From Symmachiella dynata (lineage in GTDB: Bacteria; Planctomycetota; Planctomycetia; Planctomycetales; Planctomycetaceae), in the NCBI RefSeq assembly GCF_007747995.1, contig NZ_CP036276.1:812001-876000 (forward strand): a stretch of DNA of 64,000 nt, read 5' to 3'. The number at the start of each line of letters is the position of its first letter. Position 1 is the first letter of the stretch. The notes beneath the pieces were generated by a model, which worked only from the letters and a program-made list of their open reading frames with translations, was not told where the DNA came from and did not search any database. A program made the translations under genes and the position numbers. Shown here in pieces: positions 1 to 64,000 of the stretch.

Positions 1-1
1 C

Positions 2-742
2 CGGTTTCGCTACAAAAACAACGACATGGACGACCTGCGGCAACAATTGGATGCCGCTGCCGGCGCGCGGTATCGCATGATCGCCACCGACGGCGTCTTC
101 TCAATGGATGGTAAAATTGCCGACCTCAAGTCCATCTGCGACCTGGCCGATCAATCCGAGGCACTGGTGATGGTCGACGATTCTCACGCCGTCGGTTTTG
201 TCGGTGACGGCGGGCGGGGGACGCATGAAGCGTGCGGCGTGATGGACCGCGTCGACGTGATCACCGGCACGCTCGGCAAAGCGCTGGGCGGCGCATCAGG
301 CGGATTCACCTCGGGGCGCAAGGAAATCATTGACTGGTTGCGACAACGCTCGCGGCCCTATTTGTTCTCCAACTCCGTCGCCCCAGTGATCGTCGCCACC
401 TCGCTCAAAGTGCTGGAACTATTGCAATCGGGCGATGAGTTACGAACGCGGTTGCGCGAGAACAGCCAATTCTTCCGCGACGAAATGCAGCGACTCGGTT
501 TCGACCTCGTGCCGGGCAGCCATCCCATCATTCCCGTGATGCTGGGCGATGCCGTCTTGGCGCAAAACATGGCGGCGCAATTGATGAACGAAGGGGTCTA
601 CGTGATCGGGTTTTCCTTCCCGGTCGTCCCCCAAGGCAAAGCCCGCATCCGCACCCAAATGTCCGCCGCACATACCCGCGAAGACCTGGAAAAAGCAGTC
701 ACCGCCTTCGAAAAAGTCGGCCGGCAGTTGGGGGTGATTTGA
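2..742 (+). CDS. kbl: 2-amino-3-ketobutyrate CoA ligase (glycine C-acetyltransferase), 5' truncated by window edge
   Basis: PLP enzyme of the alpha-oxoamine synthase family that splits 2-amino-3-ketobutyrate with CoA into glycine and acetyl-CoA, the second step of threonine catabolism. The frame is open to the left edge (first full codon at 2), so only about the C-terminal 246 residues are present. Visible family features are [11 protein letters not shown] with the cofactor-binding Asp/His and [14 protein letters not shown], which holds the Lys that forms the Schiff base, followed by the C-terminal small domain. The next gene downstream is threonine dehydrogenase, the enzyme that makes its substrate, which settles Kbl over other oxoamine synthases such as BioF. 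The start codon lies outside the window. Confidence 0.95.
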
Positions 743-758
743 GCGCCGTGTGATTTTT

Positions 759-842
759 CACCACGGAGGCACGGAGTAGATAATTTGTAACTCGTTCCCA
801 AGCTCCGCTTGGGAACGCACTTTCGCGAAGCTCCGCTTTGCT
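759..842. repeat. Dispersed repeat: CCACGGAG motif plus GTTCCCAA palindrome (half copy)
   Basis: The kbl-tdh gap holds a CACGGAG-type motif (about 760-776) followed by a palindrome GTTCCCAAGCTC/CGCTTGGGAAC (794-815) and a GCGAAGCTCCGCTTTGC tail. The same palindrome and tail recur at 29360, 59559 and 61104; the CCACGGAG motif recurs near 1930, 17475 and 61040. Confidence 0.7.
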
Positions 843-902
843 GATTCACGTAGAGCAGGCTGTAACAGCCCCCGTAAAATTAACACCAGGATAGAACCCC
901 CC

Positions 903-1925
903 ATGAAAGCCCTCGTCAAAGCCAAGTCGGAACCGGGTCTGTGGATGCAGGATGTGCCGGTTCCCGAGTATGGGCCGAACGACCTGTTGATCCGCATCAC
1001 GCACACCGCCATTTGCGGGACCGATCTGCATATCTATCATTGGGACGATTGGGCGCAAAAGACCGTTCCGGTGCCGATGGTCACCGGGCATGAATATTGT
1101 GGCGTGATCGAAGCGGTCGGGGATCTCGTTGCCGACTTCAAACCGGGGGACCGCGTCTCCGGCGAAGGGCATATCACCTGCCGGCATTGTCGCAACTGCC
1201 GCGCCGGGCGACGGCATCTGTGCCGCAACACGCAAGGCGTCGGTGTGGATCGCCCCGGTTGTTTCGGCGAGTTCTTTTCGCTACCGGCGACCAACGGATT
1301 CAAAATTCCCGACGACATTCCTTCAGAAATCGCCACGATCCTCGACCCCTTCGGCAATGCCACGCACACCGCTCTGTCGCAAGACATGGTGGGCGAAGAC
1401 GCATTGATCACCGGAGCCGGCCCCATCGGTGTCATGGCCGCTGCCATCTGCCGGCATGTCGGCGCCCGACACGTCGTCGTCACCGACATCAACGAATACC
1501 GTCTCGACTTAGCCAAACGTCTCGGCGCAACCTACACACTCAATCCGCAAGAAAAGTCATTGCAAGAGGCAATGCAAGATTTGGGCATGCACGAGGGCTT
1601 CGACGTCGGCCTGGAAATGTCGGGCAGCCCGGTGGCGTTTCAATCAATGTTAGAAACCATGAACCACGGCGGCAGCGTCGCGTTGTTGGGCATCTTCCCC
1701 AAACCGATCGTCACCGATTGGAGCCAAGTGATCTTCAAGGGCCTGAAGCTGAAGGGCATCTACGGCCGTGAGATGTACGAAACGTGGTACAAGATGACCA
1801 CCATGCTACAAAGCGGCCTAGACATCACCGGCATCATCACCCACCGTTTCCAGGTCGACGATTACGAACTCGGTTTCCAAGCAATGGAGGAAGGCCGTTC
1901 AGGGAAGGTGATATTGGAGTGGTGA
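903..1925 (+). CDS. tdh: L-threonine 3-dehydrogenase
   Basis: Zinc-dependent medium-chain dehydrogenase/reductase oxidising L-threonine to 2-amino-3-ketobutyrate with NAD+. At 340 residues it has the usual length. The catalytic-zinc site is seen as Cys in [15 protein letters not shown] (about residue 38) and [12 protein letters not shown]; the structural-zinc loop is [15 protein letters not shown] with four cysteines; the Rossmann fold begins at [11 protein letters not shown]. These are the diagnostic Tdh features (E. coli Tdh is 341 residues). It follows kbl by 160 bp in the same direction; the gap carries a dispersed repeat, so co-transcription is likely but not shown. Confidence 0.95.
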
Positions 1926-1929
1926 GGGT

Positions 1930-1999
1930 TCACCACGGAGCCACGGGGGACACGGAGACAAATGTAGGTTGCGTCGCGACGCACCTTTCTGTGTAGGGC
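1930..1999. repeat. Dispersed repeats: CCACGGAG motif and GCGTCGCGACGCACC palindrome
   Basis: A CACCACGGAG-type motif (1931-1957) is followed by TGTAGGTTGCGTCGCGACGC and ACCTTTCTGTGTAGG (1963-1997), a perfect inner palindrome TGCGTCGCGACGCA-like core. Almost the same block occurs at 9593-9625 downstream of another gene. Confidence 0.65.
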
Positions 2000-2088
2000 G
2001 AACGGTTTTCGGCACGAAATAAACGACGCACATAGTTGTCGACAGCCTCCCGCAAATCTATCTCGTAAAAACGTGCGGTATCGTTCAT
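1930..2088 (-). CDS. Possible small protein, divergent from the ankyrin gene
   Basis: A 52-codon minus-strand ORF starts at an ATG at 2088 that shares a CATG palindrome with the plus-strand ATG at 2087. A good Shine-Dalgarno (GGAGGG, 2093-2098 on the minus strand) sits 4 nt upstream of it, better than anything in front of the plus-strand gene. The first 35 residues (MNDTARFYEIDLREAVDNY onward) look like normal helical protein, but the last part is translated from the dispersed palindrome at 1963-1997. It may therefore be a gene fragment cut by repeat insertion. I do not recognise a family. Confidence 0.2.
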   Translation of the reverse strand: MNDTARFYEIDLREAVDNYVRRLFRAENRSPYTERCVATQPTFVSVSPVAPW

Positions 2089-2824
2089 GAGACCCTCCAT
2101 GGATGCTCGACCAAAATTCAACGAGTTGTGTCCGTTTTTTTACGGTTCGCTACGTACCCAGTTGCGCTACCCTCAGTTGGCCGAATTGTTTTGCAATCAC
2201 GATTGGAAGGTTGTTCAAGTCGAGCCTCTGACAATGTGGCCGCCCAATTATGAAGTATTCAATCAGTGGGCCAACCTGCTGATTAGTGACGAAAACCCAA
2301 TCATGTTGACAGGCCAAATTACTTCGATAGAAGTTGTTCTGCCGATGATTGAGGCCGTATTTGCTGGTACCGACGTCGAATACAGCTATGAATCGTCGCT
2401 GATTCATGACAATCTTGTCCATGAGGTTAGCTGTAAGAATACTTCTGCCATCAAGCGACTTTTGGCCTCAGGAGTGAACCTCAATCGGCGGGGGCGTTAT
2501 TCATTGTCAGCAATCGCTTGTGCGGCTGAAACAGATGAAACGGGCGAAATCATCCGACTTTTGGTGACTGCTGGCGCAGACGTGAACCTGCCGGATGCTC
2601 GTGGAACGACACCACTTTTTGTAGCCGTAGATGTCGCCATAGACGGGGCAATCCAAACAAATAAGCCAACATTTGATTGGTCGGCCGTCGCTGTGTTGCT
2701 GGAATCGGGCGCCGATCCGTACCTTAAAGACGGCCGGGGAAAGACCGTGTTCGATGTCGCTCGCGCCTACGGCCCGTATGCTGATACATCATTTCGCGCG
2801 TTCATGGAAACGCAAGGTCACTGA
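2087..2824 (+). CDS. Ankyrin-repeat protein
   Basis: Protein of about 245 residues. The N-terminal 110 residues are not recognised. From about residue 115 there are ankyrin-type repeats: AIKRLLASGVNLNRRGRYSL, EIIRLLVTAGADVNLPDARG followed by TTPLFVAVD, and VAVLLESGADPYLKDGRGKT. Such repeats mediate protein-protein contacts; no catalytic domain is visible and there is no signal peptide or membrane segment, so a cytoplasmic location is inferred. The start is uncertain: ATG at 2087 or 2099 are both in frame and neither has a clear ribosome-binding site. It converges with the minus-strand membrane gene, ending 9 bp from it. Confidence 0.75.
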   Translation: MRPSMDARPKFNELCPFFYGSLRTQLRYPQLAELFCNHDWKVVQVEPLTMWPPNYEVFNQWANLLISDENPIMLTGQITSIEVVLPMIEAVFAGTDVEYSYESSLIHDNLVHEVSCKNTSAIKRLLASGVNLNRRGRYSLSAIACAAETDETGEIIRLLVTAGADVNLPDARGTTPLFVAVDVAIDGAIQTNKPTFDWSAVAVLLESGADPYLKDGRGKTVFDVARAYGPYADTSFRAFMETQGH

Positions 2825-2832
2825 CTCCTCCG

Positions 2833-4143
2833 TCACCGCGACAACCAAGAAACCGCCTTACCCTCCAAAGCCGGTAATTGCGGGTCACGGACAAGCCGAT
2901 AAGTGAAGGCGCCCAGTAGATCGCCGCGCTGAACGCTGTGGCATTCCAGGCATTGGTTGATTGCCACGATCGGGCCGAGCATGCGGATGTCGTTGTGGTC
3001 TTGGTGCACGACCAATGTCTCGCCTGCGCGCAGTCGTGCCAGCGCAGCCGTCTCGAATTCATCGAGCGGCCGCGTCGGTGCTGTGCTCAATTCATCCATG
3101 CGGGGCAGGTTTTTCGATTCGTACACCCGCGGCGTGTCGTGTTTTAGCAGGCTGACCAGTTCCAGTTTCTCGATCAACCACCGCACCGACTTGTTGCTGT
3201 TGGTGAGTGGCTCGGGAAATTTGCGAAACGCGTGCGGTTGAAACCCGGTCACACGGAGGATTTGTTTTTCCGGAGGTTTGCCATTCCGTAAACTCTCGAC
3301 ATAGCCGAACCCAATCGGATCGGCAAAATCGGCCATGCCTTGCAGGTGGAATTGATCCAACTCCGACTTCTGGATCGGTAGATCGGGGGGATTGTTTTTG
3401 GCACGCGCGAATTGTTCGCGCGTTGGTTCTGATTTAGGCGATGGCTTGGGGATCGGAATCGGCACTGTTTCAGGGATTTCGATGGATTTCCTCGTTGCAG
3501 GTAAGCGTGGTACACGCATACGGCCGGCTCCATCCGCAGAAATGAATTCATGGACGAAACCCTGGTGGGCATCATTCAACGCAGGGCGATGCAAGGATGG
3601 TAGAGACCAATGCCGCTGCGCGAAATCGTTGTTACCCCAATTTCTTTCTTCGCCAACCAATTTGGATTCGATCTCGCTTAAATAAGTCGTGGGGAAAATC
3701 GCCGGCGAATCCTCATCATGATCCGTGTTTTCGATGTTCGGAAGGCGATTCTCGTAGGCTAGACGTTCCACCAACGAAACCTGTGGATACTCTGCACGCA
3801 GTGCCAAGCGTTCCCGGTACTCGGGAATGAACATCACCGCTGTGATTCCATAAGCGGCCGCCGTCGCTAGGAGTCCGAAGACCAATGTTCGTTTTGCTTG
3901 CCATTGCATGGAAGCTGCAATGATGGTGACGAAAAACAGCAGCAGCCAATTCCAGAACAACACCGGCGACCACGTAACTACCAATGTCCAAAAGAACGTC
4001 AGGAGCCCCCCGAACAGCAAATATCCGAAGGCCGCCCCGGCCCAATGAATACGCGCCGAAGCAATACAAAATGCAAGCAGGAGTGCCGAACAGACCAAGG
4101 CCCAACAGAGCCCCACCGGGATACTCGCCAGCACAGGAGTCAT
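2833..4143 (-). CDS. Membrane protein with C-terminal CxxCH motif
   Basis: 436-residue protein of unknown function. The first about 140 residues contain four to five hydrophobic segments (for example LVCSALLLAFCIASA, AFGYLLFGGLLTFFWTLVV, WNWLLLFFVTIIAAS, LVFGLLATAAAYGITAV). A long hydrophilic part follows with a Pro/Lys-rich linker (about 225-255). Near residue 400, in AINQCLECHSVQRGDLLGAF, there is a CxxCH heme c attachment motif. If the soluble part is periplasmic this would be a membrane-anchored monoheme cytochrome-like protein, but the rest does not look like a classical cytochrome c. It could instead be a CxxCH found in a sensor-type domain. No functionally informative neighbours. Confidence 0.7.
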   Translation of the reverse strand: MTPVLASIPVGLCWALVCSALLLAFCIASARIHWAGAAFGYLLFGGLLTFFWTLVVTWSPVLFWNWLLLFFVTIIAASMQWQAKRTLVFGLLATAAAYGITAVMFIPEYRERLALRAEYPQVSLVERLAYENRLPNIENTDHDEDSPAIFPTTYLSEIESKLVGEERNWGNNDFAQRHWSLPSLHRPALNDAHQGFVHEFISADGAGRMRVPRLPATRKSIEIPETVPIPIPKPSPKSEPTREQFARAKNNPPDLPIQKSELDQFHLQGMADFADPIGFGYVESLRNGKPPEKQILRVTGFQPHAFRKFPEPLTNSNKSVRWLIEKLELVSLLKHDTPRVYESKNLPRMDELSTAPTRPLDEFETAALARLRAGETLVVHQDHNDIRMLGPIVAINQCLECHSVQRGDLLGAFTYRLVRDPQLPALEGKAVSWLSR

Positions 4144-4498
4144 GAGCGTCTCTCCTCAAATCTGCGACTGTGGATTTCTTAGCAGAAACATCAACCGGTA
4201 TTGTAACAACCTGCTGCTTTCCCCTGCGAATAAACGTTGAAAACGTCGTCGAATTCATCAAAAATCTGGCCGTCATCAGTAGATCCTTTATCCAACGCCC
4301 TGGGGGCGGACTTTGTCCGTCCCCAGCCACCCATAAACCGCCACCCCGCCGCGGCCATTGAAGCAACCCCACCAAACCGGTATTCTCTCCCAAGACCGCC
4401 TAGGAACGGCCCCGGGAACGCCGGATCCCAATTCCTACAGCCTAAAGTCTATAGCTTAAAACCTTCACCACACCGCATATATCAAGGAAACTCCAACC
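4144..4498. other. Intergenic region between divergent genes
   Basis: Divergent promoter region of the CxxCH membrane protein and fabI; no gene seen. Bases about 4428-4465 (TTCCTACAGCCTAAAGTCTA and on) are a remnant of the right arm of the heptamer repeat family described at 5310-5634. No convincing -35/-10 pair identified. Confidence 0.5.
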
Positions 4499-5308
4499 AT
4501 GGGGATGTTTGACGGAAAAAAAGGAATGGTGTTTGGCATCGCCAATGATCATTCCATTGCTTGGGCGATTACCGAAAAATTACATGCTGAAGGGGCCGAG
4601 ATGGGGTTTACGCATATCCCCGATAAGGACCCCGCACGGCCTCGGATGGAGCGGCGTTTGCGTAAGCTGGTCGAGCCGATCGGCGCTAAGGTCATCATGC
4701 CTTGCGACGTGCAAAAAGAAGAAGACATCGACGCCGCCTTCGCAGCTGCCAAGGAGACGTTCGGCGAATTGGACTTCGTGCTGCACAGCATCGCCTATGC
4801 CCCGATGGACGACCTCAAGGGCTTGGTGGTCAATTGCAGCCGCGACGGTTTCAAATTGGCGATGGACATCAGTGCCTACAGCTTAATCGCCCTGGCCCAA
4901 CGCGCGCAACACATTCTTAAGCCGGGTGGCAGCATTTTGACGCTGACCTACCTGGGTGGCGAAAAAGTGATCCCCGGTTACAACATGATGGGCATCTGCA
5001 AAGCCGCCCTCGAAAGCACGACCGAATACCTCGCCAGCGAAATGGGGCCGATGGGAATTCGCGTGAATGCCATCAGCGCCGGTCCGCTGAAGACGCTGAG
5101 TTCCTCAGCGGTCGGCGAATTCGATTTGATGCTCAAGTTGTACGAAGACTTCTCGCCAATGCGACGCGGCGTGACTCCCGAAGAGGTCGGCAAGTCGGGG
5201 CTGTATCTGTTGAGCGACCTGGCGAGCGGCGTCACGGGCGAGACGCTGCACGTCGACGGTGGCTATCACATTATGGGTGGTCCGCCGGTTGAGTTGCAGG
5301 GGAAATGA
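4499..5308 (+). CDS. fabI: Enoyl-[acyl-carrier-protein] reductase (NADH)
   Basis: Reduces the trans-2-enoyl-ACP double bond in the last step of each fatty-acid elongation cycle. The 269 residues match FabI length (E. coli 262). Seen: the NADH-binding [10 protein letters not shown] turn (13-22) and the FabI-specific active-site run [20 protein letters not shown] with Tyr151, catalytic Tyr161 and Lys168 (Y-x6-K spacing typical of FabI, not the Y-x3-K of other SDR proteins). Gly-Gly near the C-terminus ([13 protein letters not shown]) follows. The ATG is preceded by AAGGAAACTCCAACC, giving a usable AGGA site. Monocistronic as far as visible; a dispersed-repeat block follows directly. Confidence 0.95.
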
Positions 5309-5309
5309 C

Positions 5310-5634
5310 GGAGTGGCCGGTGGCGAGTGGCCGGTGGCCAGAAGGAGTAGGCGGTAGACAGTAGGCAGTAGGCAGAGAAAAAATGGTGGGGGTGAGCGGT
5401 GTTTGGCTTTCGATGGCCGGATGATGTTTGCCTGTCAGCCCTATGGTCTTCGGACTACAGTCTACGGCCTCACGAAGTGGCCGGTGGCGAGTGGCCGGTG
5501 GCCAGGAAGAGTAGACAGTAGACAGAGAAGGGCTGGTGGGGGGCGGCGTTTGGGTATCGATCGCCCAATGACGTGCGGCTGCCAACCCTATGGTCTACAG
5601 CCTACAGCCTACGGCCTAACGAAGTGGCGAGTGG
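5310..5634. repeat. Two tandem MITE-like units built of 7-bp repeats in inverted arrangement
   Basis: Unit 1 is 5310-5470, unit 2 is 5471-5617, and a partial third left end runs to 5634. Each unit begins with (A/G)GTGGCC heptamers, continues with AGTAGGC/AGTAGAC heptamers, has a G-rich middle (GGTGGGGG), and ends with CCTATGGTCTACAGCCTACA and on, the inverse complement of the left heptamers. The two units share both ends and differ mostly in the middle. Related elements lie at 37111-37221, 41014-41141, and (with a gene inside) 46141-46659. No ORF is supported here. Confidence 0.8.
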
Positions 5635-5640
5635 AAATGA

Positions 5641-6057
5641 ATGGGGGGCGCTTGTTTCGCGATGCAAACTCCCTCACCGCAAATCATCGGTATTGCTGTC
5701 GTAGAATCAGCCGGCCGGTTTCTCGTCGGGCAGCGTGGTTCGGATGGGCCGTTGGCTGGTTATGATGAATTTCCCGGTGGGAAGTGTTGTGCGGATGAAA
5801 CGCCGGACGCTTGCGCCGTGAGGGAATGCGGTGAGGAGACCGGGTTGGCCGTTGAGGCGGTGGAATTGTTGTTGCGGCGGGAATTTGCCTACGCGCATGC
5901 GACGGTCGACCTGCATTTCTGGCGCTGCCGGCCGGTCGGTACAGCGGGTGATGAGCCACCCGAGCACGGTTTTCGTTGGGTCACAGCGGACGAATTAGCG
6001 ACGTTGCGATTTCCTGAGGCGAACGCTCCGCTGCTGGAATTGTTACGGTCGCTATGA
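5641..6057 (+). CDS. Nudix (MutT-type) hydrolase
   Basis: 138-residue NUDIX pyrophosphohydrolase. The Nudix box is complete: G-x5-E-x7-RE-x-x-EE-x-G-L is seen as GKCCADE...RECGEETGL at about residues 44-66, carrying the metal-binding glutamates. Substrate is not decidable; the short single-domain form and the C-terminal HGFRWVTADEL are like MutT/8-oxo-dGTP or NTP hydrolases. The ATG at 5641 follows the repeat block almost directly; the in-frame ATG at 5662 (MQTPSPQIIGIAVVES) starts closer to the conserved fold and may be the true start. Confidence 0.88.
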   Translation: MGGACFAMQTPSPQIIGIAVVESAGRFLVGQRGSDGPLAGYDEFPGGKCCADETPDACAVRECGEETGLAVEAVELLLRREFAYAHATVDLHFWRCRPVGTAGDEPPEHGFRWVTADELATLRFPEANAPLLELLRSL

Positions 6058-6242
6058 ACGTCGTAACTCTCCTCGGATTTTCGCCGAAAACGTCGGACCA
6101 ACTGGTTTGGGATGCTATGCTATCAGCAACACCGGCCTGAACTTGCGGCCGATCGCAGGCAAACCCTCGAACACAGACCATTCCAGCTCAACCGGCACCA
6201 GAACCCCAGCCGGCCTTAGCGATGCAGACTATTGGAGATTTG

Positions 6243-7571
6243 ATGACCAGCAGCACCCCAGCGCGGATCAGCATTTTCGGACTCGGTTATGTCGGGTGTG
6301 TCTCAGCTACGAATTTGGCAGCTGCGGGCAACACCGTGATCGGTGTCGAGTTGGTGCCGGAAAAAGTGGATGCGATCAACTCCGGCAGCGTACCGCTCTT
6401 CGAACCCGGCTTGGCCGAGTTGGCCGCCTTGCAGGTTGAAGAAAAACGTCTCAGCGCCACCGCCGACACGACCGCCGGGATTTTGGCGACCGATATTTCG
6501 TTCGTCTGCGTCGGCACGCCCAGTTTGCCCAGCGAGAAAATTGACCTCTCCGCCATCGAAGCGGTCTGTCGTGATATTGGAAAAGCCATCGCGCAAAAAG
6601 CGACGCGGCATGTAGTGATCATCCGCTCGACTGTGCTGCCGGGCACCTGTGATCGCTGTGTCGAAGTCATCGCCGAAGCCAGCGGCAAAAGTTGTCCTGA
6701 AGATTTCGCCGTGGTGAGCAATCCTGAATTTCTGCGGGAAGGAACAGCGCTGAAGGATTACGAACATCCCCCCTTTACAGTCGTCGGTGCTTCGCGTCCC
6801 GAAGACGCGCAAATCGTGGGCGACCTGTATGCCCACATCGACGCGCCGCTGTTTCTCACCGACCTGCGCACAGCCGAGACGATCAAGTACGCCTGCAACT
6901 TGTTCCACGCGACCAAGGTCTGTTTCGCTAATGAGATTGGCCGCATCTGCAAATCGCTGGAAGTCGACAGTCATGCGGTGATGGAGATCTTTTGTGCGGA
7001 CGACAAATTGAACCTCTCACCATATTACCTGAAACCGGGTTATGCGTTCGGCGGTTCCTGTTTGCCCAAAGACCTGCGAGCCATCATGGCTCTTTCCCGC
7101 GAACATCATGTCGCGCTGCCGATGTTGGAACGGATTTTGGAATCGAATCGTCAACAGGTCGAGTTGGCGATCAAAACGGTGCTCGCCACCGGCAAACAAA
7201 AAATTGGCATGTTGGGATTCAGCTTCAAACCCGACACCGACGACCTCCGCGAAAGCCCGCACGTCGCCTTGGCTGAAGCGTTGATTGGTCGCGGCAAAAA
7301 CGTGATGATTTTCGACCCGCACATCCAGACGTCACGGCTGATGGGATCGAACCGCAAATTTATTGATGAAAAAATCAGCCACGTCTCGGAGCTGATGGTC
7401 GGCAGTCTTGATGAGGTGATCGAGAGCAGCGAATGCATCGTGATCGGCAATAAGGACGCCCATTACAACGGCATTTTAGACCGTGTCCGCGACGATCAGA
7501 TCGTGATCGATTTGGTGCGGATTGATAAGGAGCGGACCTCTGCGGACGGTTACCACGGACTTTCCTGGTAA
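6243..7571 (+). CDS. GDP-mannose 6-dehydrogenase / UDP-glucose 6-dehydrogenase family
   Basis: NAD-dependent four-electron oxidation of a nucleotide sugar to its uronic acid. Seen: N-terminal Rossmann GLGYVG (13-18), VVSNPEFLREGTAL, the central helix region with KYACNLFHATKVCFANEIG, and the catalytic cysteine in FGGSCLPKDLRA (about Cys273), then the C-terminal nucleotide-sugar domain with LGFSFKPDTDDLRESPHV. The pattern is closest to AlgD-type GDP-mannose dehydrogenases, consistent with a mannose-1-phosphate guanylyltransferase gene 17 kb away; UDP-glucose cannot be excluded. I chose ATG 6243 because GGAG (6234-6237) lies 5 nt upstream; the ATG at 6222 lacks such a site. Confidence 0.88.
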   Translation: MTSSTPARISIFGLGYVGCVSATNLAAAGNTVIGVELVPEKVDAINSGSVPLFEPGLAELAALQVEEKRLSATADTTAGILATDISFVCVGTPSLPSEKIDLSAIEAVCRDIGKAIAQKATRHVVIIRSTVLPGTCDRCVEVIAEASGKSCPEDFAVVSNPEFLREGTALKDYEHPPFTVVGASRPEDAQIVGDLYAHIDAPLFLTDLRTAETIKYACNLFHATKVCFANEIGRICKSLEVDSHAVMEIFCADDKLNLSPYYLKPGYAFGGSCLPKDLRAIMALSREHHVALPMLERILESNRQQVELAIKTVLATGKQKIGMLGFSFKPDTDDLRESPHVALAEALIGRGKNVMIFDPHIQTSRLMGSNRKFIDEKISHVSELMVGSLDEVIESSECIVIGNKDAHYNGILDRVRDDQIVIDLVRIDKERTSADGYHGLSW

Positions 7572-7690
7572 TGCCGAACTCTCCGGTTGGCTGCGAAATA
7601 CGCCGGATTGTGCTTGACCGTTTGATTTCAAAGTGCGAAGCTCGCATTCGTTGGTAAAAGCGTTTCTCCTTTATCACCGAAAGGCGGGCC

Positions 7691-9577
7691 ATGAGCGATC
7701 GCATGAACCGTGCGCGCACAGCGCAGCAACACCGGACGTCGACCGGATCTTTCCCTCGACGAGACACCCAAGCTTCCTACGCGCGGAAATCGCGTCGACG
7801 CAACCGCGGCTCCTTGATCGCGGCGTGCACGCTGACGTTGGTTTTCATAGTCACCTCGATTGGAATCGCATCACGCTGGATGAACCGCCCGGCGGCAACT
7901 GCTGCGACGGGCCACCCCACGGCGACTAAAACGGCTCCAAACATCGCTGCAGCGGAGGTGCAAACTCCGCAACCGGCGGACTTACCTGCAGTCACAGCGG
8001 CCGCGATTGCGAGCCTGGATGTAGCGGCCGAAGAACTTCCCACCGAAGTGGCCGCTGTCGCGCCGGCCTATCAACCGGTTTTCCCCGATGTGGTCATACC
8101 GGTGGCAGCAGCATCGGCGTCGGGAGCAACGCCCGTCGCGACGCGAGAATTCGGACCACCGGCCCCACCTGCCGGGGGATCAGGCGCGGATTTTGATTCG
8201 CTGATCGATTTGATCACCACCACGGTCGAGCCGGATGGCTGGGAAGAGGTCGGAGGCCCCGGCACAGTTTCCTCCTTCGAGACCGGTGTCCGCGCCGATC
8301 CGCACAGCCAACTCGACCAAATGGCCCGCGTGGATCACGACCCCAGTTTGCAAAACTTGGCGGCGCAATCCGCGCCGGCCGCTGCACCTGTGGACGTCAC
8401 CCAGGGAAGTTCGTTGCGGATCGTCTCATTGCCGAGACTAGAACGCATTGTCGCCCGCTATCGCGAAGCCGACGCGCCGCTGCCGGACGATGTGCGGTAC
8501 TTGGCCGGATTGACGGCTGTGCGGTATGTCTTTGTCTATCCCGAACAGGGCGACGTGGTGATCGCCGGCCCCGCTGAGTTGTGGCAACTGGACGACGACG
8601 GCCGCGCACTGGGCGTCGATTCCGGACGGCCGGTGTTACAACTCGATGATCTGGTCACACTGCTCCGCGTCTTTGCTCCGTCGGGCAATGGTAGTTTCGG
8701 CTGCTCCATCAATCCCCGCGAAGCCAACTTGAAACAGTTAAAGCAATTCGTCGAAGCCTCGCAGGCGGCCGGTCCGTTGCGCCCTGGAGCGCGGAATGGT
8801 TGGCTCCGCGAACTGCGCGATCACATGGGCCTGCAGGACGTACAAATCTACGGCGTGCCCCGCGAGTCGCACGTCGCCCAAGTGATCTTCGACGCCGATT
8901 ATCGGATGAAATTGATCGGCATCGGCAAATTAGACGGCGGGCCGAACGTCCCCAGCATCTTCTCGCTGTTGCGACGCAATGATGATATCCAGGGCGTTCC
9001 CCTGGCAGCGCTCCGTTGGTGGCTGACCATGAAATACGAAGCCGTGCTGCACAGTCCGCAGCGCGACGCATTCGAAATCCGCGGTTCATCCGTCTTGGTC
9101 CAGTCCGAAAACCAATTCGTGACCGCTCAAGGCCGGCGGATCCAGACCGGCAAAGCGGAACCGATCAACCGGGAATTTGCCGAGAACTTTACGAAGCACT
9201 ACGACGAGATTGCCGAGCAATACAAGGTCTTCGCCGAATTGCAAAACCTGTTTGACATGGCGATGGCAGTTGCGATTTGTCAACGCGACGGTCTGTATGA
9301 ATCCGTCGGCTGGGATATGGGCAGCTTCGCCCCCGGCGGAGCACATCAAGTCGCACAGGTCGAGACGCCGACGGAGATCGAGTCGGTCATCAATCATCGC
9401 GTCTACGGTGGACGCGACATCGTCGTGCAGGTCGCTGGCGGGGTCGTTGGCAATGTGCGGAAAATCGTCAACGACCGGTCACTGCAGGTCGAATCACAAG
9501 AACTGGCTCGCCCCCGCAAACAAGCCACGCTCGACGTAGCCACCTCCGCTCACTGGTGGTGGGACGCCGCTCCCTAA
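7691..9577 (+). CDS. Large anchored/secreted protein, planctomycete type (possible DUF1598)
   Basis: 628 residues. A basic N-terminus (about 1-38) precedes one hydrophobic helix (LIAACTLTLVFIVTSIGIAS, about 41-60), so it is probably membrane-anchored with an outside body. An Ala/Pro-rich linker (60-170) follows, then a folded region from about 220 with RYREADAPLPDDVRYLAGLT and a GSFGCSINPREANLKQLKQF stretch that reminds me of the planctomycete-specific DUF1598 domain (recollection, not tested). No catalytic motif is recognised. AAGGCGG sits just upstream of the ATG. Alone between a sugar dehydrogenase and the TPR-metG pair, so context says little. Confidence 0.75.
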   Translation: MSDRMNRARTAQQHRTSTGSFPRRDTQASYARKSRRRNRGSLIAACTLTLVFIVTSIGIASRWMNRPAATAATGHPTATKTAPNIAAAEVQTPQPADLPAVTAAAIASLDVAAEELPTEVAAVAPAYQPVFPDVVIPVAAASASGATPVATREFGPPAPPAGGSGADFDSLIDLITTTVEPDGWEEVGGPGTVSSFETGVRADPHSQLDQMARVDHDPSLQNLAAQSAPAAAPVDVTQGSSLRIVSLPRLERIVARYREADAPLPDDVRYLAGLTAVRYVFVYPEQGDVVIAGPAELWQLDDDGRALGVDSGRPVLQLDDLVTLLRVFAPSGNGSFGCSINPREANLKQLKQFVEASQAAGPLRPGARNGWLRELRDHMGLQDVQIYGVPRESHVAQVIFDADYRMKLIGIGKLDGGPNVPSIFSLLRRNDDIQGVPLAALRWWLTMKYEAVLHSPQRDAFEIRGSSVLVQSENQFVTAQGRRIQTGKAEPINREFAENFTKHYDEIAEQYKVFAELQNLFDMAMAVAICQRDGLYESVGWDMGSFAPGGAHQVAQVETPTEIESVINHRVYGGRDIVVQVAGGVVGNVRKIVNDRSLQVESQELARPRKQATLDVATSAHWWWDAAP

Positions 9578-9592
9578 TCGCCCATCCAGACC

Positions 9593-9660
9593 GTAGGGTG
9601 CGTCGCGACGCACCTTTCTACATAGGACAACAGTTTACTCTACATAGGACAACAGTTTAC
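9593..9660. repeat. GCGTCGCGACGCACC palindrome plus exact 22-bp tandem duplication
   Basis: Positions 9593-9625 repeat the block at 1963-1997. Overlapping its right end, TCTACATAGGACAACAGTTTAC occurs twice in tandem without mismatch (9617-9638 and 9639-9660). Confidence 0.75.
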
Positions 9661-9702
9661 CCCAACGAATAACAGTGTTGTCCAACAACTGTTGTGCGAA
9701 AA

Positions 9703-9747
9703 CCCTCACCCCGGCCCTCTCCCAGAGGGAGAGGGGGGTTGTTTTTT
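9703..9747 (+). terminator. CCCTCTCCC dispersed palindrome, terminator-like
   Basis: Stem CCCTCTCCC (9715-9723) with GGGAGAGGG (9727-9735), loop AGA, followed by GGTTGTTTTTT. It could end transcription of the preceding 628-residue gene, but it is also a member of a dispersed palindrome family (16351-16396, 48884-48906). Confidence 0.5.
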
Positions 9748-9867
9748 GGATGCATTGCGGCGCACAACATATGCCACGATGCGTTTAATGCGGCCACAAT
9801 TGTTGACCTTCAAGTGAAGAATTCGACGGGCAAATTCTTGGCATCCCGATTGCGCGGGTCGCTAGCG

Positions 9868-9896
9868 GTAGGAAAACGGACCGTTCTCCCTATAAT
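9868..9896 (+). promoter_or_regulatory. Candidate sigma-70 promoter of the TPR-metG unit
   Basis: A perfect -10 hexamer TATAAT at 9891-9896 lies 67 nt upstream of the TPR gene start. The matching -35 position (9868-9873) is poor, so support rests on the -10 and its place. Confidence 0.4.
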
Positions 9897-9963
9897 ACAT
9901 CGCGATAACATCACCCTGCGGATCGCGCCATCCGCGCACTTAACGCATAGCAACGAGGAAATT

Positions 9964-10281
9964 ATGGCTACCCCGGACGAAATGTACGACGAAGCGACCG
10001 CTCTTAAAGAAGCAGGCGACCTCGAAGGCGCCGTTGCCAAGCTGGAAGAAATCCTGAAAGAGGACGAAGGGCACTTGTTGGCGCACTCTGCCTTGGCAGT
10101 CCATTTGCAGCGGTTGGGGCGGAATGATGAATCCATTGCGCATGCCGTGAAGGTCGTGGAGTTGGATCCCAAAGATTCGTTTAACTACACCCAGTTGTCA
10201 GTCATTTATCAGCGGTGCGGCAAGATTCAAGAGGCGGAAGATGCCATGGCCCGCGCCCATCAACTCCAAGCCGGCGGATGA
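9964..10281 (+). CDS. Small TPR protein
   Basis: 105-residue protein made almost entirely of tetratricopeptide repeats: residues about 3-36 (YDEATALKEAGDLEGAVAKL), 37-70 (AHSALAVHLQRLGRNDESIA) and 71-104 (YTQLSVIYQRCGKIQEAEDA), each with the small-residue pattern at positions 8, 20 and 27 of a TPR. It is expected to be a cytoplasmic protein-binding scaffold. ATG 9964 is preceded by GAGGAAATT, a good ribosome-binding site, and is chosen over upstream in-frame starts that read through non-coding repeat sequence. metG begins 9 bp after its stop, so the two are probably translated from one mRNA. Confidence 0.85.
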   Translation: MATPDEMYDEATALKEAGDLEGAVAKLEEILKEDEGHLLAHSALAVHLQRLGRNDESIAHAVKVVELDPKDSFNYTQLSVIYQRCGKIQEAEDAMARAHQLQAGG

Positions 10282-10290
10282 TGAACGCGC

Positions 10291-11919
10291 ATGCCCGACC
10301 GATCGCGGTTTTACGTCACAACGCCGATCTATTACGTCAATGATCGGCCGCACTTGGGCCACGTCTATACGACGATGGTCGCCGACGTCGTCGCGCGGTA
10401 TCACCGGCTGATTGGTGACGAGACCTTCTTTCTCACCGGTGTCGACGAACATGCGGCCAAGGTCTCGGAAAAAGCGGCCGAGATGGGAATGACCCCGCAA
10501 GCCTGGGCCGATCAAAACGCCGCCGCCTTTCGTGAAGTCTTCGAGCGGTTGGAAATCACCAACAACGATTTCGTCCGCACCAGTTCCGAGCATCACAAGG
10601 CGGCCGTCTCGCGCTACGTGCAGGCGCTGCTCGATTCGGGCGACGTCTACCAAGGGGACTACGTCGGCTGGTACGACGCGGGCCAAGAGGAATACGTTCC
10701 CGACAACAAGGCGCTGCAAAATGACTACAAGTCCGAGGTCAACGGTAAGCCGCTGATTCGCAAGTCGGAAAAGAATTATTTCTTTAAGCTCGAATCGTAT
10801 CGCGAGCCGCTCTTAGCATTCTACGCACAGCGCGACGCGGAGGGCGTGCCGTTCGTGCAACCCGACGCCCGCCGGAACGAAATCGTCAATCGCATCAAAG
10901 AGATGGACGACGTCCCCATCAGCCGCAGCGGTTCGGGTGGTTGGGGAATTCCCGTCCCCGGCGAAGAGGAACAAACGATCTATGTCTGGATCGATGCGCT
11001 GTTCAATTACCTCACGTTCGTCGACACCGACGCCGACAGCCCCATGGGGGACCGCCGTCAATTCTGGCAAGCCGGAGCGGTGCATTTCATTGCCAAGGAC
11101 ATCCTCTGGTTCCATGCAGCCATTTGGCCGGCGCTGCTGTTGGCGCTGCAGAAATGTCCCGGATTCGAATGGGTCAACCTGCCGCGACAGGTCTACTCCC
11201 ACAGCTATTGGGTCAGTGACTCGGGCCAGAAGATGAGCAAGTCACTCGGCAATTTTCTCGATCCCGCAGCCATCGACAATTACGTCGAGACATTCGGCCT
11301 GGATGCTTTGCGTTACTTCTTGAGCACCCGCGGACCGTTGGGCGTTTCCGACAGCGCGTTCAGTCCCGAGTTGTTTATTGAAGTCTACAACAGCGATCTA
11401 GCCAACACGTTCGGCAACAGTTGCTCGCGGGTCGCCAACATGATTGGTAAATATTTCGACGGACAACTCCCCGCACCACTGCCTGCCGACGATCCAGCGT
11501 ACCTGCCACTCAAGCAATCCGACTGGGCCGGCGAATACATGCGGCATTTTGACGTCCTGGACCTGACCCGCGCCGGCGACGCAGCCCTGCAACCGGTGCG
11601 CGACGTCGACAGCTTCATCGAACAAACACAGCCCTTCCGCATGGCCAAAGACGAAACCCAACGACCGGCCGTCGGCACGGTGCTCTATCAATGCACCGAA
11701 GCCCTGCGCATCGCCTCGGTCTTATTGTGGCCGTTTGTCCCGGATGCGTGCGAAATCTTCTGGCAGCGCATCGGCTGCGGGGCGTATGCTGACATGCTGG
11801 CCGACAACGGCAGCGGCCATTGGGAACAACTCACCACCTGGGGCCAATTGAAGTCGGGCACGCCGATCGAAAAAGGGGCGGCGCTGTTTCCGCGGTATGA
11901 TGCGGAGCGTGCGGGTTAG
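10291..11919 (+). CDS. metG: Methionyl-tRNA synthetase
   Basis: Class Ia synthetase charging tRNA-Met. Signatures: HIGH-type HLGH at 21-24 after TPIYYVNDRP, and KMSKS at 314-318 after SDSGQ, then the helical anticodon-binding domain (RVANMIGKYFDG onward). 542 residues without a C-terminal tRNA-binding EMAP-like domain. The connective-peptide region reads GDYVGWYDAGQEEYVPDNKA where zinc-binding family members have cysteine pairs; no Cys pairs remain, so this is a zinc-free knuckle form. It ends with a C-terminal GTPIEKGAALFPRYD motif typical of MetRS. It follows the TPR gene by 9 bp. Confidence 0.95.
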   Translation: MPDRSRFYVTTPIYYVNDRPHLGHVYTTMVADVVARYHRLIGDETFFLTGVDEHAAKVSEKAAEMGMTPQAWADQNAAAFREVFERLEITNNDFVRTSSEHHKAAVSRYVQALLDSGDVYQGDYVGWYDAGQEEYVPDNKALQNDYKSEVNGKPLIRKSEKNYFFKLESYREPLLAFYAQRDAEGVPFVQPDARRNEIVNRIKEMDDVPISRSGSGGWGIPVPGEEEQTIYVWIDALFNYLTFVDTDADSPMGDRRQFWQAGAVHFIAKDILWFHAAIWPALLLALQKCPGFEWVNLPRQVYSHSYWVSDSGQKMSKSLGNFLDPAAIDNYVETFGLDALRYFLSTRGPLGVSDSAFSPELFIEVYNSDLANTFGNSCSRVANMIGKYFDGQLPAPLPADDPAYLPLKQSDWAGEYMRHFDVLDLTRAGDAALQPVRDVDSFIEQTQPFRMAKDETQRPAVGTVLYQCTEALRIASVLLWPFVPDACEIFWQRIGCGAYADMLADNGSGHWEQLTTWGQLKSGTPIEKGAALFPRYDAERAG

Positions 11920-12064
11920 TTGGCTTTGCGACTCAACGCTTGAATCTAACAGCCCGACATCGCTTGCTAAAAAAACTTGATTTTCGCTCCCGTTCAACGA
12001 TAGAGTCAAACCAAGGTGGCTTCAATTGTTCGGGCGTTTGAGTGCCCGCAGGAAACCTGTGCCC

Positions 12065-12709
12065 ATGAGCTTGAAGTCCAGGTTGTGGCGATTATCAACG
12101 GTGGTACGCCGCTGGAGGGACTGTTTGCGTAAAAGAGCGAAGTCGAACGACAAGATGGACAGCGTCGACGTTGATCTGGGGGATCTTGTCCCGCACCCAC
12201 GCTTCGGTGCGTTTCCTCATTTACCGGGCGGCACTCCCACAACGCTCGCCGTGCGCCAACAATACGCCTATCGAATGCAGATCGTTTTTCCTGAAACCAA
12301 AACTGCGGCCGATCCGGAAAAGCACAACTACTCCGTCATTCCCCGGGCATACTATGTTGACGTTCTCAAACAATGCCGTGACTGCAATCGCCGCTTCATA
12401 TTTTTTGCACGTGAGCAACGCCACTGGTACGAGGAACTCAAGTTTGTGATCGATGCAGATTGTGTCCATTGTCCGGAATGCCGAAAGTCAACCCGCAAGT
12501 TGCGTCGACGATTTGCCAGATATTCCGAAACAATAAACGCTCCTGACCTCGATGATGATTCGCTGGCAACCCTCCTGTCGGATGCGGTTTTCCTTTGGAA
12601 TCACGGGTTGTTAAACGACGAACAAAAATTGCGTCGGCTTCACAACTTGGGCATCAAACGCGTACCCGATCATCCGGTTGTGAAAACCATCACGCGACTG
12701 CTTGATTGA
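12065..12709 (+). CDS. Zinc-ribbon protein of unknown function
   Basis: About 214 residues. The clearest feature is CRDCNRRFIFFAREQRHWYE (mid-protein) followed after about 20 residues by CVHCPECRKSTRK, giving two C-x2-C pairs of a probable zinc ribbon of the kind with CxxC-F-F-EQ-W-Y-E-L (PF13451-like, from memory). The region before it (IPRAYYVDVLKQ) and after it (a helical tail, LLSDAVFLWNHGLLNDEQKL) is unrecognised. ATG 12065 follows AGGAAACCTGTGCCC; a TTG at 12026 and an ATG at 12155 are alternatives. Its end lies 31 bp before the phosphatase gene, suggesting an operon. Confidence 0.7.
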   Translation: MSLKSRLWRLSTVVRRWRDCLRKRAKSNDKMDSVDVDLGDLVPHPRFGAFPHLPGGTPTTLAVRQQYAYRMQIVFPETKTAADPEKHNYSVIPRAYYVDVLKQCRDCNRRFIFFAREQRHWYEELKFVIDADCVHCPECRKSTRKLRRRFARYSETINAPDLDDDSLATLLSDAVFLWNHGLLNDEQKLRRLHNLGIKRVPDHPVVKTITRLLD

Positions 12710-12740
12710 ACCATTGAACAACGATGCAAGGGAAAACAAC

Positions 12741-13424
12741 GTGCGCCTGCTCGCCATCGGCGACATTCACGGTTGCTACAACGCATTATCGACGTTGGAA
12801 AAACAAGTGCCGATCGCACCGGAGGATATGGTGGTCACAGTCGGCGATTACATCGACCGTGGACCTAGCAGCGCGCAGGTTTTGGATTGGTTGATTCAAC
12901 GCGTTCGTGCTGGTCGGTTGATACCGCTATTGGGCAATCATGAACTGATGATGTTAGAGGCGCGGAATCATGGCGAACACTTTGACAATTGGATTTTCAA
13001 CGGCGGCGATGCCACTTTGCAATCGTATGTCCCTGCAACTGAACGCGGAACATTGGCCAGTATTCCAGCAGCGCATTGGCAATTCTTGGAAAATGATTGC
13101 CGCCCTTTTTATGAAACTGAGACCCATTTTTTTGTGCACGCCAATGTCTATCCCAACGATCCGTTGGAGGAACAGCCTGATCACATGTTGTATTGGGAGC
13201 ACCTGGACGAATGGTCGGTGCCACACGAATCGGGTAAAATCATGATCTGTGGCCACACACCACAGCGAACCGGCATTCCGCTCAACCTGGGGCATGCCCT
13301 CTGCATCGACACGCACGCCTATGCCGGTGGTTGGTTAACTTGCCTTGATGTGGCAGCAGGGCGATATTGGCAGGCAAACGAACAGGGGGAGACGCGCGCT
13401 GGGCTCCTCAGCGAAGCTGTCTGA
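12741..13424 (+). CDS. Calcineurin-like metallophosphoesterase (PP1/ApaH-type)
   Basis: Two-metal phosphatase of the serine/threonine phosphatase-ApaH superfamily. All signature blocks are present in order: GDIHGCYNAL, GDYIDRGPSS, GNHELMML, HANV and GHTPQRTG, plus a terminal His in CIDTHAYAGG. About 227 residues, similar to PrpA/PrpB or short bis(5'-nucleosyl)-tetraphosphatases; substrate (phosphoprotein or Ap4A) is undecided. I chose GTG 12741 because AAGGGA (12728-12733) sits 7 nt upstream and the protein then begins directly before the first motif; an upstream TTG at 12702 overlaps the zinc-ribbon gene. Confidence 0.88.
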   Translation: MRLLAIGDIHGCYNALSTLEKQVPIAPEDMVVTVGDYIDRGPSSAQVLDWLIQRVRAGRLIPLLGNHELMMLEARNHGEHFDNWIFNGGDATLQSYVPATERGTLASIPAAHWQFLENDCRPFYETETHFFVHANVYPNDPLEEQPDHMLYWEHLDEWSVPHESGKIMICGHTPQRTGIPLNLGHALCIDTHAYAGGWLTCLDVAAGRYWQANEQGETRAGLLSEAV

Positions 13425-13866
13425 GTCGGGATCGCAGTGGAACTAGTTCGGAGGATTGGTTCGGTGAATCCGATTGTCACATCGCCAAGCTTTGTGAACG
13501 CCGAATAAGTATTTCACTGCAAATAACTCACCCCAAGACCAACCAGCCACCGAACTTCCGGTGATCCTCGGTCTGGTGCCGGATATGCCGCTGGTCCGGG
13601 GAAATTCGGGACGGTTGATTCAAAAAATCCTTGCGTACGCTATGCGTATTTGTTCCAATTGATATGGAAAGTCGCTATGGACCGGGGCGGATTGCGTGGA
13701 TCATCCTGCTCCGGGGTCGGCAATTTCAGGGCAGAACGGATGCTTCGTTCGTCGGCAATTCCATGAGAAATATCACAATAGCGCCGTTTTGTGCTAGTTT
13801 TGTTCAGTGAGGCCTGAGACGCACGCTTGCGGCTCAATTTCGGACACCTTGATCAGGAATACTTTG
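13425..13866. other. Intergenic region without recognised gene
   Basis: 442 nt between the phosphatase and the GYGG protein. Small ORFs on both strands have no ribosome-binding site or family resemblance. An AT-richer patch at 13609-13660 could hold a promoter, but no good -35/-10 pair was found. Confidence 0.5.
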
Positions 13867-14649
13867 ATGAATCCTATTCGACACAAAAAATCTTCGTTTA
13901 TGTTAGCCGCCATCGCTGTGATTGCCTTTGGAACCTATGCGACCGGGCAAGTCCGTGTCGATGGGGAGCGCGGCGTTGGGGGAGCTTCCACCATTCATAA
14001 CCATTTCAACTACGGCCACCACTACTATGGCGGAGGATATGGCCTGGGCTATGGCGGGTACGGGGGCTATGGCGGGTACGGGGGCTATGGCGGATACGGG
14101 GGAGTGACGGCTGCTGGTTCCACCGGTTATGGTGTCGGTCAAGCGGCACAGGGACTCGGCCAAGCCCGGCTTGATACCGCTCAGTCGGCGCAGATCTACG
14201 CGAAAACGGCTCATCAGTCGATGCAAAATCACAACTATGCCGTCAACAGTTACTACGCCAACAAAGATATCCACGACAAATACATGAAGGAACACGCCGG
14301 ACCGAAAATCACTCAAGAAGAGATTGATAAGCTCGCCAAGGACGCCCAACCGGGACGCCTGGATCCTGCACAGTATGACTCGTCCAGCAGCTTGATCCAT
14401 TGGCCGCCGCTGTTGCGGGACAAAGCCTTTACCAAGTCGCGGAACAAAATCGATCACCTGTTCAATGCACGCACCCCGGACAACTCGGGTGTCGATTCCG
14501 ACAGCTACGGCGAGATCCAAAACGCTTGCAAAGAAATGCAAGCCACGCTGCGGGGCATGATCAAGAGCCTGCAACCGGTGACCTACGTCGCCGCCGATCA
14601 CTTCATCAAAAGCTTGGCCTACGAAGCAGAATTCCCCCCGAAGAAATAA
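13867..14649 (+). CDS. Exported protein with GYGG repeat tract
   Basis: About 260 residues. The start at ATG 13867 gives a clean signal peptide: KKSSFMLAAIAVIAFGTYATGQ, cleavage likely after the TGQ/ATG region. A low-complexity Gly/Tyr tract follows (GYGLGYGG then repeated GYGGYGG, DNA 14048-14101 with near-exact 15-18 bp repeats), and then a His/Asn-rich and helical C-terminal part (KTAHQSMQNHNYAVNSYYAN, later a helical RNKIDHLFNAR). Function unknown; likely periplasmic or surface-associated. An upstream in-frame GTG at 13807 would put 20 residues in front of the signal peptide and is rejected. A strong hairpin terminator follows 27 bp after the stop. Confidence 0.75.
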   Translation: MNPIRHKKSSFMLAAIAVIAFGTYATGQVRVDGERGVGGASTIHNHFNYGHHYYGGGYGLGYGGYGGYGGYGGYGGYGGVTAAGSTGYGVGQAAQGLGQARLDTAQSAQIYAKTAHQSMQNHNYAVNSYYANKDIHDKYMKEHAGPKITQEEIDKLAKDAQPGRLDPAQYDSSSSLIHWPPLLRDKAFTKSRNKIDHLFNARTPDNSGVDSDSYGEIQNACKEMQATLRGMIKSLQPVTYVAADHFIKSLAYEAEFPPKK

Positions 14650-14676
14650 TCGGGTAATTCTGCCAGCATGTAAAAA

Positions 14677-14720
14677 AGAGCGTTCGCGGGGAAATCGGCG
14701 AACGCTCTTTTTGTTTCTTT
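14677..14720 (+). terminator. Rho-independent terminator of the GYGG gene
   Basis: Stem AGAGCGTTCGC (14677-14687) pairs with GCGAACGCTCT (14698-14708), loop of 10 nt, followed by TTTTTGTTTCTTT. Perfect 11-bp stem. Confidence 0.9.
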
Positions 14721-14776
14721 GACAGTCGATCTTATCGCCGCGCCCGGCTGACAATTATCGCGGGGTGACCATCACA

Positions 14777-14833
14777 AGGGTGGCCGCGATAGCTCCGCTA
14801 TCGGGGCGGGCAGAGCCCGCAAGAAGCCGCAAT
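14777..14833. repeat. Dispersed repeat GGGTGGCCGCGAT...GCCCGCAAGAAGC
   Basis: Contains two nested palindromes (GATAGCTCCGCTATC and GCGGGCAGAGCCCGC). A second copy with the same frame and different palindrome cores lies at 48714-48772. Confidence 0.7.
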
Positions 14834-14944
14834 TCCCACGTCCGCCAACCGGATAAGTATGATGAACAAAAGAAGCCGAACAACGGTTTCAATTCGCATT
14901 AGCAATTGCCGACCCCAGCAGCGTAGTCATGTTCCGCAACTGCC

Positions 14945-16309
14945 TCACTCCACCCCCAGCAACTTTCGCACCGCCCCCATCAATACCCCCTCGACCTCCG
15001 GGGCCGTGTTCGACGCCCGGGGACTGGTTTCGTATCCCCCTTGGCCGTAGGCCTCCTCGGTGCCGATGTAGCCGGGCGAGTAATCGCCGTAGGCGGCCAT
15101 GGCGACGAACAGGTCCGGTCGTAGTTTGGCGGCGTTGAGTTGATACTCGACAAACAGTTCACCCGGCATGTGCAGCACGCGGGCTTTGCCGAGGGTCAGG
15201 CAGGCGATGTCGATTGTCGCTCCGGCGCGGGTCCGCTGCAGCATCGAGAGGTCGTGGGCGGCCGCCACGCGCGCGGCAGGCTTTGCCGATTCATCAGTGA
15301 CGGTGGCTCGCAATTTCTCTTCATCCAAATGATCAGCCAGCGGCAATGAGACCGGGACCGTCTCCCAGCCGAAGGTTTCGTCCGTGACGGGAAATTTTTC
15401 CGTCGCTTCAAAGGCACGCTGCATGCCGTTGGCGAGTCGTCCGGCTAAACGCAAGCGGTTGTCGTGCGCGCCGTCGTTGTATTTACCCGCCCCGATATTC
15501 CCACCCGCGCCATTGAAATGGATGTGCGGCACCTCCAACGCATCTTCGCGTAGAATCCGCGACATGCCGGGAAAATCGGTGTCCGCCGCTCCAGTGCGAT
15601 AATAGCTTTGCGGATGCGTCGCATAGTAGGTGATCACGGACAGCAGTTTGTCGCCGTCATAAAAGCTGATCGATTTCAAAAGCGGATCGATGGTCCCGTC
15701 GGGGAAGGCGCGAATTTTCGGATCCTTCGTGGCTGTGAACCGCATATGTTTCACCTTGCCATCGGGTCCCAAAATCCGCCGATTGGAAGCGACCTTTTCC
15801 ACCTTGGCTTGTCCCAGCCCGATGTGCGTCACCGGTTGGGCTTTGTCGACAGCTGCTTTGGCTGCCGCCGCGGTTTTTTGCATGACTTCGCGAGCAAAGG
15901 CGACGTCGAACATCTTGCCGGAGAGTCCTTGCCCAGCCAGAATTTCTTCCACGCCCCAATCTAAACGCGGCGCGTCATGTTGATGCAACGCATGCACGGT
16001 GACCCGTTCGGTCGTCGTGCCGACGGCGCGGGCGATCGCTTCGCGAAAGCGTGTGTTCCCTTCGCCACCAATCCCAATCCAATCCACGGCGACCACCACG
16101 ACCGGTTTTTCGTCGGTGACAAACACCATCCCCTTAAGCCACAACGAATTCCCCGCCCGCTCCATGGGGTTGTACGCCAAGGGAGCCCCAATCGGCGGCG
16201 TGACATCAACCGTAAACGGCGCGACTTTCAACGGCGCCTCGTCGGCCAACGAGGGGACCGCGGAGAATGTGAGCAGCATGACGAGAATTAAAAATCGGGG
16301 GCGCATCAT
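14945..16309 (-). CDS. Secreted neutral/alkaline ceramidase-like hydrolase
   Basis: 454 residues from the chosen ATG at 16309 (MMRPRFLILVMLLTFSAVPS, a signal peptide ending at LADEAP). The body begins APFTVDVTPPIG, the N-terminal signature of neutral ceramidase-like proteins, and has VHALHQHDAPRLD and ITYYATHPQSYYRTG with histidines that could bind zinc, and FNGAGGNIGAGKYND. Known family members hydrolyse N-acyl amide bonds of ceramide, but many relatives in this phylum have no tested substrate. GAGG lies 9 nt upstream of 16309; the ATG at 16348 would place 13 extra residues before the signal peptide. Confidence 0.8.
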   Translation of the reverse strand: MMRPRFLILVMLLTFSAVPSLADEAPLKVAPFTVDVTPPIGAPLAYNPMERAGNSLWLKGMVFVTDEKPVVVVAVDWIGIGGEGNTRFREAIARAVGTTTERVTVHALHQHDAPRLDWGVEEILAGQGLSGKMFDVAFAREVMQKTAAAAKAAVDKAQPVTHIGLGQAKVEKVASNRRILGPDGKVKHMRFTATKDPKIRAFPDGTIDPLLKSISFYDGDKLLSVITYYATHPQSYYRTGAADTDFPGMSRILREDALEVPHIHFNGAGGNIGAGKYNDGAHDNRLRLAGRLANGMQRAFEATEKFPVTDETFGWETVPVSLPLADHLDEEKLRATVTDESAKPAARVAAAHDLSMLQRTRAGATIDIACLTLGKARVLHMPGELFVEYQLNAAKLRPDLFVAMAAYGDYSPGYIGTEEAYGQGGYETSPRASNTAPEVEGVLMGAVRKLLGVE

Positions 16310-16350
16310 CAATCGTAACCTCAGTTTTATCGAATAGCTTGTGAACAAGT

Positions 16351-16396
16351 TCTCCCCTCTCCCTCTGGGAGAGGGGTCGGGGGTGAGGGCTTTCGC
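16351..16396. repeat. CCCCTCTCCCTCTGGGAGAGGGG dispersed palindrome
   Basis: Palindrome at 16354-16376 followed by TCGGGGGTGAGGG; same family as 9703-9747 (opposite orientation) and 48884-48906. It separates two minus-strand genes and may end transcription of the upstream one. Confidence 0.7.
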
Positions 16397-16408
16397 ACAG
16401 CGTGCTTT

Positions 16409-17368
16409 TTACGGTGTCGTCCGGATCTTTTCACCATACAACCGCACCAACGCCTCGGTGACACATTCGGCCATATACCGATTCCCTCGCGCATTGGGAT
16501 GCAATCCATCATCGCTCAAATGCCGTGCCGCGTCGAGCCATAGACCGGGCGGCGCGTAGGGGCTCCACAGAACGAGGTTGCGAATTGTGCCGTCGGAGAC
16601 CAACTCCAGGTCGTTGTCCCGCGTGAACTCACGTTCCAGGCCGCCGAACGGATCGATGATAAATCCACGCGGCACTTCCATCACGACCACTTCCGCGCCG
16701 ATGTCGTGACAGGCATCGACGATTTTTTGCAGGTTCGCTTTGGTTGCTGCCCGCGTTTTGCCTTTGAGAAAATCGTGGCCGCCCAGTTCGATAACAACAA
16801 TCTGCGGATTCGCCGCAATCAATTCGGGCAAAGCCTTCAAGGCATCGCTGGTGGTGATGCCATCGGTTCCCTGGTTGATCACCGGAATGGTGAGCAGCTT
16901 GGCCAGTTCGTCCGGATAGCCAAACGAGGTGAGACTGTCTCCCACACAAACAACCGGACGCTCGCCCTGCAATTGTGGCATCTCGCTGCTGTGTGCGGAG
17001 GTCCACCACATCCACGATAATGCCAACCAGGCCCCCCAAAGGGCGATCATACTGACGGCAACCCCCAGGCGGTTGCTAGAGACAGATGGTTGTTTTCGGG
17101 AACCAGCGCCGCGCCAAATCCCCACGGCCAACATCGCACCGGCCAGCAAATAAAAGGCCGAAGGCCAGTCCACATTTTTAACCAGCACAATGCTCGCGCA
17201 AACCAATAACGGAAGCCAACCCGGACGGCCGCGCGCGATCAACACGGTCGAGTACAGCAACCAACCCGCAATCATCCAAGGCACGGCAGCGGGAAACGTG
17301 ATCAGCGAGGCAATCACACCACCGGCAATCGCCACGATCCAACCCAGCCGCTTAGTCGAAGTGGTCAT
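16409..17368 (-). CDS. Membrane-anchored SGNH/GDSL hydrolase
   Basis: 319 residues in two parts. Residues about 8-130 contain four or five hydrophobic helices (WIVAIAGGVIASLITF, VPWMIAGWLLYSTVLIA, LPLLVCASIVLV, FYLLAGAMLAVGIW, VAVSMIALWGAWLALSW). The C-terminal half is an SGNH hydrolase: VVCVGDSLTSFG with the nucleophile Ser, an NQGTDG block, VIELGGHDFLKG, and the catalytic DGLHPNARGN near the end. It is most likely an esterase or arylesterase/lysophospholipase-type enzyme held in the inner membrane; the catalytic domain side is inferred to be periplasmic. Substrate unknown. Confidence 0.85.
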   Translation of the reverse strand: MTTSTKRLGWIVAIAGGVIASLITFPAAVPWMIAGWLLYSTVLIARGRPGWLPLLVCASIVLVKNVDWPSAFYLLAGAMLAVGIWRGAGSRKQPSVSSNRLGVAVSMIALWGAWLALSWMWWTSAHSSEMPQLQGERPVVCVGDSLTSFGYPDELAKLLTIPVINQGTDGITTSDALKALPELIAANPQIVVIELGGHDFLKGKTRAATKANLQKIVDACHDIGAEVVVMEVPRGFIIDPFGGLEREFTRDNDLELVSDGTIRNLVLWSPYAPPGLWLDAARHLSDDGLHPNARGNRYMAECVTEALVRLYGEKIRTTP

Positions 17369-17493
17369 GCGAGTCCGCCGTCATGAAGTTATTGGCTGGT
17401 GGGGTGTTTAGTTAAAAGAGATGTGCATCCGACAGCGCAGGTTGCCTCCCAGTTCGATGCCACTCCGTGTCCTCCGTGACTCCGTGGTAAACC

Positions 17494-18438
17494 CTACCCA
17501 CCCAACGCCCCGGCTGGCGTGTGTTCCGCTAAGTCAGCGATCATGTCCCGCGTCGCCGCTTCGACGGCGGACTCCCATTGCTCGGGGGCGAATTGGTCTT
17601 TGTACTTCGCGTTGTTGTAAGCAAAGATGATGCCGCGGCTGCTGTTGACGATGGCGCCGAGACCGTCAGCGTCGAACGCGGCGGCGATGTCTTGGGCGGT
17701 TCCGCCTTGGCTGCCGTAACCGGGGATGAGGAAGTGCGTATGCGGCATCGCTGCCCGCAGTTCCGCTAACTCTTGGGGATAGGTGGCTCCCACCACGGCG
17801 CCGACGGCACCATAGGTTTGCTCACCGCGCGTCTCCTGTGCCAATTGTTCAACCGCCGCCGCTACATGTCGATAGTGCGTTTGTCCGTCGGCGATTAGAT
17901 CTTGGAAACCGGCGGCGCCGGGATTGCTGGTGCGGACCAAGACATACAATCCCGCTTCGCGTTTGACAGCCACATCGACAAACGGCTGCAGCGTGTCGGG
18001 ACCGAGATATGGATTGACCGTCAGTGAATCGGCCGACCAGGGAGCGGCGTTGCGGTCCGAGCCGGCGAGATAGCCGCGGGCATAGGCTTCGGCCGTGCTT
18101 CCGATGTCGCCCCGTTTAGCATCGCAAATGACAATCAGCCCCGCTTCCCGCGCGCGGCGAATGACCGATGCCAGCACGAGTGAACCGCTCGGCCCCAGTT
18201 CTTCGAAAAACGCAGCTTGCGGTTTCACCGCCGGGACCAGGGGGGCGACGATGTCGATGATCTGAAAACAAAACCGTTCATACGCCGTGGCTGTCGGATC
18301 GGAATAATAAGAATGTCCGCTCTTTGCACTGTCCATCAACCCCGGCGGCAATTGTTCCTTGCGGGGGTCCAACCCGACAACCACCGGGGCCCGTTTGGCG
18401 AGAATGGCCGAGTTGAGTCGTTCGATATAGGTGGCCAT
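17494..18438 (-). CDS. pyrF: Orotidine 5'-phosphate decarboxylase, type 2
   Basis: Makes UMP from OMP, the last step of pyrimidine synthesis. The 314-residue length and layout fit the longer 'type 2' PyrF family: [12 protein letters not shown] (about 20-31), [16 protein letters not shown] with a conserved Lys72, and the catalytic [15 protein letters not shown] with Asp106, Lys108 and Asp111. A phosphate-binding end, [18 protein letters not shown], and [10 protein letters not shown] complete the barrel. It stands alone, followed on the minus strand by the SGNH hydrolase after a 125-bp gap. Confidence 0.93.
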
Positions 18439-19036
18439 AGCTGATTGTTATCCTTGTTGTGGATGTATCAGTTTCCAAGCCCGGTTGAGCTTGTTCTGAA
18501 AACTTACGGATCCATGTCAACAGGCTGCGTAAGTGGGTTTGAAAACTTTTGTCGTGAGTACGTCCGTTTTTTAGGCCAAACCCCGGCGGAATGGCCTCGG
18601 TCCCGGCTGCGATTGTGGTGGCACGACGCAGCATGAAGTCTGGAGTGGGGATTTGGGCGAAGAAAACGGCGGAGACCGTGAAAATGCCCAGTTTTCTGTC
18701 GGAATTGCGGCTAGGGGCATTGTGTTGTTTTGCGGGGCAGAGATAAAGTATGGCGAGACGAGATTGTGGATTTCCGCCGGAGAAATTGAAAATCAACTCA
18801 GCGTCAAGTTTGCGGTTTGCCCGCGACTTCGTTGCTGTAATTTGAAGTCTTGCGGATTCCCTGCCTATTTACTAACCGCGCCGCACGTTACTTTGGCTTG
18901 TTTCTAACCAATTTCGAAACCCGATTCCGCCTGATTTCGAGGCGATACTTCGTATTCTCCGCGCGACGCGTCCGAGGGTTTTGGAATGATCTGTAAGTAA
19001 CGCGTTATCGCTCAAACATCCCCTGAGGAGTCAGAC
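18439..19036. other. Intergenic region with a short dispersed repeat
   Basis: 598 nt between divergent pyrF and the DUF3467 gene; no gene supported. Bases about 18470-18505 (minus strand) share a 28-nt stretch, with a few mismatches, with 39907-39933 (plus strand; GAGCAAGCGCAACCGGGTC and on), so this is another short dispersed repeat. The rest shows nothing clear. Confidence 0.5.
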
Positions 19037-19387
19037 ATGGCAAAAGACAAATCCGCCAGCGCCCCAGCGAATCCAACAGATGCCAAAGGTCAGCCGGCGC
19101 CGCAAATCAGCTTCGATTCCGAACGAATCGCTGCTTTATACAGCAATTTCGCCCGTGTAACCGGGTCACCCGAAGAGTTGATCATCGATTTCGGGTTAAA
19201 CCCGCAGCCTTTCGGCGGACAGTCCGAAGCGGTGCCGATTTCGCAGCGGATCGTGATGAATTATTACACAGCCAAACGGTTCCTGGGAGCCTTGCAAATG
19301 GCAGTGCAACGGCACGAACAGGCATTTGGTGTACTGGAAACCGACGTGAACAAGCGGGTCGTGTCCGGCGGTGCCCCGAAGAAATAG
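19037..19387 (+). CDS. DUF3467 domain protein
   Basis: 116 residues matching the small DUF3467 family as I know it: a polar N-terminal tail (1-28), then ERIAALYSNFARVTGSPEEL with the family's Y-x-N-F start, an IDFGL strand, RIVMNYYTAKRFLGALQMAV and QHEQAFGVLE-type end. Function is not known; bacterial members are small cytoplasmic proteins. A good GAGGAG site sits 6 nt before the ATG. It is upstream of rplM-rpsI in the same direction but separated by 435 nt. Confidence 0.85.
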   Translation: MAKDKSASAPANPTDAKGQPAPQISFDSERIAALYSNFARVTGSPEELIIDFGLNPQPFGGQSEAVPISQRIVMNYYTAKRFLGALQMAVQRHEQAFGVLETDVNKRVVSGGAPKK

Positions 19388-19822
19388 TGGGCTGCACAGG
19401 ACAAGCTTCCTCCCGACTGGAAAAGTGGGGGATTTCCCCGCATGACCACGTCAGCGTTCGCTTTGGGGAATTGATTCGTCGGGAACCCCGGAATTTTGGC
19501 TCCTCAACGTTGAATCAAGTGTCGAAAGTCGCTAATCTTGCACGTTTCCGCGCCAGTCACTGTTGCGCTGCGCGGAAGGACGTTGAGGCGGCTTTCGATT
19601 CTCAGCGGCTGGCGAGCAGCCCGGTTGGTGTCTATTTTGACGCCAATGTAGCACTTGCTCAGTGTGTTAACCTATTGTGAATACGGGGGTTATGTTGAAT
19701 CCCCGCTCCGTGTCCTGCCGGCGTCGAGAATCCGTTTCACGCGTCGACGACCGGATTTTATTAGTGTCACTCGCACCGTGTTTTTATGATGGCGGTGCAA
19801 ATTGTTGTTGGGAAGTAGACAC
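19388..19822. other. Leader region upstream of rplM
   Basis: 435 nt without a supported gene. It contains a candidate promoter (19510-19538) and a hairpin GCACCG (19773-19778) / CGGTGC (19793-19798) with a 14-nt loop ending about 12 nt before the ribosome-binding site. A ribosomal-protein autoregulatory leader is possible; I do not recognise a known leader class. Confidence 0.35.
19510..19538 (+). promoter_or_regulatory. Candidate promoter for rplM-rpsI
   Basis: TTGAAT (19510-19515), 17-nt spacer, TAATCT (19533-19538). Spacing is ideal and both boxes match four of six or better. Confidence 0.4.
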
Positions 19823-20290
19823 GTGGCAAAGACGTACATGGCAAAAAATATCGACGTGCAGCAAGATTGGCACGTCGTTGATGCGGACAATCAAGTCGTT
19901 GGACGATTGGCGTCTAAATTGGCAACGATTTTGATGGGCAAACACAAGCCGACGTACACTCCGCACGTTGATTGCGGTGATTATATTGTGGTTGTGAACG
20001 CCGAAAAGATCCGCTTCTCGGGGCAATCCATCGCACACGAAACCCATCCGTATTTCACGGATAAAATGCTGAATAAAGAGTACGACCGCTATTCCGGTTA
20101 TCCCGGTGGTCGCCGCGTGACAACGGCAGCCAAGTTGCTGGAAACCAAGCCGGAGTTTATTCTCCGCGAAGCGGTCCGCCGCATGCTGCCCAAGTCAAAA
20201 TTGGGTCGGGGTATGCTGGACAAACTCAAATTGTATGTGGGAGAAAGTCACCCGCATCAAGCCCAGAACCCACAGCCGTTGGACCTGTAG
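19823..20290 (+). CDS. rplM: 50S ribosomal protein L13
   Basis: Large-subunit protein placed early in 50S assembly. The sequence has the family core: WHVVDADNQVVGRLASKLA, HVDCGDYIVVVNAEKI, YRYSGYPGG-type run (DRYSGYPGGRR) and AVRRMLPKSKLGR. I chose GTG 19823, which gives MAKTYMAKNID and aligns with the usual M-KT-AK start of L13; GGAAG (19811-19815) sits 7 nt upstream. The ATG at 19838 would remove five conserved residues. rpsI follows after 58 bp, the common L13-S9 operon. Confidence 0.95.
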   Translation: MAKTYMAKNIDVQQDWHVVDADNQVVGRLASKLATILMGKHKPTYTPHVDCGDYIVVVNAEKIRFSGQSIAHETHPYFTDKMLNKEYDRYSGYPGGRRVTTAAKLLETKPEFILREAVRRMLPKSKLGRGMLDKLKLYVGESHPHQAQNPQPLDL

Positions 20291-20348
20291 GTTTTGCTCG
20301 TTGTTTAAAGTTTGAATCTTTCAATTCTCAATAAACGATTAGACTGTT

Positions 20349-20981
20349 ATGGCAGACGAAGTCAACGAAACTCCGGAAATGACTCCGCAACCGACTGAGG
20401 GACTGGTTCCCCAGCCGACCGAGGAAATGGCTCCCCAGCCCAGCGGCGGTTTGCCGACCCCACCCGCTGAAGAACCGGCGGCGGATACCGAATCCTTGGC
20501 CGCCGGGTTGAACTTGGGTGGCGAAGCGGAAGAAGCGGGTGAAGAATCCGAAGCCATTGCGGCACCTGTCGTGATTCGCGGACACCTCGACAAATTCGGT
20601 GTCGCCTGGGGAACAGGTCGCCGGAAGTCATCGGTCGCCCGCGTCCGGGTCCGTGAAGGCAACGGAAACGTGACCATTAACGGCCGTCCGCTGGATGAGT
20701 ATTTCCATGTCGAACGTGATCGTCACACGGTGGGCGCTCCTCTCGAAGCAACGAGCATGACCGATTCCGTCGATGTGATCGTCAACGTCAAAGGGGGCGG
20801 GACGACCGGTCAAGCCGGAGCCATCATGCTGGGCGTGGCGCGTGCACTGCAGGTGATGAATCCTGAACTCCACGAGACATTGAGTGCTGGTCACTACCTG
20901 ACACGTGATAGCCGGATGGTCGAACGTAAAAAGTATGGACTAAAAAAGGCACGCAAGAGCTTCCAGTTCTCCAAACGTTGA
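20349..20981 (+). CDS. rpsI: 30S ribosomal protein S9 with N-terminal extension
   Basis: The C-terminal about 128 residues are S9: GTGRRKSSVARVRV, GNVTINGRPLDEYF, GGGTTGQAGAIMLG, LTRDSRMVERKKYG and the invariant KKARKSFQFSKR tail whose C-terminal Arg reaches the P-site tRNA. In front are about 80 acidic, Pro/Gln/Glu-rich residues with a degenerate repeat (PQPTEGLV, PQPTEEMA, PQPSGGLP), absent from standard S9 (about 130 residues). No strong ribosome-binding site precedes ATG 20349, but no later start sits close to the S9 core, so the extension is probably translated. A terminator follows. Confidence 0.93.
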   Translation: MADEVNETPEMTPQPTEGLVPQPTEEMAPQPSGGLPTPPAEEPAADTESLAAGLNLGGEAEEAGEESEAIAAPVVIRGHLDKFGVAWGTGRRKSSVARVRVREGNGNVTINGRPLDEYFHVERDRHTVGAPLEATSMTDSVDVIVNVKGGGTTGQAGAIMLGVARALQVMNPELHETLSAGHYLTRDSRMVERKKYGLKKARKSFQFSKR

Positions 20982-21112
20982 TCCGATCCTATGCATTCCG
21001 GTCATTCGCACAGGGCTGTGTGGCCAGAAGGGAATTCTGGTTATTTGGTCCCTTGATCCGAACGACCTGGAAATGCGGCAGATCGGCGACGACCAGGAAC
21101 AAGAAATCACAG

Positions 21113-21150
21113 AACCCCCCGTTGGATATAGTCCGCCGGGGGGTTTTTTG
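21113..21150 (+). terminator. Rho-independent terminator of rplM-rpsI
   Basis: AACCCCCC (21113-21120) pairs with GGGGGGTT (21138-21145), followed by a T run to 21149. Located 132 nt after the rpsI stop. From here to mgtE (21448) I see no gene. Confidence 0.85.
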
Positions 21151-21447
21151 CGAACCATTCTCACTTTCCGATGTCAATGGCATCCGCCCAACGGATGTCG
21201 CACCGGTCGAACTGCCCCCGCGTGAAAATCTATCAGCATCACGATTCGCCCGGTCGAGGAATGTGGGGGCGTTGTGGTGGAAATGAGGTTGCGGGATTCG
21301 ACTGCCGTTCGGTTTTCGAACAGCTTTGAATTGGGCATCGCGGGTATTGGCGGGGGCCAGTCCCGAGTACAAGTTTTATAGAGACACCCAAATGCCAGCA
21401 CGCGAATATGCCATCGGCACCAATGTCCGGGGTTGAGGAGGCTTGTT

Positions 21448-22812
21448 ATGTACAATCCACTGCTGTTGCCCGAAGTGCGGGAGATGTTGGATTCCGGCGA
21501 CGATGCCGGTCTGATTGAATTCTGCACCGCCTTGCACCCGGGCGTGGTGGCTGAAGTCATTGAAGGGCTGAGTAACGACGACATCTGGAACGTGTTGTCA
21601 CATTGCGACGTGAATAGCCGCGTCCAAATTTTCACCTTCTTCGATTTGCCCAAGCAAGAAGACCTCGTCACCACGACGGACCGCAAACGGGTTTCGGCGC
21701 TGTTGGAAGAAATGGCCCCCGACGATCGCGTTGACCTGCTGGAACGTCTCGACCCTAAGCATGTGGATTTGTTGTTGCCGCTCATCGCACAAGCGGAGCG
21801 CAGCGACATTCGCAAGCTGCTGTCGTATCCGGAAAACAGCGCCGGTTCGATCATGACGACCGAATATGCGTCGCTGCCTCAGGAAATCACGGTTGAGGAA
21901 TCCTTGCGGCGACTGCGGCGCATCGCTCCGGATCGAGAGACGATCTATTATGTCTACGTGCTCGACGACCAACGGCATTTGCATGGGTTTGTCTCTTTGC
22001 GACAATTGATTCTCGCGAAACCCGATGCGATCGTGGCGGACATCATGGATCACGACGTGATCTCTGTGAACGTCAACGATGACCAGGAAGATGTCGCCAG
22101 CATGTTGGGGCGATATGACCTGCTGGCCATCCCCGTTGTGGATGACCAAAATTGCCTCGTGGGCATCATCACGCACGACGACGTGATCGACGTTATTCAA
22201 GAAGAGGCAACCGAAGACGCGCATCGCGCCGGTGCTGTGGAACCGTTGGAGGACAGCTACCTCTCCACGCCGATTTTGACCATCACTTGGAAACGTGGCA
22301 TCTGGTTGTTGTTTTTGTTCACGGTCGCCCAAGGAATTTCCGTGGTCGTGGATAGTTATAAAGAGATTTCTGAGCACGTGGAATGGATGGGAACATTCAT
22401 TGCGCTGGTGATCGCCACCGGTGGGAATGCCGGTTCGCAATCGGCGGCGCTGGTCATTCGTACGTTGGCCTTGGGCGAGGCGGGGCCGTCGGATTGGTTG
22501 CGTATCGCAGCTCGCGAGGCAACCATGGGCCTGATGTTCGCAGCGGTGTTGTCCACGCTCGGATTTTTCCCTGCCTGGGGACTGCAAGGCTGGGATGCGG
22601 CGATCATCGTTTCGGCAACCGTGGCCATCATGGTGATGTGGGGTTCGATGATCGGCGCCATGCTGCCGATTGTGTTTAAGAAAATCGGCATGGACCCGGC
22701 GCTCATTTCCAACCCACTTGTGGCCGCGATTGTCGATTTCACCGGCATCCTGGTGTACTACGAATTCGCCCAATTTTGGCTCACACCGGTCGTCGAAACG
22801 CTCCCGCATTGA
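21448..22812 (+). CDS. mgtE: Magnesium transporter MgtE
   Basis: 454 residues with the MgtE order: N-terminal superhelical domain (about 20-125, with VDLLERLDPKHVDLLLPLI), a CBS pair (about 130-265; IVADIMDHDVISVNVNDDQE, LLAIPVVDDQNCLVGIITHDD), then five membrane helices (about 275-454) including ATGGNAGSQSAALVIRTLAL, the Mg-channel signature, and IGAMLPIVFKKIGMDPAL. Magnesium binding to the cytosolic domain closes the channel in studied members. GAGGAGG (21435-21441) precedes ATG 21448 by 6 nt, which fixes the start over the TTG at 21433. I saw no M-box-like leader. Confidence 0.95.
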   Translation: MYNPLLLPEVREMLDSGDDAGLIEFCTALHPGVVAEVIEGLSNDDIWNVLSHCDVNSRVQIFTFFDLPKQEDLVTTTDRKRVSALLEEMAPDDRVDLLERLDPKHVDLLLPLIAQAERSDIRKLLSYPENSAGSIMTTEYASLPQEITVEESLRRLRRIAPDRETIYYVYVLDDQRHLHGFVSLRQLILAKPDAIVADIMDHDVISVNVNDDQEDVASMLGRYDLLAIPVVDDQNCLVGIITHDDVIDVIQEEATEDAHRAGAVEPLEDSYLSTPILTITWKRGIWLLFLFTVAQGISVVVDSYKEISEHVEWMGTFIALVIATGGNAGSQSAALVIRTLALGEAGPSDWLRIAAREATMGLMFAAVLSTLGFFPAWGLQGWDAAIIVSATVAIMVMWGSMIGAMLPIVFKKIGMDPALISNPLVAAIVDFTGILVYYEFAQFWLTPVVETLPH

Positions 22813-22957
22813 GTATTTCAGTCCGACTCAGTCGCCGCGCCGTTTTGGGATAAACCGGGCTAGCCTGCTCTGTTCGAATCCGATACGGTTTAATCTGCAG
22901 GTCGTCCGAAATCCAAGCATCGTCTTGACGTTCCGTTGCCCCGATATTTCGCACATT

Positions 22958-23392
22958 ATGCCTATCAACGACATCGGTAAATTCGTTGGACGCTACTTCC
23001 AGGTTCTTGCCTGGCTGTCGATAGCTTCGATGGTCATCTCGCCGATCTTCTTCGATTCGCTTAACTTCGACTTTACGTTCATCCTGCTCTTCTGGGTGGC
23101 TCACCACCTCATCCGTCACAACGCCACCGCCCGCAATTGGACGATCGGCATCACGGGTTTCTATGTCGCTTTAATCATCTTGATGCTGCTCTACGCGTGT
23201 CTCGCTGGCACGGAAAGTATGAGAGTTACCTTCGGCCGTCGAATCATCGAAAATCCATCATTTGGTCAGGTTGCCACCGTCGCAATAGCGTTGATTCTCC
23301 TCGTCGGCGTGCCGTTGGGGCTGCTGTTAACACCAAAAGCACGTCGAGAATTCGGCGTGGTGGCCGGACCGCCCTCGACCGGCGAAGCGTAA
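22958..23392 (+). CDS. Small multi-pass membrane protein, unknown
   Basis: 144 residues with four hydrophobic segments: VLAWLSIASMVISPIFF (about 16-32), FTFILLFWVAHHLI (38-52), WTIGITGFYVALIILMLLYA (58-78) and VATVAIALILLVGVPLGLLL (108-128), with a short basic C-terminus. No conserved functional residues recognised. Codon use and hydrophobic pattern support a real gene; ATG 22958 starts just before the first polar stretch, and longer in-frame extension upstream overlaps mgtE and is rejected. No known partner. Confidence 0.6.
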   Translation: MPINDIGKFVGRYFQVLAWLSIASMVISPIFFDSLNFDFTFILLFWVAHHLIRHNATARNWTIGITGFYVALIILMLLYACLAGTESMRVTFGRRIIENPSFGQVATVAIALILLVGVPLGLLLTPKARREFGVVAGPPSTGEA

Positions 23393-23420
23393 TCGACCTG
23401 CCGGTAGCGTTGTCGCGCCG

Positions 23421-23636
23421 CTATTCTTCGTCGTCGGAGGTGATGACGTATTCTTCCCCCTCGGCAATCACGCGGTCGCCGGGGCGGAGTTTGCGGCGGC
23501 GGCGTGTTTCGACTTCGCCGTTGACGGTGACTTGTCCGGCTTGAATCAATACCTTGGCCTGCCCCCCCGTTCCGGCAGCACCGGATAATTTTAAGAATTG
23601 GTCCAGGCGAATCGTATTGTCATCAGTGTCTGTCAT
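23421..23636 (-). CDS. Small S4-domain RNA-binding protein
   Basis: 71 residues forming a single S4 fold: IRLDQFLKLSGAAGTGGQAK, VLIQAGQVTVNGEVETRRRR, KLRPGDRVIAEGEEYVI. This is the YbcJ/YaaA-like group of free-standing S4 proteins, thought to bind structured RNA, possibly rRNA or tRNA. Acidic C-terminal tail (TSDDEE). It is the last gene of a minus-strand run after ruvX (59-bp gap), convergent with the small membrane protein on the plus strand. Confidence 0.88.
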   Translation of the reverse strand: MTDTDDNTIRLDQFLKLSGAAGTGGQAKVLIQAGQVTVNGEVETRRRRKLRPGDRVIAEGEEYVITSDDEE

Positions 23637-23695
23637 GGCTGTCCGCGGATCGTTTCGATCGCGTTCCCGGGGTTATGTTTTTTAGATCCGCTGGT

Positions 23696-24178
23696 TTACA
23701 AACTTTGTGGGGCGGCGGTGCGGTCGTCGCTGTCGAGATAATTTTGCAGCATGATTTGAGCAGCGACCATGTCCATCCGCGCTTTGCGTTTTTTGTTCGA
23801 CAGATCGGCTTCGTGCAGGTACAACTCGGCGATCAATGACGTATGCCGTTCATCCCAGTAGCGCACCGGCAGTTTGGTCAAATGGCTGAGCCACTTGCCG
23901 AAGTTGCGGGCCTGCCGCGATTTTTCGCTTTCGTCGCCGCTCATGTGCACCGGCAAGCCGACGACAAGTCCCACCACGCGGTATTCGTTGGCGATTTTTG
24001 ACAGGAACTCGCCGTCCAACGGTTTGGTCCGCCGGCTGTAGTTCTCCAGCGGACTGGCGATCGTTTGTTCCGGCGTCGAAATGGCAACGCCAATCCGCTT
24101 GGTCCCAAAATCAATACCCAGCAACCGCCCCTCGACGGGAAACGTGTCCGCCGTCGGCGGATCAGAGGAAGCGGTCAT
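23696..24178 (-). CDS. ruvX: Putative pre-16S rRNA nuclease / Holliday-junction resolvase homologue
   Basis: YqgF/RuvX family, RNase H-like fold; E. coli YqgF processes the 5' end of 16S rRNA. Seen: [14 protein letters not shown] (first catalytic Asp, about residue 22), [33 protein letters not shown] (catalytic Glu) and [13 protein letters not shown] (last Asp). 160 residues, slightly longer than the usual 140 because of an N-terminal tail. Its start overlaps the end of the guanylyltransferase gene by 17 bp, so translation is probably coupled. Confidence 0.92.
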
Positions 24179-25241
24179 AGCCCCGTTCCTCGATCAAGGC
24201 CACCAATTGTTTGATTGCATTTTCGTCATCTTTGCGAGCGACTAATGTGGCATCGGCAGTATGTACGATCACGCAGTCCTCCATGCCGATCGTGCCAATC
24301 AGATGTTCTTGTTCCGTTGAGCGAATGATGCAACCGGTTGTGTCGACGCCGCAATGCGGAGCATCGATCACGTTTCGATTCTCGTCCGCTCCCATCAATC
24401 GTTCCAAGGCGTGCCAACTCCCGACATCATCCCATTCAAACGGCGCTTCTAAGACCGCCACGTTCTCAGCATGTTCCAGCACCGCGTGGTCGATGGAGAT
24501 GGATGTCATCTGCGGGAACTCACGGTGCAGTGCCGCTTCTTCATCCGGCGTTCCCAGCGATTCTCGCAATGTTGCCAAACGCCGCGAGATATTGGGTTGT
24601 TGAGCCTCCAGGGCCCGCAAAATCGCGTCGGCGCGCCAGACGAAAATTCCACAATTCCAGTAATAGCAGCCGGCGTCCAGAAATCCCGTCGCTGTCTCTC
24701 GGTCCGGCTTTTCACGAAACGAGGCAACGTGATAAGCGTCATCCGTGCCGTCCGACAACGAGCCGCCACGTTCAATGTAACCGAATCCCGTCGAGGGAAA
24801 CGTGGGGGGGACGCCGAACAGTACAAAGGTCTCGGGAGAGTTCGCGACGACGTCGGTTGCGCGTTGGACCGCTTTTTGAAAGGTCTCTGTGGGGCGAATG
24901 ACATGATCGGCCGGTACGACCAACATCACCGCATCGGGGTCTTGCCGCAACAGATGAATGGCGGCCAAGCCGATGCAGGGCGCGGTATTCCGTCCGCACG
25001 GTTCGACAAGGATGTTGGCGCGCGGCACGTCGGGCAATTGCGCCGCGGTCGCGTCAGCCTGCACCGCGTTGGTAACAACCCAGGTTTGCTCAGGCGAAAT
25101 GAGTGGGGCGTTGCGGGCGCTGGTCTGTTGCAACATCGTTGCCTCACCTGCCAAGGGCAGGAGTTGTTTCGGCAGCGTCTTGCGGCTTTGCGGCCAAAAA
25201 CGAGTCCCGCTCCCACCGGCCATCACGACGGAATGTAGCAC
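24162..25241 (-). CDS. manC: Mannose-1-phosphate guanylyltransferase
   Basis: Makes GDP-mannose from mannose 1-phosphate and GTP. Nucleotidyltransferase signature near the N-terminus, [20 protein letters not shown] with KQLLPL (6-31), [22 protein letters not shown] and the sugar-binding [10 protein letters not shown], then [13 protein letters not shown]-like [15 protein letters not shown]. 359 residues: catalytic domain plus short beta-helix, without the phosphomannose isomerase domain of bifunctional AlgA/ManC, so it is monofunctional. The first codon ATG at 25241 is assumed; ruvX overlaps its 3' end. Confidence 0.93.
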
Positions 25242-25440
25242 GGCTACGTGTCTTTCTAAATGCGATTGATTCTATTGTCGGCATAGGTCGATTGGGGCCA
25301 AGCGACCGCTGCAAGTATAGCGGCCCACGGATGCCGAGGGCAGGCAGTTTGCAACCTTAAAACAGGTGATTCTTGGCTCGCGAGACGTGGGAGGCGACCC
25401 TGTCACGTTGTGTTCCCGATTGCAGCCGGAAACCGCCGAA

Positions 25441-25848
25441 TTACCCAAAGGGATTCGGCACGGCTGAGGAATACCGGACCAGCAACGTAAAGCTATAAAT
25501 CACGACGCATGCGACCAAAGCGGTGGCAAAATAGAGGATGCGGCGGGCGATGTCTTCGCGTTTGAGTGCGATGATCTGGCAAATGACTGCCACAAAGGCC
25601 ACCATCACAAATTTGAAATAGACCAGCCCCCGCGGGCCCCAAGATTCGAGAAAAAACCGGGCGATTGGATTGGATTCGACAAAGCCATCGGCTTGGTACT
25701 TATTCAGTAAGATCCAGGTCATCACCACATCCAGCGCGCTGGCGACCACAAACAGCAACGTTTCCCGCTCCAACGGAATTTGTCTTCCGAACAAGCGTTT
25801 CGTAGGCGACAAGGTGTCGTCAACTGGTTCTTCTGTGGTTTCGTCCAT
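25441..25848 (-). CDS. Small membrane protein (DUF5658-like)
   Basis: 135 residues from ATG 25848, which follows GGGGGAGAGCGGAGA; the ATG at 25905 adds 19 residues with no site. A charged N-terminus is followed by three helices: TLLFVVASALDVVMTWILL, GLVYFKFVMVAFVAVICQII and ILYFATALVACVVIYSFTLLV. The ALDVVMTWILL plus ESNPIARFFL pattern resembles the DUF5658 family (recollection). No function known. Confidence 0.7.
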   Translation of the reverse strand: MDETTEEPVDDTLSPTKRLFGRQIPLERETLLFVVASALDVVMTWILLNKYQADGFVESNPIARFFLESWGPRGLVYFKFVMVAFVAVICQIIALKREDIARRILYFATALVACVVIYSFTLLVRYSSAVPNPFG

Positions 25849-26063
25849 TCTCCGCTCTCCCCCGGCGGTCAGTGAAATCTGGTAAGAGCGCGTTTCATTC
25901 AGCAATAACCTTTTACGACACCATCACAGGCTATCCGATTCGCACAAAGTTCGCCAGATGATTTTGGCATGCCACGCCGTTGCGGGTCAATCTCTGGGCG
26001 GATCGCTGGGCGAAAGGCCGGTGGTGAGTTTCCGGTTTTGGTCGATCCGAATTCTCGCGATCG

Positions 26064-26738
26064 TCAGTTGAGCGGCGGCAAGCCGGTGCGGTCGCAGCAT
26101 TTGAGCAGGGGGCATTCCGCGCATTGTGGGCGGCGGGCGATGCAGATTTCACGTCCCAGAAAAATCAACCGGTGCGGCGTTTCGATCCAACTCGATTTCG
26201 GCAACAACCGTGTGAGGTCTCGTTCGATCTGATCGGGGTTCGTTTTTTTGGTCAGCCCCAACAGGCGGCTGATGCGTTTGACGTGCGTGTCGACAACGAA
26301 TCCGCTGGGGATATCAAACGCATTTCCCAAAACCACGTTAGCCGTTTTACGGCCGACGCCCGGCAAAGCGGTCAATTCGTCCAAGGTCTGAGGAACTTCG
26401 CCGTCATGTTCTTCCACAAGCGCCTTGGCCATCCCGCGCAGGTTGGTGGCTTTGGCGCGAAAGAAACCCAGTGAATGAATGATCTTCTCCACCTGTTTCT
26501 GCGACGCGCCGGCCAGGGCTTCGGGGGTGGGGAACTTGTCGAATAACTTCGGGACGACCATGTTCACCCGTGCATCGGTGCACTGGGCGGAGAGAATCAC
26601 CGCCACCAGCAATTGAAAGGAGTTATCGTGCGTCAGGCTGCACTCGGCCAGGGGATATTTCTTCTTTAAGGCACGCAGGATTTTGCGGCCTTGTTGCTTC
26701 CTGGCAACATCGCTGTCGGTAGATTCGGACTTGGGCAT
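26064..26738 (-). CDS. nth: Endonuclease III (DNA glycosylase/AP lyase)
   Basis: Base-excision repair enzyme for oxidised pyrimidines. HhH motif [14 protein letters not shown] with the nucleophilic Lys131, catalytic Asp150 in [14 protein letters not shown], and a complete [4Fe-4S] set C199-x6-C206-x2-C209-x5-C215 near the C-terminus. 224 residues, slightly over E. coli Nth (211) because of a short basic N-terminal tail. Divergent from the DUF309/Lon-N pair on the plus strand. Confidence 0.95.
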
Positions 26739-26894
26739 AATTTCTCCGGGCTTGTCCTCACAACGGCCATGGACATTGCCAGGGGAACGCGTTTAGACTC
26801 GATATTGTTATTTCGAAGTGGCTGGTTTTCGGAAGTGATCGGTCGACATTTTCCCCCTCAGCCCTCACCCCTCAGCATGTCGGAGCACCAGGCT

Positions 26895-27293
26895 ATGGAC
26901 GGGCCGCACGAATACCCCCCAAAATACCTGGAAGGGTTACGGCTTTTCAATGACGAAGAGTTTTTCGCTTGTCACGATGCCCTGGAGGAGATCTGGACCG
27001 AGACGGTCGGTGCGGAGAAACAGTTCTACCAAGGACTGATTCATGCAGCCGTGTCGCTGTTTCATTTCGAAAACGGCAACCTCGGCGGCGCGCGAAAAAT
27101 GCACCGGTCGTCGCTGAACTATCTCGAGCCCTATGGCAAACATTATCAAGGCATCGACGTCGAAACCTTGGCGGCCCAATTGTGGTTTTGCTTTCAGGAA
27201 CTTCGCGCAGCCACGGATCCCTCGGCGGATTTGCAACTTGATCGGACATTGATTCCGAAGATACAGATTCCTACATCGATTGAAGAATTATGA
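26895..27293 (+). CDS. DUF309 protein
   Basis: 132 residues with the all-helical DUF309 core: GLRLFNDEEFFACHDALEEI-type start with the F-x-A/C-H-E/D-x-x-E-x-W signature (ACHDALEEIWTE), FYQGLIHAAVSLFHFENGN and GARKMHRSSLNYLEPY. Function unknown in all bacteria I know of; His and Glu residues could bind a metal. ATG 26895 has GGAG 9 nt upstream; ATG 26877 is an alternative. Its stop overlaps the next gene's ATG (ATGA at 27290), indicating translational coupling. Confidence 0.82.
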   Translation: MDGPHEYPPKYLEGLRLFNDEEFFACHDALEEIWTETVGAEKQFYQGLIHAAVSLFHFENGNLGGARKMHRSSLNYLEPYGKHYQGIDVETLAAQLWFCFQELRAATDPSADLQLDRTLIPKIQIPTSIEEL

Positions 27294-27952
27294 CGCATAC
27301 GACGAATACCGACGTGGACCAGTTTAGCGGCGCACTACCGATTTTTACGCAACCTCACTTTGTGCTGTTCCCCGGGACGTCGCAGATCATCGCCGTCACC
27401 ACAGAACCGCTCCGTCAGATGGTGGCCGACGTGCTTCGCGAGCAAGGACGATTTGCCGTCGCGCTGAGTTCGGCGGTTGACGATTTCGTCTGTGTGGCGC
27501 GGATTGTCACTCCTACGTTTTTTACGCCAGCGGCGAATTGCATTTACATCGAGGGCGTCTGTCGCGCACGGGTCCTCTCTCGGCATCCAGCGGACGACTC
27601 GTACCAGCAGGGGATGCTAGAAGCGCGGCCCGATCACTACGTGACGACACCCGTCATCGATCGCCGCCGCCGTTATGAGGAATTGTTGGCAGCATTTCGC
27701 GAGCTATTTCCACACATCCTGCGCAACGATCTGTTCCAACTGTGGGCCGACGACCAACTTGCCCTGGGTGAGTTGTGTGACCAGATTGCCGACCAGTTGC
27801 CCCTCGCACCCTCCCGCAAGCAGGCATTGTTGGCAGAGTCGAATGTCGATCTGCGCAGTGATCTGTTACTCGCCCAATTGCGGGAATTGCACCGCGGACA
27901 ACGGGAAGCCACGATCGAGCAGTCGGCAATTCCGCAATTCAGCGTGAATTGA
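27290..27952 (+). CDS. Lon N-terminal-domain protein (no protease part)
   Basis: 220 residues matching the LON substrate-binding domain: LPIFTQPHFVLFPGTSQIIA, EPLRQMVADVLREQGRFAVAL and IYIEGVCRARVLSRHP, followed by a helical C-terminal half (RRRYEELLAAFRELFPHILR and on). There is no AAA+ or protease domain, so it is a free-standing Lon-N/PUA-like protein as found in many bacteria, perhaps an adaptor; its role is unknown. Overlaps the DUF309 gene by 4 bp. Confidence 0.88.
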   Translation: MTHTTNTDVDQFSGALPIFTQPHFVLFPGTSQIIAVTTEPLRQMVADVLREQGRFAVALSSAVDDFVCVARIVTPTFFTPAANCIYIEGVCRARVLSRHPADDSYQQGMLEARPDHYVTTPVIDRRRRYEELLAAFRELFPHILRNDLFQLWADDQLALGELCDQIADQLPLAPSRKQALLAESNVDLRSDLLLAQLRELHRGQREATIEQSAIPQFSVN

Positions 27953-28091
27953 TCGGTTTAGCTGGGAATCGTCTACCGTGTCGACACCGCGCTGTGAGGT
28001 TTCAATCACCGTTGATTGACCGTCGCTGGGGCAACACGTAAAATCCTGTGGCTTCTCTCATACACTCTTTTGCCTCCCAGACGGTCGATTC

Positions 28092-28664
28092 ATGGAACAC
28101 GGACCTGTTGATTTGCCTCGTATTGAGCGCGCGGTGCGCGAAATTTTGCTCGCGGTCGGAGAAGATCCCGACCGGGACGGGCTACTCGAAACGCCCGCCC
28201 GCGTGGCCCGCATGTATAAAGAGCTGTTTTCCGGTCTGCATTCCGAACCGGGGCGGCATCTGGAGAAGGTCTTTGAGGAAAAGTACGACGAACTCGTGCT
28301 GGTGCGCGACATCACCTTCCACAGCACCTGCGAACATCATCTCTTGCCGTTTTTGGGAGTCGCCCACGTTGGCTATCTGCCCAACGGCCGTGTGGCTGGG
28401 CTGAGTAAGTTGGCCCGTGTGGTGGACGAGATTTCTCGAAAACCACAGGTGCAAGAACGGATGACGCATCAAATCGCCGATTTGCTCAACAACGAACTCG
28501 ATGCCAAAGGGGTGGTTGTGGTCTTGGAAGCGGAGCATACCTGTATGTCGATCCGCGGCATTCGCAAGCCGGGCGCATTGACGATCACCAGTGCCGTCCG
28601 CGGTCTGTTTAAATCCAATCCTCCCAGCCGGGCGGAGGCGATGGCGCTGATCAATCGCAAATAG
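28092..28664 (+). CDS. folE: GTP cyclohydrolase I
   Basis: Converts GTP to 7,8-dihydroneopterin triphosphate, first step of folate/pterin synthesis. 190 residues, typical. Zinc ligands Cys80 and His83 in [11 protein letters not shown] and Cys151 in [21 protein letters not shown] near the N-terminus and [17 protein letters not shown] and an SAVRGLF end are diagnostic. Convergent with the YbaK gene, 29-bp gap. Confidence 0.96.
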
Positions 28665-28693
28665 TCCTCGCCCCCGCGCCCAGCAACGAGTGC

Positions 28694-29146
28694 TCAATAA
28701 GAAAACCGGCCTTTGATCGGGTGCTCTAAGGTGTCGTAATCTTCAAAGCGCATGCGGATCGCCTCTGCGTGGGATTGGTTTTCAAAGACGATCTCTTCAT
28801 CCTCCGCCAACGAGCTGTCCATCAACGTGGGAACGTCATAGAGACTGCCGAAGGGGGGCATGGCTCCCGGTTCACAATCGGGAAACATGTGGGCGATTTC
28901 GTCTTCGCTCGCCATTTCCACATTCTCTTCACCCAGACGGCGGCGGATGCGTTCCATGTCGACATAGTGTGTCGCCGGCAGCACAACGAGCACATAATCG
29001 CCGCCACTTCGCAACAAGACGGATTTGGCGACCTCTTTGCCGGGAACGTGCAGAACCTGTGCCATGCGATTGGCCGTAAAGGTGGGCCGGTGATGCAGGG
29101 ACTCGAAGTGGACATGACGGCTGGAGAGCATTTCATCGATTCTCAT
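28694..29146 (-). CDS. YbaK/ProX-type aminoacyl-tRNA deacylase
   Basis: 150-residue YbaK/EbsC-fold protein. Seen: MAQVLHVPGKEVAKSVLLRS with the conserved Lys, YVLVVLPATHYVDMERIRRR, and FPDCEPGAMPPFGSLYDVP with the family's G-x-x-P/F-G loop. Free-standing members hydrolyse mischarged aminoacyl-tRNA (Cys-, Ala- or other-tRNA-Pro); the exact specificity cannot be read from the sequence. ATG 29146 is preceded on the minus strand by CAGGAGCCAAGACC with a good AGGAG. Confidence 0.85.
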   Translation of the reverse strand: MRIDEMLSSRHVHFESLHHRPTFTANRMAQVLHVPGKEVAKSVLLRSGGDYVLVVLPATHYVDMERIRRRLGEENVEMASEDEIAHMFPDCEPGAMPPFGSLYDVPTLMDSSLAEDEEIVFENQSHAEAIRMRFEDYDTLEHPIKGRFSY

Positions 29147-29359
29147 GGTCTTGGCTCCTGACGATGGGGATGCGACGACTTGTAAACGCAGCGGTCAAAA
29201 AAATTTGATCGTGCGGTGATTGCCGAAAGCGAGAGTAAATCGGGCCAATCATCAGTCGGTCGCCAGGAGTTTCTTACCCAGCCGCATCGAGCATTATACC
29301 TGGGCAGTCGAGCGAATTCTAGATGTTACTTTCGGGAGCCAGTGCATAAACGCGATAAC

Positions 29360-29411
29360 CTCGTTCCCAAACTCCATTTGGGAATGCCCTTTCACGACAC
29401 TCTGCTTCGCT
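29360..29411. repeat. GTTCCCAA palindrome repeat, half copy, in a 318-bp gap
   Basis: CTCGTTCCCAAACTCCATTT then GGGAATGCCCTTTCACGACA and CTCTGCTTCGCT, same layout as 791-842. Nothing else is seen in the gap 29147-29464. Confidence 0.7.
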
Positions 29412-29464
29412 AGACACAACGCACGACTCGCCGAGTCTGAGTTTTGGTGAACAGGATTCCCGAT

Positions 29465-31039
29465 CTAGTCTCCATCCGTAGCCGTCCTATGCAGTCGTCC
29501 CCGCAACGCAAACGCCAATCCCCAGGCCACCACGACCACCAAGCATAACCCGCCCAGCGCAATCCAGCGCGAATCGTGGTCCCAGTACCCTTTAACTCCC
29601 AGCGACAAAAACACCACCGCCGCAAACAGATTCAACAACCACAGCCACTTCGGCATCCGTAGCGCGCGTGGTAGAAAGCGATGGTCCATCCAGGGGTTGA
29701 GTAGGCACAACAGACCGCACAACAAGACGCCGGTAAAGAGGTTGGCCGGGGTCATTACCGCTAGCAAGGCCCGCGGCTTATCGGCGCCGCCGCTGGTGGT
29801 ATAGAAATATTGCCATGTCAACACGCCATAGGCGATTACCGCGCACCAGGCGACCGTATAGGTTTTCAATCGCCGCTGATGCTGCGCCGCCCAAGCATCG
29901 TTGACACTACGAGCCATTTCGTTGAGTACCGTGTGAGCGACCTCCAATGTGCCGTACAGCGTACCGAGCATCGTCAAAAACGCCCCGGCGACGTACAGCG
30001 GTAAAAGGACAGGACTGAGGCCGACCACGAATTCTGCCTGCAGGTTCAGCAAGTTCTTTTCGTCGGGAATCTTGTGCTCAGGAGCGAGGATGATTGTGCC
30101 CGAAGCGACAAACACAGCGCTAAACGCAATTACGATGATGAAACTGATCGAACAGTCGATATACGGCGCCCGTAACCAGCGGCGAACGGGGTGGTTGGGA
30201 TCGGCGGCGATCGTTTCCAATTGCTGTCGCGTAGCAGGAGCAGCGCCGGCCTTGCCCCACCGTTTTTCCCGTAGAAACGAAGTGTAGGCCAAATAGTCAT
30301 AGCCCGCTCCGCCGATGACGCCGACATACCGCGTCGTCTCGACCCAGACAGGTTGCGTGGCGATTTTGGGGTACTCACCAATCCAGTTGGGATATTCGTA
30401 AACCGACGGAATGACCGCTCCTTTGAGCAGCGCCCACCAGTCGGGATTGTAGAGGACTAAGGAGATCCCGGCACAGATGATCAAGGCGGCGACGATTGCC
30501 AGTTGCACGCGTTCGAGCACCGTATATCCCTCGGTGGCGGACAGCAGCAGCAGTCCGGAGAGTATGGCCGCTCCCCAAACAAAATCGGCGCCGCCGTTAA
30601 ACATCGCTTCGGTACCCGAAACCCACGAGGTCAAGTTGCCCAACACGCCGCTATGAAAGCTGACCCAGATCGGCATGCAGATGGCGGCCAAAATAAAGAA
30701 AGCCATCGGTGCCCAACCACGCGGACCGGGAAGGTTCATCATCCGCTGAAACGGATGCACACCGGTCAGCACCATGTGCCGGGCTGTCCCGAGTACCAAT
30801 CCCCACTTGAGGATCGAAATCACCACGAACAGAAACAGAATGTTGTATCCAAACAGCGCGCCGCCGCGAGTGGAGAAAATCAGCTCGCCGGTTCCAATGG
30901 TCAACGAGGCAATGATCGCCCCCGGTCCAAAAACCTTGAGCCACGATAAAGGATTGCCGGACAACAACATGGGCGGAGCCGATTGTGGCGGGCCTGGCGT
31001 GACGTTGAGGGGTTCGGACATGGGTTGCTCGTTTCTCAT
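29465..31039 (-). CDS. Nramp-family-like transporter without canonical metal motifs
   Basis: 524 residues with about 11-12 hydrophobic helices and the overall Nramp (SLC11/LeuT-fold) layout: KVFGPGAIIASLTIGTGELI is the place of helix 1, where canonical Nramp has GPG...DPGN; here the unwound DPGN is GTGE. The helix-6 site, normally A-x-x-MPH, reads VIGGAGYDYLAYTSFLRE. A His/Arg-rich loop and polar C-terminal end follow. It is thus an Nramp relative with altered substrate, perhaps not a Mn/Fe transporter. A second Met at 31021 (MSEPLNV) is an alternative start. It lies downstream of hom on the same strand, 345 bp away. Confidence 0.8.
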   Translation of the reverse strand: MRNEQPMSEPLNVTPGPPQSAPPMLLSGNPLSWLKVFGPGAIIASLTIGTGELIFSTRGGALFGYNILFLFVVISILKWGLVLGTARHMVLTGVHPFQRMMNLPGPRGWAPMAFFILAAICMPIWVSFHSGVLGNLTSWVSGTEAMFNGGADFVWGAAILSGLLLLSATEGYTVLERVQLAIVAALIICAGISLVLYNPDWWALLKGAVIPSVYEYPNWIGEYPKIATQPVWVETTRYVGVIGGAGYDYLAYTSFLREKRWGKAGAAPATRQQLETIAADPNHPVRRWLRAPYIDCSISFIIVIAFSAVFVASGTIILAPEHKIPDEKNLLNLQAEFVVGLSPVLLPLYVAGAFLTMLGTLYGTLEVAHTVLNEMARSVNDAWAAQHQRRLKTYTVAWCAVIAYGVLTWQYFYTTSGGADKPRALLAVMTPANLFTGVLLCGLLCLLNPWMDHRFLPRALRMPKWLWLLNLFAAVVFLSLGVKGYWDHDSRWIALGGLCLVVVVAWGLAFALRGRLHRTATDGD

Positions 31040-31304
31040 CCAGCAGCGAATAGCGATGTTGGGTGTCGCAGAAAACCACCCTAAACCGCCGCGGCCGGCA
31101 ATACAAGAAATGTCTCAGAACACGCTGCCGCTGAATAGGCACTGCCACGCGTCACGTTTTTGGCGGATTTGGAAAAAGTTTTCCGAATTCCTTGTAACAA
31201 ATCGCGGTACATTACGCTGGCAAGAGTGTCGAGAGAAATAACCAGCACAAAACCACGCATCCCCACCCAAAGCCCGGTACGAGACAAGTGTTGTGTTGTG
31301 TGTG

Positions 31305-31340
31305 AACAGCGGACGGCCATCGCGCCGCCCGCTGTTTTTA
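31305..31340 (+). terminator. Terminator-like hairpin in plus orientation
   Basis: AACAGCGGACGG (31305-31316) pairs with CCGCCCGCTGTT (31325-31336) with one mismatch, loop of 8, then TTTTTA. It lies between two minus-strand genes, where no plus-strand gene is evident. The gap 31040-31384 holds no supported ORF. It may end a small RNA or act on the minus strand without a T run. Confidence 0.55.
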
Positions 31341-31384
31341 TTGCCCGTTGGGAAGGCTTGTGATCCGATGCAGCCCGTTCCCGA

Positions 31385-32689
31385 CTATTCAGCGACGCGC
31401 ATACGTATGCAGGGAGATTGCAGTGACTTGAGTTGATTCAACTCCGCTTCAGCGGCGCGCATTTGACCCTCGGTCGCGCGGTGTGTCATGATGAATACCG
31501 GGACAACTGAGTTGTTGTTAGATTCCACTTCCGGACTCTCATGCTGAACGACCGAAGCGATGCTGATTTCGTGACGGCCCAGAATATCGGTGATATCGGC
31601 CAACACGTGGGGGCGATCCAGAGCATTGAAGCGTAGATAAAACTTGCTGAGAATTTTGTCCGTCGGTTGGACACTGAAGGTCGTCCGCCCGCCGAAGAGG
31701 TCCAGCGTGGGAAAAGTCAGTTGCGACCGGCCGACTGCCATGTCGACAATATCAGCCAAAACTGCGGAGGCGGTGGGAAGCTGCCCGGCGCCTTGCCCGG
31801 AGAACCACGTTTCGCCGACGACGTCGCCGGTCACTTTCACAGCGTTAAAGACGCCTTGCACATCGGCCATCGGCAAATTATTGCGGACTAACGTCGGCGA
31901 GACATGCATCTCCAGCAGGTTGTCCACCAGCCGCGCGACCGCGAGTAGTTTCACCATGTATCCAAGATCTGCGGCGCATTTCAAATCTTCCAACGTCAGC
32001 GTATCGATTCCGCTGCAAGGAAACTCAGCAACAGCGGCCCGGACACCGAAGGCCAATTGGCTCAGCAGCACGAGTTTTTGCGCGGCATCGGTCCCGTCGA
32101 CATCCATCGCAGGATCTGCTTCGGCGTAGCCCAATTCCTGTGCCCGCCGTAATGCCTGTTCATAGGTCTGATTCTTATCGGCCATCTCGGTGAGGATGAA
32201 ATTACTCGTCCCGTTGAGGATGCCCGAGAGCGAGGTGATTTGATTCCCCGCCAGCGCGCTGCCAAATGCGGCAATAATCGGGATACCACCAGCGACAGAG
32301 GCCTCGAAGGCGATCGACCGTCCTAATTCCCGCGCGCGGGTGAACAACTCGTCGCCATGTTCGCACAACAGCGCCTTGTTGGCGGTGACGACGTCTTTTC
32401 CTGCGGCGAGCAGCGCCAACATGATTTCCCGTGCCTGTCCGGTTCCTCCAATCAATTGCACAGCCACGTCGATTTCTGGATCGTCGATGACATCCTGCAC
32501 TCGATCGGTCAAGATTTCAGCAGGCAAATCCACGTCGCGTTTTTTGGTCAGATCGCGGACCGCAACCCGCTGTAGAACGATTGGACGTTGCGCGCGGCGT
32601 TCGATGCGGTCGGGGTGTTGGGTGAGGATCTTGGCGACGCCCCCGCCCACGGTGCCCAATCCAATCATGCCAATTTTCAAAGGAGTCAT
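31385..32689 (-). CDS. hom: Homoserine dehydrogenase
   Basis: NAD(P)-dependent reduction of aspartate semialdehyde to homoserine (threonine/methionine branch). 434 residues: N-terminal Rossmann GMIGLGTVGGGVAKIL (7-22), catalytic region TANKALL, FEASVAGGIPII and LSGILNGTSNFIL, YAEADPAMDVDGTDAAQKL, and a C-terminal ACT domain (about 350-434, YLRFNALDRPHVLADITDIL) for threonine feedback. No aspartokinase domain, so it is the monofunctional Hom. Plays opposite to tdh/kbl at the window's left end, which degrade threonine. Confidence 0.96.
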   Translation of the reverse strand: MTPLKIGMIGLGTVGGGVAKILTQHPDRIERRAQRPIVLQRVAVRDLTKKRDVDLPAEILTDRVQDVIDDPEIDVAVQLIGGTGQAREIMLALLAAGKDVVTANKALLCEHGDELFTRARELGRSIAFEASVAGGIPIIAAFGSALAGNQITSLSGILNGTSNFILTEMADKNQTYEQALRRAQELGYAEADPAMDVDGTDAAQKLVLLSQLAFGVRAAVAEFPCSGIDTLTLEDLKCAADLGYMVKLLAVARLVDNLLEMHVSPTLVRNNLPMADVQGVFNAVKVTGDVVGETWFSGQGAGQLPTASAVLADIVDMAVGRSQLTFPTLDLFGGRTTFSVQPTDKILSKFYLRFNALDRPHVLADITDILGRHEISIASVVQHESPEVESNNNSVVPVFIMTHRATEGQMRAAEAELNQLKSLQSPCIRMRVAE

Positions 32690-32873
32690 GCTTTGCTTTC
32701 TGTCGATTCCGTCAGCCGCTCGATATCGATTTCGATTTTCTGTTGAGTCGTCGTGTATAAAAACTTGGTCGCATCCCGTTGACGCTGATCCGGACGTTTC
32801 TGGAACAAGCGGAAGCGGGGTTTGAACGAGTTCTAGGTGGTTGTTTGTGAACGCTTTTTCATAAGGCCCGCGA

Positions 32874-33545
32874 TCATTCGTCGCTCACGCGTTCCACATA
32901 TAACATCTCGGCGGCCGCTTGGCCCAATGTGACCAGTTTTTCCTGCATTTGCACAGCAACAATGTCACCCGCGTCGCTGTTTTCCTGCACCGTGCCAACA
33001 GCTCCCAGTGCCATTCCGTTATCGGCGAGGTACCGGAGAAACTCCGGTTGCTGGTTGCGGACGCGGATAATACGAACTGTGTCACCCATGTCGGTATCGG
33101 ACAACGGCAGACCGTAGTCCTCCCCGGTCAAAGTACCATCGGCAGAGGGAATCGGATCGCCGTGCGGGTCGACCTGCGGTCTCTCCAAGTATTCGTCGAT
33201 ACGATCAATCAATTCGTCGCTCACGGCGTGTTCCATCCGCTCGGCTTCGTCATGGACCTGATCCCAGGTCAACTCCAGGGTGCGGACCAGAAACAGCTCG
33301 AGTAACCGATGTCGCCGCAACATCCGTACCGCCAACATCCGGCCCTGCTTGGTGAGTTTGACGCCGGAATACGGTTTATAGTTTGCCAAACTGCTGTCGG
33401 ACAGTGTCTTGAGCATGCTGGTCACTGTGCCGGGCGAAACGTTTAGAGCGGTGGCGATTTGACCGGTCGACGCCCATTCTGAATCTGCCTCGATGCAGAT
33501 TTGCAGGACGGTTTTGAGATAGTTTTCGACGGTCAAACTGGGCAT
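32874..33545 (-). CDS. DtxR/MntR-family metal-dependent regulator
   Basis: 223 residues. N-terminal winged HTH (YLKTVLQICIEADSEWASTG, then QIATALNVSPGTVTSMLKTL and VKLTKQGRMLAVRMLRRHRL), dimerisation/metal-binding domain (ELTWDQVHDEAERMEHAVSD with His/Glu ligands) and a C-terminal FeoA/SH3-like domain (about 150-223). The length and C-terminal domain fit three-domain DtxR/IdeR rather than two-domain MntR. It is divergent from the metal ABC operon beginning at 33871, so control of that operon and of itself is likely. Which metal it senses cannot be read off. Confidence 0.93.
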   Translation of the reverse strand: MPSLTVENYLKTVLQICIEADSEWASTGQIATALNVSPGTVTSMLKTLSDSSLANYKPYSGVKLTKQGRMLAVRMLRRHRLLELFLVRTLELTWDQVHDEAERMEHAVSDELIDRIDEYLERPQVDPHGDPIPSADGTLTGEDYGLPLSDTDMGDTVRIIRVRNQQPEFLRYLADNGMALGAVGTVQENSDAGDIVAVQMQEKLVTLGQAAAEMLYVERVSDE

Positions 33546-33560
33546 AGGGCCGGTCCGGAA

Positions 33561-33576
33561 TTTTGGTTAATCAAAA
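33561..33576. promoter_or_regulatory. Candidate operator for the DtxR-family regulator
   Basis: TTTTGGTTAATCAAAA, a 16-bp near-perfect dyad (14 of 16 positions symmetric) 16 bp upstream of the regulator gene and in the divergent intergenic region. Its place fits autoregulation; no second copy was seen before 33871. Confidence 0.4.
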
Positions 33577-33870
33577 AATTGTTTTGAGTCGATGTTGACT
33601 TTGTTCGTGGCCGATGAGAAAATATATTGAACTGGGTGCAAATTCTCAGCGAACGCCTGAGTTTCGTTTTTCCGATTGTATGCGGAGAATCGCCCCTTTG
33701 CTATCGGCAACGGGTGGCAATTGAGAGGGACCCGGTTTTTCAGACAACGCCAAACCGCCTGTTGACCAGCTATTCTCTATGGCCGTTCAATCACGGTTGA
33801 GGCGCAATGAATATGCGATCTCCCGCATTTTCCCTGTAATGGATGGCCATGCCACCGGACTGTACCAACA

Positions 33871-34875
33871 ATGTCTCTCCACAGTAATTCAACCAGGGCT
33901 TTGCTGAATCTGCGACGAACAAGTACCGCATCCCGCACCGCTGCCTTGTGCGTGTGGTCGCTAATTCTTCTGCTGGCCGGGGGGCTTTCGGGCTGTTCGT
34001 CCAATGCGAAAACCGAGGAAGCCGCGGGTGGGAAGTCGGCGCCGAAATACAAAATTTTGGCGACCACGCTCATGATCGCCGACGCTGCTGCGCGAATCGC
34101 CGGTGAGGACGTTCAAGTCGAATGGCTGATGGGGCCGGGGGTGGATCCGCACCTGTATCAGCCGACGGCCAAGGATCGTATCAAACTGCAATCGGCCGAC
34201 GTGATCTTGTACCAGGGACTGCACCTGGAGGGGAAAATGGTCGACACGTTTGAGTCGATCGCAAAGCAAGGGCGCACGGCGGTCGCAGTTTCACGCGACA
34301 TCCCTGACAGCGAATTGCTCTCCTGGGAAGGCGGCTTGCACGATCCGCATGTCTGGCATGATCCCAAATTATGGAAACAATGCGTGCAGACAATGCTCGA
34401 CACGTTGATTGCTCAGGATCCCGAATCCGCATCCGCCTATCGCGAGCGAGCGGCCGCGTACCTGGCTGAGCTGGACGAGTTAGACGCGTTTTGTAAACAG
34501 CGCGTCGCAGAGATACCCCCGGAACAACGTTGGTTGATCACCAGTCACGATGCGTTTCACTACTACGGCCGCGCGTATGGTTTTCAGGTGGTGGGGATTC
34601 AAGGGATCAGCACCGAGAGCGAAGCGGGGCTCAAGGCGATCACCGACGCTGTCGATTTGATTAAAACCCACAAAATCGGGGCGATCTTCCCCGAGACCAG
34701 CGTCCCGCAGGCAGCGATCAATCGCGTGGCCCAGGACAGTGGGGCCCAATTGGGGCCGGAGTTATATTCCGATGCTTTAGGGGGTGTCGGTTCCGGTGCG
34801 GACACGTATGTCGGTATGATTCAGGCAAACACCAACAGTGTGGTCGATGGCCTGAAGACTCCTTCCGAGAAATGA
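33871..34875 (+). CDS. Metal ABC transporter substrate-binding lipoprotein (TroA/ZnuA family)
   Basis: 334 residues. Signal peptide with lipobox LSGC (Cys about 42) gives a lipid-anchored periplasmic protein. Cluster A-I fold with ligand set: His in GPGVDPHLYQP, His in PHVWHDPK, His in TSHDAFHYYGRAYGF and Asp in YSDALGGVG. The H-H-H-D pattern is that of TroA-type binders of Zn/Mn; Fe is possible. The central long helix is present, and no His-rich zinc loop is seen. The stop overlaps the ATPase gene start (ATGA at 34872). Confidence 0.93.
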   Translation: MSLHSNSTRALLNLRRTSTASRTAALCVWSLILLLAGGLSGCSSNAKTEEAAGGKSAPKYKILATTLMIADAAARIAGEDVQVEWLMGPGVDPHLYQPTAKDRIKLQSADVILYQGLHLEGKMVDTFESIAKQGRTAVAVSRDIPDSELLSWEGGLHDPHVWHDPKLWKQCVQTMLDTLIAQDPESASAYRERAAAYLAELDELDAFCKQRVAEIPPEQRWLITSHDAFHYYGRAYGFQVVGIQGISTESEAGLKAITDAVDLIKTHKIGAIFPETSVPQAAINRVAQDSGAQLGPELYSDALGGVGSGADTYVGMIQANTNSVVDGLKTPSEK

Positions 34876-35801
34876 CTCGGGTGGGGTCATCCTCGTTACG
34901 GATCGATATTCCAAACGAAAGGCCATTGATTCCGATGTCTCCGGTCGAAAGTTTGAATCACGCGATGACACAACCCCGCGCCAATCCGCCGGTCGATTCC
35001 GACGCCCTGCGTGCGCAGCGTCAGGTGTCCGGGAATTCTCCTGAGCCGGAGGCGTCCCCGTTGCCGCTTGAGGTCCGGGACCTGACGGTCAGCTACGATC
35101 GTAAAGCGGTGTTGTGGAACGTGAATCTGGACGTGGCGGCGGGTCGGATCGTGGGAATCGTCGGTCCCAATGGCGCCGGGAAAACGACCTTGATCAAAGC
35201 GATCATGGGTTTACTACCGCGGCAAGCAGGTACGGTCCGCATCAACGGCGGTCCGCTGAAAAAACAACCGGGCGCGATCGGGTATGTTCCGCAGCGCGAA
35301 ACGGTCGACTGGGATTTTCCCGTCACTGTGTACGATGTGGTGATGATGGGCACGTACGGTCGCCTGGGTTTGTTCCGGCGTCCGGGACGCAAAGAGCGCG
35401 AATTGTGCGAGCGCTGTTTACAGCAAGTGCAAATGCTGCCGTTCGCGCACCGTCAAATCGCCAACCTGTCGGGCGGACAGCAGCAACGGGTTTTTTTGGC
35501 CCGCGCTTTGGCGCAGGAAGCCATGATCTATCTCATGGACGAACCGTTTGCTGGTGTGGATGCGGTGACTGAATCAGCCATCATTGATTTACTGCGCAAG
35601 CTCCGCGACGACGGCCGCACGATTCTCGTCATTCACCATGACCTGCAAACCGCGGCGGATTATTTCGACGAGATCCTGCTGCTGAACCGTCGCGTCGTTG
35701 CCTATGGGCCGACGAAAGACGTCTTCACCACAGAAAATCTCCGCGCGACCTATGGCGGACGATTGGCCGTCATGCCCGATACCGTAGGCGGCGAGACATG
35801 A
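34872..35801 (+). CDS. Metal ABC transporter ATP-binding protein
   Basis: 309 residues. ABC ATPase: Walker A GPNGAGKTT (98-106), Q-loop in GYVPQRETVDWDFPV, signature LSGGQQQRVFLARAL, Walker B IYLMDEPFAGVD and H-loop IHHD. GYVPQR plus the 'VDWDFPVTVYDVV' block is typical of Mn/Zn (TroB/MntB/ZnuC) ATPases. About 65 N-terminal residues precede the conserved domain, a longer tail than usual; an internal ATG at 34935 or later could be the true start. Overlaps both neighbours by ATGA, so tightly coupled. Confidence 0.93.
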   Translation: MTRVGSSSLRIDIPNERPLIPMSPVESLNHAMTQPRANPPVDSDALRAQRQVSGNSPEPEASPLPLEVRDLTVSYDRKAVLWNVNLDVAAGRIVGIVGPNGAGKTTLIKAIMGLLPRQAGTVRINGGPLKKQPGAIGYVPQRETVDWDFPVTVYDVVMMGTYGRLGLFRRPGRKERELCERCLQQVQMLPFAHRQIANLSGGQQQRVFLARALAQEAMIYLMDEPFAGVDAVTESAIIDLLRKLRDDGRTILVIHHDLQTAADYFDEILLLNRRVVAYGPTKDVFTTENLRATYGGRLAVMPDTVGGET

Positions 35802-37099
35802 ACAGCGCACTCTCCCTCGCAGCTTCGTTGGGCGGCGTGCTGGCGGCGTCCGATTTTGGTACTCAGATGCGCCGCTTTTGGTCGCTGGAAGATCCGTCGG
35901 TGCGGACGGCGATCCTGGGCACGTTGTTGTTGGGGATGACCTGCGGATTGTTGGGGAGTTTTGTAGTGTTGCGGCGGTTGTCGCTGTTGGGGGACAGCTT
36001 AGGGCATGCCGTGCTCCCGGGGATCTGCGCCGGGTTTTTGGTGACGATGACCAAAGACATCCGTTGGATTTTCGCCGGCGCCGCTCTCTCCGCCATGTTG
36101 GCCGCCGGTGTGATTGCGCTGATTCAACGGCGGACGCAACTGAAACAGGACGCCGTGATGGGGTTGGTTCTCTCGGGTTTTTATGGCTTGGGCGTGGTGA
36201 TGCTCACGCGACTGCAGAACACTTCCTCGGGAAATCAAAGCGGGTTGAATCGATTTCTCTTCGGCCAAGCCAGCGCCATCTCCACGGAAGAACTGAAGAT
36301 CATGGCCGTGCTCGCCGGGATCGTGCTCGTGGTTGTCTTGTTGGCCTATAAGGAATTGGCAGCCACCAGCTTCGACGAAGAGTTCGCCGCTGCCTGTGGA
36401 ATTCCGGCGCGGGCGATTCACTACTTGTTAATGATGTTGGTCGCGATCGCGATTGTGATATCGATCCAAGCGGTGGGGATTGTCTTGCTGTCGGCGATGT
36501 TAATCACCCCGGCAGCGACTGCCTATTTGCTCACCGATCGTTTGAAAGTCATGATCCTGCTGTCTGTCATGTTCGGCGCGGTGGCTGGTGTGGCGGGGGC
36601 GAACATTAGTTTTTTGGAAAGTCATTTACCGACCGGTCCGTTTATCGTGGCGGTCCTGACGTTGTTTTTCGTCGCTGCATTTTTCTTCAGCCCGCAACAG
36701 GGAATGCTCACGCGCATGCATCGTCGGCACCGCCGCCAGCGACAGACATTGGCCGATCAACTCGTCCGGTGGTTGCATGCCGTTACTTCCTCGCAGACGC
36801 AAAGCATCGAACAATTGTCGCAAGAGATGCATACCTCAGACTCTCATATACGCAAGGCGGTCAATTTATTGCGCAGCGATGGGCTCGTGAAAACCGATGC
36901 AGGTGGATTGCAATTGACCACGACCGGCCGGGAATACGCCGAGATGTTGGATCGCAACGCAAAGTTATGGGAGTTGTTCCTGGCACAGGAAGGCACCATC
37001 GCTGACATACCGTTTGACCCCGATACAGACGACATCGAACAGGTGCTTGGTGTGGATTTGAAACGACAGCTGGAGGGGCAGTTGAATGGTGTGCATTAG
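35798..37099 (+). CDS. Metal ABC permease with C-terminal DtxR-like domain
   Basis: 433 residues. Residues about 35-305 are an ABC-3 permease (eight or nine helices; LLGSFVVLRRLSLLGDSLGHA and the TxxYLLTDRL motif). The last about 120 residues (RQRQTLADQLVRWLHAVTSS onward) are soluble: a helix-turn-helix (SIEQLSQEMHTSDSHIRKAV, then NLLRSDGLVKTDAGGLQLTT and TGREYAEMLDRN) with the look of the N-terminal part of DtxR-family regulators, then an acidic tail. This fusion links transport and a regulator-like fold on the cytoplasmic side. Begins with ATGA overlap from the ATPase gene. Confidence 0.88.
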   Translation: MNSALSLAASLGGVLAASDFGTQMRRFWSLEDPSVRTAILGTLLLGMTCGLLGSFVVLRRLSLLGDSLGHAVLPGICAGFLVTMTKDIRWIFAGAALSAMLAAGVIALIQRRTQLKQDAVMGLVLSGFYGLGVVMLTRLQNTSSGNQSGLNRFLFGQASAISTEELKIMAVLAGIVLVVVLLAYKELAATSFDEEFAAACGIPARAIHYLLMMLVAIAIVISIQAVGIVLLSAMLITPAATAYLLTDRLKVMILLSVMFGAVAGVAGANISFLESHLPTGPFIVAVLTLFFVAAFFFSPQQGMLTRMHRRHRRQRQTLADQLVRWLHAVTSSQTQSIEQLSQEMHTSDSHIRKAVNLLRSDGLVKTDAGGLQLTTTGREYAEMLDRNAKLWELFLAQEGTIADIPFDPDTDDIEQVLGVDLKRQLEGQLNGVH

Positions 37100-37110
37100 T
37101 ATGTGGGAAG

Positions 37111-37221
37111 AAGTGGCCGGTGGCCGGTGGCCAGAAAAAGGGGGGGGACTCAATCGGTATGTACAACCAAACGGCCAGCCGTTGCCAACCCTACAGTCTA
37201 AGGTCTACAGCCTATTGCCTA
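37111..37221. repeat. Heptamer MITE-like element between the two permease genes
   Basis: Left arm GTGGCCGGTGGCCGGTGGCC (37113-37132), G run, right arm CCCTACAGTCTAAGGTCTACAGCC (split at 37189-37212), the same ends as the units at 5310-5617. It sits inside the metal ABC operon, between ORFs of opposite halves of the same transporter. Confidence 0.75.
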
Positions 37222-37287
37222 TAAATACACCCCAAACCGAGATCCGGGCCGAACCTGTTTCATGGAATCGTAACTGACCACACTGCA

Positions 37288-38265
37288 ATGAACGTTCTAC
37301 AACTCCTACCACCGTTTGATTTTCACGACCACGTCGTCGGGCTGTGGGCGTCGCCTGATATTGCGGTGGGGACGGCTTGGACGATTGCGGCGGCTTGTTT
37401 GGTGGCGATTGCTTGTGGATTGTTGGGTTGTTTTTTGATCGTGCAGGGGTTGGCACTGATTGGCGATGCGATTAGCCATACCGTCCTATTGGGCATTGTG
37501 GTGGCGTTTTTGCTCACGGGGCAATTCAGCGGCCCGGCGATGTTTGTCGGTGCTGCGGTGACGGGAATTCTGACGGCTGTCTTGATCGAATTCATCCATC
37601 GGCATAGCCGCGTCAAACAGGATGCGGCAATTGGAATTGTGTTCTCATCGCTATTCGCCATCGGGGTGATTCTGCTGAGTACCATGGCCACGCATGCCCA
37701 CATTGATGCCGACTGTGTGCTGTTCGGCAAGCTGGATACGATTTCGTTTGATAAAATGGCAGTGGCGGGATTCATGATTCCCGTGTCCGTCGTACAACTC
37801 TTGATCGTGACCGTGGCGGTGATGTTCATGATCGCGCTGTTTTACAAAGAACTGTTGACGGCGGCATTCGATCCGCAATTAGCCGCTGTGCTGGGGCTGC
37901 GGCCTCGCGTGGTGCAATACGGTTTGATGGGCATGCTGTCGCTGACCGTCGTCAGTTCGTTCACAGCTGTGGGAGCGATTCTGGTCGTGGCGATGATGAT
38001 CGCGCCGCCGGCGACAGCTTATTTACTGACCAAACGACTGCCGGTCATGCTTCTGTTGTCTGCTCTGTTCGGCGTGATTTCAGCAGTCGTAGGAACGCAT
38101 CTCGCGTTTTGGTTGGATGCCTCGACAGCGGGAGCCATGGTCTGCGTGGCTTGCGGGCTATTTACGCTGGCATTTTTATTCAGCCCCAGCCAAGGTTTGA
38201 TCGCGGGGAGTTGGCGGCGCTATCAATTGAGTCAGAGCTCTGAAGAACCACAATTCGCTCCGTAG
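37288..38265 (+). CDS. Metal ABC transporter permease, second subunit
   Basis: 325 residues, ABC-3 family; about eight to nine helices starting VGTAWTIAAACLVAIACGLL, with GLALIGDAISHTVLLGIVV and PPATAYLLTKRLPVMLLLS as family motifs. No C-terminal regulator domain, unlike its partner. Together with the gene at 35798 it forms the heterodimeric channel of a TroCD-type transporter. It is separated from the first permease by 188 bp carrying a heptamer element, so it may have weaker coupling. Confidence 0.92.
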   Translation: MNVLQLLPPFDFHDHVVGLWASPDIAVGTAWTIAAACLVAIACGLLGCFLIVQGLALIGDAISHTVLLGIVVAFLLTGQFSGPAMFVGAAVTGILTAVLIEFIHRHSRVKQDAAIGIVFSSLFAIGVILLSTMATHAHIDADCVLFGKLDTISFDKMAVAGFMIPVSVVQLLIVTVAVMFMIALFYKELLTAAFDPQLAAVLGLRPRVVQYGLMGMLSLTVVSSFTAVGAILVVAMMIAPPATAYLLTKRLPVMLLLSALFGVISAVVGTHLAFWLDASTAGAMVCVACGLFTLAFLFSPSQGLIAGSWRRYQLSQSSEEPQFAP

Positions 38266-38399
38266 TGGAGTTTGTACGCCAACATTGTGTTTTCGCGTCC
38301 AATGCCTCTACGCAGAGGTATGAGGTTGGATTGTCACTGAGTCGTCGGTTAGAATCGCAAGTCGCATTGTTCCACACGCCTGTGACTGGAGACGCGACG

Positions 38400-39845
38400 A
38401 TGATCACCATGCTGGGAAGCCCGCGACGTTGTTGTGATGGCCTGACCCGTCGCGAGACGCTGACCGCCGGTGCCTTGACGGCTTTGGGCGGATTCGGGCT
38501 GCCGCAAATGCTGCAGGCGACCGAAATGGGACAAGTCCGACCGGCAAAGGCCAAAAGCGTGATCTTGCTGTATCTGCTGGGCGGAGCAGCGACGCAAGAT
38601 ATGGTCGATCTCAAGCCGGAAGCTCCACAGGAAACTCGCGGGGAATTTCAACCGATTCCGACGAACGTGCCCGGCATCGATGTCTGCGAACATTTGCCAA
38701 AGCTGTCGCAGTGGATGCACCGGATGGCGATCATTCGGTCGGTGAATCACAAAGCAGGCTGCCACAACTGTTTGCCCAGCTATACCGGTTGGGAAGTGAC
38801 GCCCAAGGACCAACACCCGTATCCGACCGATCCGCCCAGTATGGGGTCGGTCTGCGAATACCTGAAACAACAACGCGGTCCAGCGGCGCCGGGCGAATTC
38901 CCGGATTACATGTATTTACCCTGCTACCTGGGATGGGGACAGGCGTTTCGGCGGGGCGGCCCTTATGGCGGCTTTCTCGGCAAGCAATACGATGCACTAA
39001 CAACCGAATGCCAACCGTTTCGTGACGAGTCGGTTCCCGCTCCGATCGCCGGTAAGCCGCAAACCGTGCTCGGCAAACCAGAGCTACCAAACAGCGTGCT
39101 CCAAAGCGACATCACCATCGACCGGCTCAGTGCACGGCGGGGGCTGCTTCAGCAAATCGACGCACAATTGCGGCGGCTGGATTCGCGGGACAATTCGGGC
39201 CAATTCGGTAAACATCAACTACGGGCGTTCGACATTTTGACATCGTCACGACTCAAAGAGGCCTTTGACGTGACGACCGAAGACCCTCGCACATTAGATC
39301 GTTATGGCCGGACGTTATTCGGACAGAGCACACTAATCGGTCGCCGTCTGGTGGAAGAAGGGGTGCGCTTCGTCAATGTGACGTGGGACCTGTTCTGGGA
39401 CCGGATTAAAATCGACTACGATGCCTGGGATACGCATACCAACAATTTCGCGATCCTCAAGGAAAACAAACTCCCCACGTTTGATCAGACCTATTCGGCG
39501 CTGATGGAAGACTTAGAAGCGCGGGGTTTATTGGATGAAACGCTGGTGGTCGTGATGAGCGAAATGGGACGCACCCCGAAAATCAACGGACGTGCCGGCC
39601 GTGACCATTGGACGTATTGCTATTCTGTGATGCTGGCTGGTGCCGGCATTCGGGGCGGCACGGTGCACGGGGCCTCCGACGCGCAGGCGGCCTACGTTAA
39701 GGATGCGCCGGTCAGCACTTCGGACATCTGCGCCACGATTTATGAATGCTTGGGGATCGACCCGGAAATGCGGGTCAACGATCGCGGCGGCCGACCGGTG
39801 GAAATTGCCCACGGCGGGCGGGCGGTGCGAGAAGTTCTGGCGTGA
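38400..39845 (+). CDS. DUF1501 family protein (secreted)
   Basis: 481 residues of the DUF1501 family, abundant in planctomycetes and related to alkaline-phosphatase-fold proteins. An N-terminal twin-arginine-like leader (LTRRETLTAGALTALGGFG) suggests Tat export. The body has SVILLYLLGGAATQDMVDLK, the family's start, the DPEHLPK-type CEHLPKLSQWMHRMAIIRSV, and a C-terminal VVVMSEMGRTPKINGRAGRD with HWTYCYSVMLAGAGIRGG, a metal-site-like end. Activity is unknown. ATG 38400 has GGAG upstream; the ORF frame is open further but lacks a site there. Confidence 0.85.
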   Translation: MITMLGSPRRCCDGLTRRETLTAGALTALGGFGLPQMLQATEMGQVRPAKAKSVILLYLLGGAATQDMVDLKPEAPQETRGEFQPIPTNVPGIDVCEHLPKLSQWMHRMAIIRSVNHKAGCHNCLPSYTGWEVTPKDQHPYPTDPPSMGSVCEYLKQQRGPAAPGEFPDYMYLPCYLGWGQAFRRGGPYGGFLGKQYDALTTECQPFRDESVPAPIAGKPQTVLGKPELPNSVLQSDITIDRLSARRGLLQQIDAQLRRLDSRDNSGQFGKHQLRAFDILTSSRLKEAFDVTTEDPRTLDRYGRTLFGQSTLIGRRLVEEGVRFVNVTWDLFWDRIKIDYDAWDTHTNNFAILKENKLPTFDQTYSALMEDLEARGLLDETLVVVMSEMGRTPKINGRAGRDHWTYCYSVMLAGAGIRGGTVHGASDAQAAYVKDAPVSTSDICATIYECLGIDPEMRVNDRGGRPVEIAHGGRAVREVLA

Positions 39846-39952
39846 CTTTTACCTGTCGTTTCAAACCCCGCTGACGCGTCCTACTGAACTGATCTGCACG
39901 TTTCGAGAGCAAGCGCAACCGGGTCTTGAAACTGGTTCAAAGACGCGTTGTT

Positions 39953-40002
39953 GCTATGCGTCAATCAGCGCATCGACGCTATGCGTCAATCAATGCATCG
40001 AC
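39953..40002. repeat. 25-bp tandem duplication overlapping the ftsY stop
   Basis: GCTATGCGTCAATCAGCGCA...(39953-39977) and its neighbour 39978-40002 differ at two positions. The stop codon of ftsY (39979-39981, read on the minus strand) falls in the second copy, so the duplicated copy sits just outside the gene. Confidence 0.75.
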
Positions 40003-40920
40003 GAATGCATCGGGGGCGAAGAGTTGCAGGTCGTCGATTTGTTCGCCGACGCCGATGTACTTGACCGGCAGGCCCATTTCGCGGCGGATGGCGACGACGA
40101 CGCCGCCTTTGGCGGTCCCGTCCAACTTGGCCAACACGATCCCCGTGCACTTGACCGCTTCGGAGAAATTCTTGGCTTGGCTGATGCCGTTTTGGCCGGT
40201 CGTTGCATCCAGGACCAACAATACTTCGTGCGGGCCTTCGGGGATGACTTTTTGAATTACCCGCTCGACTTTGGACAGCTCGTTCATCAAGTTTTTCTGC
40301 GTCTGCAAGCGGCCGGCGGTGTCGATGATCACGACATCGATCCCCTTTTCCACCGCAGCGGAGCAACCGGCGTGGGCCACGGCAGCCGGGTCGGTGCCGT
40401 CCGGTTTGGTGACAATCTCGCAGTTCAGTCGCTCGCTCCACATCGTCAATTGTTCGACGGCAGCGGCGCGAAACGTGTCCCCGGCGGCCAGCAGGACGGT
40501 CTTACCTTGTTTTTGTAGAAAATTGGCCAGTTTAGCAATCGAGGTCGTTTTCCCCACGCCGTTGACGCCGGCGACGAGTATCACCGTTGTCCCTTCGGCA
40601 GTCAAATTGAGCGGCGAGAGGGGATCTTCGGGATCCCACACAACATCGTCTTCGCCAGTCAGCAGGCCTTTGAGCGTGTCTTTGACCGTCAACCAGAGGG
40701 CATCGACATCGACGGTGCGGCCCAGGTGTTGTTTCCGCAATTCGTCGGTGATTGCCTGTGCAGCGACGACACCCATGTCGGTGGAAATCAGACGGGCATG
40801 AAACTGTTCGAGCTGCTCCTCGCCCAAAATCTCGCCCGCTTTGAACAAGTCGCGGACGTCGGTCGTCAGCAGGGCCTTGGTTTTGGCCAACCCTTGTTTG
40901 AATTTGTCAAAAAATCCCAT
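39979..40920 (-). CDS. ftsY: Signal recognition particle receptor FtsY
   Basis: SRP receptor GTPase for co-translational membrane targeting. 313 residues: N domain (1-110), G domain with G1 [15 protein letters not shown] (118-132), [19 protein letters not shown]3 DTAGR, TKLDG-type [10 protein letters not shown] and the closing [20 protein letters not shown]. It lacks the acidic N-terminal A domain of E. coli FtsY, as in many bacteria. ATG 40920 ([15 protein letters not shown]) follows GAGGG; the longer frame upstream reads heptamer repeat sequence and is rejected. Confidence 0.95.
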
Positions 40921-41013
40921 CGATTCCCTCGTCCTCGTTTCCGCATTGTCTGCACGGCGAAAATCATAGGTGTTCCGGCGATGCGCTACAAGCGACGTCG
41001 ATTTGGGGGAAAA

Positions 41014-41141
<128 letters not shown>

Positions 41142-41194
41142 GACCTGCTTCCAAACCGACGGCTTTGCCGTCGCTATCGGCGCGATCGACCGGG

Positions 41195-42244
41195 TCAGCG
41201 TCCGATTAGTAATACTTCTTGCGAGCGGTTGTTCTTTGAGAGTGCGTATTGGTAGCGCCCTAACGGGATCTGTTCGACGCGCGATTTGTGACGCTGCAGC
41301 AGTGTAGTGAGTTCGTCGATACTGGGGATTCCGTCGCTACGGTAGGAGACGACTAGAATCGAATCAGCGAAACGGGCGAAGAGGTTGTCGAAGGCGGTTT
41401 GGATTTGGCGGGGATCAGTCCACGGTGAGCGGGCGCGGGTCAGTGGACGGTGTTTCCGCGTGTGGTCGATTTGCGGTCCCCAATTCTTGTAGTCCACCAA
41501 GCCTTCTAAAAAGTGATAGAAGTCACGGTAATCGACGCCGGTCCCGCGGCCGTTGATGTAGGGAGAGTCGATGTAGACCAGCTCGAATTGACTGTTCACA
41601 TCCAAGACATCCTCGCACGTTGCACGGCATGCAACACCGCTGTCGAAGATCGTGGCATTGGCGGCAGCGGCGTGGCGGCGGAAATGGTCCTCGAACGGCG
41701 TGTCCCAGGTGGCCTTGTTCCCAAAACTCCGCTGCACCTGTGCGGTGCGCATATAAAGGTTTCGGCGATGAAAGAGGTTATACGGCCGCTTGGCAATCGC
41801 CGCCTGAAATAAAGCGTAATACGCCAGCGCCCGTTCGTTACCTTCGGCGATGCACGGAAGATTCTGGGCGACTGTGTCCAGCCAACGGTTTTCCTCGTCG
41901 GTGAAATAGATCCCCGCGAACGTCCGTTGAATCAGATCGTCATAGTCACGCCCCGGCTGGGGTTTCAAGATCGCGTCGATCGTGTTGTCGGTGAGAACGG
42001 TTTCCTGGTTTTCAATCAATGCTCGCAATGACAGTTGATTGGAATACAGGTAATCGTTGGCGGTGACCTGTTTGCCCAGGCTCTTGAGCAGATAGGCGAC
42101 CGAACCGGTTCCCGCAAAGGCGTCGAGAGCGGTCGTGAATTCCAAATTTTCGAACTGGCAACTCAGTTCCGGGAGCAGTTTGAATTTGCTTCCTTGATAG
42201 CGCGTGGCCGGCGGGCGGCGGAGTGGGGTTTGTGTGGAATCCAT
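41195..42244 (-). CDS. D12-class N6-adenine DNA methyltransferase
   Basis: 349 residues. MethyltransfD12 type: [15 protein letters not shown] at the start, SAM site [18 protein letters not shown], and catalytic [15 protein letters not shown], in which the usual DPPY is DSPY. A central helical region ([20 protein letters not shown]) is the target-recognition part. No restriction enzyme gene is adjacent (neighbours are ftsY and a small ORF), so it is a solitary methyltransferase, for regulation, or the orphan remainder of an R-M system. Its start has no strong ribosome-binding site. Confidence 0.85.
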
Positions 42245-42876
42245 TCGTGCCGCCGAAATCGATGGGTCTTACTCGGAGTCATGGAACGACAGGCAGTATC
42301 CCTTCGTGGGGACTGTTTTGAGATTGTCGTTGAGTTCTGGATTGTTGCAAGGGTAACGCGATTGCGCCGGTGGCAATTGGGGATTTCAGTGTGGTTGTGC
42401 GGTTTTGTTTTTGAGAAGGAGGAGAACCACGAAAGTCACGAAATCCACGAAAAGGCGTTCTGATATCTTTGGTATCTCAATGCATGGGAGGATGCAATCG
42501 GATCGTTTTTGGCCCGGTACGGAACGCACAATGCGACGGCAAGCCGTCGGTTGGGGATGATAGAGAGTCACGCTCGGAAACGCTCGGAAATCTGTGTTTC
42601 ATCCGTGTTCAATCTGTGGCTATGAAAATAGCGGCCCTGTTGCGCTAGGTTTTTCGTGGTTGAACATCTATGAAATAGAGTCGGCATCCCACGTGATGCG
42701 TCGGCGGTCGGCGAATGGAATGGATTTCGCCAGTAAATCTGCGGAGGGCGGCAGAATTTCTGCGGACTGCGGTTGGTTTGTACCGATAAGGTAATCCACG
42801 GGCTGAGAAAACCGCCCACGAAACACTCGACGGTCATCGCTCCACCCACACTCGCTGAAAGTATCAGGACATCGGC
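42245..42876. other. Gene-free region with dispersed repeats
   Basis: 632 nt. Around 42418-42452 is ACCACGAAAGTCACGAAATC and on, a relative of the 49917-50020 hairpin arms; around 42590-42630 is a CATCCGTGTTCAATCTGTGG stretch related to repeats near 59745. The ORFs here have no recognisable protein. Confidence 0.5.
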
Positions 42877-43128
42877 ATGAACGAATCAACGCAGCCTTTG
42901 GTCTCGCCCCATTTCGCACTTGGCGATACGCCTCAGCCGCCGCAAGTCGACGCGCAGCCCACACAGGCAGAGGATGCGGAGATGCTGCGGCGGATCCAAG
43001 CTTGCGTCGATGCCTGTGAAGGGATCTCCACCCAAGAATTGGAAGAGGGCGTCGTGCAAGACATGCAACGCGTGCTCCGCGAAGTCGCTCCAATCATCGC
43101 CGAGTGGAGCCGCGAACAACAGAGCTAA
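42877..43128 (+). CDS. Small protein, unknown (83 aa)
   Basis: 83 residues: a Pro/Gln-rich N-terminal part, then one helical unit with RIQACVDACEGISTQELEEG that resembles a short motif seen in small phage-type and bacterial proteins of unknown role (recollection). AGGA lies 9-10 nt before the ATG. No signal peptide or membrane segment. Stands between a gene-free region and a palindromic repeat, so context does not help. Confidence 0.5.
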   Translation: MNESTQPLVSPHFALGDTPQPPQVDAQPTQAEDAEMLRRIQACVDACEGISTQELEEGVVQDMQRVLREVAPIIAEWSREQQS

Positions 43129-43163
43129 CCATTTACATCTACCAATGAGTGCCGAAACTTCGT

Positions 43164-43240
<77 letters not shown>

Positions 43241-43270
43241 TGTGGTATCTTATTTTTCTTAATGCGCAGT

Positions 43271-43897
43271 TTATAGGGCAGTGGAATTCAAAAAGTCTGC
43301 GCCGGCGGCCATCGTGGCGGCGCATTGCACGGCTTCTAAAATCTGCTCGTCATTGAGCCCCAGTTGACGGGCTTTCTCGACGTGGCCGGACGTGCACGGC
43401 TTGCAGCCGTTCATGTCGCTGATGGCGATGTTGATCAATTCCACCGTCGAGTCATCCAGCGTCGTATTGGCGAACGTGTGCGCACGCAGCCCGACTGACA
43501 TGCCGTTGAAGATATCGCTGCCGGCAATGTCGCGGAATTTGAAGAAGATGTTGTACATCCCGCAGGTGGCAGCTACGGCGAGAACGTCAGCCACTTCCTG
43601 CTCGGTTCCGCCCAGCGACAAAAGCCGCTCTTGCATGCGCGTGGTCCAGAGTTGGTTTCCCTTGGTCACGCTGACGGCCAAGCCGATGACGGCCTTGGTT
43701 TTTTCGTCGAGCTTTCCAGCGGTCCACACGAACTTTTTGAAGTTCATGTAGAAGTCTTGCAAGAACGCCGGCACGCCTCCGTAGATCAAAAACGGTTCGG
43801 GGACCGTATCGCTGCCGAACATTTCCTTGATCCGGCCGTAGGTCTGCGCTGTCTTATCAACGGCGTCCGCTTCGGGTAACGGTTGGACAAGTGACAT
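43271..43897 (-). CDS. AhpD-like carboxymuconolactone-decarboxylase-family protein
   Basis: 208 residues; all-helical AhpD/CMD fold. Catalytic-type motif NGCKPCTSGHVEKARQLG (C-x2-C-x3-H) near residue 165 gives peroxidase/disulfide-reductase chemistry as in AhpD. A second CMD-like half at the N-terminus lacks cysteines. GGAG lies 10 nt upstream of ATG 43897. It lies directly downstream of the peroxiredoxin gene on the same strand, with a terminator between, so the pair probably reduces peroxides together. Confidence 0.88.
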   Translation of the reverse strand: MSLVQPLPEADAVDKTAQTYGRIKEMFGSDTVPEPFLIYGGVPAFLQDFYMNFKKFVWTAGKLDEKTKAVIGLAVSVTKGNQLWTTRMQERLLSLGGTEQEVADVLAVAATCGMYNIFFKFRDIAGSDIFNGMSVGLRAHTFANTTLDDSTVELINIAISDMNGCKPCTSGHVEKARQLGLNDEQILEAVQCAATMAAGADFLNSTAL

Positions 43898-43933
43898 GAA
43901 TTCAAGTCTCCCCAAGTCGTGGCCAAGCTACGA

Positions 43934-43971
43934 AAAACCGGCGGCCCGGTCATCTCCGCGCCGCCGGTTTT
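43934..43971 (-). terminator. Terminator between peroxiredoxin and AhpD-like genes
   Basis: AAAACCGGCGG (43934-43944) pairs exactly with CCGCCGGTTTT (43961-43971), with an A/T run on both sides; on the minus strand it is followed by TTTTTC, so it fits termination of the peroxiredoxin gene and may act in both directions. Confidence 0.8.
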
Positions 43972-44043
43972 CTTATTTATCCGTACAACTTCATCCGTGC
44001 AACTAAAACGTGATCAGCAAGCCGATGCCTGCCGACTGTTGGA

Positions 44044-44586
44044 TTAGTTCAACGTTTTTTCGCCCTTGCTCCAGTTGCAGGGGCAAAGCTTATCGGTCTG
44101 GAGAGCGTCCAAAACACGCAGCACTTCGGCGACGTTCCGGCCAACGCCCAGATCGTGAATGGCCAACCACCGCACGATGCCGTTGGGATCGATCAAAAAC
44201 ACGCCGCGGTAGGCGATCCCTTGATCGGCTTTCAGCACACCGTAGTCTTCCGACATTTGATGCGTGGTATCAGCCAACATCAAGTAATTCAGTTTGGCCA
44301 AATCTTCGTGGCTGTCGCACCAACCTTTGTGCGAAAAGGCGCTGTCTGTGCTGGCGGTCAAGACTTCGCAGTCGCGGTCCTGGAATTCGCCCAATTCGTT
44401 ATTGAAGGCGACGATTTCGGTCGGGCAGACGAAGGTGAAGTCCAGGGGATAGAAAAACAAGCAGACCCACTTGCCTTTGTAATCCGACAGTTTGATGTCC
44501 TGGAATTGGTCGTCCGTGCCATCTTTGGTGCGGTCGTAGGCTTGGACGGAAAACTCGGGTGCGGGTTGGCCGACTTGAACGGTCAT
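44044..44586 (-). CDS. 2-Cys peroxiredoxin (AhpC/TSA family)
   Basis: 180-residue thiol peroxidase. Peroxidatic Cys54 in FFYPLDFTFVCPTEIVAF; resolving-cysteine candidates Cys168/Cys170 in LCPCNWSKGEKTL near the C-terminus. The GVFLIDPNGIVRWLAIHDLG block is the typical Prx1/AhpC arm. Detoxifies H2O2 and organic peroxides with electrons from thioredoxin or an AhpD-type partner; the AhpD-like gene lies just downstream. CAGGAGAG precedes ATG 44586 at a normal distance. Confidence 0.93.
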   Translation of the reverse strand: MTVQVGQPAPEFSVQAYDRTKDGTDDQFQDIKLSDYKGKWVCLFFYPLDFTFVCPTEIVAFNNELGEFQDRDCEVLTASTDSAFSHKGWCDSHEDLAKLNYLMLADTTHQMSEDYGVLKADQGIAYRGVFLIDPNGIVRWLAIHDLGVGRNVAEVLRVLDALQTDKLCPCNWSKGEKTLN

Positions 44587-45024
44587 CGTAACGTACTCTC
44601 CTGAAGGTTAAATTGATGTCTATTGTTTCTCAAACACGACCGGCGCGGCCGCGTGTCCCGCCTGCACCTGCAGACCGGGATGGGGACGTTTTTCACAATC
44701 ACGGGCAGCCGCCCGCGAATACTTAGCGTTCACCGCCCGTCTTGAGCGATTGAGGCAGCGGTGGCAGGGTCGCTGGAATGCATCACAGCACCCCAAACGA
44801 CCTGCAGGCAAGTATAGCCACCACGGTCGGGCTTTCAAGCGGTCAACCATATCGCTCACCGCAACGGTCCATTATCCTGGTTCCCGTAAGTCGGGCTGTG
44901 CATGATGGAGCTGGAATCGGGCAGAATCACTTTCGATTCGTCATGCACGGCATGACCTGCAGCTGAGTCTGAAATATTGTTGTTCGACAGTTGAAAAACG
45001 CCTTATTTAGGAATCCTTAACCCA
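44587..45024. other. Divergent intergenic region, no gene
   Basis: 438 nt between the peroxiredoxin (minus) and the enolase-superfamily gene (plus). It must hold both promoters. I did not find a convincing OxyR/PerR-type site or a repeat. Confidence 0.5.
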
Positions 45025-46140
45025 ATGAAAATTGTCAAAGTCGAAGTCATTCCGCTGATTGGTGGAACTGTGGATGGGGGTTGGCCGCAGGGGCATGAGC
45101 CGGAAGAGGACCTCAATACGCTGATCGAGGTGCAGACCGACGAGGGGATCACGGGCGTCGGAAGTTGTTTCACCTCCGGAAGTTTGGTTCAGGGGGCGAT
45201 GAAACTACTCTGGCCGTTGCTCGACGGGGAGTCGGCCGTGGAGCCGGAACGGGTGACCGAGACCTTGCGGGAAGCGACATTTTGGCAAGGACGGGGCGGG
45301 GCGGTCGAGCACACGATTTCGGGACTGGACATCGCCCTGTGGGACATCATGGGCAAAGCCTGCGGGCAACCGGTCTCGCGGCTGTTAGGCGGCAACTACC
45401 GCACGCGGATCAAGCCATACGGTTCGATGCTATTTGACGAGCCGGATGTGCTCCGCGACCAATTGGAGTCGACCGTGGCACGCGGATTCCAGGCCATCAA
45501 ACTCGGCTGGCGACCGTTCGGGCGTCGCAATCGTAAATTTGACGAATTGCTGATCCGTACCGCCCGTGAGACTGTCGGCGAAAAAGTGGAGCTCATGGTC
45601 GATGCGGGGGGGAGCGAGCAATTTTGGCCGCACGGTCTGAACTGGGCCCGCGAAACGGCCAAGATGTTGGCCGACTATGACATCGTCTGGTTCGAGGAAC
45701 CGTTGCCGCCGGACGATCTGGAAGGGCACATCGAACTAACGCGAACCTCCCCCGTGCCGATTGCCGGCGGCGAGGTCTTAACGCGCCGGCAATCCTTCAT
45801 GCCGTGGCTCGAGCGGCGAGCGGTCGACATTATTCAACCCGATTCGACCAAAAACGGCGGATTGAGCGAAACCCGCCGAATCGCCTGGTGCGCCTACGAT
45901 CACAACATCCAGGTCGTCACGCACGGCTGGAACACCGCCATCGGCTTGGCAGCAGACCTACAAATGGCCGCCGCCCTGCCCGTCGCCCGCTACGTCGAAT
46001 ACCTCACACCGTGCGCCTACCTCGAAGAACTGACCGTCGAGCCCTTCACGCTCGATGAGGAAGGCTACCTGGAGATCCCGCAAGGACCGGGTCTGGGAGT
46101 GGAGTTGGACCACGAGCGTTTGGCGCGATTTCGCTCGTAA
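45025..46140 (+). CDS. Mandelate racemase / muconate lactonizing enzyme superfamily protein
   Basis: 371-residue enolase-superfamily enzyme (sugar-acid dehydratase or racemase). N-terminal capping domain, then the barrel: AIKLGWRPFG with a Lys of the catalytic base site (about 161), metal ligands Asp (LMVDAGGS), Glu (VWFEEPLPPDD) and Glu (IAGGEVLTRR), and THGWNTAIGLAAD with the His of mandelate-racemase-subgroup members. Exact substrate unknown; the context (no sugar operon) does not narrow it. Its stop touches the inverted-repeat cassette that follows. Confidence 0.88.
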   Translation: MKIVKVEVIPLIGGTVDGGWPQGHEPEEDLNTLIEVQTDEGITGVGSCFTSGSLVQGAMKLLWPLLDGESAVEPERVTETLREATFWQGRGGAVEHTISGLDIALWDIMGKACGQPVSRLLGGNYRTRIKPYGSMLFDEPDVLRDQLESTVARGFQAIKLGWRPFGRRNRKFDELLIRTARETVGEKVELMVDAGGSEQFWPHGLNWARETAKMLADYDIVWFEEPLPPDDLEGHIELTRTSPVPIAGGEVLTRRQSFMPWLERRAVDIIQPDSTKNGGLSETRRIAWCAYDHNIQVVTHGWNTAIGLAADLQMAAALPVARYVEYLTPCAYLEELTVEPFTLDEEGYLEIPQGPGLGVELDHERLARFRS

Positions 46141-46659
46141 GGCGTGAGGCTTGAGGGGACAGGCTTGAGGAGAGTTGTTGAGGCTAGTCGATACTGTCGG
46201 TGGCGGGTTACTGCATGTAAGATGTGGGATTGAGGTTTTCGAGATTCCCGATTGTAAGAGAGTCACATCATGCGCGACCATCGAAAACTAAGGGCCTTTG
46301 AATTGGCTGATGCATTGGCGATACTGGTGTATCGAGTGACGGTCAATTTCCCCAGCAACGAGCAGTTTGGGTTGACCAGCCAGATTCGCCGCGCGGCGGT
46401 TTCAGTCGCATCGAATATTGTGGAAGGCTCTGCTCGCAATTCCCAAGCAGACTATGTGAGATTCCTTGACATGTCATTTGCCTCGGCGCGCGAGCTTCAG
46501 TATCAACTCTCTTTAGCCTATCGTCTTGATTATCTATCGCACGCCAACTACGAATCAGTCGAAAAGTCCACCGAAGAGACACTCAAAGTCCTAGCAGGTC
46601 TCCTCCGATCATTGCGCAAATAACAAAACCCTCAAGCCTGTCTCCTCAAGCCTCAAGCC
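46141..46659. mobile_element. Inverted-repeat cassette carrying a four-helix-bundle gene
   Basis: 31-bp ends: 46141-46171 (GGCGTGAGGCTTGAGGGGAC and on) and 46629-46659, whose reverse complement matches at 28 of 31 positions. The ends are themselves 7-bp-phased (GAGGCTT GAGGGGA CAGGCTT GAGGAGA). The left end starts at the stop codon of the enolase-superfamily gene and the right end lies 10 bp before ribF. I see no clear target-site duplication. One gene (46270-46623) lies inside. Structure is like a MITE with a passenger gene; mobility is inference. Confidence 0.6.
46270..46623 (+). CDS. Four-helix-bundle protein (S23/IVP family)
   Basis: 117 residues matching the 'four helix bundle protein' family, first known from open frames within 23S rRNA intervening sequences: [60 protein letters not shown] and [20 protein letters not shown], with a [12 protein letters not shown] end. 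The conserved Q-I-R-R-A-x-x-S-x-x-x-N-I-x-E-G core is intact. Biochemical function unknown; a diversity-generating-retroelement accessory (Avd) has the same fold. Here it stands outside any rRNA, enclosed by inverted heptamer repeats. Confidence 0.9.
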
Positions 46660-46669
46660 CCCTGCAGCC

Positions 46670-47626
46670 ATGCAACTCCAACACGGTTTCCAAAATCCCG
46701 ATAGCTACCGCCATGGATTTGTTTCCATTGGCAACTTTGATGGTGTGCATTGTGGGCATCGGGGGATGATTTCGGCTTTGGTGGAGAAGGCGCGGGGTGG
46801 GGGGGTGCCTTCGGTTGTGTTTACGTTTGATCCGCATCCAATCACGTTGTTGAGGCCTGGGTCGACGCCGCCGCCGCTCAGTACTGTGCAGCGTAAGGCG
46901 CAGTTGATTGAAGAGTTGGGGGTCGATTGCATGATCGTTTACCCCACGGATCAGGAATTGTTGGATCTCACGCCGCGGGAGTTCTTTGAGCGAATCATTC
47001 TCCAGGAGATCGCCGCTAGTGGAATGGTGGAGGGGCCGAACTTTTTTTTCGGACGGGACCGTGCGGGGGATATTCACAAGTTACACGAGTTCTGCGACGA
47101 AGCGGGACTCGATCTGAAAATTGTGCAGCCGGTCGGGCTGGGCGGTCGTATGGTCTCTTCCACAGCGATTCGCGGCTTGATCGCTACGGGACATGTCTCT
47201 AAAGCGGCGGAATTATTGGGGCATCGGTATCGCATTCAAGGGACGGTTTCTCGGGGGGCGATGCGCGGCGCGCAACTTGGTTTTCCGACCGCGAATTTGG
47301 AAGCGATTCCCACGGTCATCCCCTGTGATGGGGTTTATGCGGCGATCGGCATCTTGGGAGATCAACGCTTGCCGGCGGCGGTCAATGTCGGGCCGAACCC
47401 CACATTCGGCGAAATGCAACGCAAGTTAGAGGTGCACTTGATCGACTTTTCCGGCGACTTGTATGGACAATCGTTGGGGGTGGAATTTGTGGAACGGTTG
47501 CGGGCCACGACTTCCTTTGCAGGCATCGATCCACTAAAAGAGCAATTGGCGCTCGATATCGCACAGGCCCGTACATTGGCCACGGCAGCGATACAGGAAT
47601 CGGCGCGCCCCTCCGGCGAAGTCTAA
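46670..47626 (+). CDS. ribF: Bifunctional riboflavin kinase / FMN adenylyltransferase
   Basis: Makes FMN and FAD from riboflavin. 318 residues: N-terminal nucleotidyltransferase with VSIGNFDGVHCGHRGMI (18-34; HxGH-type), VFTFDPHPITLL, PNFFFGRDRAGDI and SSTAIRGLIATG, then C-terminal kinase (from about 180: HRYRIQGTVSRGAMRGAQLG with FPTANL, VYAA, NVGPNPTFG). A gene for DHH phosphoesterase follows with TAATG junction. FMN it makes is needed by NqrB/NqrC and ApbE further on. Confidence 0.95.
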   Translation: MQLQHGFQNPDSYRHGFVSIGNFDGVHCGHRGMISALVEKARGGGVPSVVFTFDPHPITLLRPGSTPPPLSTVQRKAQLIEELGVDCMIVYPTDQELLDLTPREFFERIILQEIAASGMVEGPNFFFGRDRAGDIHKLHEFCDEAGLDLKIVQPVGLGGRMVSSTAIRGLIATGHVSKAAELLGHRYRIQGTVSRGAMRGAQLGFPTANLEAIPTVIPCDGVYAAIGILGDQRLPAAVNVGPNPTFGEMQRKLEVHLIDFSGDLYGQSLGVEFVERLRATTSFAGIDPLKEQLALDIAQARTLATAAIQESARPSGEV

Positions 47627-47688
47627 TGGTCGAGGGTGCGACGCCATCTGCAAATTTTGTTCACCGGCAATACCAATTGGAAAAGCGA

Positions 47689-48693
47689 ATGACGATCGAC
47701 TGGGAGCCGCTGGGCAAGATTATTAACGACCATCAGCGATTTGTGCTGACCAGCCACGTGCGCCCCGATGCCGATGCACTCGGCTCGGAAATCGGCATGG
47801 CCCGCATTCTGGTCGCGTTGGGCAAGCAGGTGAAGATCGTCAATCAATCACCCACGCCACCGCGATTGGGGTTTATTGATACCGAAGGTTGGATTTGCCA
47901 ACTCGGTAAGCAGGCGACGGCCGAAGAAGCCCTTGATACCGATGTGCACATCATTCTCGATACCAGCGCCTGGGGCCAGTTGCAGGATATGGGCAAAATC
48001 CTGGGCAAGACTGATGCCGTGAAGGTCGTCATCGATCACCATGTGAGTAGCGATGACCTGGGCGCGATCGTGTTCAAAAACACCGCTGCCGCCGCGACCG
48101 GTGAGATGGTTTACGAATTAGCGGTCGCTTTGGGATACACAGTCGATGCGATTGCAGCGACAGCCTTATATTGCGCGATAGTGACCGATACGGGGTGGTT
48201 TCGTTTTCCCTCGTCGACGGTGAACACCATGCGCGTCGGTGCCGCACTTATGGAATTGGGAGCAAACCCGGCAGCGCTGTATGAACAACTTTATGAACAG
48301 TATTCCCTGGCTCGTATGCGCTTGGCGGGGCGGTCGCTGCAACGGATCACGCCGGAATTCGACGGGCTCCTGACGCATACCTACATCCGCTGGGACGACT
48401 ATGCGGAGACCGGCGCCGTTCCCCCCGATACCGAAGATCTGGTCAATGAGTGCATGCGAATTGCCGGGGCGCAGGCGGCGTTTATTTTGATTGAACAAAG
48501 TAACCGGCAGGTGAAATGCAGTTTTCGTAGCCGCGTCGGAATCAACGTGGCAGCCGTGGCGGAACAATTTGGAGGTGGGGGGCACCAACAAGCGGCCGGC
48601 ACGATATTGCCGGGGCCGATCAGCGACGCGCGGCAGAAGGTGCTAGCTGCGCTGCGACCGGTAATGGAACAAGTGAAGAAGGCCGGGGGTTAG
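47689..48693 (+). CDS. nrnA: DHH phosphoesterase, NrnA-type oligoribonuclease/pAp phosphatase
   Basis: 334 residues from the ATG at 47689. DHH domain: TSHVRPDADALGSEIGM (DxD), LDTSAWGQ, VIDHHVSSDDLG, TALYCAIVTDTGWFRF; DHHA1 domain: SFRSRVGINVAAVAEQFGGG and GGGGHQQAAGT. NrnA degrades short oligoribonucleotides and 3'-phosphoadenosine 5'-phosphate. ATG 47689 is preceded by GGAAAAGCGA; an ATG at 47626 overlapping the ribF stop is the coupled alternative and would add 21 unconserved residues. Co-transcribed with ribF. Confidence 0.92.
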   Translation: MTIDWEPLGKIINDHQRFVLTSHVRPDADALGSEIGMARILVALGKQVKIVNQSPTPPRLGFIDTEGWICQLGKQATAEEALDTDVHIILDTSAWGQLQDMGKILGKTDAVKVVIDHHVSSDDLGAIVFKNTAAAATGEMVYELAVALGYTVDAIAATALYCAIVTDTGWFRFPSSTVNTMRVGAALMELGANPAALYEQLYEQYSLARMRLAGRSLQRITPEFDGLLTHTYIRWDDYAETGAVPPDTEDLVNECMRIAGAQAAFILIEQSNRQVKCSFRSRVGINVAAVAEQFGGGGHQQAAGTILPGPISDARQKVLAALRPVMEQVKKAGG

Positions 48694-48713
48694 CACGGTT
48701 GGGCAGCGTCCAT

Positions 48714-48906
48714 AGGGTGGCCGCGATTGCCAACGGCAATCGGGGCGGGCGAAGCCCGCAAGAAGCAGCAAATCACGGACTCCTTGATTGATGAAGCTGC
48801 ATTGGTTGAGGCAGCTGAAAATGCTGCTTCTTGTGCCTTCGGCACACGGATTGCCAATGGCAATCGGTGCCACCCGTTTTGCAACCCTCTCCCAGAGGGA
48901 GAGGGA
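48714..48906. repeat. Dispersed repeats: GGTGGCCGCGAT block, ATTGCCAATGGCAAT palindrome, CCCTCTCCC palindrome
   Basis: 48714-48772 repeats 14777-14833 with different palindrome cores; 48838-48874 has a related GATTGCCAATGGCAATC palindrome; 48884-48906 holds CCCTCTCCCAGAGGGAGAGG. Three dispersed families crowd into the nrnA-methyltransferase gap. Confidence 0.7.
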
Positions 48907-48941
48907 GTCGAAAATTCAGGGATGTACGAGGTTAGGTGAAT

Positions 48942-49724
48942 ATGGCGGAAGTTATTCATGGGAAGGTCTACGACTATCCCACCTATTACGACATCATTTT
49001 CGCAGCCGATTGGCGGAAGGAAATCGCCTTTCTTGAGGCTTGTTTCGACAAGTATGCCGGCGGCACGGTGCAGCGTGTGTTTGAACCGGCGTGCGGCACC
49101 GGGCGGTTGTTGATCAAACTAGCCCAGGCGGGTTACGACGTTTCCGGCAACGACCTGAATCCCAAAGCGGTCGAGTTTTGTAATCGGCGACTGGGACGAA
49201 GGGGTTTTGAACCGACCGCCGTTGTGGGGGACATGGCCGATTTTCGCTTGCCCCGCAAAGCGGATGCCGCCTTCAATCTGATCAACAGTTTCCGGCATTT
49301 ACCGGACGAAGATGCAGCCACGGCGCATATGCAATGCATCGCCCGCGCCTTGCGCAAGGGGGGCATTTATCTGTTAGGGCTACACCTGACGCCCACGAAT
49401 CATCGCATCTGCGACGACGAATGCTATGCCGCCCGGCGAGGAAATGTCGGCGTGGAATCGCGGTTGTGGACCATGTCGGTCGACAGCAAAGCACGCGTCG
49501 AAATGGTCGGCATGACGCTTGACGTCACAACTCCCAAACGGAAGTTGCGACTCGTCGACGAGATGCCGTTCCGGATGTACACCGCCCGCCAATTCCGCCA
49601 ACTCTTGGCCCGCGTGCCGGAGCTGGAGTTGTTGGAAACATTCGATTTCGACCTCGACATCAACGCGCCCATCAAGGTCAAAGGCCACAGCGAGGATGTC
49701 ATCTTCGTGCTGCGAAAAGTATAA
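48942..49724 (+). CDS. SAM-dependent methyltransferase, class I
   Basis: About 260 residues. Class I fold with motif I VFEPACGTGRLLIKLAQAGY (SAM-binding Gly loop; E/D start), motif II GNDLNPKAVEFC, motif III-like VVGDMADFRLPRKADAAFNL and an INSFRHLPDEDAA region. Lacks family-specific recognition signs, so substrate is unknown. The ATG 48942 follows GAGG (48928-48931); GTG 48936 is also in frame. Follows a repeat-filled gap and is not clearly in an operon. Confidence 0.85.
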   Translation: MAEVIHGKVYDYPTYYDIIFAADWRKEIAFLEACFDKYAGGTVQRVFEPACGTGRLLIKLAQAGYDVSGNDLNPKAVEFCNRRLGRRGFEPTAVVGDMADFRLPRKADAAFNLINSFRHLPDEDAATAHMQCIARALRKGGIYLLGLHLTPTNHRICDDECYAARRGNVGVESRLWTMSVDSKARVEMVGMTLDVTTPKRKLRLVDEMPFRMYTARQFRQLLARVPELELLETFDFDLDINAPIKVKGHSEDVIFVLRKV

Positions 49725-50117
49725 CGTCCCTGTTATTTGTACGCGGCTACCCAGCAATTTATTTGATGACGAAAACGCCGTCAGTAGCACCCATTCTAGG
49801 CGGACAGCAAATCAATCACCGCAAAATAGTGGCAACCGAGAACCAAGTCACTTCTTTCATCTAAGGGGGGTGAATTCACCATGCGCGACAATGGTTTGTT
49901 ATGGTCGATATTTTCACTTTTCGTGTATTTCGCTTCTTTCGTGGTTCTTTAATTTATTCCGCGAAAGTGAAATTTGCGATTAAGAAAACAAACCACGAAA
50001 GAAGCAAAATACACGAAAAGGAATGGTGCGATTCTTAGGGTTCTTAATCGCATTGGCTGCGTGCAAAGAATTTTAGACTCACAGATTGCGTTGTTCGTGG
50101 GTTCTTCCGCCGGGGGA
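49725..50117. repeat. Gene-free gap with a 30-bp inverted repeat (49917-49946 / 49991-50020)
   Basis: The arms match at 29 of 30 positions (AACCACGAAAGAAGCAAAAT and on in the right arm), separated by 44 nt; a second inverted pair (TGCGATTAAGAA / TTCTTAATCGCA) surrounds it. It could terminate the convergent methyltransferase and desulfurase genes. A related sequence is at 42418-42452. No ORF supported. Confidence 0.65.
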
Positions 50118-51266
50118 TTATTCTCGCAAGCGACCGACTGCGTCGGCAACAACCTCAACGGCGCGGTCGATTTCTTCGGTCGTATTGAATCGTCCCAAAC
50201 CAAATCGCAAACTGGCGCGCGTGAGTGCGTCGCTGACTCCCATCGCCCGCAGGACGTGGCTCGGTTGCGGATCGGCGGACGTGCAGGCCGATCCGGAACT
50301 GACGGCAATCTCCCGCATGCTATTCATCAGCGCATCGCCTTCGACGCCGTCAAAGCTCACATTCAGGTTTCCCGGCAAGCGTTGTTCCGGATGGCCGTTT
50401 AAGGTGAGCCCGTCGAGCCGGTCTTGCAATCCTGTCCACAATCGCTCGCGCAATTCCAACAGCCGCGCCGCTTCGTCGACCATCGTTTCACCACACAGTT
50501 CACACGCTCTGCCAAGTCCCACGATCAACGGCACCGGCAACGTGCCGCTGCGCAAATGCCGCTCATGGCCGCCGCCATCGAGCTGCGGTTCCAGCTTGAT
50601 CCGCGGAGAACCGTGCCGCACAAATAACACGCCGATGCCCTTGGGCCCGTAGATTTTGTGTCCGGACAGGCTTAGCAAATCGATCGGTGTCGTCGATAGG
50701 TCAAGCGGCAACTTGCCCGCGCTCTGCGCCGCATCGGTGTGGAAGTGAACCCCACGTTCACGGCACAACGCGGCGATTTCAGCGATGTCGTTGAGCGTCC
50801 CCACTTCGTTATTGGCCGACATGATCGAAACAAGCACCGTGTTGGGCCGCAGCGACTCGGCGATTTGTTGCGGATCGACCATACCATATTGATCGACCGG
50901 AAGCACCGTCACTTCGTAGTCGCTGCGGGAGAGACGTTTGGCCGGATCGAGCACCGCTTTGTGTTCGGCGGCGGCGGTGATCAAATGACTCCCCGGCGGT
51001 GCGGCGTGCAAGACGCCCTTTAAGGCGAGGTTGTTCGCTTCGGTGGCGCCGCTGGTGAAAATCACGTTCCGCGCGTCAGTGTTGAACAGCTCAGCGATCT
51101 TACCCCGCGCCGCCTCAACAGCGTCCCCGGCATCCCAGCCAAAACGATGGCTGATGCTGGCAGCGTTTCCGTAAATCTCGGAAAAATACGGCAACATCGC
51201 ATCCAACACGCGGGGGTCGACGCGCGTGGTGGCATGGTTGTCCAGATAAATCGGAGTGGCAGTCAT
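50118..51266 (-). CDS. Cysteine desulfurase (NifS/IscS family)
   Basis: PLP enzyme releasing sulfur from cysteine for Fe-S and thio-cofactor assembly. 382 residues. [20 protein letters not shown]-terminus, Lys204 Schiff-base in [22 protein letters not shown] and the active Cys328 in [21 protein letters not shown], matching IscS/NifS group I numbering closely. No iscU or regulator is next to it; it is a stand-alone desulfurase gene. It could serve the [Fe-S] demand of NqrF and Nth, but that is inference. Confidence 0.93.
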
Positions 51267-51417
51267 GTGAGGTCTTGTTCAGCATGGCAACGGATCAAGA
51301 ATCTATTGTCCTGCGCCGCGCTACGGGAATCAATGCGGCTGGTTGTCGGATTCTTGTCGTTCGTGGTAGGCTGACAACAGATTGACCTCTCTCATTCCGC
51401 TTAGGAGCATGGCTGTC

Positions 51418-52338
51418 GTGAGTCTCTACCGATCAACCATTAAAGCCGTCATGGCATTTGCCGTTTTGGCCTGCATCTCCACGCTGGCTGCTGCTGACGA
51501 ACCGCGAATTGATTTTACCGCCGTGTTGGATGCGATTGAGGTTCCCGACGATATCGAACTGGGGAAATGCTCCGGCGTCGGTGTCGACAAGCAAGGTCGT
51601 ATTTTTCTACTACATCGCGGCAAGCGGCCGGTTTTGAGCTTCGATAAAACGGGCAAGTTCCTGCGTGCGTTTGGTGACGATTACGTGGCCACCGGGCATG
51701 GGTTGAAAGTCGATCAACAAGGGCATGTGTGGGTGACCTGCACCGAGCAGCATATGGTTTACAAATTCAATGGCGACGGCAAATTGCTGTTAGCCCTGGG
51801 GCAAATCGACAAACCGGGCACGGGCAGCGATCCGCCGCAATTCGATCAACCGACCGACGTCGCTATCGGCCCCCAGGGCGAGATCTACGTCGCCGATGGT
51901 TACGGGAACAGCCGGATGGTCAAGTTTTCCCCTGAGGGAAAATTTCTGGCAACGTGGGGACAAGCGGGCGAACAACCGGGGCAGTTTCATGCTCCGCACC
52001 AAGTGGTCGTCGATTCCGACGGTCAGGTGATCGTCGCTGATCGTGACAACAATCGCCTGCAGGTTTTTGACGGAAACGGAAAATTCCTCAAAGCCTATCC
52101 CGTGAAGACGGCCTTCGGCGTGGCGCTGGATCGCGACGGCGTGCTGTTTGCCTGTAGCGGGGACAAGATTCACCAACTCAACAAATCGGGCAGCGTGGTT
52201 AAGTCGTGGGGCGAAGAAGGTAGCGGCCCGCTGGAGTTCGGCATCGGCCATCAAATCGCCATCGACCGCGCGGGGAATCTTTATGTCGCCGAAGTAGGTA
52301 GCAAACGTCTACAGAAACTAAGGCGGCACAGCCGCTAG
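51418..52338 (+). CDS. Exported NHL-repeat beta-propeller protein
   Basis: About 306 residues with N-terminal signal peptide (AVMAFAVLACISTLAAADEP). Repeated blades of the NHL type: GKCSGVGVDKQGRIFLLHRG, GLKVDQQGHVWVTCTEQHMV, PTDVAIGPQGEIYVADGYGN, PHQVVVDSDGQVIVADRDNN, FGVALDRDGVLFACSGDKIH and GHQIAIDRAGNLYVAEVGSK. Six blades give a propeller; relatives include peptidyl-hydroxyglycine lyase-like proteins, but no active-site claim is possible. AGGAG (51403-51407) is 10 nt before GTG 51418 but only 1 nt before ATG 51409, so I chose the GTG. Confidence 0.8.
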   Translation: MSLYRSTIKAVMAFAVLACISTLAAADEPRIDFTAVLDAIEVPDDIELGKCSGVGVDKQGRIFLLHRGKRPVLSFDKTGKFLRAFGDDYVATGHGLKVDQQGHVWVTCTEQHMVYKFNGDGKLLLALGQIDKPGTGSDPPQFDQPTDVAIGPQGEIYVADGYGNSRMVKFSPEGKFLATWGQAGEQPGQFHAPHQVVVDSDGQVIVADRDNNRLQVFDGNGKFLKAYPVKTAFGVALDRDGVLFACSGDKIHQLNKSGSVVKSWGEEGSGPLEFGIGHQIAIDRAGNLYVAEVGSKRLQKLRRHSR

Positions 52339-52698
52339 GTGCGAGCTTCCGCTCGGAGTTGAATAGGCCGCTCCCGTTGGTCGCTGCGCCTTTTTAAACC
52401 GGTCTCCGGGAGGGCAAGGCCGAGCCACGCACTATCAAGTGGCGATGCGTGGTCTAGCATGACACCGTCTAGTCAATGGGGATTAGAATGAGGCAACAAC
52501 GGTAACTAGGCGATCACGACTGTTACAGACCGAGATAGCACCCAGTAGTGATCGATCCGAGTTTTCAGGATTTTCCCTTGCCTTCCAGTAGATAGAGACA
52601 GAGGATGACGACAGTGTACTGTGACGAATAGGGTCAGCGTTTCTTTCTTCGGCACAACTTGTCATTCAGCTCCCATTCTACGGACACAATCGTTCGCA
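52339..52698. other. Intergenic region, no gene
   Basis: 360 nt. Nothing beyond a stem (CGGCACAGCCGC at 52322-52335 region) was seen; no ORF supported. Confidence 0.5.
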
Positions 52699-53124
52699 AT
52701 GAAAACCACTCCAACACTCAGCATGCTGATATTCGTTGGCTTGCTGGTGATAGCCGCGTTTTATGTGTTTCAATTTCGCAATACTTCGCACCTGCCAAGC
52801 ATTGTCAATCAGCCAAGTCCAGATGAGCCATTTGTGTGGCCTGCCAATACCACACTTGAAGCGACCGAAGAGATTATCGTTATCCTTCCCGGTGACATTG
52901 TTGCAGACAACGAGACCATCGGTTCGGTAATACAGACATCAAGTCCAGACACGCGAATTGCCTTTGATCCGCCCGATGGTTCTCCAGCATTCCGATCAAT
53001 TTCGCTGTGGCTGATGCCTGGGGTACGGCTAAAACTTACCAAAACGGCTAACGTCCGATTTCAAACGCCAGACGGTCAATCTGGAACAGGCGAGTCCTAC
53101 ATGAAAGTTGTAAGAGACCCGTAA
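52699..53124 (+). CDS. Small anchored protein, unknown (141 aa)
   Basis: Starts at ATG 52699 with a short basic N-terminus and one hydrophobic helix (LSMLIFVGLLVIAAFYVFQF, about 7-26), so it is probably an inner-membrane-anchored protein with its body outside. The rest is beta-strand-like (EIIVILPGDIVADNETIGSV, RSISLWLMPGVRLKLTKTAN) and unrecognised. The in-frame extension upstream (from 52621) has no site and hydrophilic content. AT-richer than the surrounding genes. Low functional information. Confidence 0.5.
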   Translation: MKTTPTLSMLIFVGLLVIAAFYVFQFRNTSHLPSIVNQPSPDEPFVWPANTTLEATEEIIVILPGDIVADNETIGSVIQTSSPDTRIAFDPPDGSPAFRSISLWLMPGVRLKLTKTANVRFQTPDGQSGTGESYMKVVRDP

Positions 53125-54939
<1,815 letters not shown>

Positions 54940-54942
54940 CAG

Positions 54943-56154
54943 ATGAAGCCCTTGCGACGTTTTCTAGATCGTTTGCATCCCCTGTTCGACAAAGGGGGCA
55001 AATTTGAAAAATGGTTTCCGCTCTATGAAGCAGCGGACACGTTTTTGTATACGCCGGGCGAAGTCACGCACGGACGGACGCACGTTCGTGACGGCATGGA
55101 CCTAAAGCGCATGCTCGGCACGGTCGCATTTGCGTTGGTGCCCTGCATGCTGATGGCCATGTACAACACTGGCTATCAAGCCAATGCCTACATGATGCAA
55201 CAAGGCATCGAATCCACGGCGGGTTGGCGGGGCAGCGTGATCGACGCCTTGGGCGTGGGTTATCACCCAGACAATATCATCGCCGACTTTGTGCATGGCG
55301 CACTCTATTTCCTTCCCGTGCTGATCGTCTGTTTCGCGGTGGGCGGGTTTTGGGAAATGCTGTTCGCCACGGTGCGGAAGCATGAAATCAACGAAGGCTT
55401 TCTGGTCACCGGCATCTTGTTTCCGTTGACATTGCCTCCCACGATTCCGCTCTGGCAAGTCGCGGTGGGGATTACCTTTGCTGTGATATTTGCCAAAGAG
55501 GTTTTTGGCGGCACGGGCAAGAACTTTCTGAATCCCGCCTTGGCGGCTCGGGCATTTTTGTACTTCGCCTATGCCACCGACATGACGGGTAGTACGATTT
55601 GGACGGCGGTCGATGGTTTCAGTGGGGCGACCCCGTTGGGGCTGGTGCAGACCGACGGCATGCAAGCTTTGAATGTTTCCTGGTCCTCCGCATTTTTGGG
55701 GACGATGCAAGGCTCGATGGGTGAAACCTCGGTGTTGTGTTGCCTGGTCGGAGCGGCGATTTTGGTTGCCACCGGTGTCGGTTCCTGGCGAATCATGCTC
55801 AGCGTGCTGGTCAGTTCGCTGGTGTTTTCGACGTTGCTTTGGGCGTTCGCCGGGGAGGACCCCGCTAACAAAATGCTCACCATGCCGCCGCATTGGCATC
55901 TGGTTGTCGGTGGGTTGGCATTTGGCCTGGTCTTTATGGCGACCGATCCGGTTTCGGCATCCATGACCGAAACGGGCAAATACATCTACGGCGCATTGAT
56001 TGGATTTATGACCATCTTGATTCGCGTGCTCAATCCCGCCTTTCCCGAGGGTATCATGCTGGCAATTTTGTTCGGCAACGTGTTCGCACCGTTGATCGAC
56101 TTTTGCGTCGTTCAGCTGACGATCAAAAGGAGGGCTCTCCGCCATGCAGCGTAA
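54943..56154 (+). CDS. nqrB: Na+-NQR subunit B
   Basis: Large membrane subunit of Na+-NQR. 403 residues, eight to ten helices. The covalent FMN site is the Thr of [14 protein letters not shown] (about Thr230), attached by ApbE. N-terminal soluble part ([20 protein letters not shown]) and [20 protein letters not shown] match the family. It carries the riboflavin/quinone and Na+ path in known structures. Overlaps nqrC by 11 bp. Confidence 0.95.
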
Positions 56155-56941
56155 CTCATTCGTGTTTACGTTTTTAGTTGCTACGGTGTTGTGCGTCGTC
56201 TGTTCGGCGATCGTCTCCACGGCTGCGGTGATTTTGCAGCCGCGACAAGAGCGCAATAAAGAATTGGACCGCAAATCCAACATTCTCCGCGTTGCCGGAT
56301 TGCTGGGTGCTGACGAGGCCGGCGATGGCGCGAAAATCGACGAGCTTTTCAAGCAAATCGAAACCAAAATTGTGAACCTCGAAACCGGGGAATATGTCAC
56401 TGATGTAGACGTCGATTCATTCGACCAACGCGCCGCCGCGGATGACCCTGAGCAGAGTGTTACCATTCCTCCTGAAGAAGATGTCGCCAGCCTGAAACGA
56501 CGAGAAAAGCTATCTGCCGTCTATTTGTTGAATGAAGATGGCAAACTGAAAACACTCATTTTGCCGGTCTACACCAAGGGGTTGTGGTCGACAATGTACG
56601 GGTTTTTGGCCTTCGAAGGTGATTTGCGAACCATCAAAGGACTTGGGTTTTATCAACATGGTGAGACCCCGGGACTGGGTGGCGAAGTCGACAATCCCAA
56701 ATGGAAAGAACAGTGGGAAGGCAAATTGGCCTACGACGATGATGGCGAGATCGCGCTGCACTTGATCAAGGGGACCGTTGATCCGAGTAGTCCCGATGCT
56801 GCCTACGAAATCGACGGACTGTCGGGGGCGACAATCACCTCGCGGGGTGTGACGAATCTGGTAGACTACTGGCTGGGGCCCGATGGATTTGGGCCCTACC
56901 TCGAAAAAATGAAGTCGGGCGGAGGAAACGATGGCAAGTAA
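56144..56941 (+). CDS. nqrC: Na+-NQR subunit C
   Basis: 265 residues: one N-terminal helix ([20 protein letters not shown]), then a periplasmic FMN domain. Flavinylation motif [12 protein letters not shown] (SGAT; acceptor Thr about 230) near the C-terminus, and [20 protein letters not shown] before it, as in family members. Overlaps nqrB upstream and nqrD downstream by 11 bp each, so these are translated in tight coupling. Confidence 0.95.
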
Positions 56942-57554
56942 AACCAAAGACATCCTGTTCGATCCGCTGTTTAAGAAAAACCCGATCGGCAAATTGGTGC
57001 TGGGGATTTGTTCGGCACTAGCGGTCACGACGAATCTCAAAACTACGGTCACGATGTGCTTGGCAGTGATTTTCGTCACCGCCTGCTCCAACACCGCCGT
57101 GAGCATGATCCGCAACTACATCCCGTCAGCCATCCGCATCATCGTGCAGATGACGATCATTGCCTCGTTGGTGATCGTCGTGGATCAGTTTTTGCAGGCT
57201 TATGCGTATGGCACCAGCAAAGCCCTATCGGTGTTCGTGGGGCTGATCATTACCAACTGCATTGTGATGGGCCGTGCGGAAGGTTTTGCCATGAGTCATA
57301 CGCCGTGGACCAGTTTTCTGGACGGGGTCGGGAATGGTCTTGGGTACAGCGTGATCCTCCTATTCGTCGGCGCGTTTCGCGAGTTGTTTGGCTCCGGCTC
57401 GTTGTTCGGGTATACGATTTTGGCGAAGACGACCGACGGGGGTTGGTATCCAACCAATGGCTTGATGCTGTTGTCCCCCAGCGCGTTCTTTTTAATCGGG
57501 TTATTTATTTGGGCGGTCCGGACTTGGGATCCCAGCCAGAACGAGGAGGCGTAG
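56931..57554 (+). CDS. nqrD: Na+-NQR subunit D
   Basis: 207 residues, six hydrophobic helices; NqrD/NqrE/RnfA/RnfE family. [20 protein letters not shown] with the conserved Cys, [20 protein letters not shown] and [18 protein letters not shown] with the second conserved Cys. The two half-buried cysteines of NqrD and NqrE coordinate an inter-subunit [2Fe-2S]/Fe centre. Starts 11 bp inside nqrC. Confidence 0.95.
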
Positions 57555-57561
57555 ATCCGCG

Positions 57562-58170
57562 ATGGACTATATTAGCCTTTTACTGAGGTCGGCATTTACC
57601 GAAAACTTGGCACTCTCCTTTTTCCTGGGAATGTGCACGTTTCTTGCTGTTTCGAAAGATGTCAAAACCGCTTGGGGACTGAGCATGGCGGTCGTCGCCA
57701 TCCAGACCATTACCGTCCCGGCCAACAATTTGATCCTCACCTATCTACTCAAACCGGGTGCCCTCTCCTGGACGGGAATCTCCGGTTTGGAAAATGTCGA
57801 CCTGACGTTTTTAGGTTTGATTAGTTATATCGGCGTCATTGCTGCCATGGTGCAGATCCTGGAAATGCTCCTCGATCGCTTTATGCCTGCGCTCTATAAT
57901 GCCTTGGGAATTTTTCTTCCGCTGATTACCGTGAACTGTGCCATTTTGGGCGGCTCGTTGTTTATGGTCGAACGGGACTATAATTTCCCCCAAAGCGTGG
58001 TGTTCGGCTTCGGTTCCGGAACAGGCTGGGCAATCGCGATTTTGGCTTTGGCCGGCATTCGCGAAAAACTCAAGTACAGCGATATCCCGCACGGACTGCG
58101 CGGTCTGGGAATCACCTTCATTACCGCTGGGCTGATGGCAATGGCATTTATGGCGTTTTCAGGAATTTAA
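57562..58170 (+). CDS. nqrE: Na+-NQR subunit E
   Basis: 202 residues, six helices, paralogous and topologically inverted to Nqr[21 protein letters not shown] with conserved Cys, [20 protein letters not shown] and [20 protein letters not shown] with the second Cys. Begins 7 bp after nqrD. Ends in a 124-bp gap before nqrF, longer than other gaps in the operon. Confidence 0.95.
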
Positions 58171-58294
58171 AATTTAACGGCAAGCGGCGAACTCAGGCCG
58201 CCGATTTCGCAAGGTGGGAAGAAACGGCTTAGGGTTGTTTGCATAAAGCATCTGCACTTCCCGCTCGCCACAGCGATAAAAACGGACCGAACTC

Positions 58295-59521
58295 ATGGAT
58301 ATGACAATTCTCTACGGCGTCGGCATGTTCACCGCCATTGTATTAGCGCTGGTCCTGATTATTCTCATTGCCCGCAAAGGCTTGGTGGCCAGCGGCAATG
58401 TTGACATTGTCGTCAACAACGAACGCACCTTGTCGGTTCCCGCCGGCGGAAAACTGCTCAACGTTCTGGCTGACAGCAAGATTTTTGTGTCTTCGGCCTG
58501 CGGCGGCGGCGGTACGTGCGCGCAGTGCAAAGTGCTGATCGAATCGGGTGGCGGCGATATTCTCAAAACCGAAGAAGCGCACATCACCAAGCGCGAAGCG
58601 GCCGAAGGTTGCCGGTTGAGTTGTCAGGTTGCCGTCAAACGGGACATGAAAATTGAAGTCCCCCCCGAAGTCTTCGGCGTGAAACAATGGCGGTGCAAGG
58701 TCCGCAGCAACGAAAACGTGGCCACCTTTATTAAGGAATTGGTCCTGGAACTCCCCGAAGGCGAGGATGTCGGTTTTCGCGCCGGGGGTTATATTCAAAT
58801 CGAATGCCCGCCGCACCATCTGAAATACAGCGAATTTGACGTCGAAGAGGAATATCGTCCCGATTGGGACAAATTCAACCTGTGGCGGTTTGAGTCGTCG
58901 GTCGACGAAACCGTCACACGGGCCTACTCCATGGCCAACTATCCCGAAGAAAAAGGGATCATCATGCTCAACGTGCGGGTCGCCAGCCCGCCGCCCCGCG
59001 CTCCGGAAGGGACGCCGCCGGGGAAAATGTCCTCCTACATCTTCAACCTGAAACCGGGTGATGAAGTCACCATCTCAGGTCCCTTCGGCGAGTTTTTTGC
59101 CAAGGAGACCGACGCCGAAATGGTCTTCATTGGTGGGGGAGCCGGTATGGCTCCCATGCGGTCGCATCTGTTTGACCTGTTCAAACGTGTGCATACCAAA
59201 CGCAAAGTCAGCTTCTGGTATGGTGCCCGCAGTTTGCGGGAAATGTTCTACGTCGAAGATTTCGACATGCTGGCGCGCGAGAACGACAACTTCGAGTGGC
59301 ACGCTGCCCTGTCTGAGCCGTTGCCCGAAGACAATTGGACCGGCTACACCGGCTTCATTCATCAAGTGCTCTACGAGAACTACCTCAAAGATCATCCCGC
59401 CCCGGAAGATTGCGAATACTACATCTGCGGCCCCCCCATGATGAACGCAGCCATCTTTAAGTTGTTGGACGATCTGGGCGTCGAAAAAGAAAACATCCTG
59501 TACGACGACTTCGGGGGTTGA
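58295..59521 (+). CDS. nqrF: Na+-NQR subunit F (NADH dehydrogenase, 2Fe-2S, FAD)
   Basis: Electron-entry subunit. 408 residues: N-terminal helix ([16 protein letters not shown]), ferredoxin domain with [2Fe-2S] ligands Cys69, Cys75, Cys78 and Cys110 ([11 protein letters not shown] ... CRLSC), FAD domain with the [11 protein letters not shown] flavin-binding motif, and NADH domain ([27 protein letters not shown] near the C-terminus). The 124-bp gap from nqrE still keeps it in the operon (same strand). A composite repeat follows. Confidence 0.96.
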
Positions 59522-59558
59522 GGTTTTTAGCGCCAAGCCCCAAACCCACGTGGCACCT

Positions 59559-59696
59559 GGTTCCCAAACTCCGTTTGGGAACCTATTTGACCGAAGCTCT
59601 GCTTCGGTGCGGCACGCGAATCGTCGATAGCTCTGGGGGCGAGCGAAGCGGAGCTTCGCCAAAGTGCGTTCCCAAATGGAATTTGGGAACGAGTGA
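59559..59696. repeat. Composite GTTCCCAA palindrome repeat, left of apbE
   Basis: Layout: GGTTCCCAAACTCCGTTTGG-type palindrome, then CCGAAGCTCTGCTTCGG, a spacer, GCGAAGCGGAGCTTCGC, then GCGTTCCCAAATGGAATTTG and GGAACGAGTGA. The copy at 61104-61246 has the same order and length, on the other side of apbE. Confidence 0.8.
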
Positions 59697-59749
59697 AGAA
59701 CCAATAGGAGTGGTGACACTACTCAATATCAACCCGTTCGTGTGCATCC

Positions 59750-61057
59750 GTGGCTAACCAACATTTCCCCAAGCAGTGTCTTGTCAGCTGGTTATTCAGT
59801 TGGGCGGCGATATTTGCAATCGGGGGATGCGGGGCACCGGCCGTCGAGTCGCTCTCGCTGACCGGTGAGACGATGGGGACGACGTACTCGATCACCATTG
59901 CCGACCCGCCACCAGAATTAGACGCTGCCGCTCTGCAGACCTCCGTCGATGCCGCGTTGGAGACCGTGAACAATCAAATGTCGACTTGGCGGCCCGACTC
60001 GGAATTGTCTCGATTCAACGCCGCTCAGACGACCGAGTGGGTTCCGGTATCCCCGGAATTGGCCAAAGTTGTCGCCGCAGCGCAGCAGATCAGCGAACAG
60101 ACCGACGGTGCGTTTGATGTAACCGTCGGGCCGCTGGTGCAATTGTGGGGCTTTGACAGCAACGGTCGGCCGGACAAGGTTCCCACGCAGGAACAAATCG
60201 ACGCTGCCCGTGTTCGTTGCGGTTATACCCAATTAGAAGTCCGCAGCAGTCCGCCGGCTTTGCGGAAAACACGAGCCGACGTTTCGGTGAACCTCTCCGC
60301 CATCGCCAAGGGATACGGCGTGGACTGTATGGCTCAGTTGTTGCGTGACGCGGGAGTCGCGCGGTTTCTCGTCGAAATTGGCGGGGAAGTTCGCACGCGC
60401 GGGAAAAACGCAAGCGGCCGCGATTGGAACATTGCCATCGAAGCCCCGCAAGCGGGACTGTTACACGAAGTCTATCGCGTGGTCGCCCCGGGCGAGCGCG
60501 GAATGGCGACATCGGGGGACTATCGCAATTTCTACGAGCAAGACGGCAAGGTCTATTCACACACAATCAACCCCCAAACCGGTCGGCCGATTGAATCGAA
60601 ACTGGCTTCGGCCACGGTCTTGGCCGACGACTGTATGACGGCCGATGCCTGGGCGACTGCTGTAATGGTTTTAGGACCTGAGCGGGGCATGGAATTGGCA
60701 GGCCAACACAATTTGCCGGCAATGCTGATCGTCCGCGCCGAGAACGATCAATTCCGTCAGGTCGCAAACGCAAAGATCGAGGCTTTGTTTCGCGACCCCG
60801 CGGCGGCTCCGGCGGGAACATCACGGATGACCTTGTTTTTGGTTGCGCTGACCGCTTTCGGTTTGGCACTGATCGGCATGTCGATTGGCGTGATGATTAG
60901 CGGTCGCCGAATCAAAGGTTCCTGCGGTGGCCTGAACAACGCAATGGACGAAGGGGGCCGTTCGATTTGTGACGTCTGTACCACGCCGCCGGAGGAATGC
61001 GACCGCGTTCGTGCTGCCGTGGCGGAAGGGGCAGATCAACACGGAGGCACGGAGTGA
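59750..61057 (+). CDS. apbE: ApbE FAD:protein FMN transferase fused to NqrM
   Basis: 435 residues. A lipobox AIGGC (Cys about 27) marks an exported lipoprotein. Residues about 38-345 are ApbE: GETMGTTYSITIAD, NLSAIAKGYGVDCMA, EIGGEVRTRG and SHTINPQTGRPIE, the family motifs; it transfers FMN onto Thr in NqrB and NqrC. After a short linker comes a second part (about 355-425): one helix (LFLVALTAFGLALIGMSIGV) and GRRIKGSCGGLNNAMDEG with ICDVC further on, the cysteine pattern of NqrM (DUF539), the maturation factor for the NqrD/E iron centre. Start GTG 59750 lies in a repeat; the last residues (DQHGGTE) read a CACGGAG repeat. Confidence 0.93.
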   Translation: MANQHFPKQCLVSWLFSWAAIFAIGGCGAPAVESLSLTGETMGTTYSITIADPPPELDAAALQTSVDAALETVNNQMSTWRPDSELSRFNAAQTTEWVPVSPELAKVVAAAQQISEQTDGAFDVTVGPLVQLWGFDSNGRPDKVPTQEQIDAARVRCGYTQLEVRSSPPALRKTRADVSVNLSAIAKGYGVDCMAQLLRDAGVARFLVEIGGEVRTRGKNASGRDWNIAIEAPQAGLLHEVYRVVAPGERGMATSGDYRNFYEQDGKVYSHTINPQTGRPIESKLASATVLADDCMTADAWATAVMVLGPERGMELAGQHNLPAMLIVRAENDQFRQVANAKIEALFRDPAAAPAGTSRMTLFLVALTAFGLALIGMSIGVMISGRRIKGSCGGLNNAMDEGGRSICDVCTTPPEECDRVRAAVAEGADQHGGTE

Positions 61058-61246
61058 GAAGGCTGTAGGCTTTAGACTGTAGGCCTTAGTGTCAAGCTTA
61101 CTTGTTCCCAATCTCTGTTTGGGAACCCTCAATCCCGAAGCTTCGCTTCGGTCCGCGCCCGGTAGACAGCCGATGGAACCTTGGAAAGGAAAGCGAAGCG
61201 GAGCTTCGCTACAATGCGTTCCCAAACAGAGTTTGGGAACGAGTGA
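61058..61246. repeat. Heptamer remnant plus composite GTTCCCAA repeat, right of apbE
   Basis: 61059-61088 is AGGCTGTAGGCTTTAGACTG and on (heptamer family right arm). 61104-61246 is a full copy of the composite repeat at 59559-59696, matching it in order (palindrome, CCGAAGCTTCGCTTCGG, GCGAAGCGGAGCTTCGC, palindrome). Confidence 0.8.
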
Positions 61247-61308
61247 CAGTTTACTCGCGGCACGTGCGGTAATTTGACGCGAACATCACTTGGATAGACC
61301 AACTGCAG

Positions 61309-62505
61309 ATGCAACAAACCGACGTCGCAATCATCGGAGGGGGGATCGTCGGGTTGGCGACCGCTTATCGTTTGGGTGAACAATTCCCCGATCTGAAGAT
61401 CACGGTGCTCGAAAAAGAACCCGCTGTCGCCGAACATCAGACGGGGCACAACTCCGGGGTGCTGCATACCGGCATCTACTACAAACCGGGCTCACTCAAA
61501 GCGACCAACTGCCGCGCCGGAAAATTGGCGATGCAGTCGTTTTGTGAGACTCAGGGAATCGATTACGACATCTGTGGCAAGGTAATCGTAGCGCTCGACG
61601 AGTCCGAATTGCCGGCGCTGCAGCGGATTTACGAACGAGGCCAAGCCAACGGCGTCAATTGCGAAATCATCGGCCGCGAACGCTTGCATGAACTCGAGCC
61701 ACACGCCGCCGGCATCCAAGCGATTCATGTTCCCGAAGCGGGAATTGTCAATTATCGCCAAGTTTGCCGACGATTGGCAGAGATCATTGTCGAGCGGGGC
61801 GGATGCGTGCAGACCGATGCGCGGGTCACGGCGATCACACCGGGCGATCAGCGGGTCGTTGTCGCCAGCACGGCTGGCGAATGGGAGACGCAGTATCTCG
61901 TCAATTGTGCAGGACTGCAGTGCGATCGTGTTGCTAAATTGGGAGGCCAAAAACCTTCGGCACAAATTGTGCCGTTTCGCGGCGAGTATTATGAACTCAA
62001 GCCCGAAGCGCATCACTTGTGCAAGACGTTGATCTACCCGGTCCCCGACCCCAGCTTTCCATTTTTGGGAGTGCATTTTACGCGGATGATCGAAGGGGGC
62101 GTCGAGTGCGGCCCCAACGCCGTGTTGGCCTTTGCCCGTGAGGGGTATCGTAAAACGAACGTCAATCCGTATGATCTGCTGGAGTCGTTGACGTATCCGG
62201 GTTTCGTGAAATTGGCGCTGAAATATTGGCGGGTCGGTGCGGGAGAAATGTGGCGGTCCTGCAGTAAAGCTGCATTCGTCAAAGCGCTGCAGCGGCTCGT
62301 TCCGGACATTTGCAGCGAGCATCTGGTAACCGCCCCCGCCGGCGTCCGCGCGCAAGCCGTGTCCCGCGACGGCAGTATGGTGGATGATTTTTTGATCGAC
62401 GAAACCGAGCGAATAATCAACATCGGCAACGCCCCCTCGCCGGCGGCAACGGCGTCGCTGAATATTGGAGCAATGATTACTGAGAAACTGGCAGCGCGGT
62501 TTTGA
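61309..62505 (+). CDS. lhgO: L-2-hydroxyglutarate oxidase
   Basis: 398-residue FAD oxidoreductase of the DAO family. N-terminal FAD site [17 protein letters not shown] (6-22), [20 protein letters not shown] with the HQTGHNSG motif typical of LhgO/YgaF and L2[14 protein letters not shown], and a C-terminal [14 protein letters not shown] region. Oxidises L-2-hydroxyglutarate to 2-oxoglutarate. Its end overlaps the start region of the next gene; a repeat lies before it. Confidence 0.92.
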
Positions 62506-62519
62506 ATCGAATCCAGAAG

Positions 62520-63635
62520 ATGGATGGCATGGCAGAAAAACCTCAAACGTGCACATTTTCGCACGAGTACCTCGAAGACTTTACCGCGAACGTCTTCGTG
62601 CATTTCGGTATCCCACAGGCCGATGCGCGGCAGGCGGCGCTGGTGCTGTCGGCGAGTGATTTGCGGGGGATTGAGTCGCATGGGGTGGCGCGGCTGTTGG
62701 CCTATGTCGAACTGCTCAAGGAGGGCTTAATCAATCCGCGGCCGAATTTGAAAATCCTCCGCGAGACCCCCAGTACCGCTGCCATTGATGCCGACAACGG
62801 TTTGGGACTGGTGATTGGGCCGCGTGCGAATGAGATTGCCATGGAAAAAGCCGAGGCGGTTGGCAGCGGCTGGGTGACGGTCAACCACACCAATCATTTC
62901 GGCATCGCCGGTTATTATCCGCTGCAGGCGCTCGAGCGGGATTTGATCGGCTGGGCGATGACCAATAGCTCGCGGATGGTCGCCCCGCTGTGGGGAGCGG
63001 AGCGGATGTTGGGGACCAACCCAATCGCGATTGCGTTTCCTGGTGACGAGGAACCCCCCATTGTCATTGATCTGGCCACCAGTGCCGTCGCCTTCGGCAA
63101 GATCGAAATGGCTGACCGCAAGCAACAGGAGTTGCCGCTCGGTTGGGCGATCGACAAAACAGGAGTGGAGACCAGCTCCCCAGCGGCAATGATGGAGGGC
63201 GGGGCGTTGCTGCCGGTGGGTTCGAACCGAGATCGGGGCGGACACAAGGGGTATTGCCTGTCGGCGATGGTCGACATTCTGACCGGCGTGTTGGGAGGCG
63301 CGAATTGGGGGCCGTTTGCGCCGCAATTTGTGATGCGGCACCGTGTCGCTGAGCGGGATCGGACCGTCGGCAAGGGACTGGGGCATTTCTTTGGGGCGAT
63401 GCAGATTGCCGGTTTCATGGATCCGGCCGAGTTCAAAACGCGGGTGGACGATTGGATTCGCACCTTTCGAGCGACCAAACCGGCGCCCGGCAGCGACGGC
63501 GTGTTGATACCCGGCGACCCGGAGCGCGCATCAGAGGCGGAACGGAGGGAACATGGCATCCCGTTGGTGATGCCCGTGGTCGAGGACTTGCGCCAAGTCG
63601 CGCGGATTTCCGGCGTCCCGTTTGAAGCCGAGTGA
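62520..63635 (+). CDS. Type-2 malate/L-lactate-family dehydrogenase (Ldh2)
   Basis: About 371 residues of the NAD(P)-dependent MDH2/LDH2 (YlbC/AllD) family: RGIESHGVARLLAYVELLK, VTVNHTNHFGIAGYYPLQAL with the conserved His, TNSSRMVAPLWGAERMLGTN, and DRGGHKGYCLSAMVDILTGV near the C-terminus. Possible substrates include malate, ureidoglycolate, sulfolactate and 2-hydroxyacids; it may act with the L-2-hydroxyglutarate oxidase upstream, 14 bp away. The TTG at 62502 overlapping the lhgO stop and the ATG at 62529 are alternative starts; none has a clear site. Confidence 0.88.
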   Translation: MDGMAEKPQTCTFSHEYLEDFTANVFVHFGIPQADARQAALVLSASDLRGIESHGVARLLAYVELLKEGLINPRPNLKILRETPSTAAIDADNGLGLVIGPRANEIAMEKAEAVGSGWVTVNHTNHFGIAGYYPLQALERDLIGWAMTNSSRMVAPLWGAERMLGTNPIAIAFPGDEEPPIVIDLATSAVAFGKIEMADRKQQELPLGWAIDKTGVETSSPAAMMEGGALLPVGSNRDRGGHKGYCLSAMVDILTGVLGGANWGPFAPQFVMRHRVAERDRTVGKGLGHFFGAMQIAGFMDPAEFKTRVDDWIRTFRATKPAPGSDGVLIPGDPERASEAERREHGIPLVMPVVEDLRQVARISGVPFEAE

Positions 63636-63736
63636 CTTGTGACATCGCAGGGGGCGTCGCTACGATCGAGGCAACTGACACCCACGGCCCACCCCGAAAT
63701 TGTGCCTACCCCGATATCCAACCTGAGGAAACAGAC

Positions 63737-64000
63737 GTGTCCCAACATATTTTCGGTGCTGACAAATTCTCTCTCGATACTCCCATTCTCTGCATCGATT
63801 TGGACGTCATGGAGTCCAACATCGAGAAGATGGCCCGCTATTGCCGCGAGCATGGCGTGGACTGGCGACCGCATTCGAAATGCCATAAAACGCCGGCGAT
63901 TGCCATGCGGCAAATCGAAGCAGGCGCGATCGGCACGACTTGCCCGAAAACGTCCGAAGCTGAGGTCATGGCCCAGGGGGGCGTGCGGGATATTTTGATT
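63737..64000 (+). CDS. DSD1-family PLP enzyme (D-threonine aldolase / D-serine dehydratase type), 3' truncated
   Basis: Open to the right edge; 88 codons visible. Starts at GTG 63737 with GAGGAA (63725-63730) 6 nt upstream. Reads MSQHIFGADKFSLDTPILCI, DLDVMESNIEKMARYCREHG, VDWRPHSKCHKTPAIAMRQI, EAGAIGTTCPKTSEAEVMAQ. WRPHSKCHK carries the PLP Lys as in alanine-racemase-fold D-threonine aldolases and D-serine dehydratases. The rest lies outside. Confidence 0.88.
   Translation, partial: MSQHIFGADKFSLDTPILCIDLDVMESNIEKMARYCREHGVDWRPHSKCHKTPAIAMRQIEAGAIGTTCPKTSEAEVMAQGGVRDILI

Follow-up and report, generated by a model that had tools for sequence, protein, structure and literature searches.

An S23 gene between inverted heptamer arrays as a putative, very small mobile DNA element in Symmachiella dynata, with counterparts across bacterial phyla

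An S23/IVP gene of Symmachiella dynata is enclosed, between two protein-coding genes, by inverted arrays of 7-bp-phased repeats, and the same arrangement recurs at S23 loci of other planctomycetes, of many further phyla and of cyanobacterial plasmids. The finding is real and general. In the window, by which we mean the whole 64,000-nucleotide stretch analysed (contig NZ_CP036276.1, positions 812,001 to 876,000), the unit is probably one copy of a very small putative mobile DNA element, about 470 bp long, consisting of an S23 gene between inverted arrays of 7-bp (elsewhere also 8-bp) repeats. S23/IVP proteins, annotated as 'four helix bundle protein' or '23S rRNA-intervening sequence protein', are a widespread family of unknown function. 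If the reading is correct, it would join the function of S23, the origin of the rRNA intervening sequences and the spread of dispersed heptamers between phyla, three puzzles that could then be tested with a single protein and the repeat array belonging to it; a mobility protein this small (about 120 residues) and outside the known transposase folds would mean new chemistry. That conserved operons are split with both neighbours left in place is relevant to annotation and to operon evolution.

The cassette in the window

When 46630-46660 is reverse-complemented, 28 of its 31 positions are identical to those of 46140-46170, and repeat finding returned the corresponding inverted pair 46141-46170/46630-46659 (30 nt, 93%). 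The open reading frame in between (46270-46623) lies above the curated cut-offs of both profiles of the S23/IVP family, PF05635 (E 3e-33, 114.6 bits, cut-off 33.8) and TIGR02436 (E 8e-33, 112.9 bits, cut-off 24), and is hence a member; by sequence, its relatives with known structure are 2gsc and 2rld. Alignment and profile matches agree with the preliminary description of this DNA, which had placed an S23/IVP-like gene between 31-bp inverted ends. Its further statement that the unit fills the whole intergenic gap also stands, as the left end begins inside the TAA stop codon (46138-46140) of the upstream gene and the right end, reaching to 46659, is 10 bp from the ribF ATG at 46670. Likewise, no transposase is visible: the sole gene that the ends enclose has a Pfam match to PF05635 and a weak one to bAvd, with no known transposase domain and no RAYT.

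The match between the ends is beyond chance. The flank score, obtained by aligning the left flank locally to the reverse-complemented right flank, is 24 at the window gene, against a maximum of 13 among 148 random 315-bp intervals of the window. Folded as a single DNA strand with DNA parameters, the element forms a terminal stem (z -3.6).

Table 1. Features of the cassette and of the gene-less arrays in the window; arms were mapped by a scan with four arm types
Feature	Position	Strand	Remarks
Upstream gene, MR_MLE/enolase superfamily	45025..46140	+	PF13378, PF02746; stop TAA touches left end
Left end, heptamer-phased arm AGGCKTG AGGCTTG AGGGGAC AGGCTTG AGG	46140..46170	+	
S23/IVP four-helix-bundle gene, 117 aa	46270..46623	+	PF05635, TIGR02436
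Right end, sequence of the left arm inverted, 6 bp 3' of the S23 stop	46630..46659	-	
Downstream gene ribF (FAD synthetase/riboflavin kinase), 10 bp from right end	46670..47626	+	PF06574, PF01687
Gene-less element(s) (5310-5634 of the preliminary description)	5312..5618	.	AGTGGCC and AGTAGGC arms (+) 5312-5373, 5476-5503; AGGCTGT arm (-) 5595-5618
Gene-less inverted element (37111-37221 of the preliminary description)	37112..37213	.	AGTGGCC arm (+) 37112-37134; AGGCTGT arm (-) 37190-37213
One-sided AGTGGCC/AGTAGGC array (41014-41141 of the preliminary description)	41023..41112	+	no inverted partner found
Solo AGGCTGT arm	61060..61084	+	
Solo AGGCTGT-type arm	4434..4455	-	

S23 genes and inverted arrays across bacteria

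All three PF05635 genes of this genome (G000) lie, when read by eye, between inverted heptad-type repeats, with ends of the AGGCTTG type in the window, of the AGTGGCC type at L001 and of a degenerate AAGG-rich type at L003, where the automatic flank score is just 10. PF05635 is present in 39 of the 59 genomes searched (G000 included), with 117 matches, 3 of them in G000; we examined 72 of these loci, taking the best per genome plus mostly the next-highest scores. At a threshold of 12, set after inspecting a first null distribution, 55 of the 72 planctomycete loci have matching ends, and 44 score at least 14. The controls reached these levels in 2 and 0 of 148 random 315-bp window intervals and in 2 and 1 of 150 cases with flanks swapped between loci. 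The search of relatives for the gene with flanking inverted heptamers, which the preliminary description had suggested, gave a positive answer.

Beyond the planctomycetes, we searched species genomes with a profile of six S23 proteins, using patterns for W-type S23 in the scan. Among the best 80 of 585 matches listed, 68 loci score at least 12 and 63 at least 14, against 1 and 0 of 148 intervals shifted by 1.4 kb in the same loci and 5 and 1 of 200 swapped flanks. These 80 best loci span Acidobacteria, Bacteroidota, Chloroflexi, Clostridia, Gemmatimonadetes, Planctomycetes, Proteobacteria, Spirochaetes, Verrucomicrobia, candidate phyla and others. S23 was also found in 31 of 72,556 plasmid records, mostly cyanobacterial, and 12 of the 12 cyanobacterial plasmid loci fetched have ends, with scores of 14 to 31 (three pairs are near-identical); one S23 query against 50,697 phage records gave no match at E 1e-5.

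The planctomycete and cross-phylum sets share at least two contigs (L118/L006 and L133/L059), which were removed from the joint set and from the wobble and arm-versus-protein tests. In the joint set, 121 of 150 loci carry ends and 29 fall below the threshold. The period is 7 in 102 of the end-bearing loci, 8 in 16 and ambiguous in 3. Arm identity reaches 0.485 (planctomycete) and 0.531 (cross-phylum) at lag 7 and 0.463 and 0.490 at lag 14, with 0.24-0.29 at the remaining lags and 0.26-0.29 at those lags in the planctomycete set alone. The repeat sequence varies from locus to locus, both arms of one locus match each other, and the median length from arm to arm is 468 bp. Ends can be very long, those of L122 having 122 identical bases of AGTTCTC repeats. 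At L009 (G042), the inverted match extends over 187 columns, 163 of them identical, and includes non-repetitive DNA, which hints that one end was copied onto the other, or at fold-back synthesis.

Ends in relation to the S23 protein

Ordered by growing protein distance, mean arm similarity falls from 0.71 (3 pairs) to 0.43, 0.31 and 0.24 and then stays at 0.21-0.24. Taken over all pairs, arm similarity and protein distance correlate weakly (Spearman -0.09, a value that 4 of 300 permutations equalled in strength), so that the likeness of arms is limited to close S23 relatives. AGGATT-type arms, for instance, are common to L150 from Bacteroidota and to L161 and L176 from Betaproteobacteria.

Every one of the 121 end-bearing loci has Q34, E48 and E71 (numbered along the matched part), 120 of them keep S41 and N45, and 117 keep R37. 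The same six residues are also retained in a planctomycete clade of which 6 of 6 members (L024, with a flank score of 7, L026, L027, L029, L067 and L072) are without ends above the threshold, so that they do not discriminate between end-bearing and end-less S23. This end-less clade has perhaps been domesticated.

The idea that the period is set by protein clade was rejected, as with 150 loci period 8 requires several origins. On the S23 tree of these loci, period 8 takes 10 changes, against a shuffled mean of 15.3 (0 of 300 shuffles as low); period 8 is clustered, not clade-fixed. Seven period-8 loci of planctomycetes group with the end-less L074 in a single clade, and lag 8 is also the highest at L021 and L047, which belong to other clades. 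The AU test for the seven period-8 loci as one clade gave p 0.097.

Insertion sites

Several end-flanked S23 units interrupt chromosomal gene pairs that are usually adjacent in bacteria, namely pheS/pheT (L129, Granulicella), carA/carB (L157, Lysobacteraceae), accB/accC (L159, Dyella, with accB identified from sequence), nuoC/nuoD (L143, Pseudaminobacter) and guaB/guaA (L136, Thiobacillus). Because such pairs usually stand side by side, the units between them read as insertions. At L140, on a contig of a Chryseobacterium gleum metagenome-assembled genome, an S23 gene with AGTGATG-type ends lies inside one long frame (88-3243), apparently within another protein gene.

The sites show a co-directional bias. 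Among 103 loci with genes called on both sides, S23 is co-directional with both neighbours in 51 (+,+) and reversed to both in 19 (-,-), the two other arrangements accounting for 17 and 16, where the neighbour genes are the longest open reading frames rather than annotated genes in 111 of the 121 end-bearing loci. Where the upstream gene is co-directional, the left arm starts at most 12 bp from its stop codon in 55 of 70 loci, a raw count in which 9 of the 55 close distances lie at the -12 limit, the frame having entered the arm and been cut.

On cyanobacterial plasmids, CRISPR-Cas operons hold end-flanked S23 elements at cas6/cas4 and cas10/cmr3 junctions; the loci are L183 (Anabaena sp. 90), L191 (Pseudanabaena) and L190 (Picosynechococcus). 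A figure legend in a CRISPR survey spells out '23S rRNA IVP' among its names (PMC10910872). The linkage between S23 and CRISPR may come from insertion rather than from function.

Empty sites and turnover between strains

Two Nostoc strains with related plasmid operons (L192, L193 and L194) differ in the presence of elements. The S23 element of L192 and L193 separates two genes that stand next to each other in L194, where the empty site reads TTTAGGTTCTA/GGTTATGC; L194 in turn carries a different S23 element one gene further along, at a site that is empty in L192 and L193. A gene-less insert in L193, about 270 bp long and with AGGAGTC heptads like those of the S23 element there, is missing from L192 and L194, and the gene preceding this insert is annotated with 357 nt in L193 and 321 nt in L192. 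Of the three Nostoc sites, one shows a possible target-site duplication, TTCTA, and the other two no clear one.

In G001, the nearest relative of G000 and a member of the same genus, an S23 gene occupies the same place as that of the window. The upstream gene is identical at 95% of DNA positions, the S23 gene at 64% in both DNA and protein, and the ends are AGGCTTTAGGCTGTAG where the window has AGGCTTGAGG, still inverted and 7-bp-phased; gene and both ends therefore differ together. Among the observations that would speak against it, the preliminary description had named unrelated flanks around such a gene at the corresponding locus of distant relatives. The G001 locus goes partly in that direction, with a diverged gene and different ends, yet those ends keep their inverted, 7-bp-phased form. 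The L001/L008 pair of the two genomes is conserved, ends included. A gene-less locus of G000 (L213, 534000-535000) and its G001 counterpart (L225) have the same AGTGGCC arms around entirely different DNA, and arm-bounded slots thus seem able to exchange their content. A clean empty site for L003 was sought in G001 and G002 and none was found, G002 having other sequence of similar length; for L211, G001 gave no matching flank.

Could the unit instead act at the level of RNA? The ends would then pair in the operon transcript, RNase III would cut the stem, and S23 would bind it and so process or regulate the mRNA, with the stem maintained by selection and the unit no longer mobile. The co-directional bias (51 against 19) is what such a role would predict, the window ends do fold into a terminal stem, if with DNA parameters, and the Coxiella intervening sequence is described as cut by RNase III (PMC4990558). 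The bias can, however, also be explained by read-through expression and selection, and the mismatches between ends have no sense-strand G-U bias (75 versus 87, p 0.39). Empty sites and exchange between strains, and gene-less copies located away from S23 genes, likewise argue against it, and we consider an RNA-level element unlikely.

Gene-less arrays

The preliminary description had likened three gene-less stretches of the window to the cassette. Two of them, 5310-5634 and 37111-37221, indeed hold inverted pairs, and the third, 41014-41141, is one-sided. The two pairs differ in type from the ends of the S23 unit and have AGTGGCC/AGTAGGC on the left and AGGCTGT on the right in place of AGGCTTG (Table 1).

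Elsewhere in the genome, the AGGCTTG arm itself is dispersed. It has 74 matches in G000 and 58 in G001, as counted from 40 scored candidates per genome with both ends matching the same sites; in G002, a member of the genus without S23, no AGGCTTG arm was found and only the two flanking genes match. An inward-facing partner lies within 500 bp at 9 of 20 window-type sites, which form 3 pairs of one type and 6 of mixed type; the other 11 sites lack such a partner. The pattern RGTGGCCRGTGGCCRGTGG has 35 matches in G000, 12 in G001 and 0 in 57 other genomes, counts that include S23 loci and overlapping matches and that compare with 3 and 2 in G000 and G001 when the pattern is read backwards. AGTGGCC arrays thus occur in 2 of 59 genomes, exactly those with an examined AGTGGCC-ended S23 (L001 in G000, L008 in G001). 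A three-unit GAGAGTC pattern has matches in 7 of the 59 genomes, none of them at a PF05635 place (the control gave 2 matches, both in G015). Among the examined loci, S23 ends with GAGTC phasing occur in four genomes, G015 (L040), G023 (L050), G024 (L048) and G025 (L042), and all four are among those seven; the other three, G003 (where the ends of L011 are mostly GAGAGTT), G008 and G014, have GAGAGTC arrays and no examined S23 of that type. Gene-less arrays track the S23 end type, strictly for AGTGGCC and loosely for GAGAGTC.

We fetched 20 gene-less copies of both types and read 18 by eye: 6 are inverted pairs of one type, 5 are mixed and 7 are one-sided. The six same-type pairs, with a short spacer, are L209, L211, L213, L220, L221 and L222, and several gene-less copies end on the inside in GCC[AG]GA, like the gene-bearing L048 and L001. 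At L091 (G000 1327023-1330569), three composite gene-less elements follow one another, with four heptad types in ordered nests. The division into autonomous copies, with gene and ends, and non-autonomous copies, with ends only, that the preliminary description had proposed is supported by the recurrence of the unit in 121 of 150 loci, by the empty sites and by the gene-less copies; it does not extend to the gene-less heptamers of the window, which differ from those of its S23 unit.

Arrays of this kind might conceivably be spread by other machinery, with S23 genes merely falling into them or becoming trapped. Solo and mixed-type arrays are common in G000, arm-bounded slots may hold other sequence (L213/L225), and G049 has AGTTTTC arrays at 15 matches with no S23 match. 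For the last case, gene loss would be an explanation, as G057, of the same genus, has a single S23 gene with an internal stop codon and AGTTTTC-type ends; the G049 site that matches the L022 element retains a piece of an arm, so that it may have arisen by deletion instead of being empty from the outset. A passenger role for S23 is nevertheless quite improbable in view of an association seen in 121 of 150 loci and in only about 1% of random or shifted intervals, of the match between the two arms of a locus, and of the similar arms of close S23 relatives such as L150 with L161 and L176.

Proposed mechanism and relation to known systems

We infer that S23 is the mobility protein of these elements. 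It would recognise the repeats as DNA, either double-stranded or as folded single strands at replication forks, and would move its own cassette and, in trans, the ends-only copies, perhaps assisted by host replication or repair enzymes; we know of no nuclease motif in S23. DNA rather than RNA is favoured by the lack of a wobble bias together with four genomes that have end-flanked S23 and no match to the reverse transcriptase profile PF00078. Copying from end to end would keep the two arrays alike as their sequence drifts.

A close parallel is with REP/REPIN sequences and their RAYT (TnpA-REP) transposases, where inverted repeats at the gene, scattered pairs of ends only and a repeat type of its own for each gene are likewise found; this is likeness, not homology. 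RAYT is an HUH Y1 protein, whereas S23 is a four-helix bundle, and arrays of heptads stand in place of REP palindromes. The S23 system may accordingly be pictured as working in a REP/RAYT-like way with an unrelated protein.

Terminal inverted repeats surround the S23 open reading frame of the window, as they do in a 23S rRNA intervening sequence. That of Coxiella is described as a 428-nt unit with an S23 frame and terminal inverted repeats forming a 28-bp stem, and with three tandem GACAGAT heptamers before the frame whose number varies between strains (PMC4990558). Unlike it, the present units occupy gaps between protein genes, are spread over many phyla and have ends-only relatives; the window unit is located between MR_MLE and ribF genes, not in 23S rRNA, and no rRNA came up when 20 of the 80 cross-phylum loci were scanned against Rfam. 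An S23-bearing intervening sequence would be the same kind of element landed in rRNA, and it is probably one case of the S23 system. In the literature searched, with most subscription journals outside its coverage, no paper ties S23 genes to heptad ends outside rRNA, in keeping with the preliminary description, according to which such a linkage is not known to be described. As an element class it would be new, the rRNA intervening sequence being the sole partly described member.

The TAACTGA repeats of Beggiatoaceae, cyanobacteria and Bacteroidetes form tandem arrays of 7-bp units that lie mostly between genes, and are thought to have spread horizontally, though 'no mechanism is evident' (MacGregor 2015, PMC4679880). 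They differ from the present arrays in that they were reported as direct repeats, for which a regulatory role was suggested, and the main text of that article has the terms 'S23', 'intervening' and 'helix bundle' 0 times (PMC4679880). The reverse complement of TAACTGA, TCAGTTA, is the unit type at L107. Dispersed heptamer repeats are also known from cyanobacteria as STRR. More tentatively than for the window unit, we suggest that S23/IVP proteins, as small four-helix bundles with no known nuclease fold, might be the mobility proteins of minimal heptad- or octad-ended DNA elements throughout bacteria, from which the rRNA intervening sequences and many dispersed heptamers (TAACTGA, perhaps STRR) would derive, and from which Avd would have been recruited.

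Avd and S23 belong to a common fold family, and the window protein weakly matches the Avd profiles (bAvd and DivGenRetAVD), with 34.1 bits for NF033474 against a cut-off of 80. A retroelement, in which S23 would act as an Avd relative and assist, in trans, a reverse transcriptase that copies the transcript and inserts it, is very improbable: an RVT_1 gene of some kind is present in 54 of 59 genomes, but end-flanked S23 occurs with no match to PF00078 in G014, G040, G042 (99% complete, 2 contigs) and G043, a negative that covers this profile and that more diverged or since-lost reverse transcriptases could escape, and the two RVT_1 matches of G000 lie at distances of about 154 kb and 4 Mb to the S23 gene of the window. 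With these four genomes, and with MR_MLE and ribF as neighbours, the retroelement or rRNA setting raised in the preliminary description is not seen for the window unit.

Other repeats in the window

Apart from the heptamer arrays, the window has tandem repeats at 9617-9660 (a 22-bp unit, twice), 39953-40003 (a 25-bp unit, twice) and 14046-14102 (an 18-bp unit, about three times). The sequence at 39849-39938 (about 90 bp) has dozens of matches in G001 and G002 at about 74-88% identity, among 40 scored candidates per genome, and is perhaps the N-terminus of a dispersed protein family, unrelated to the heptads.
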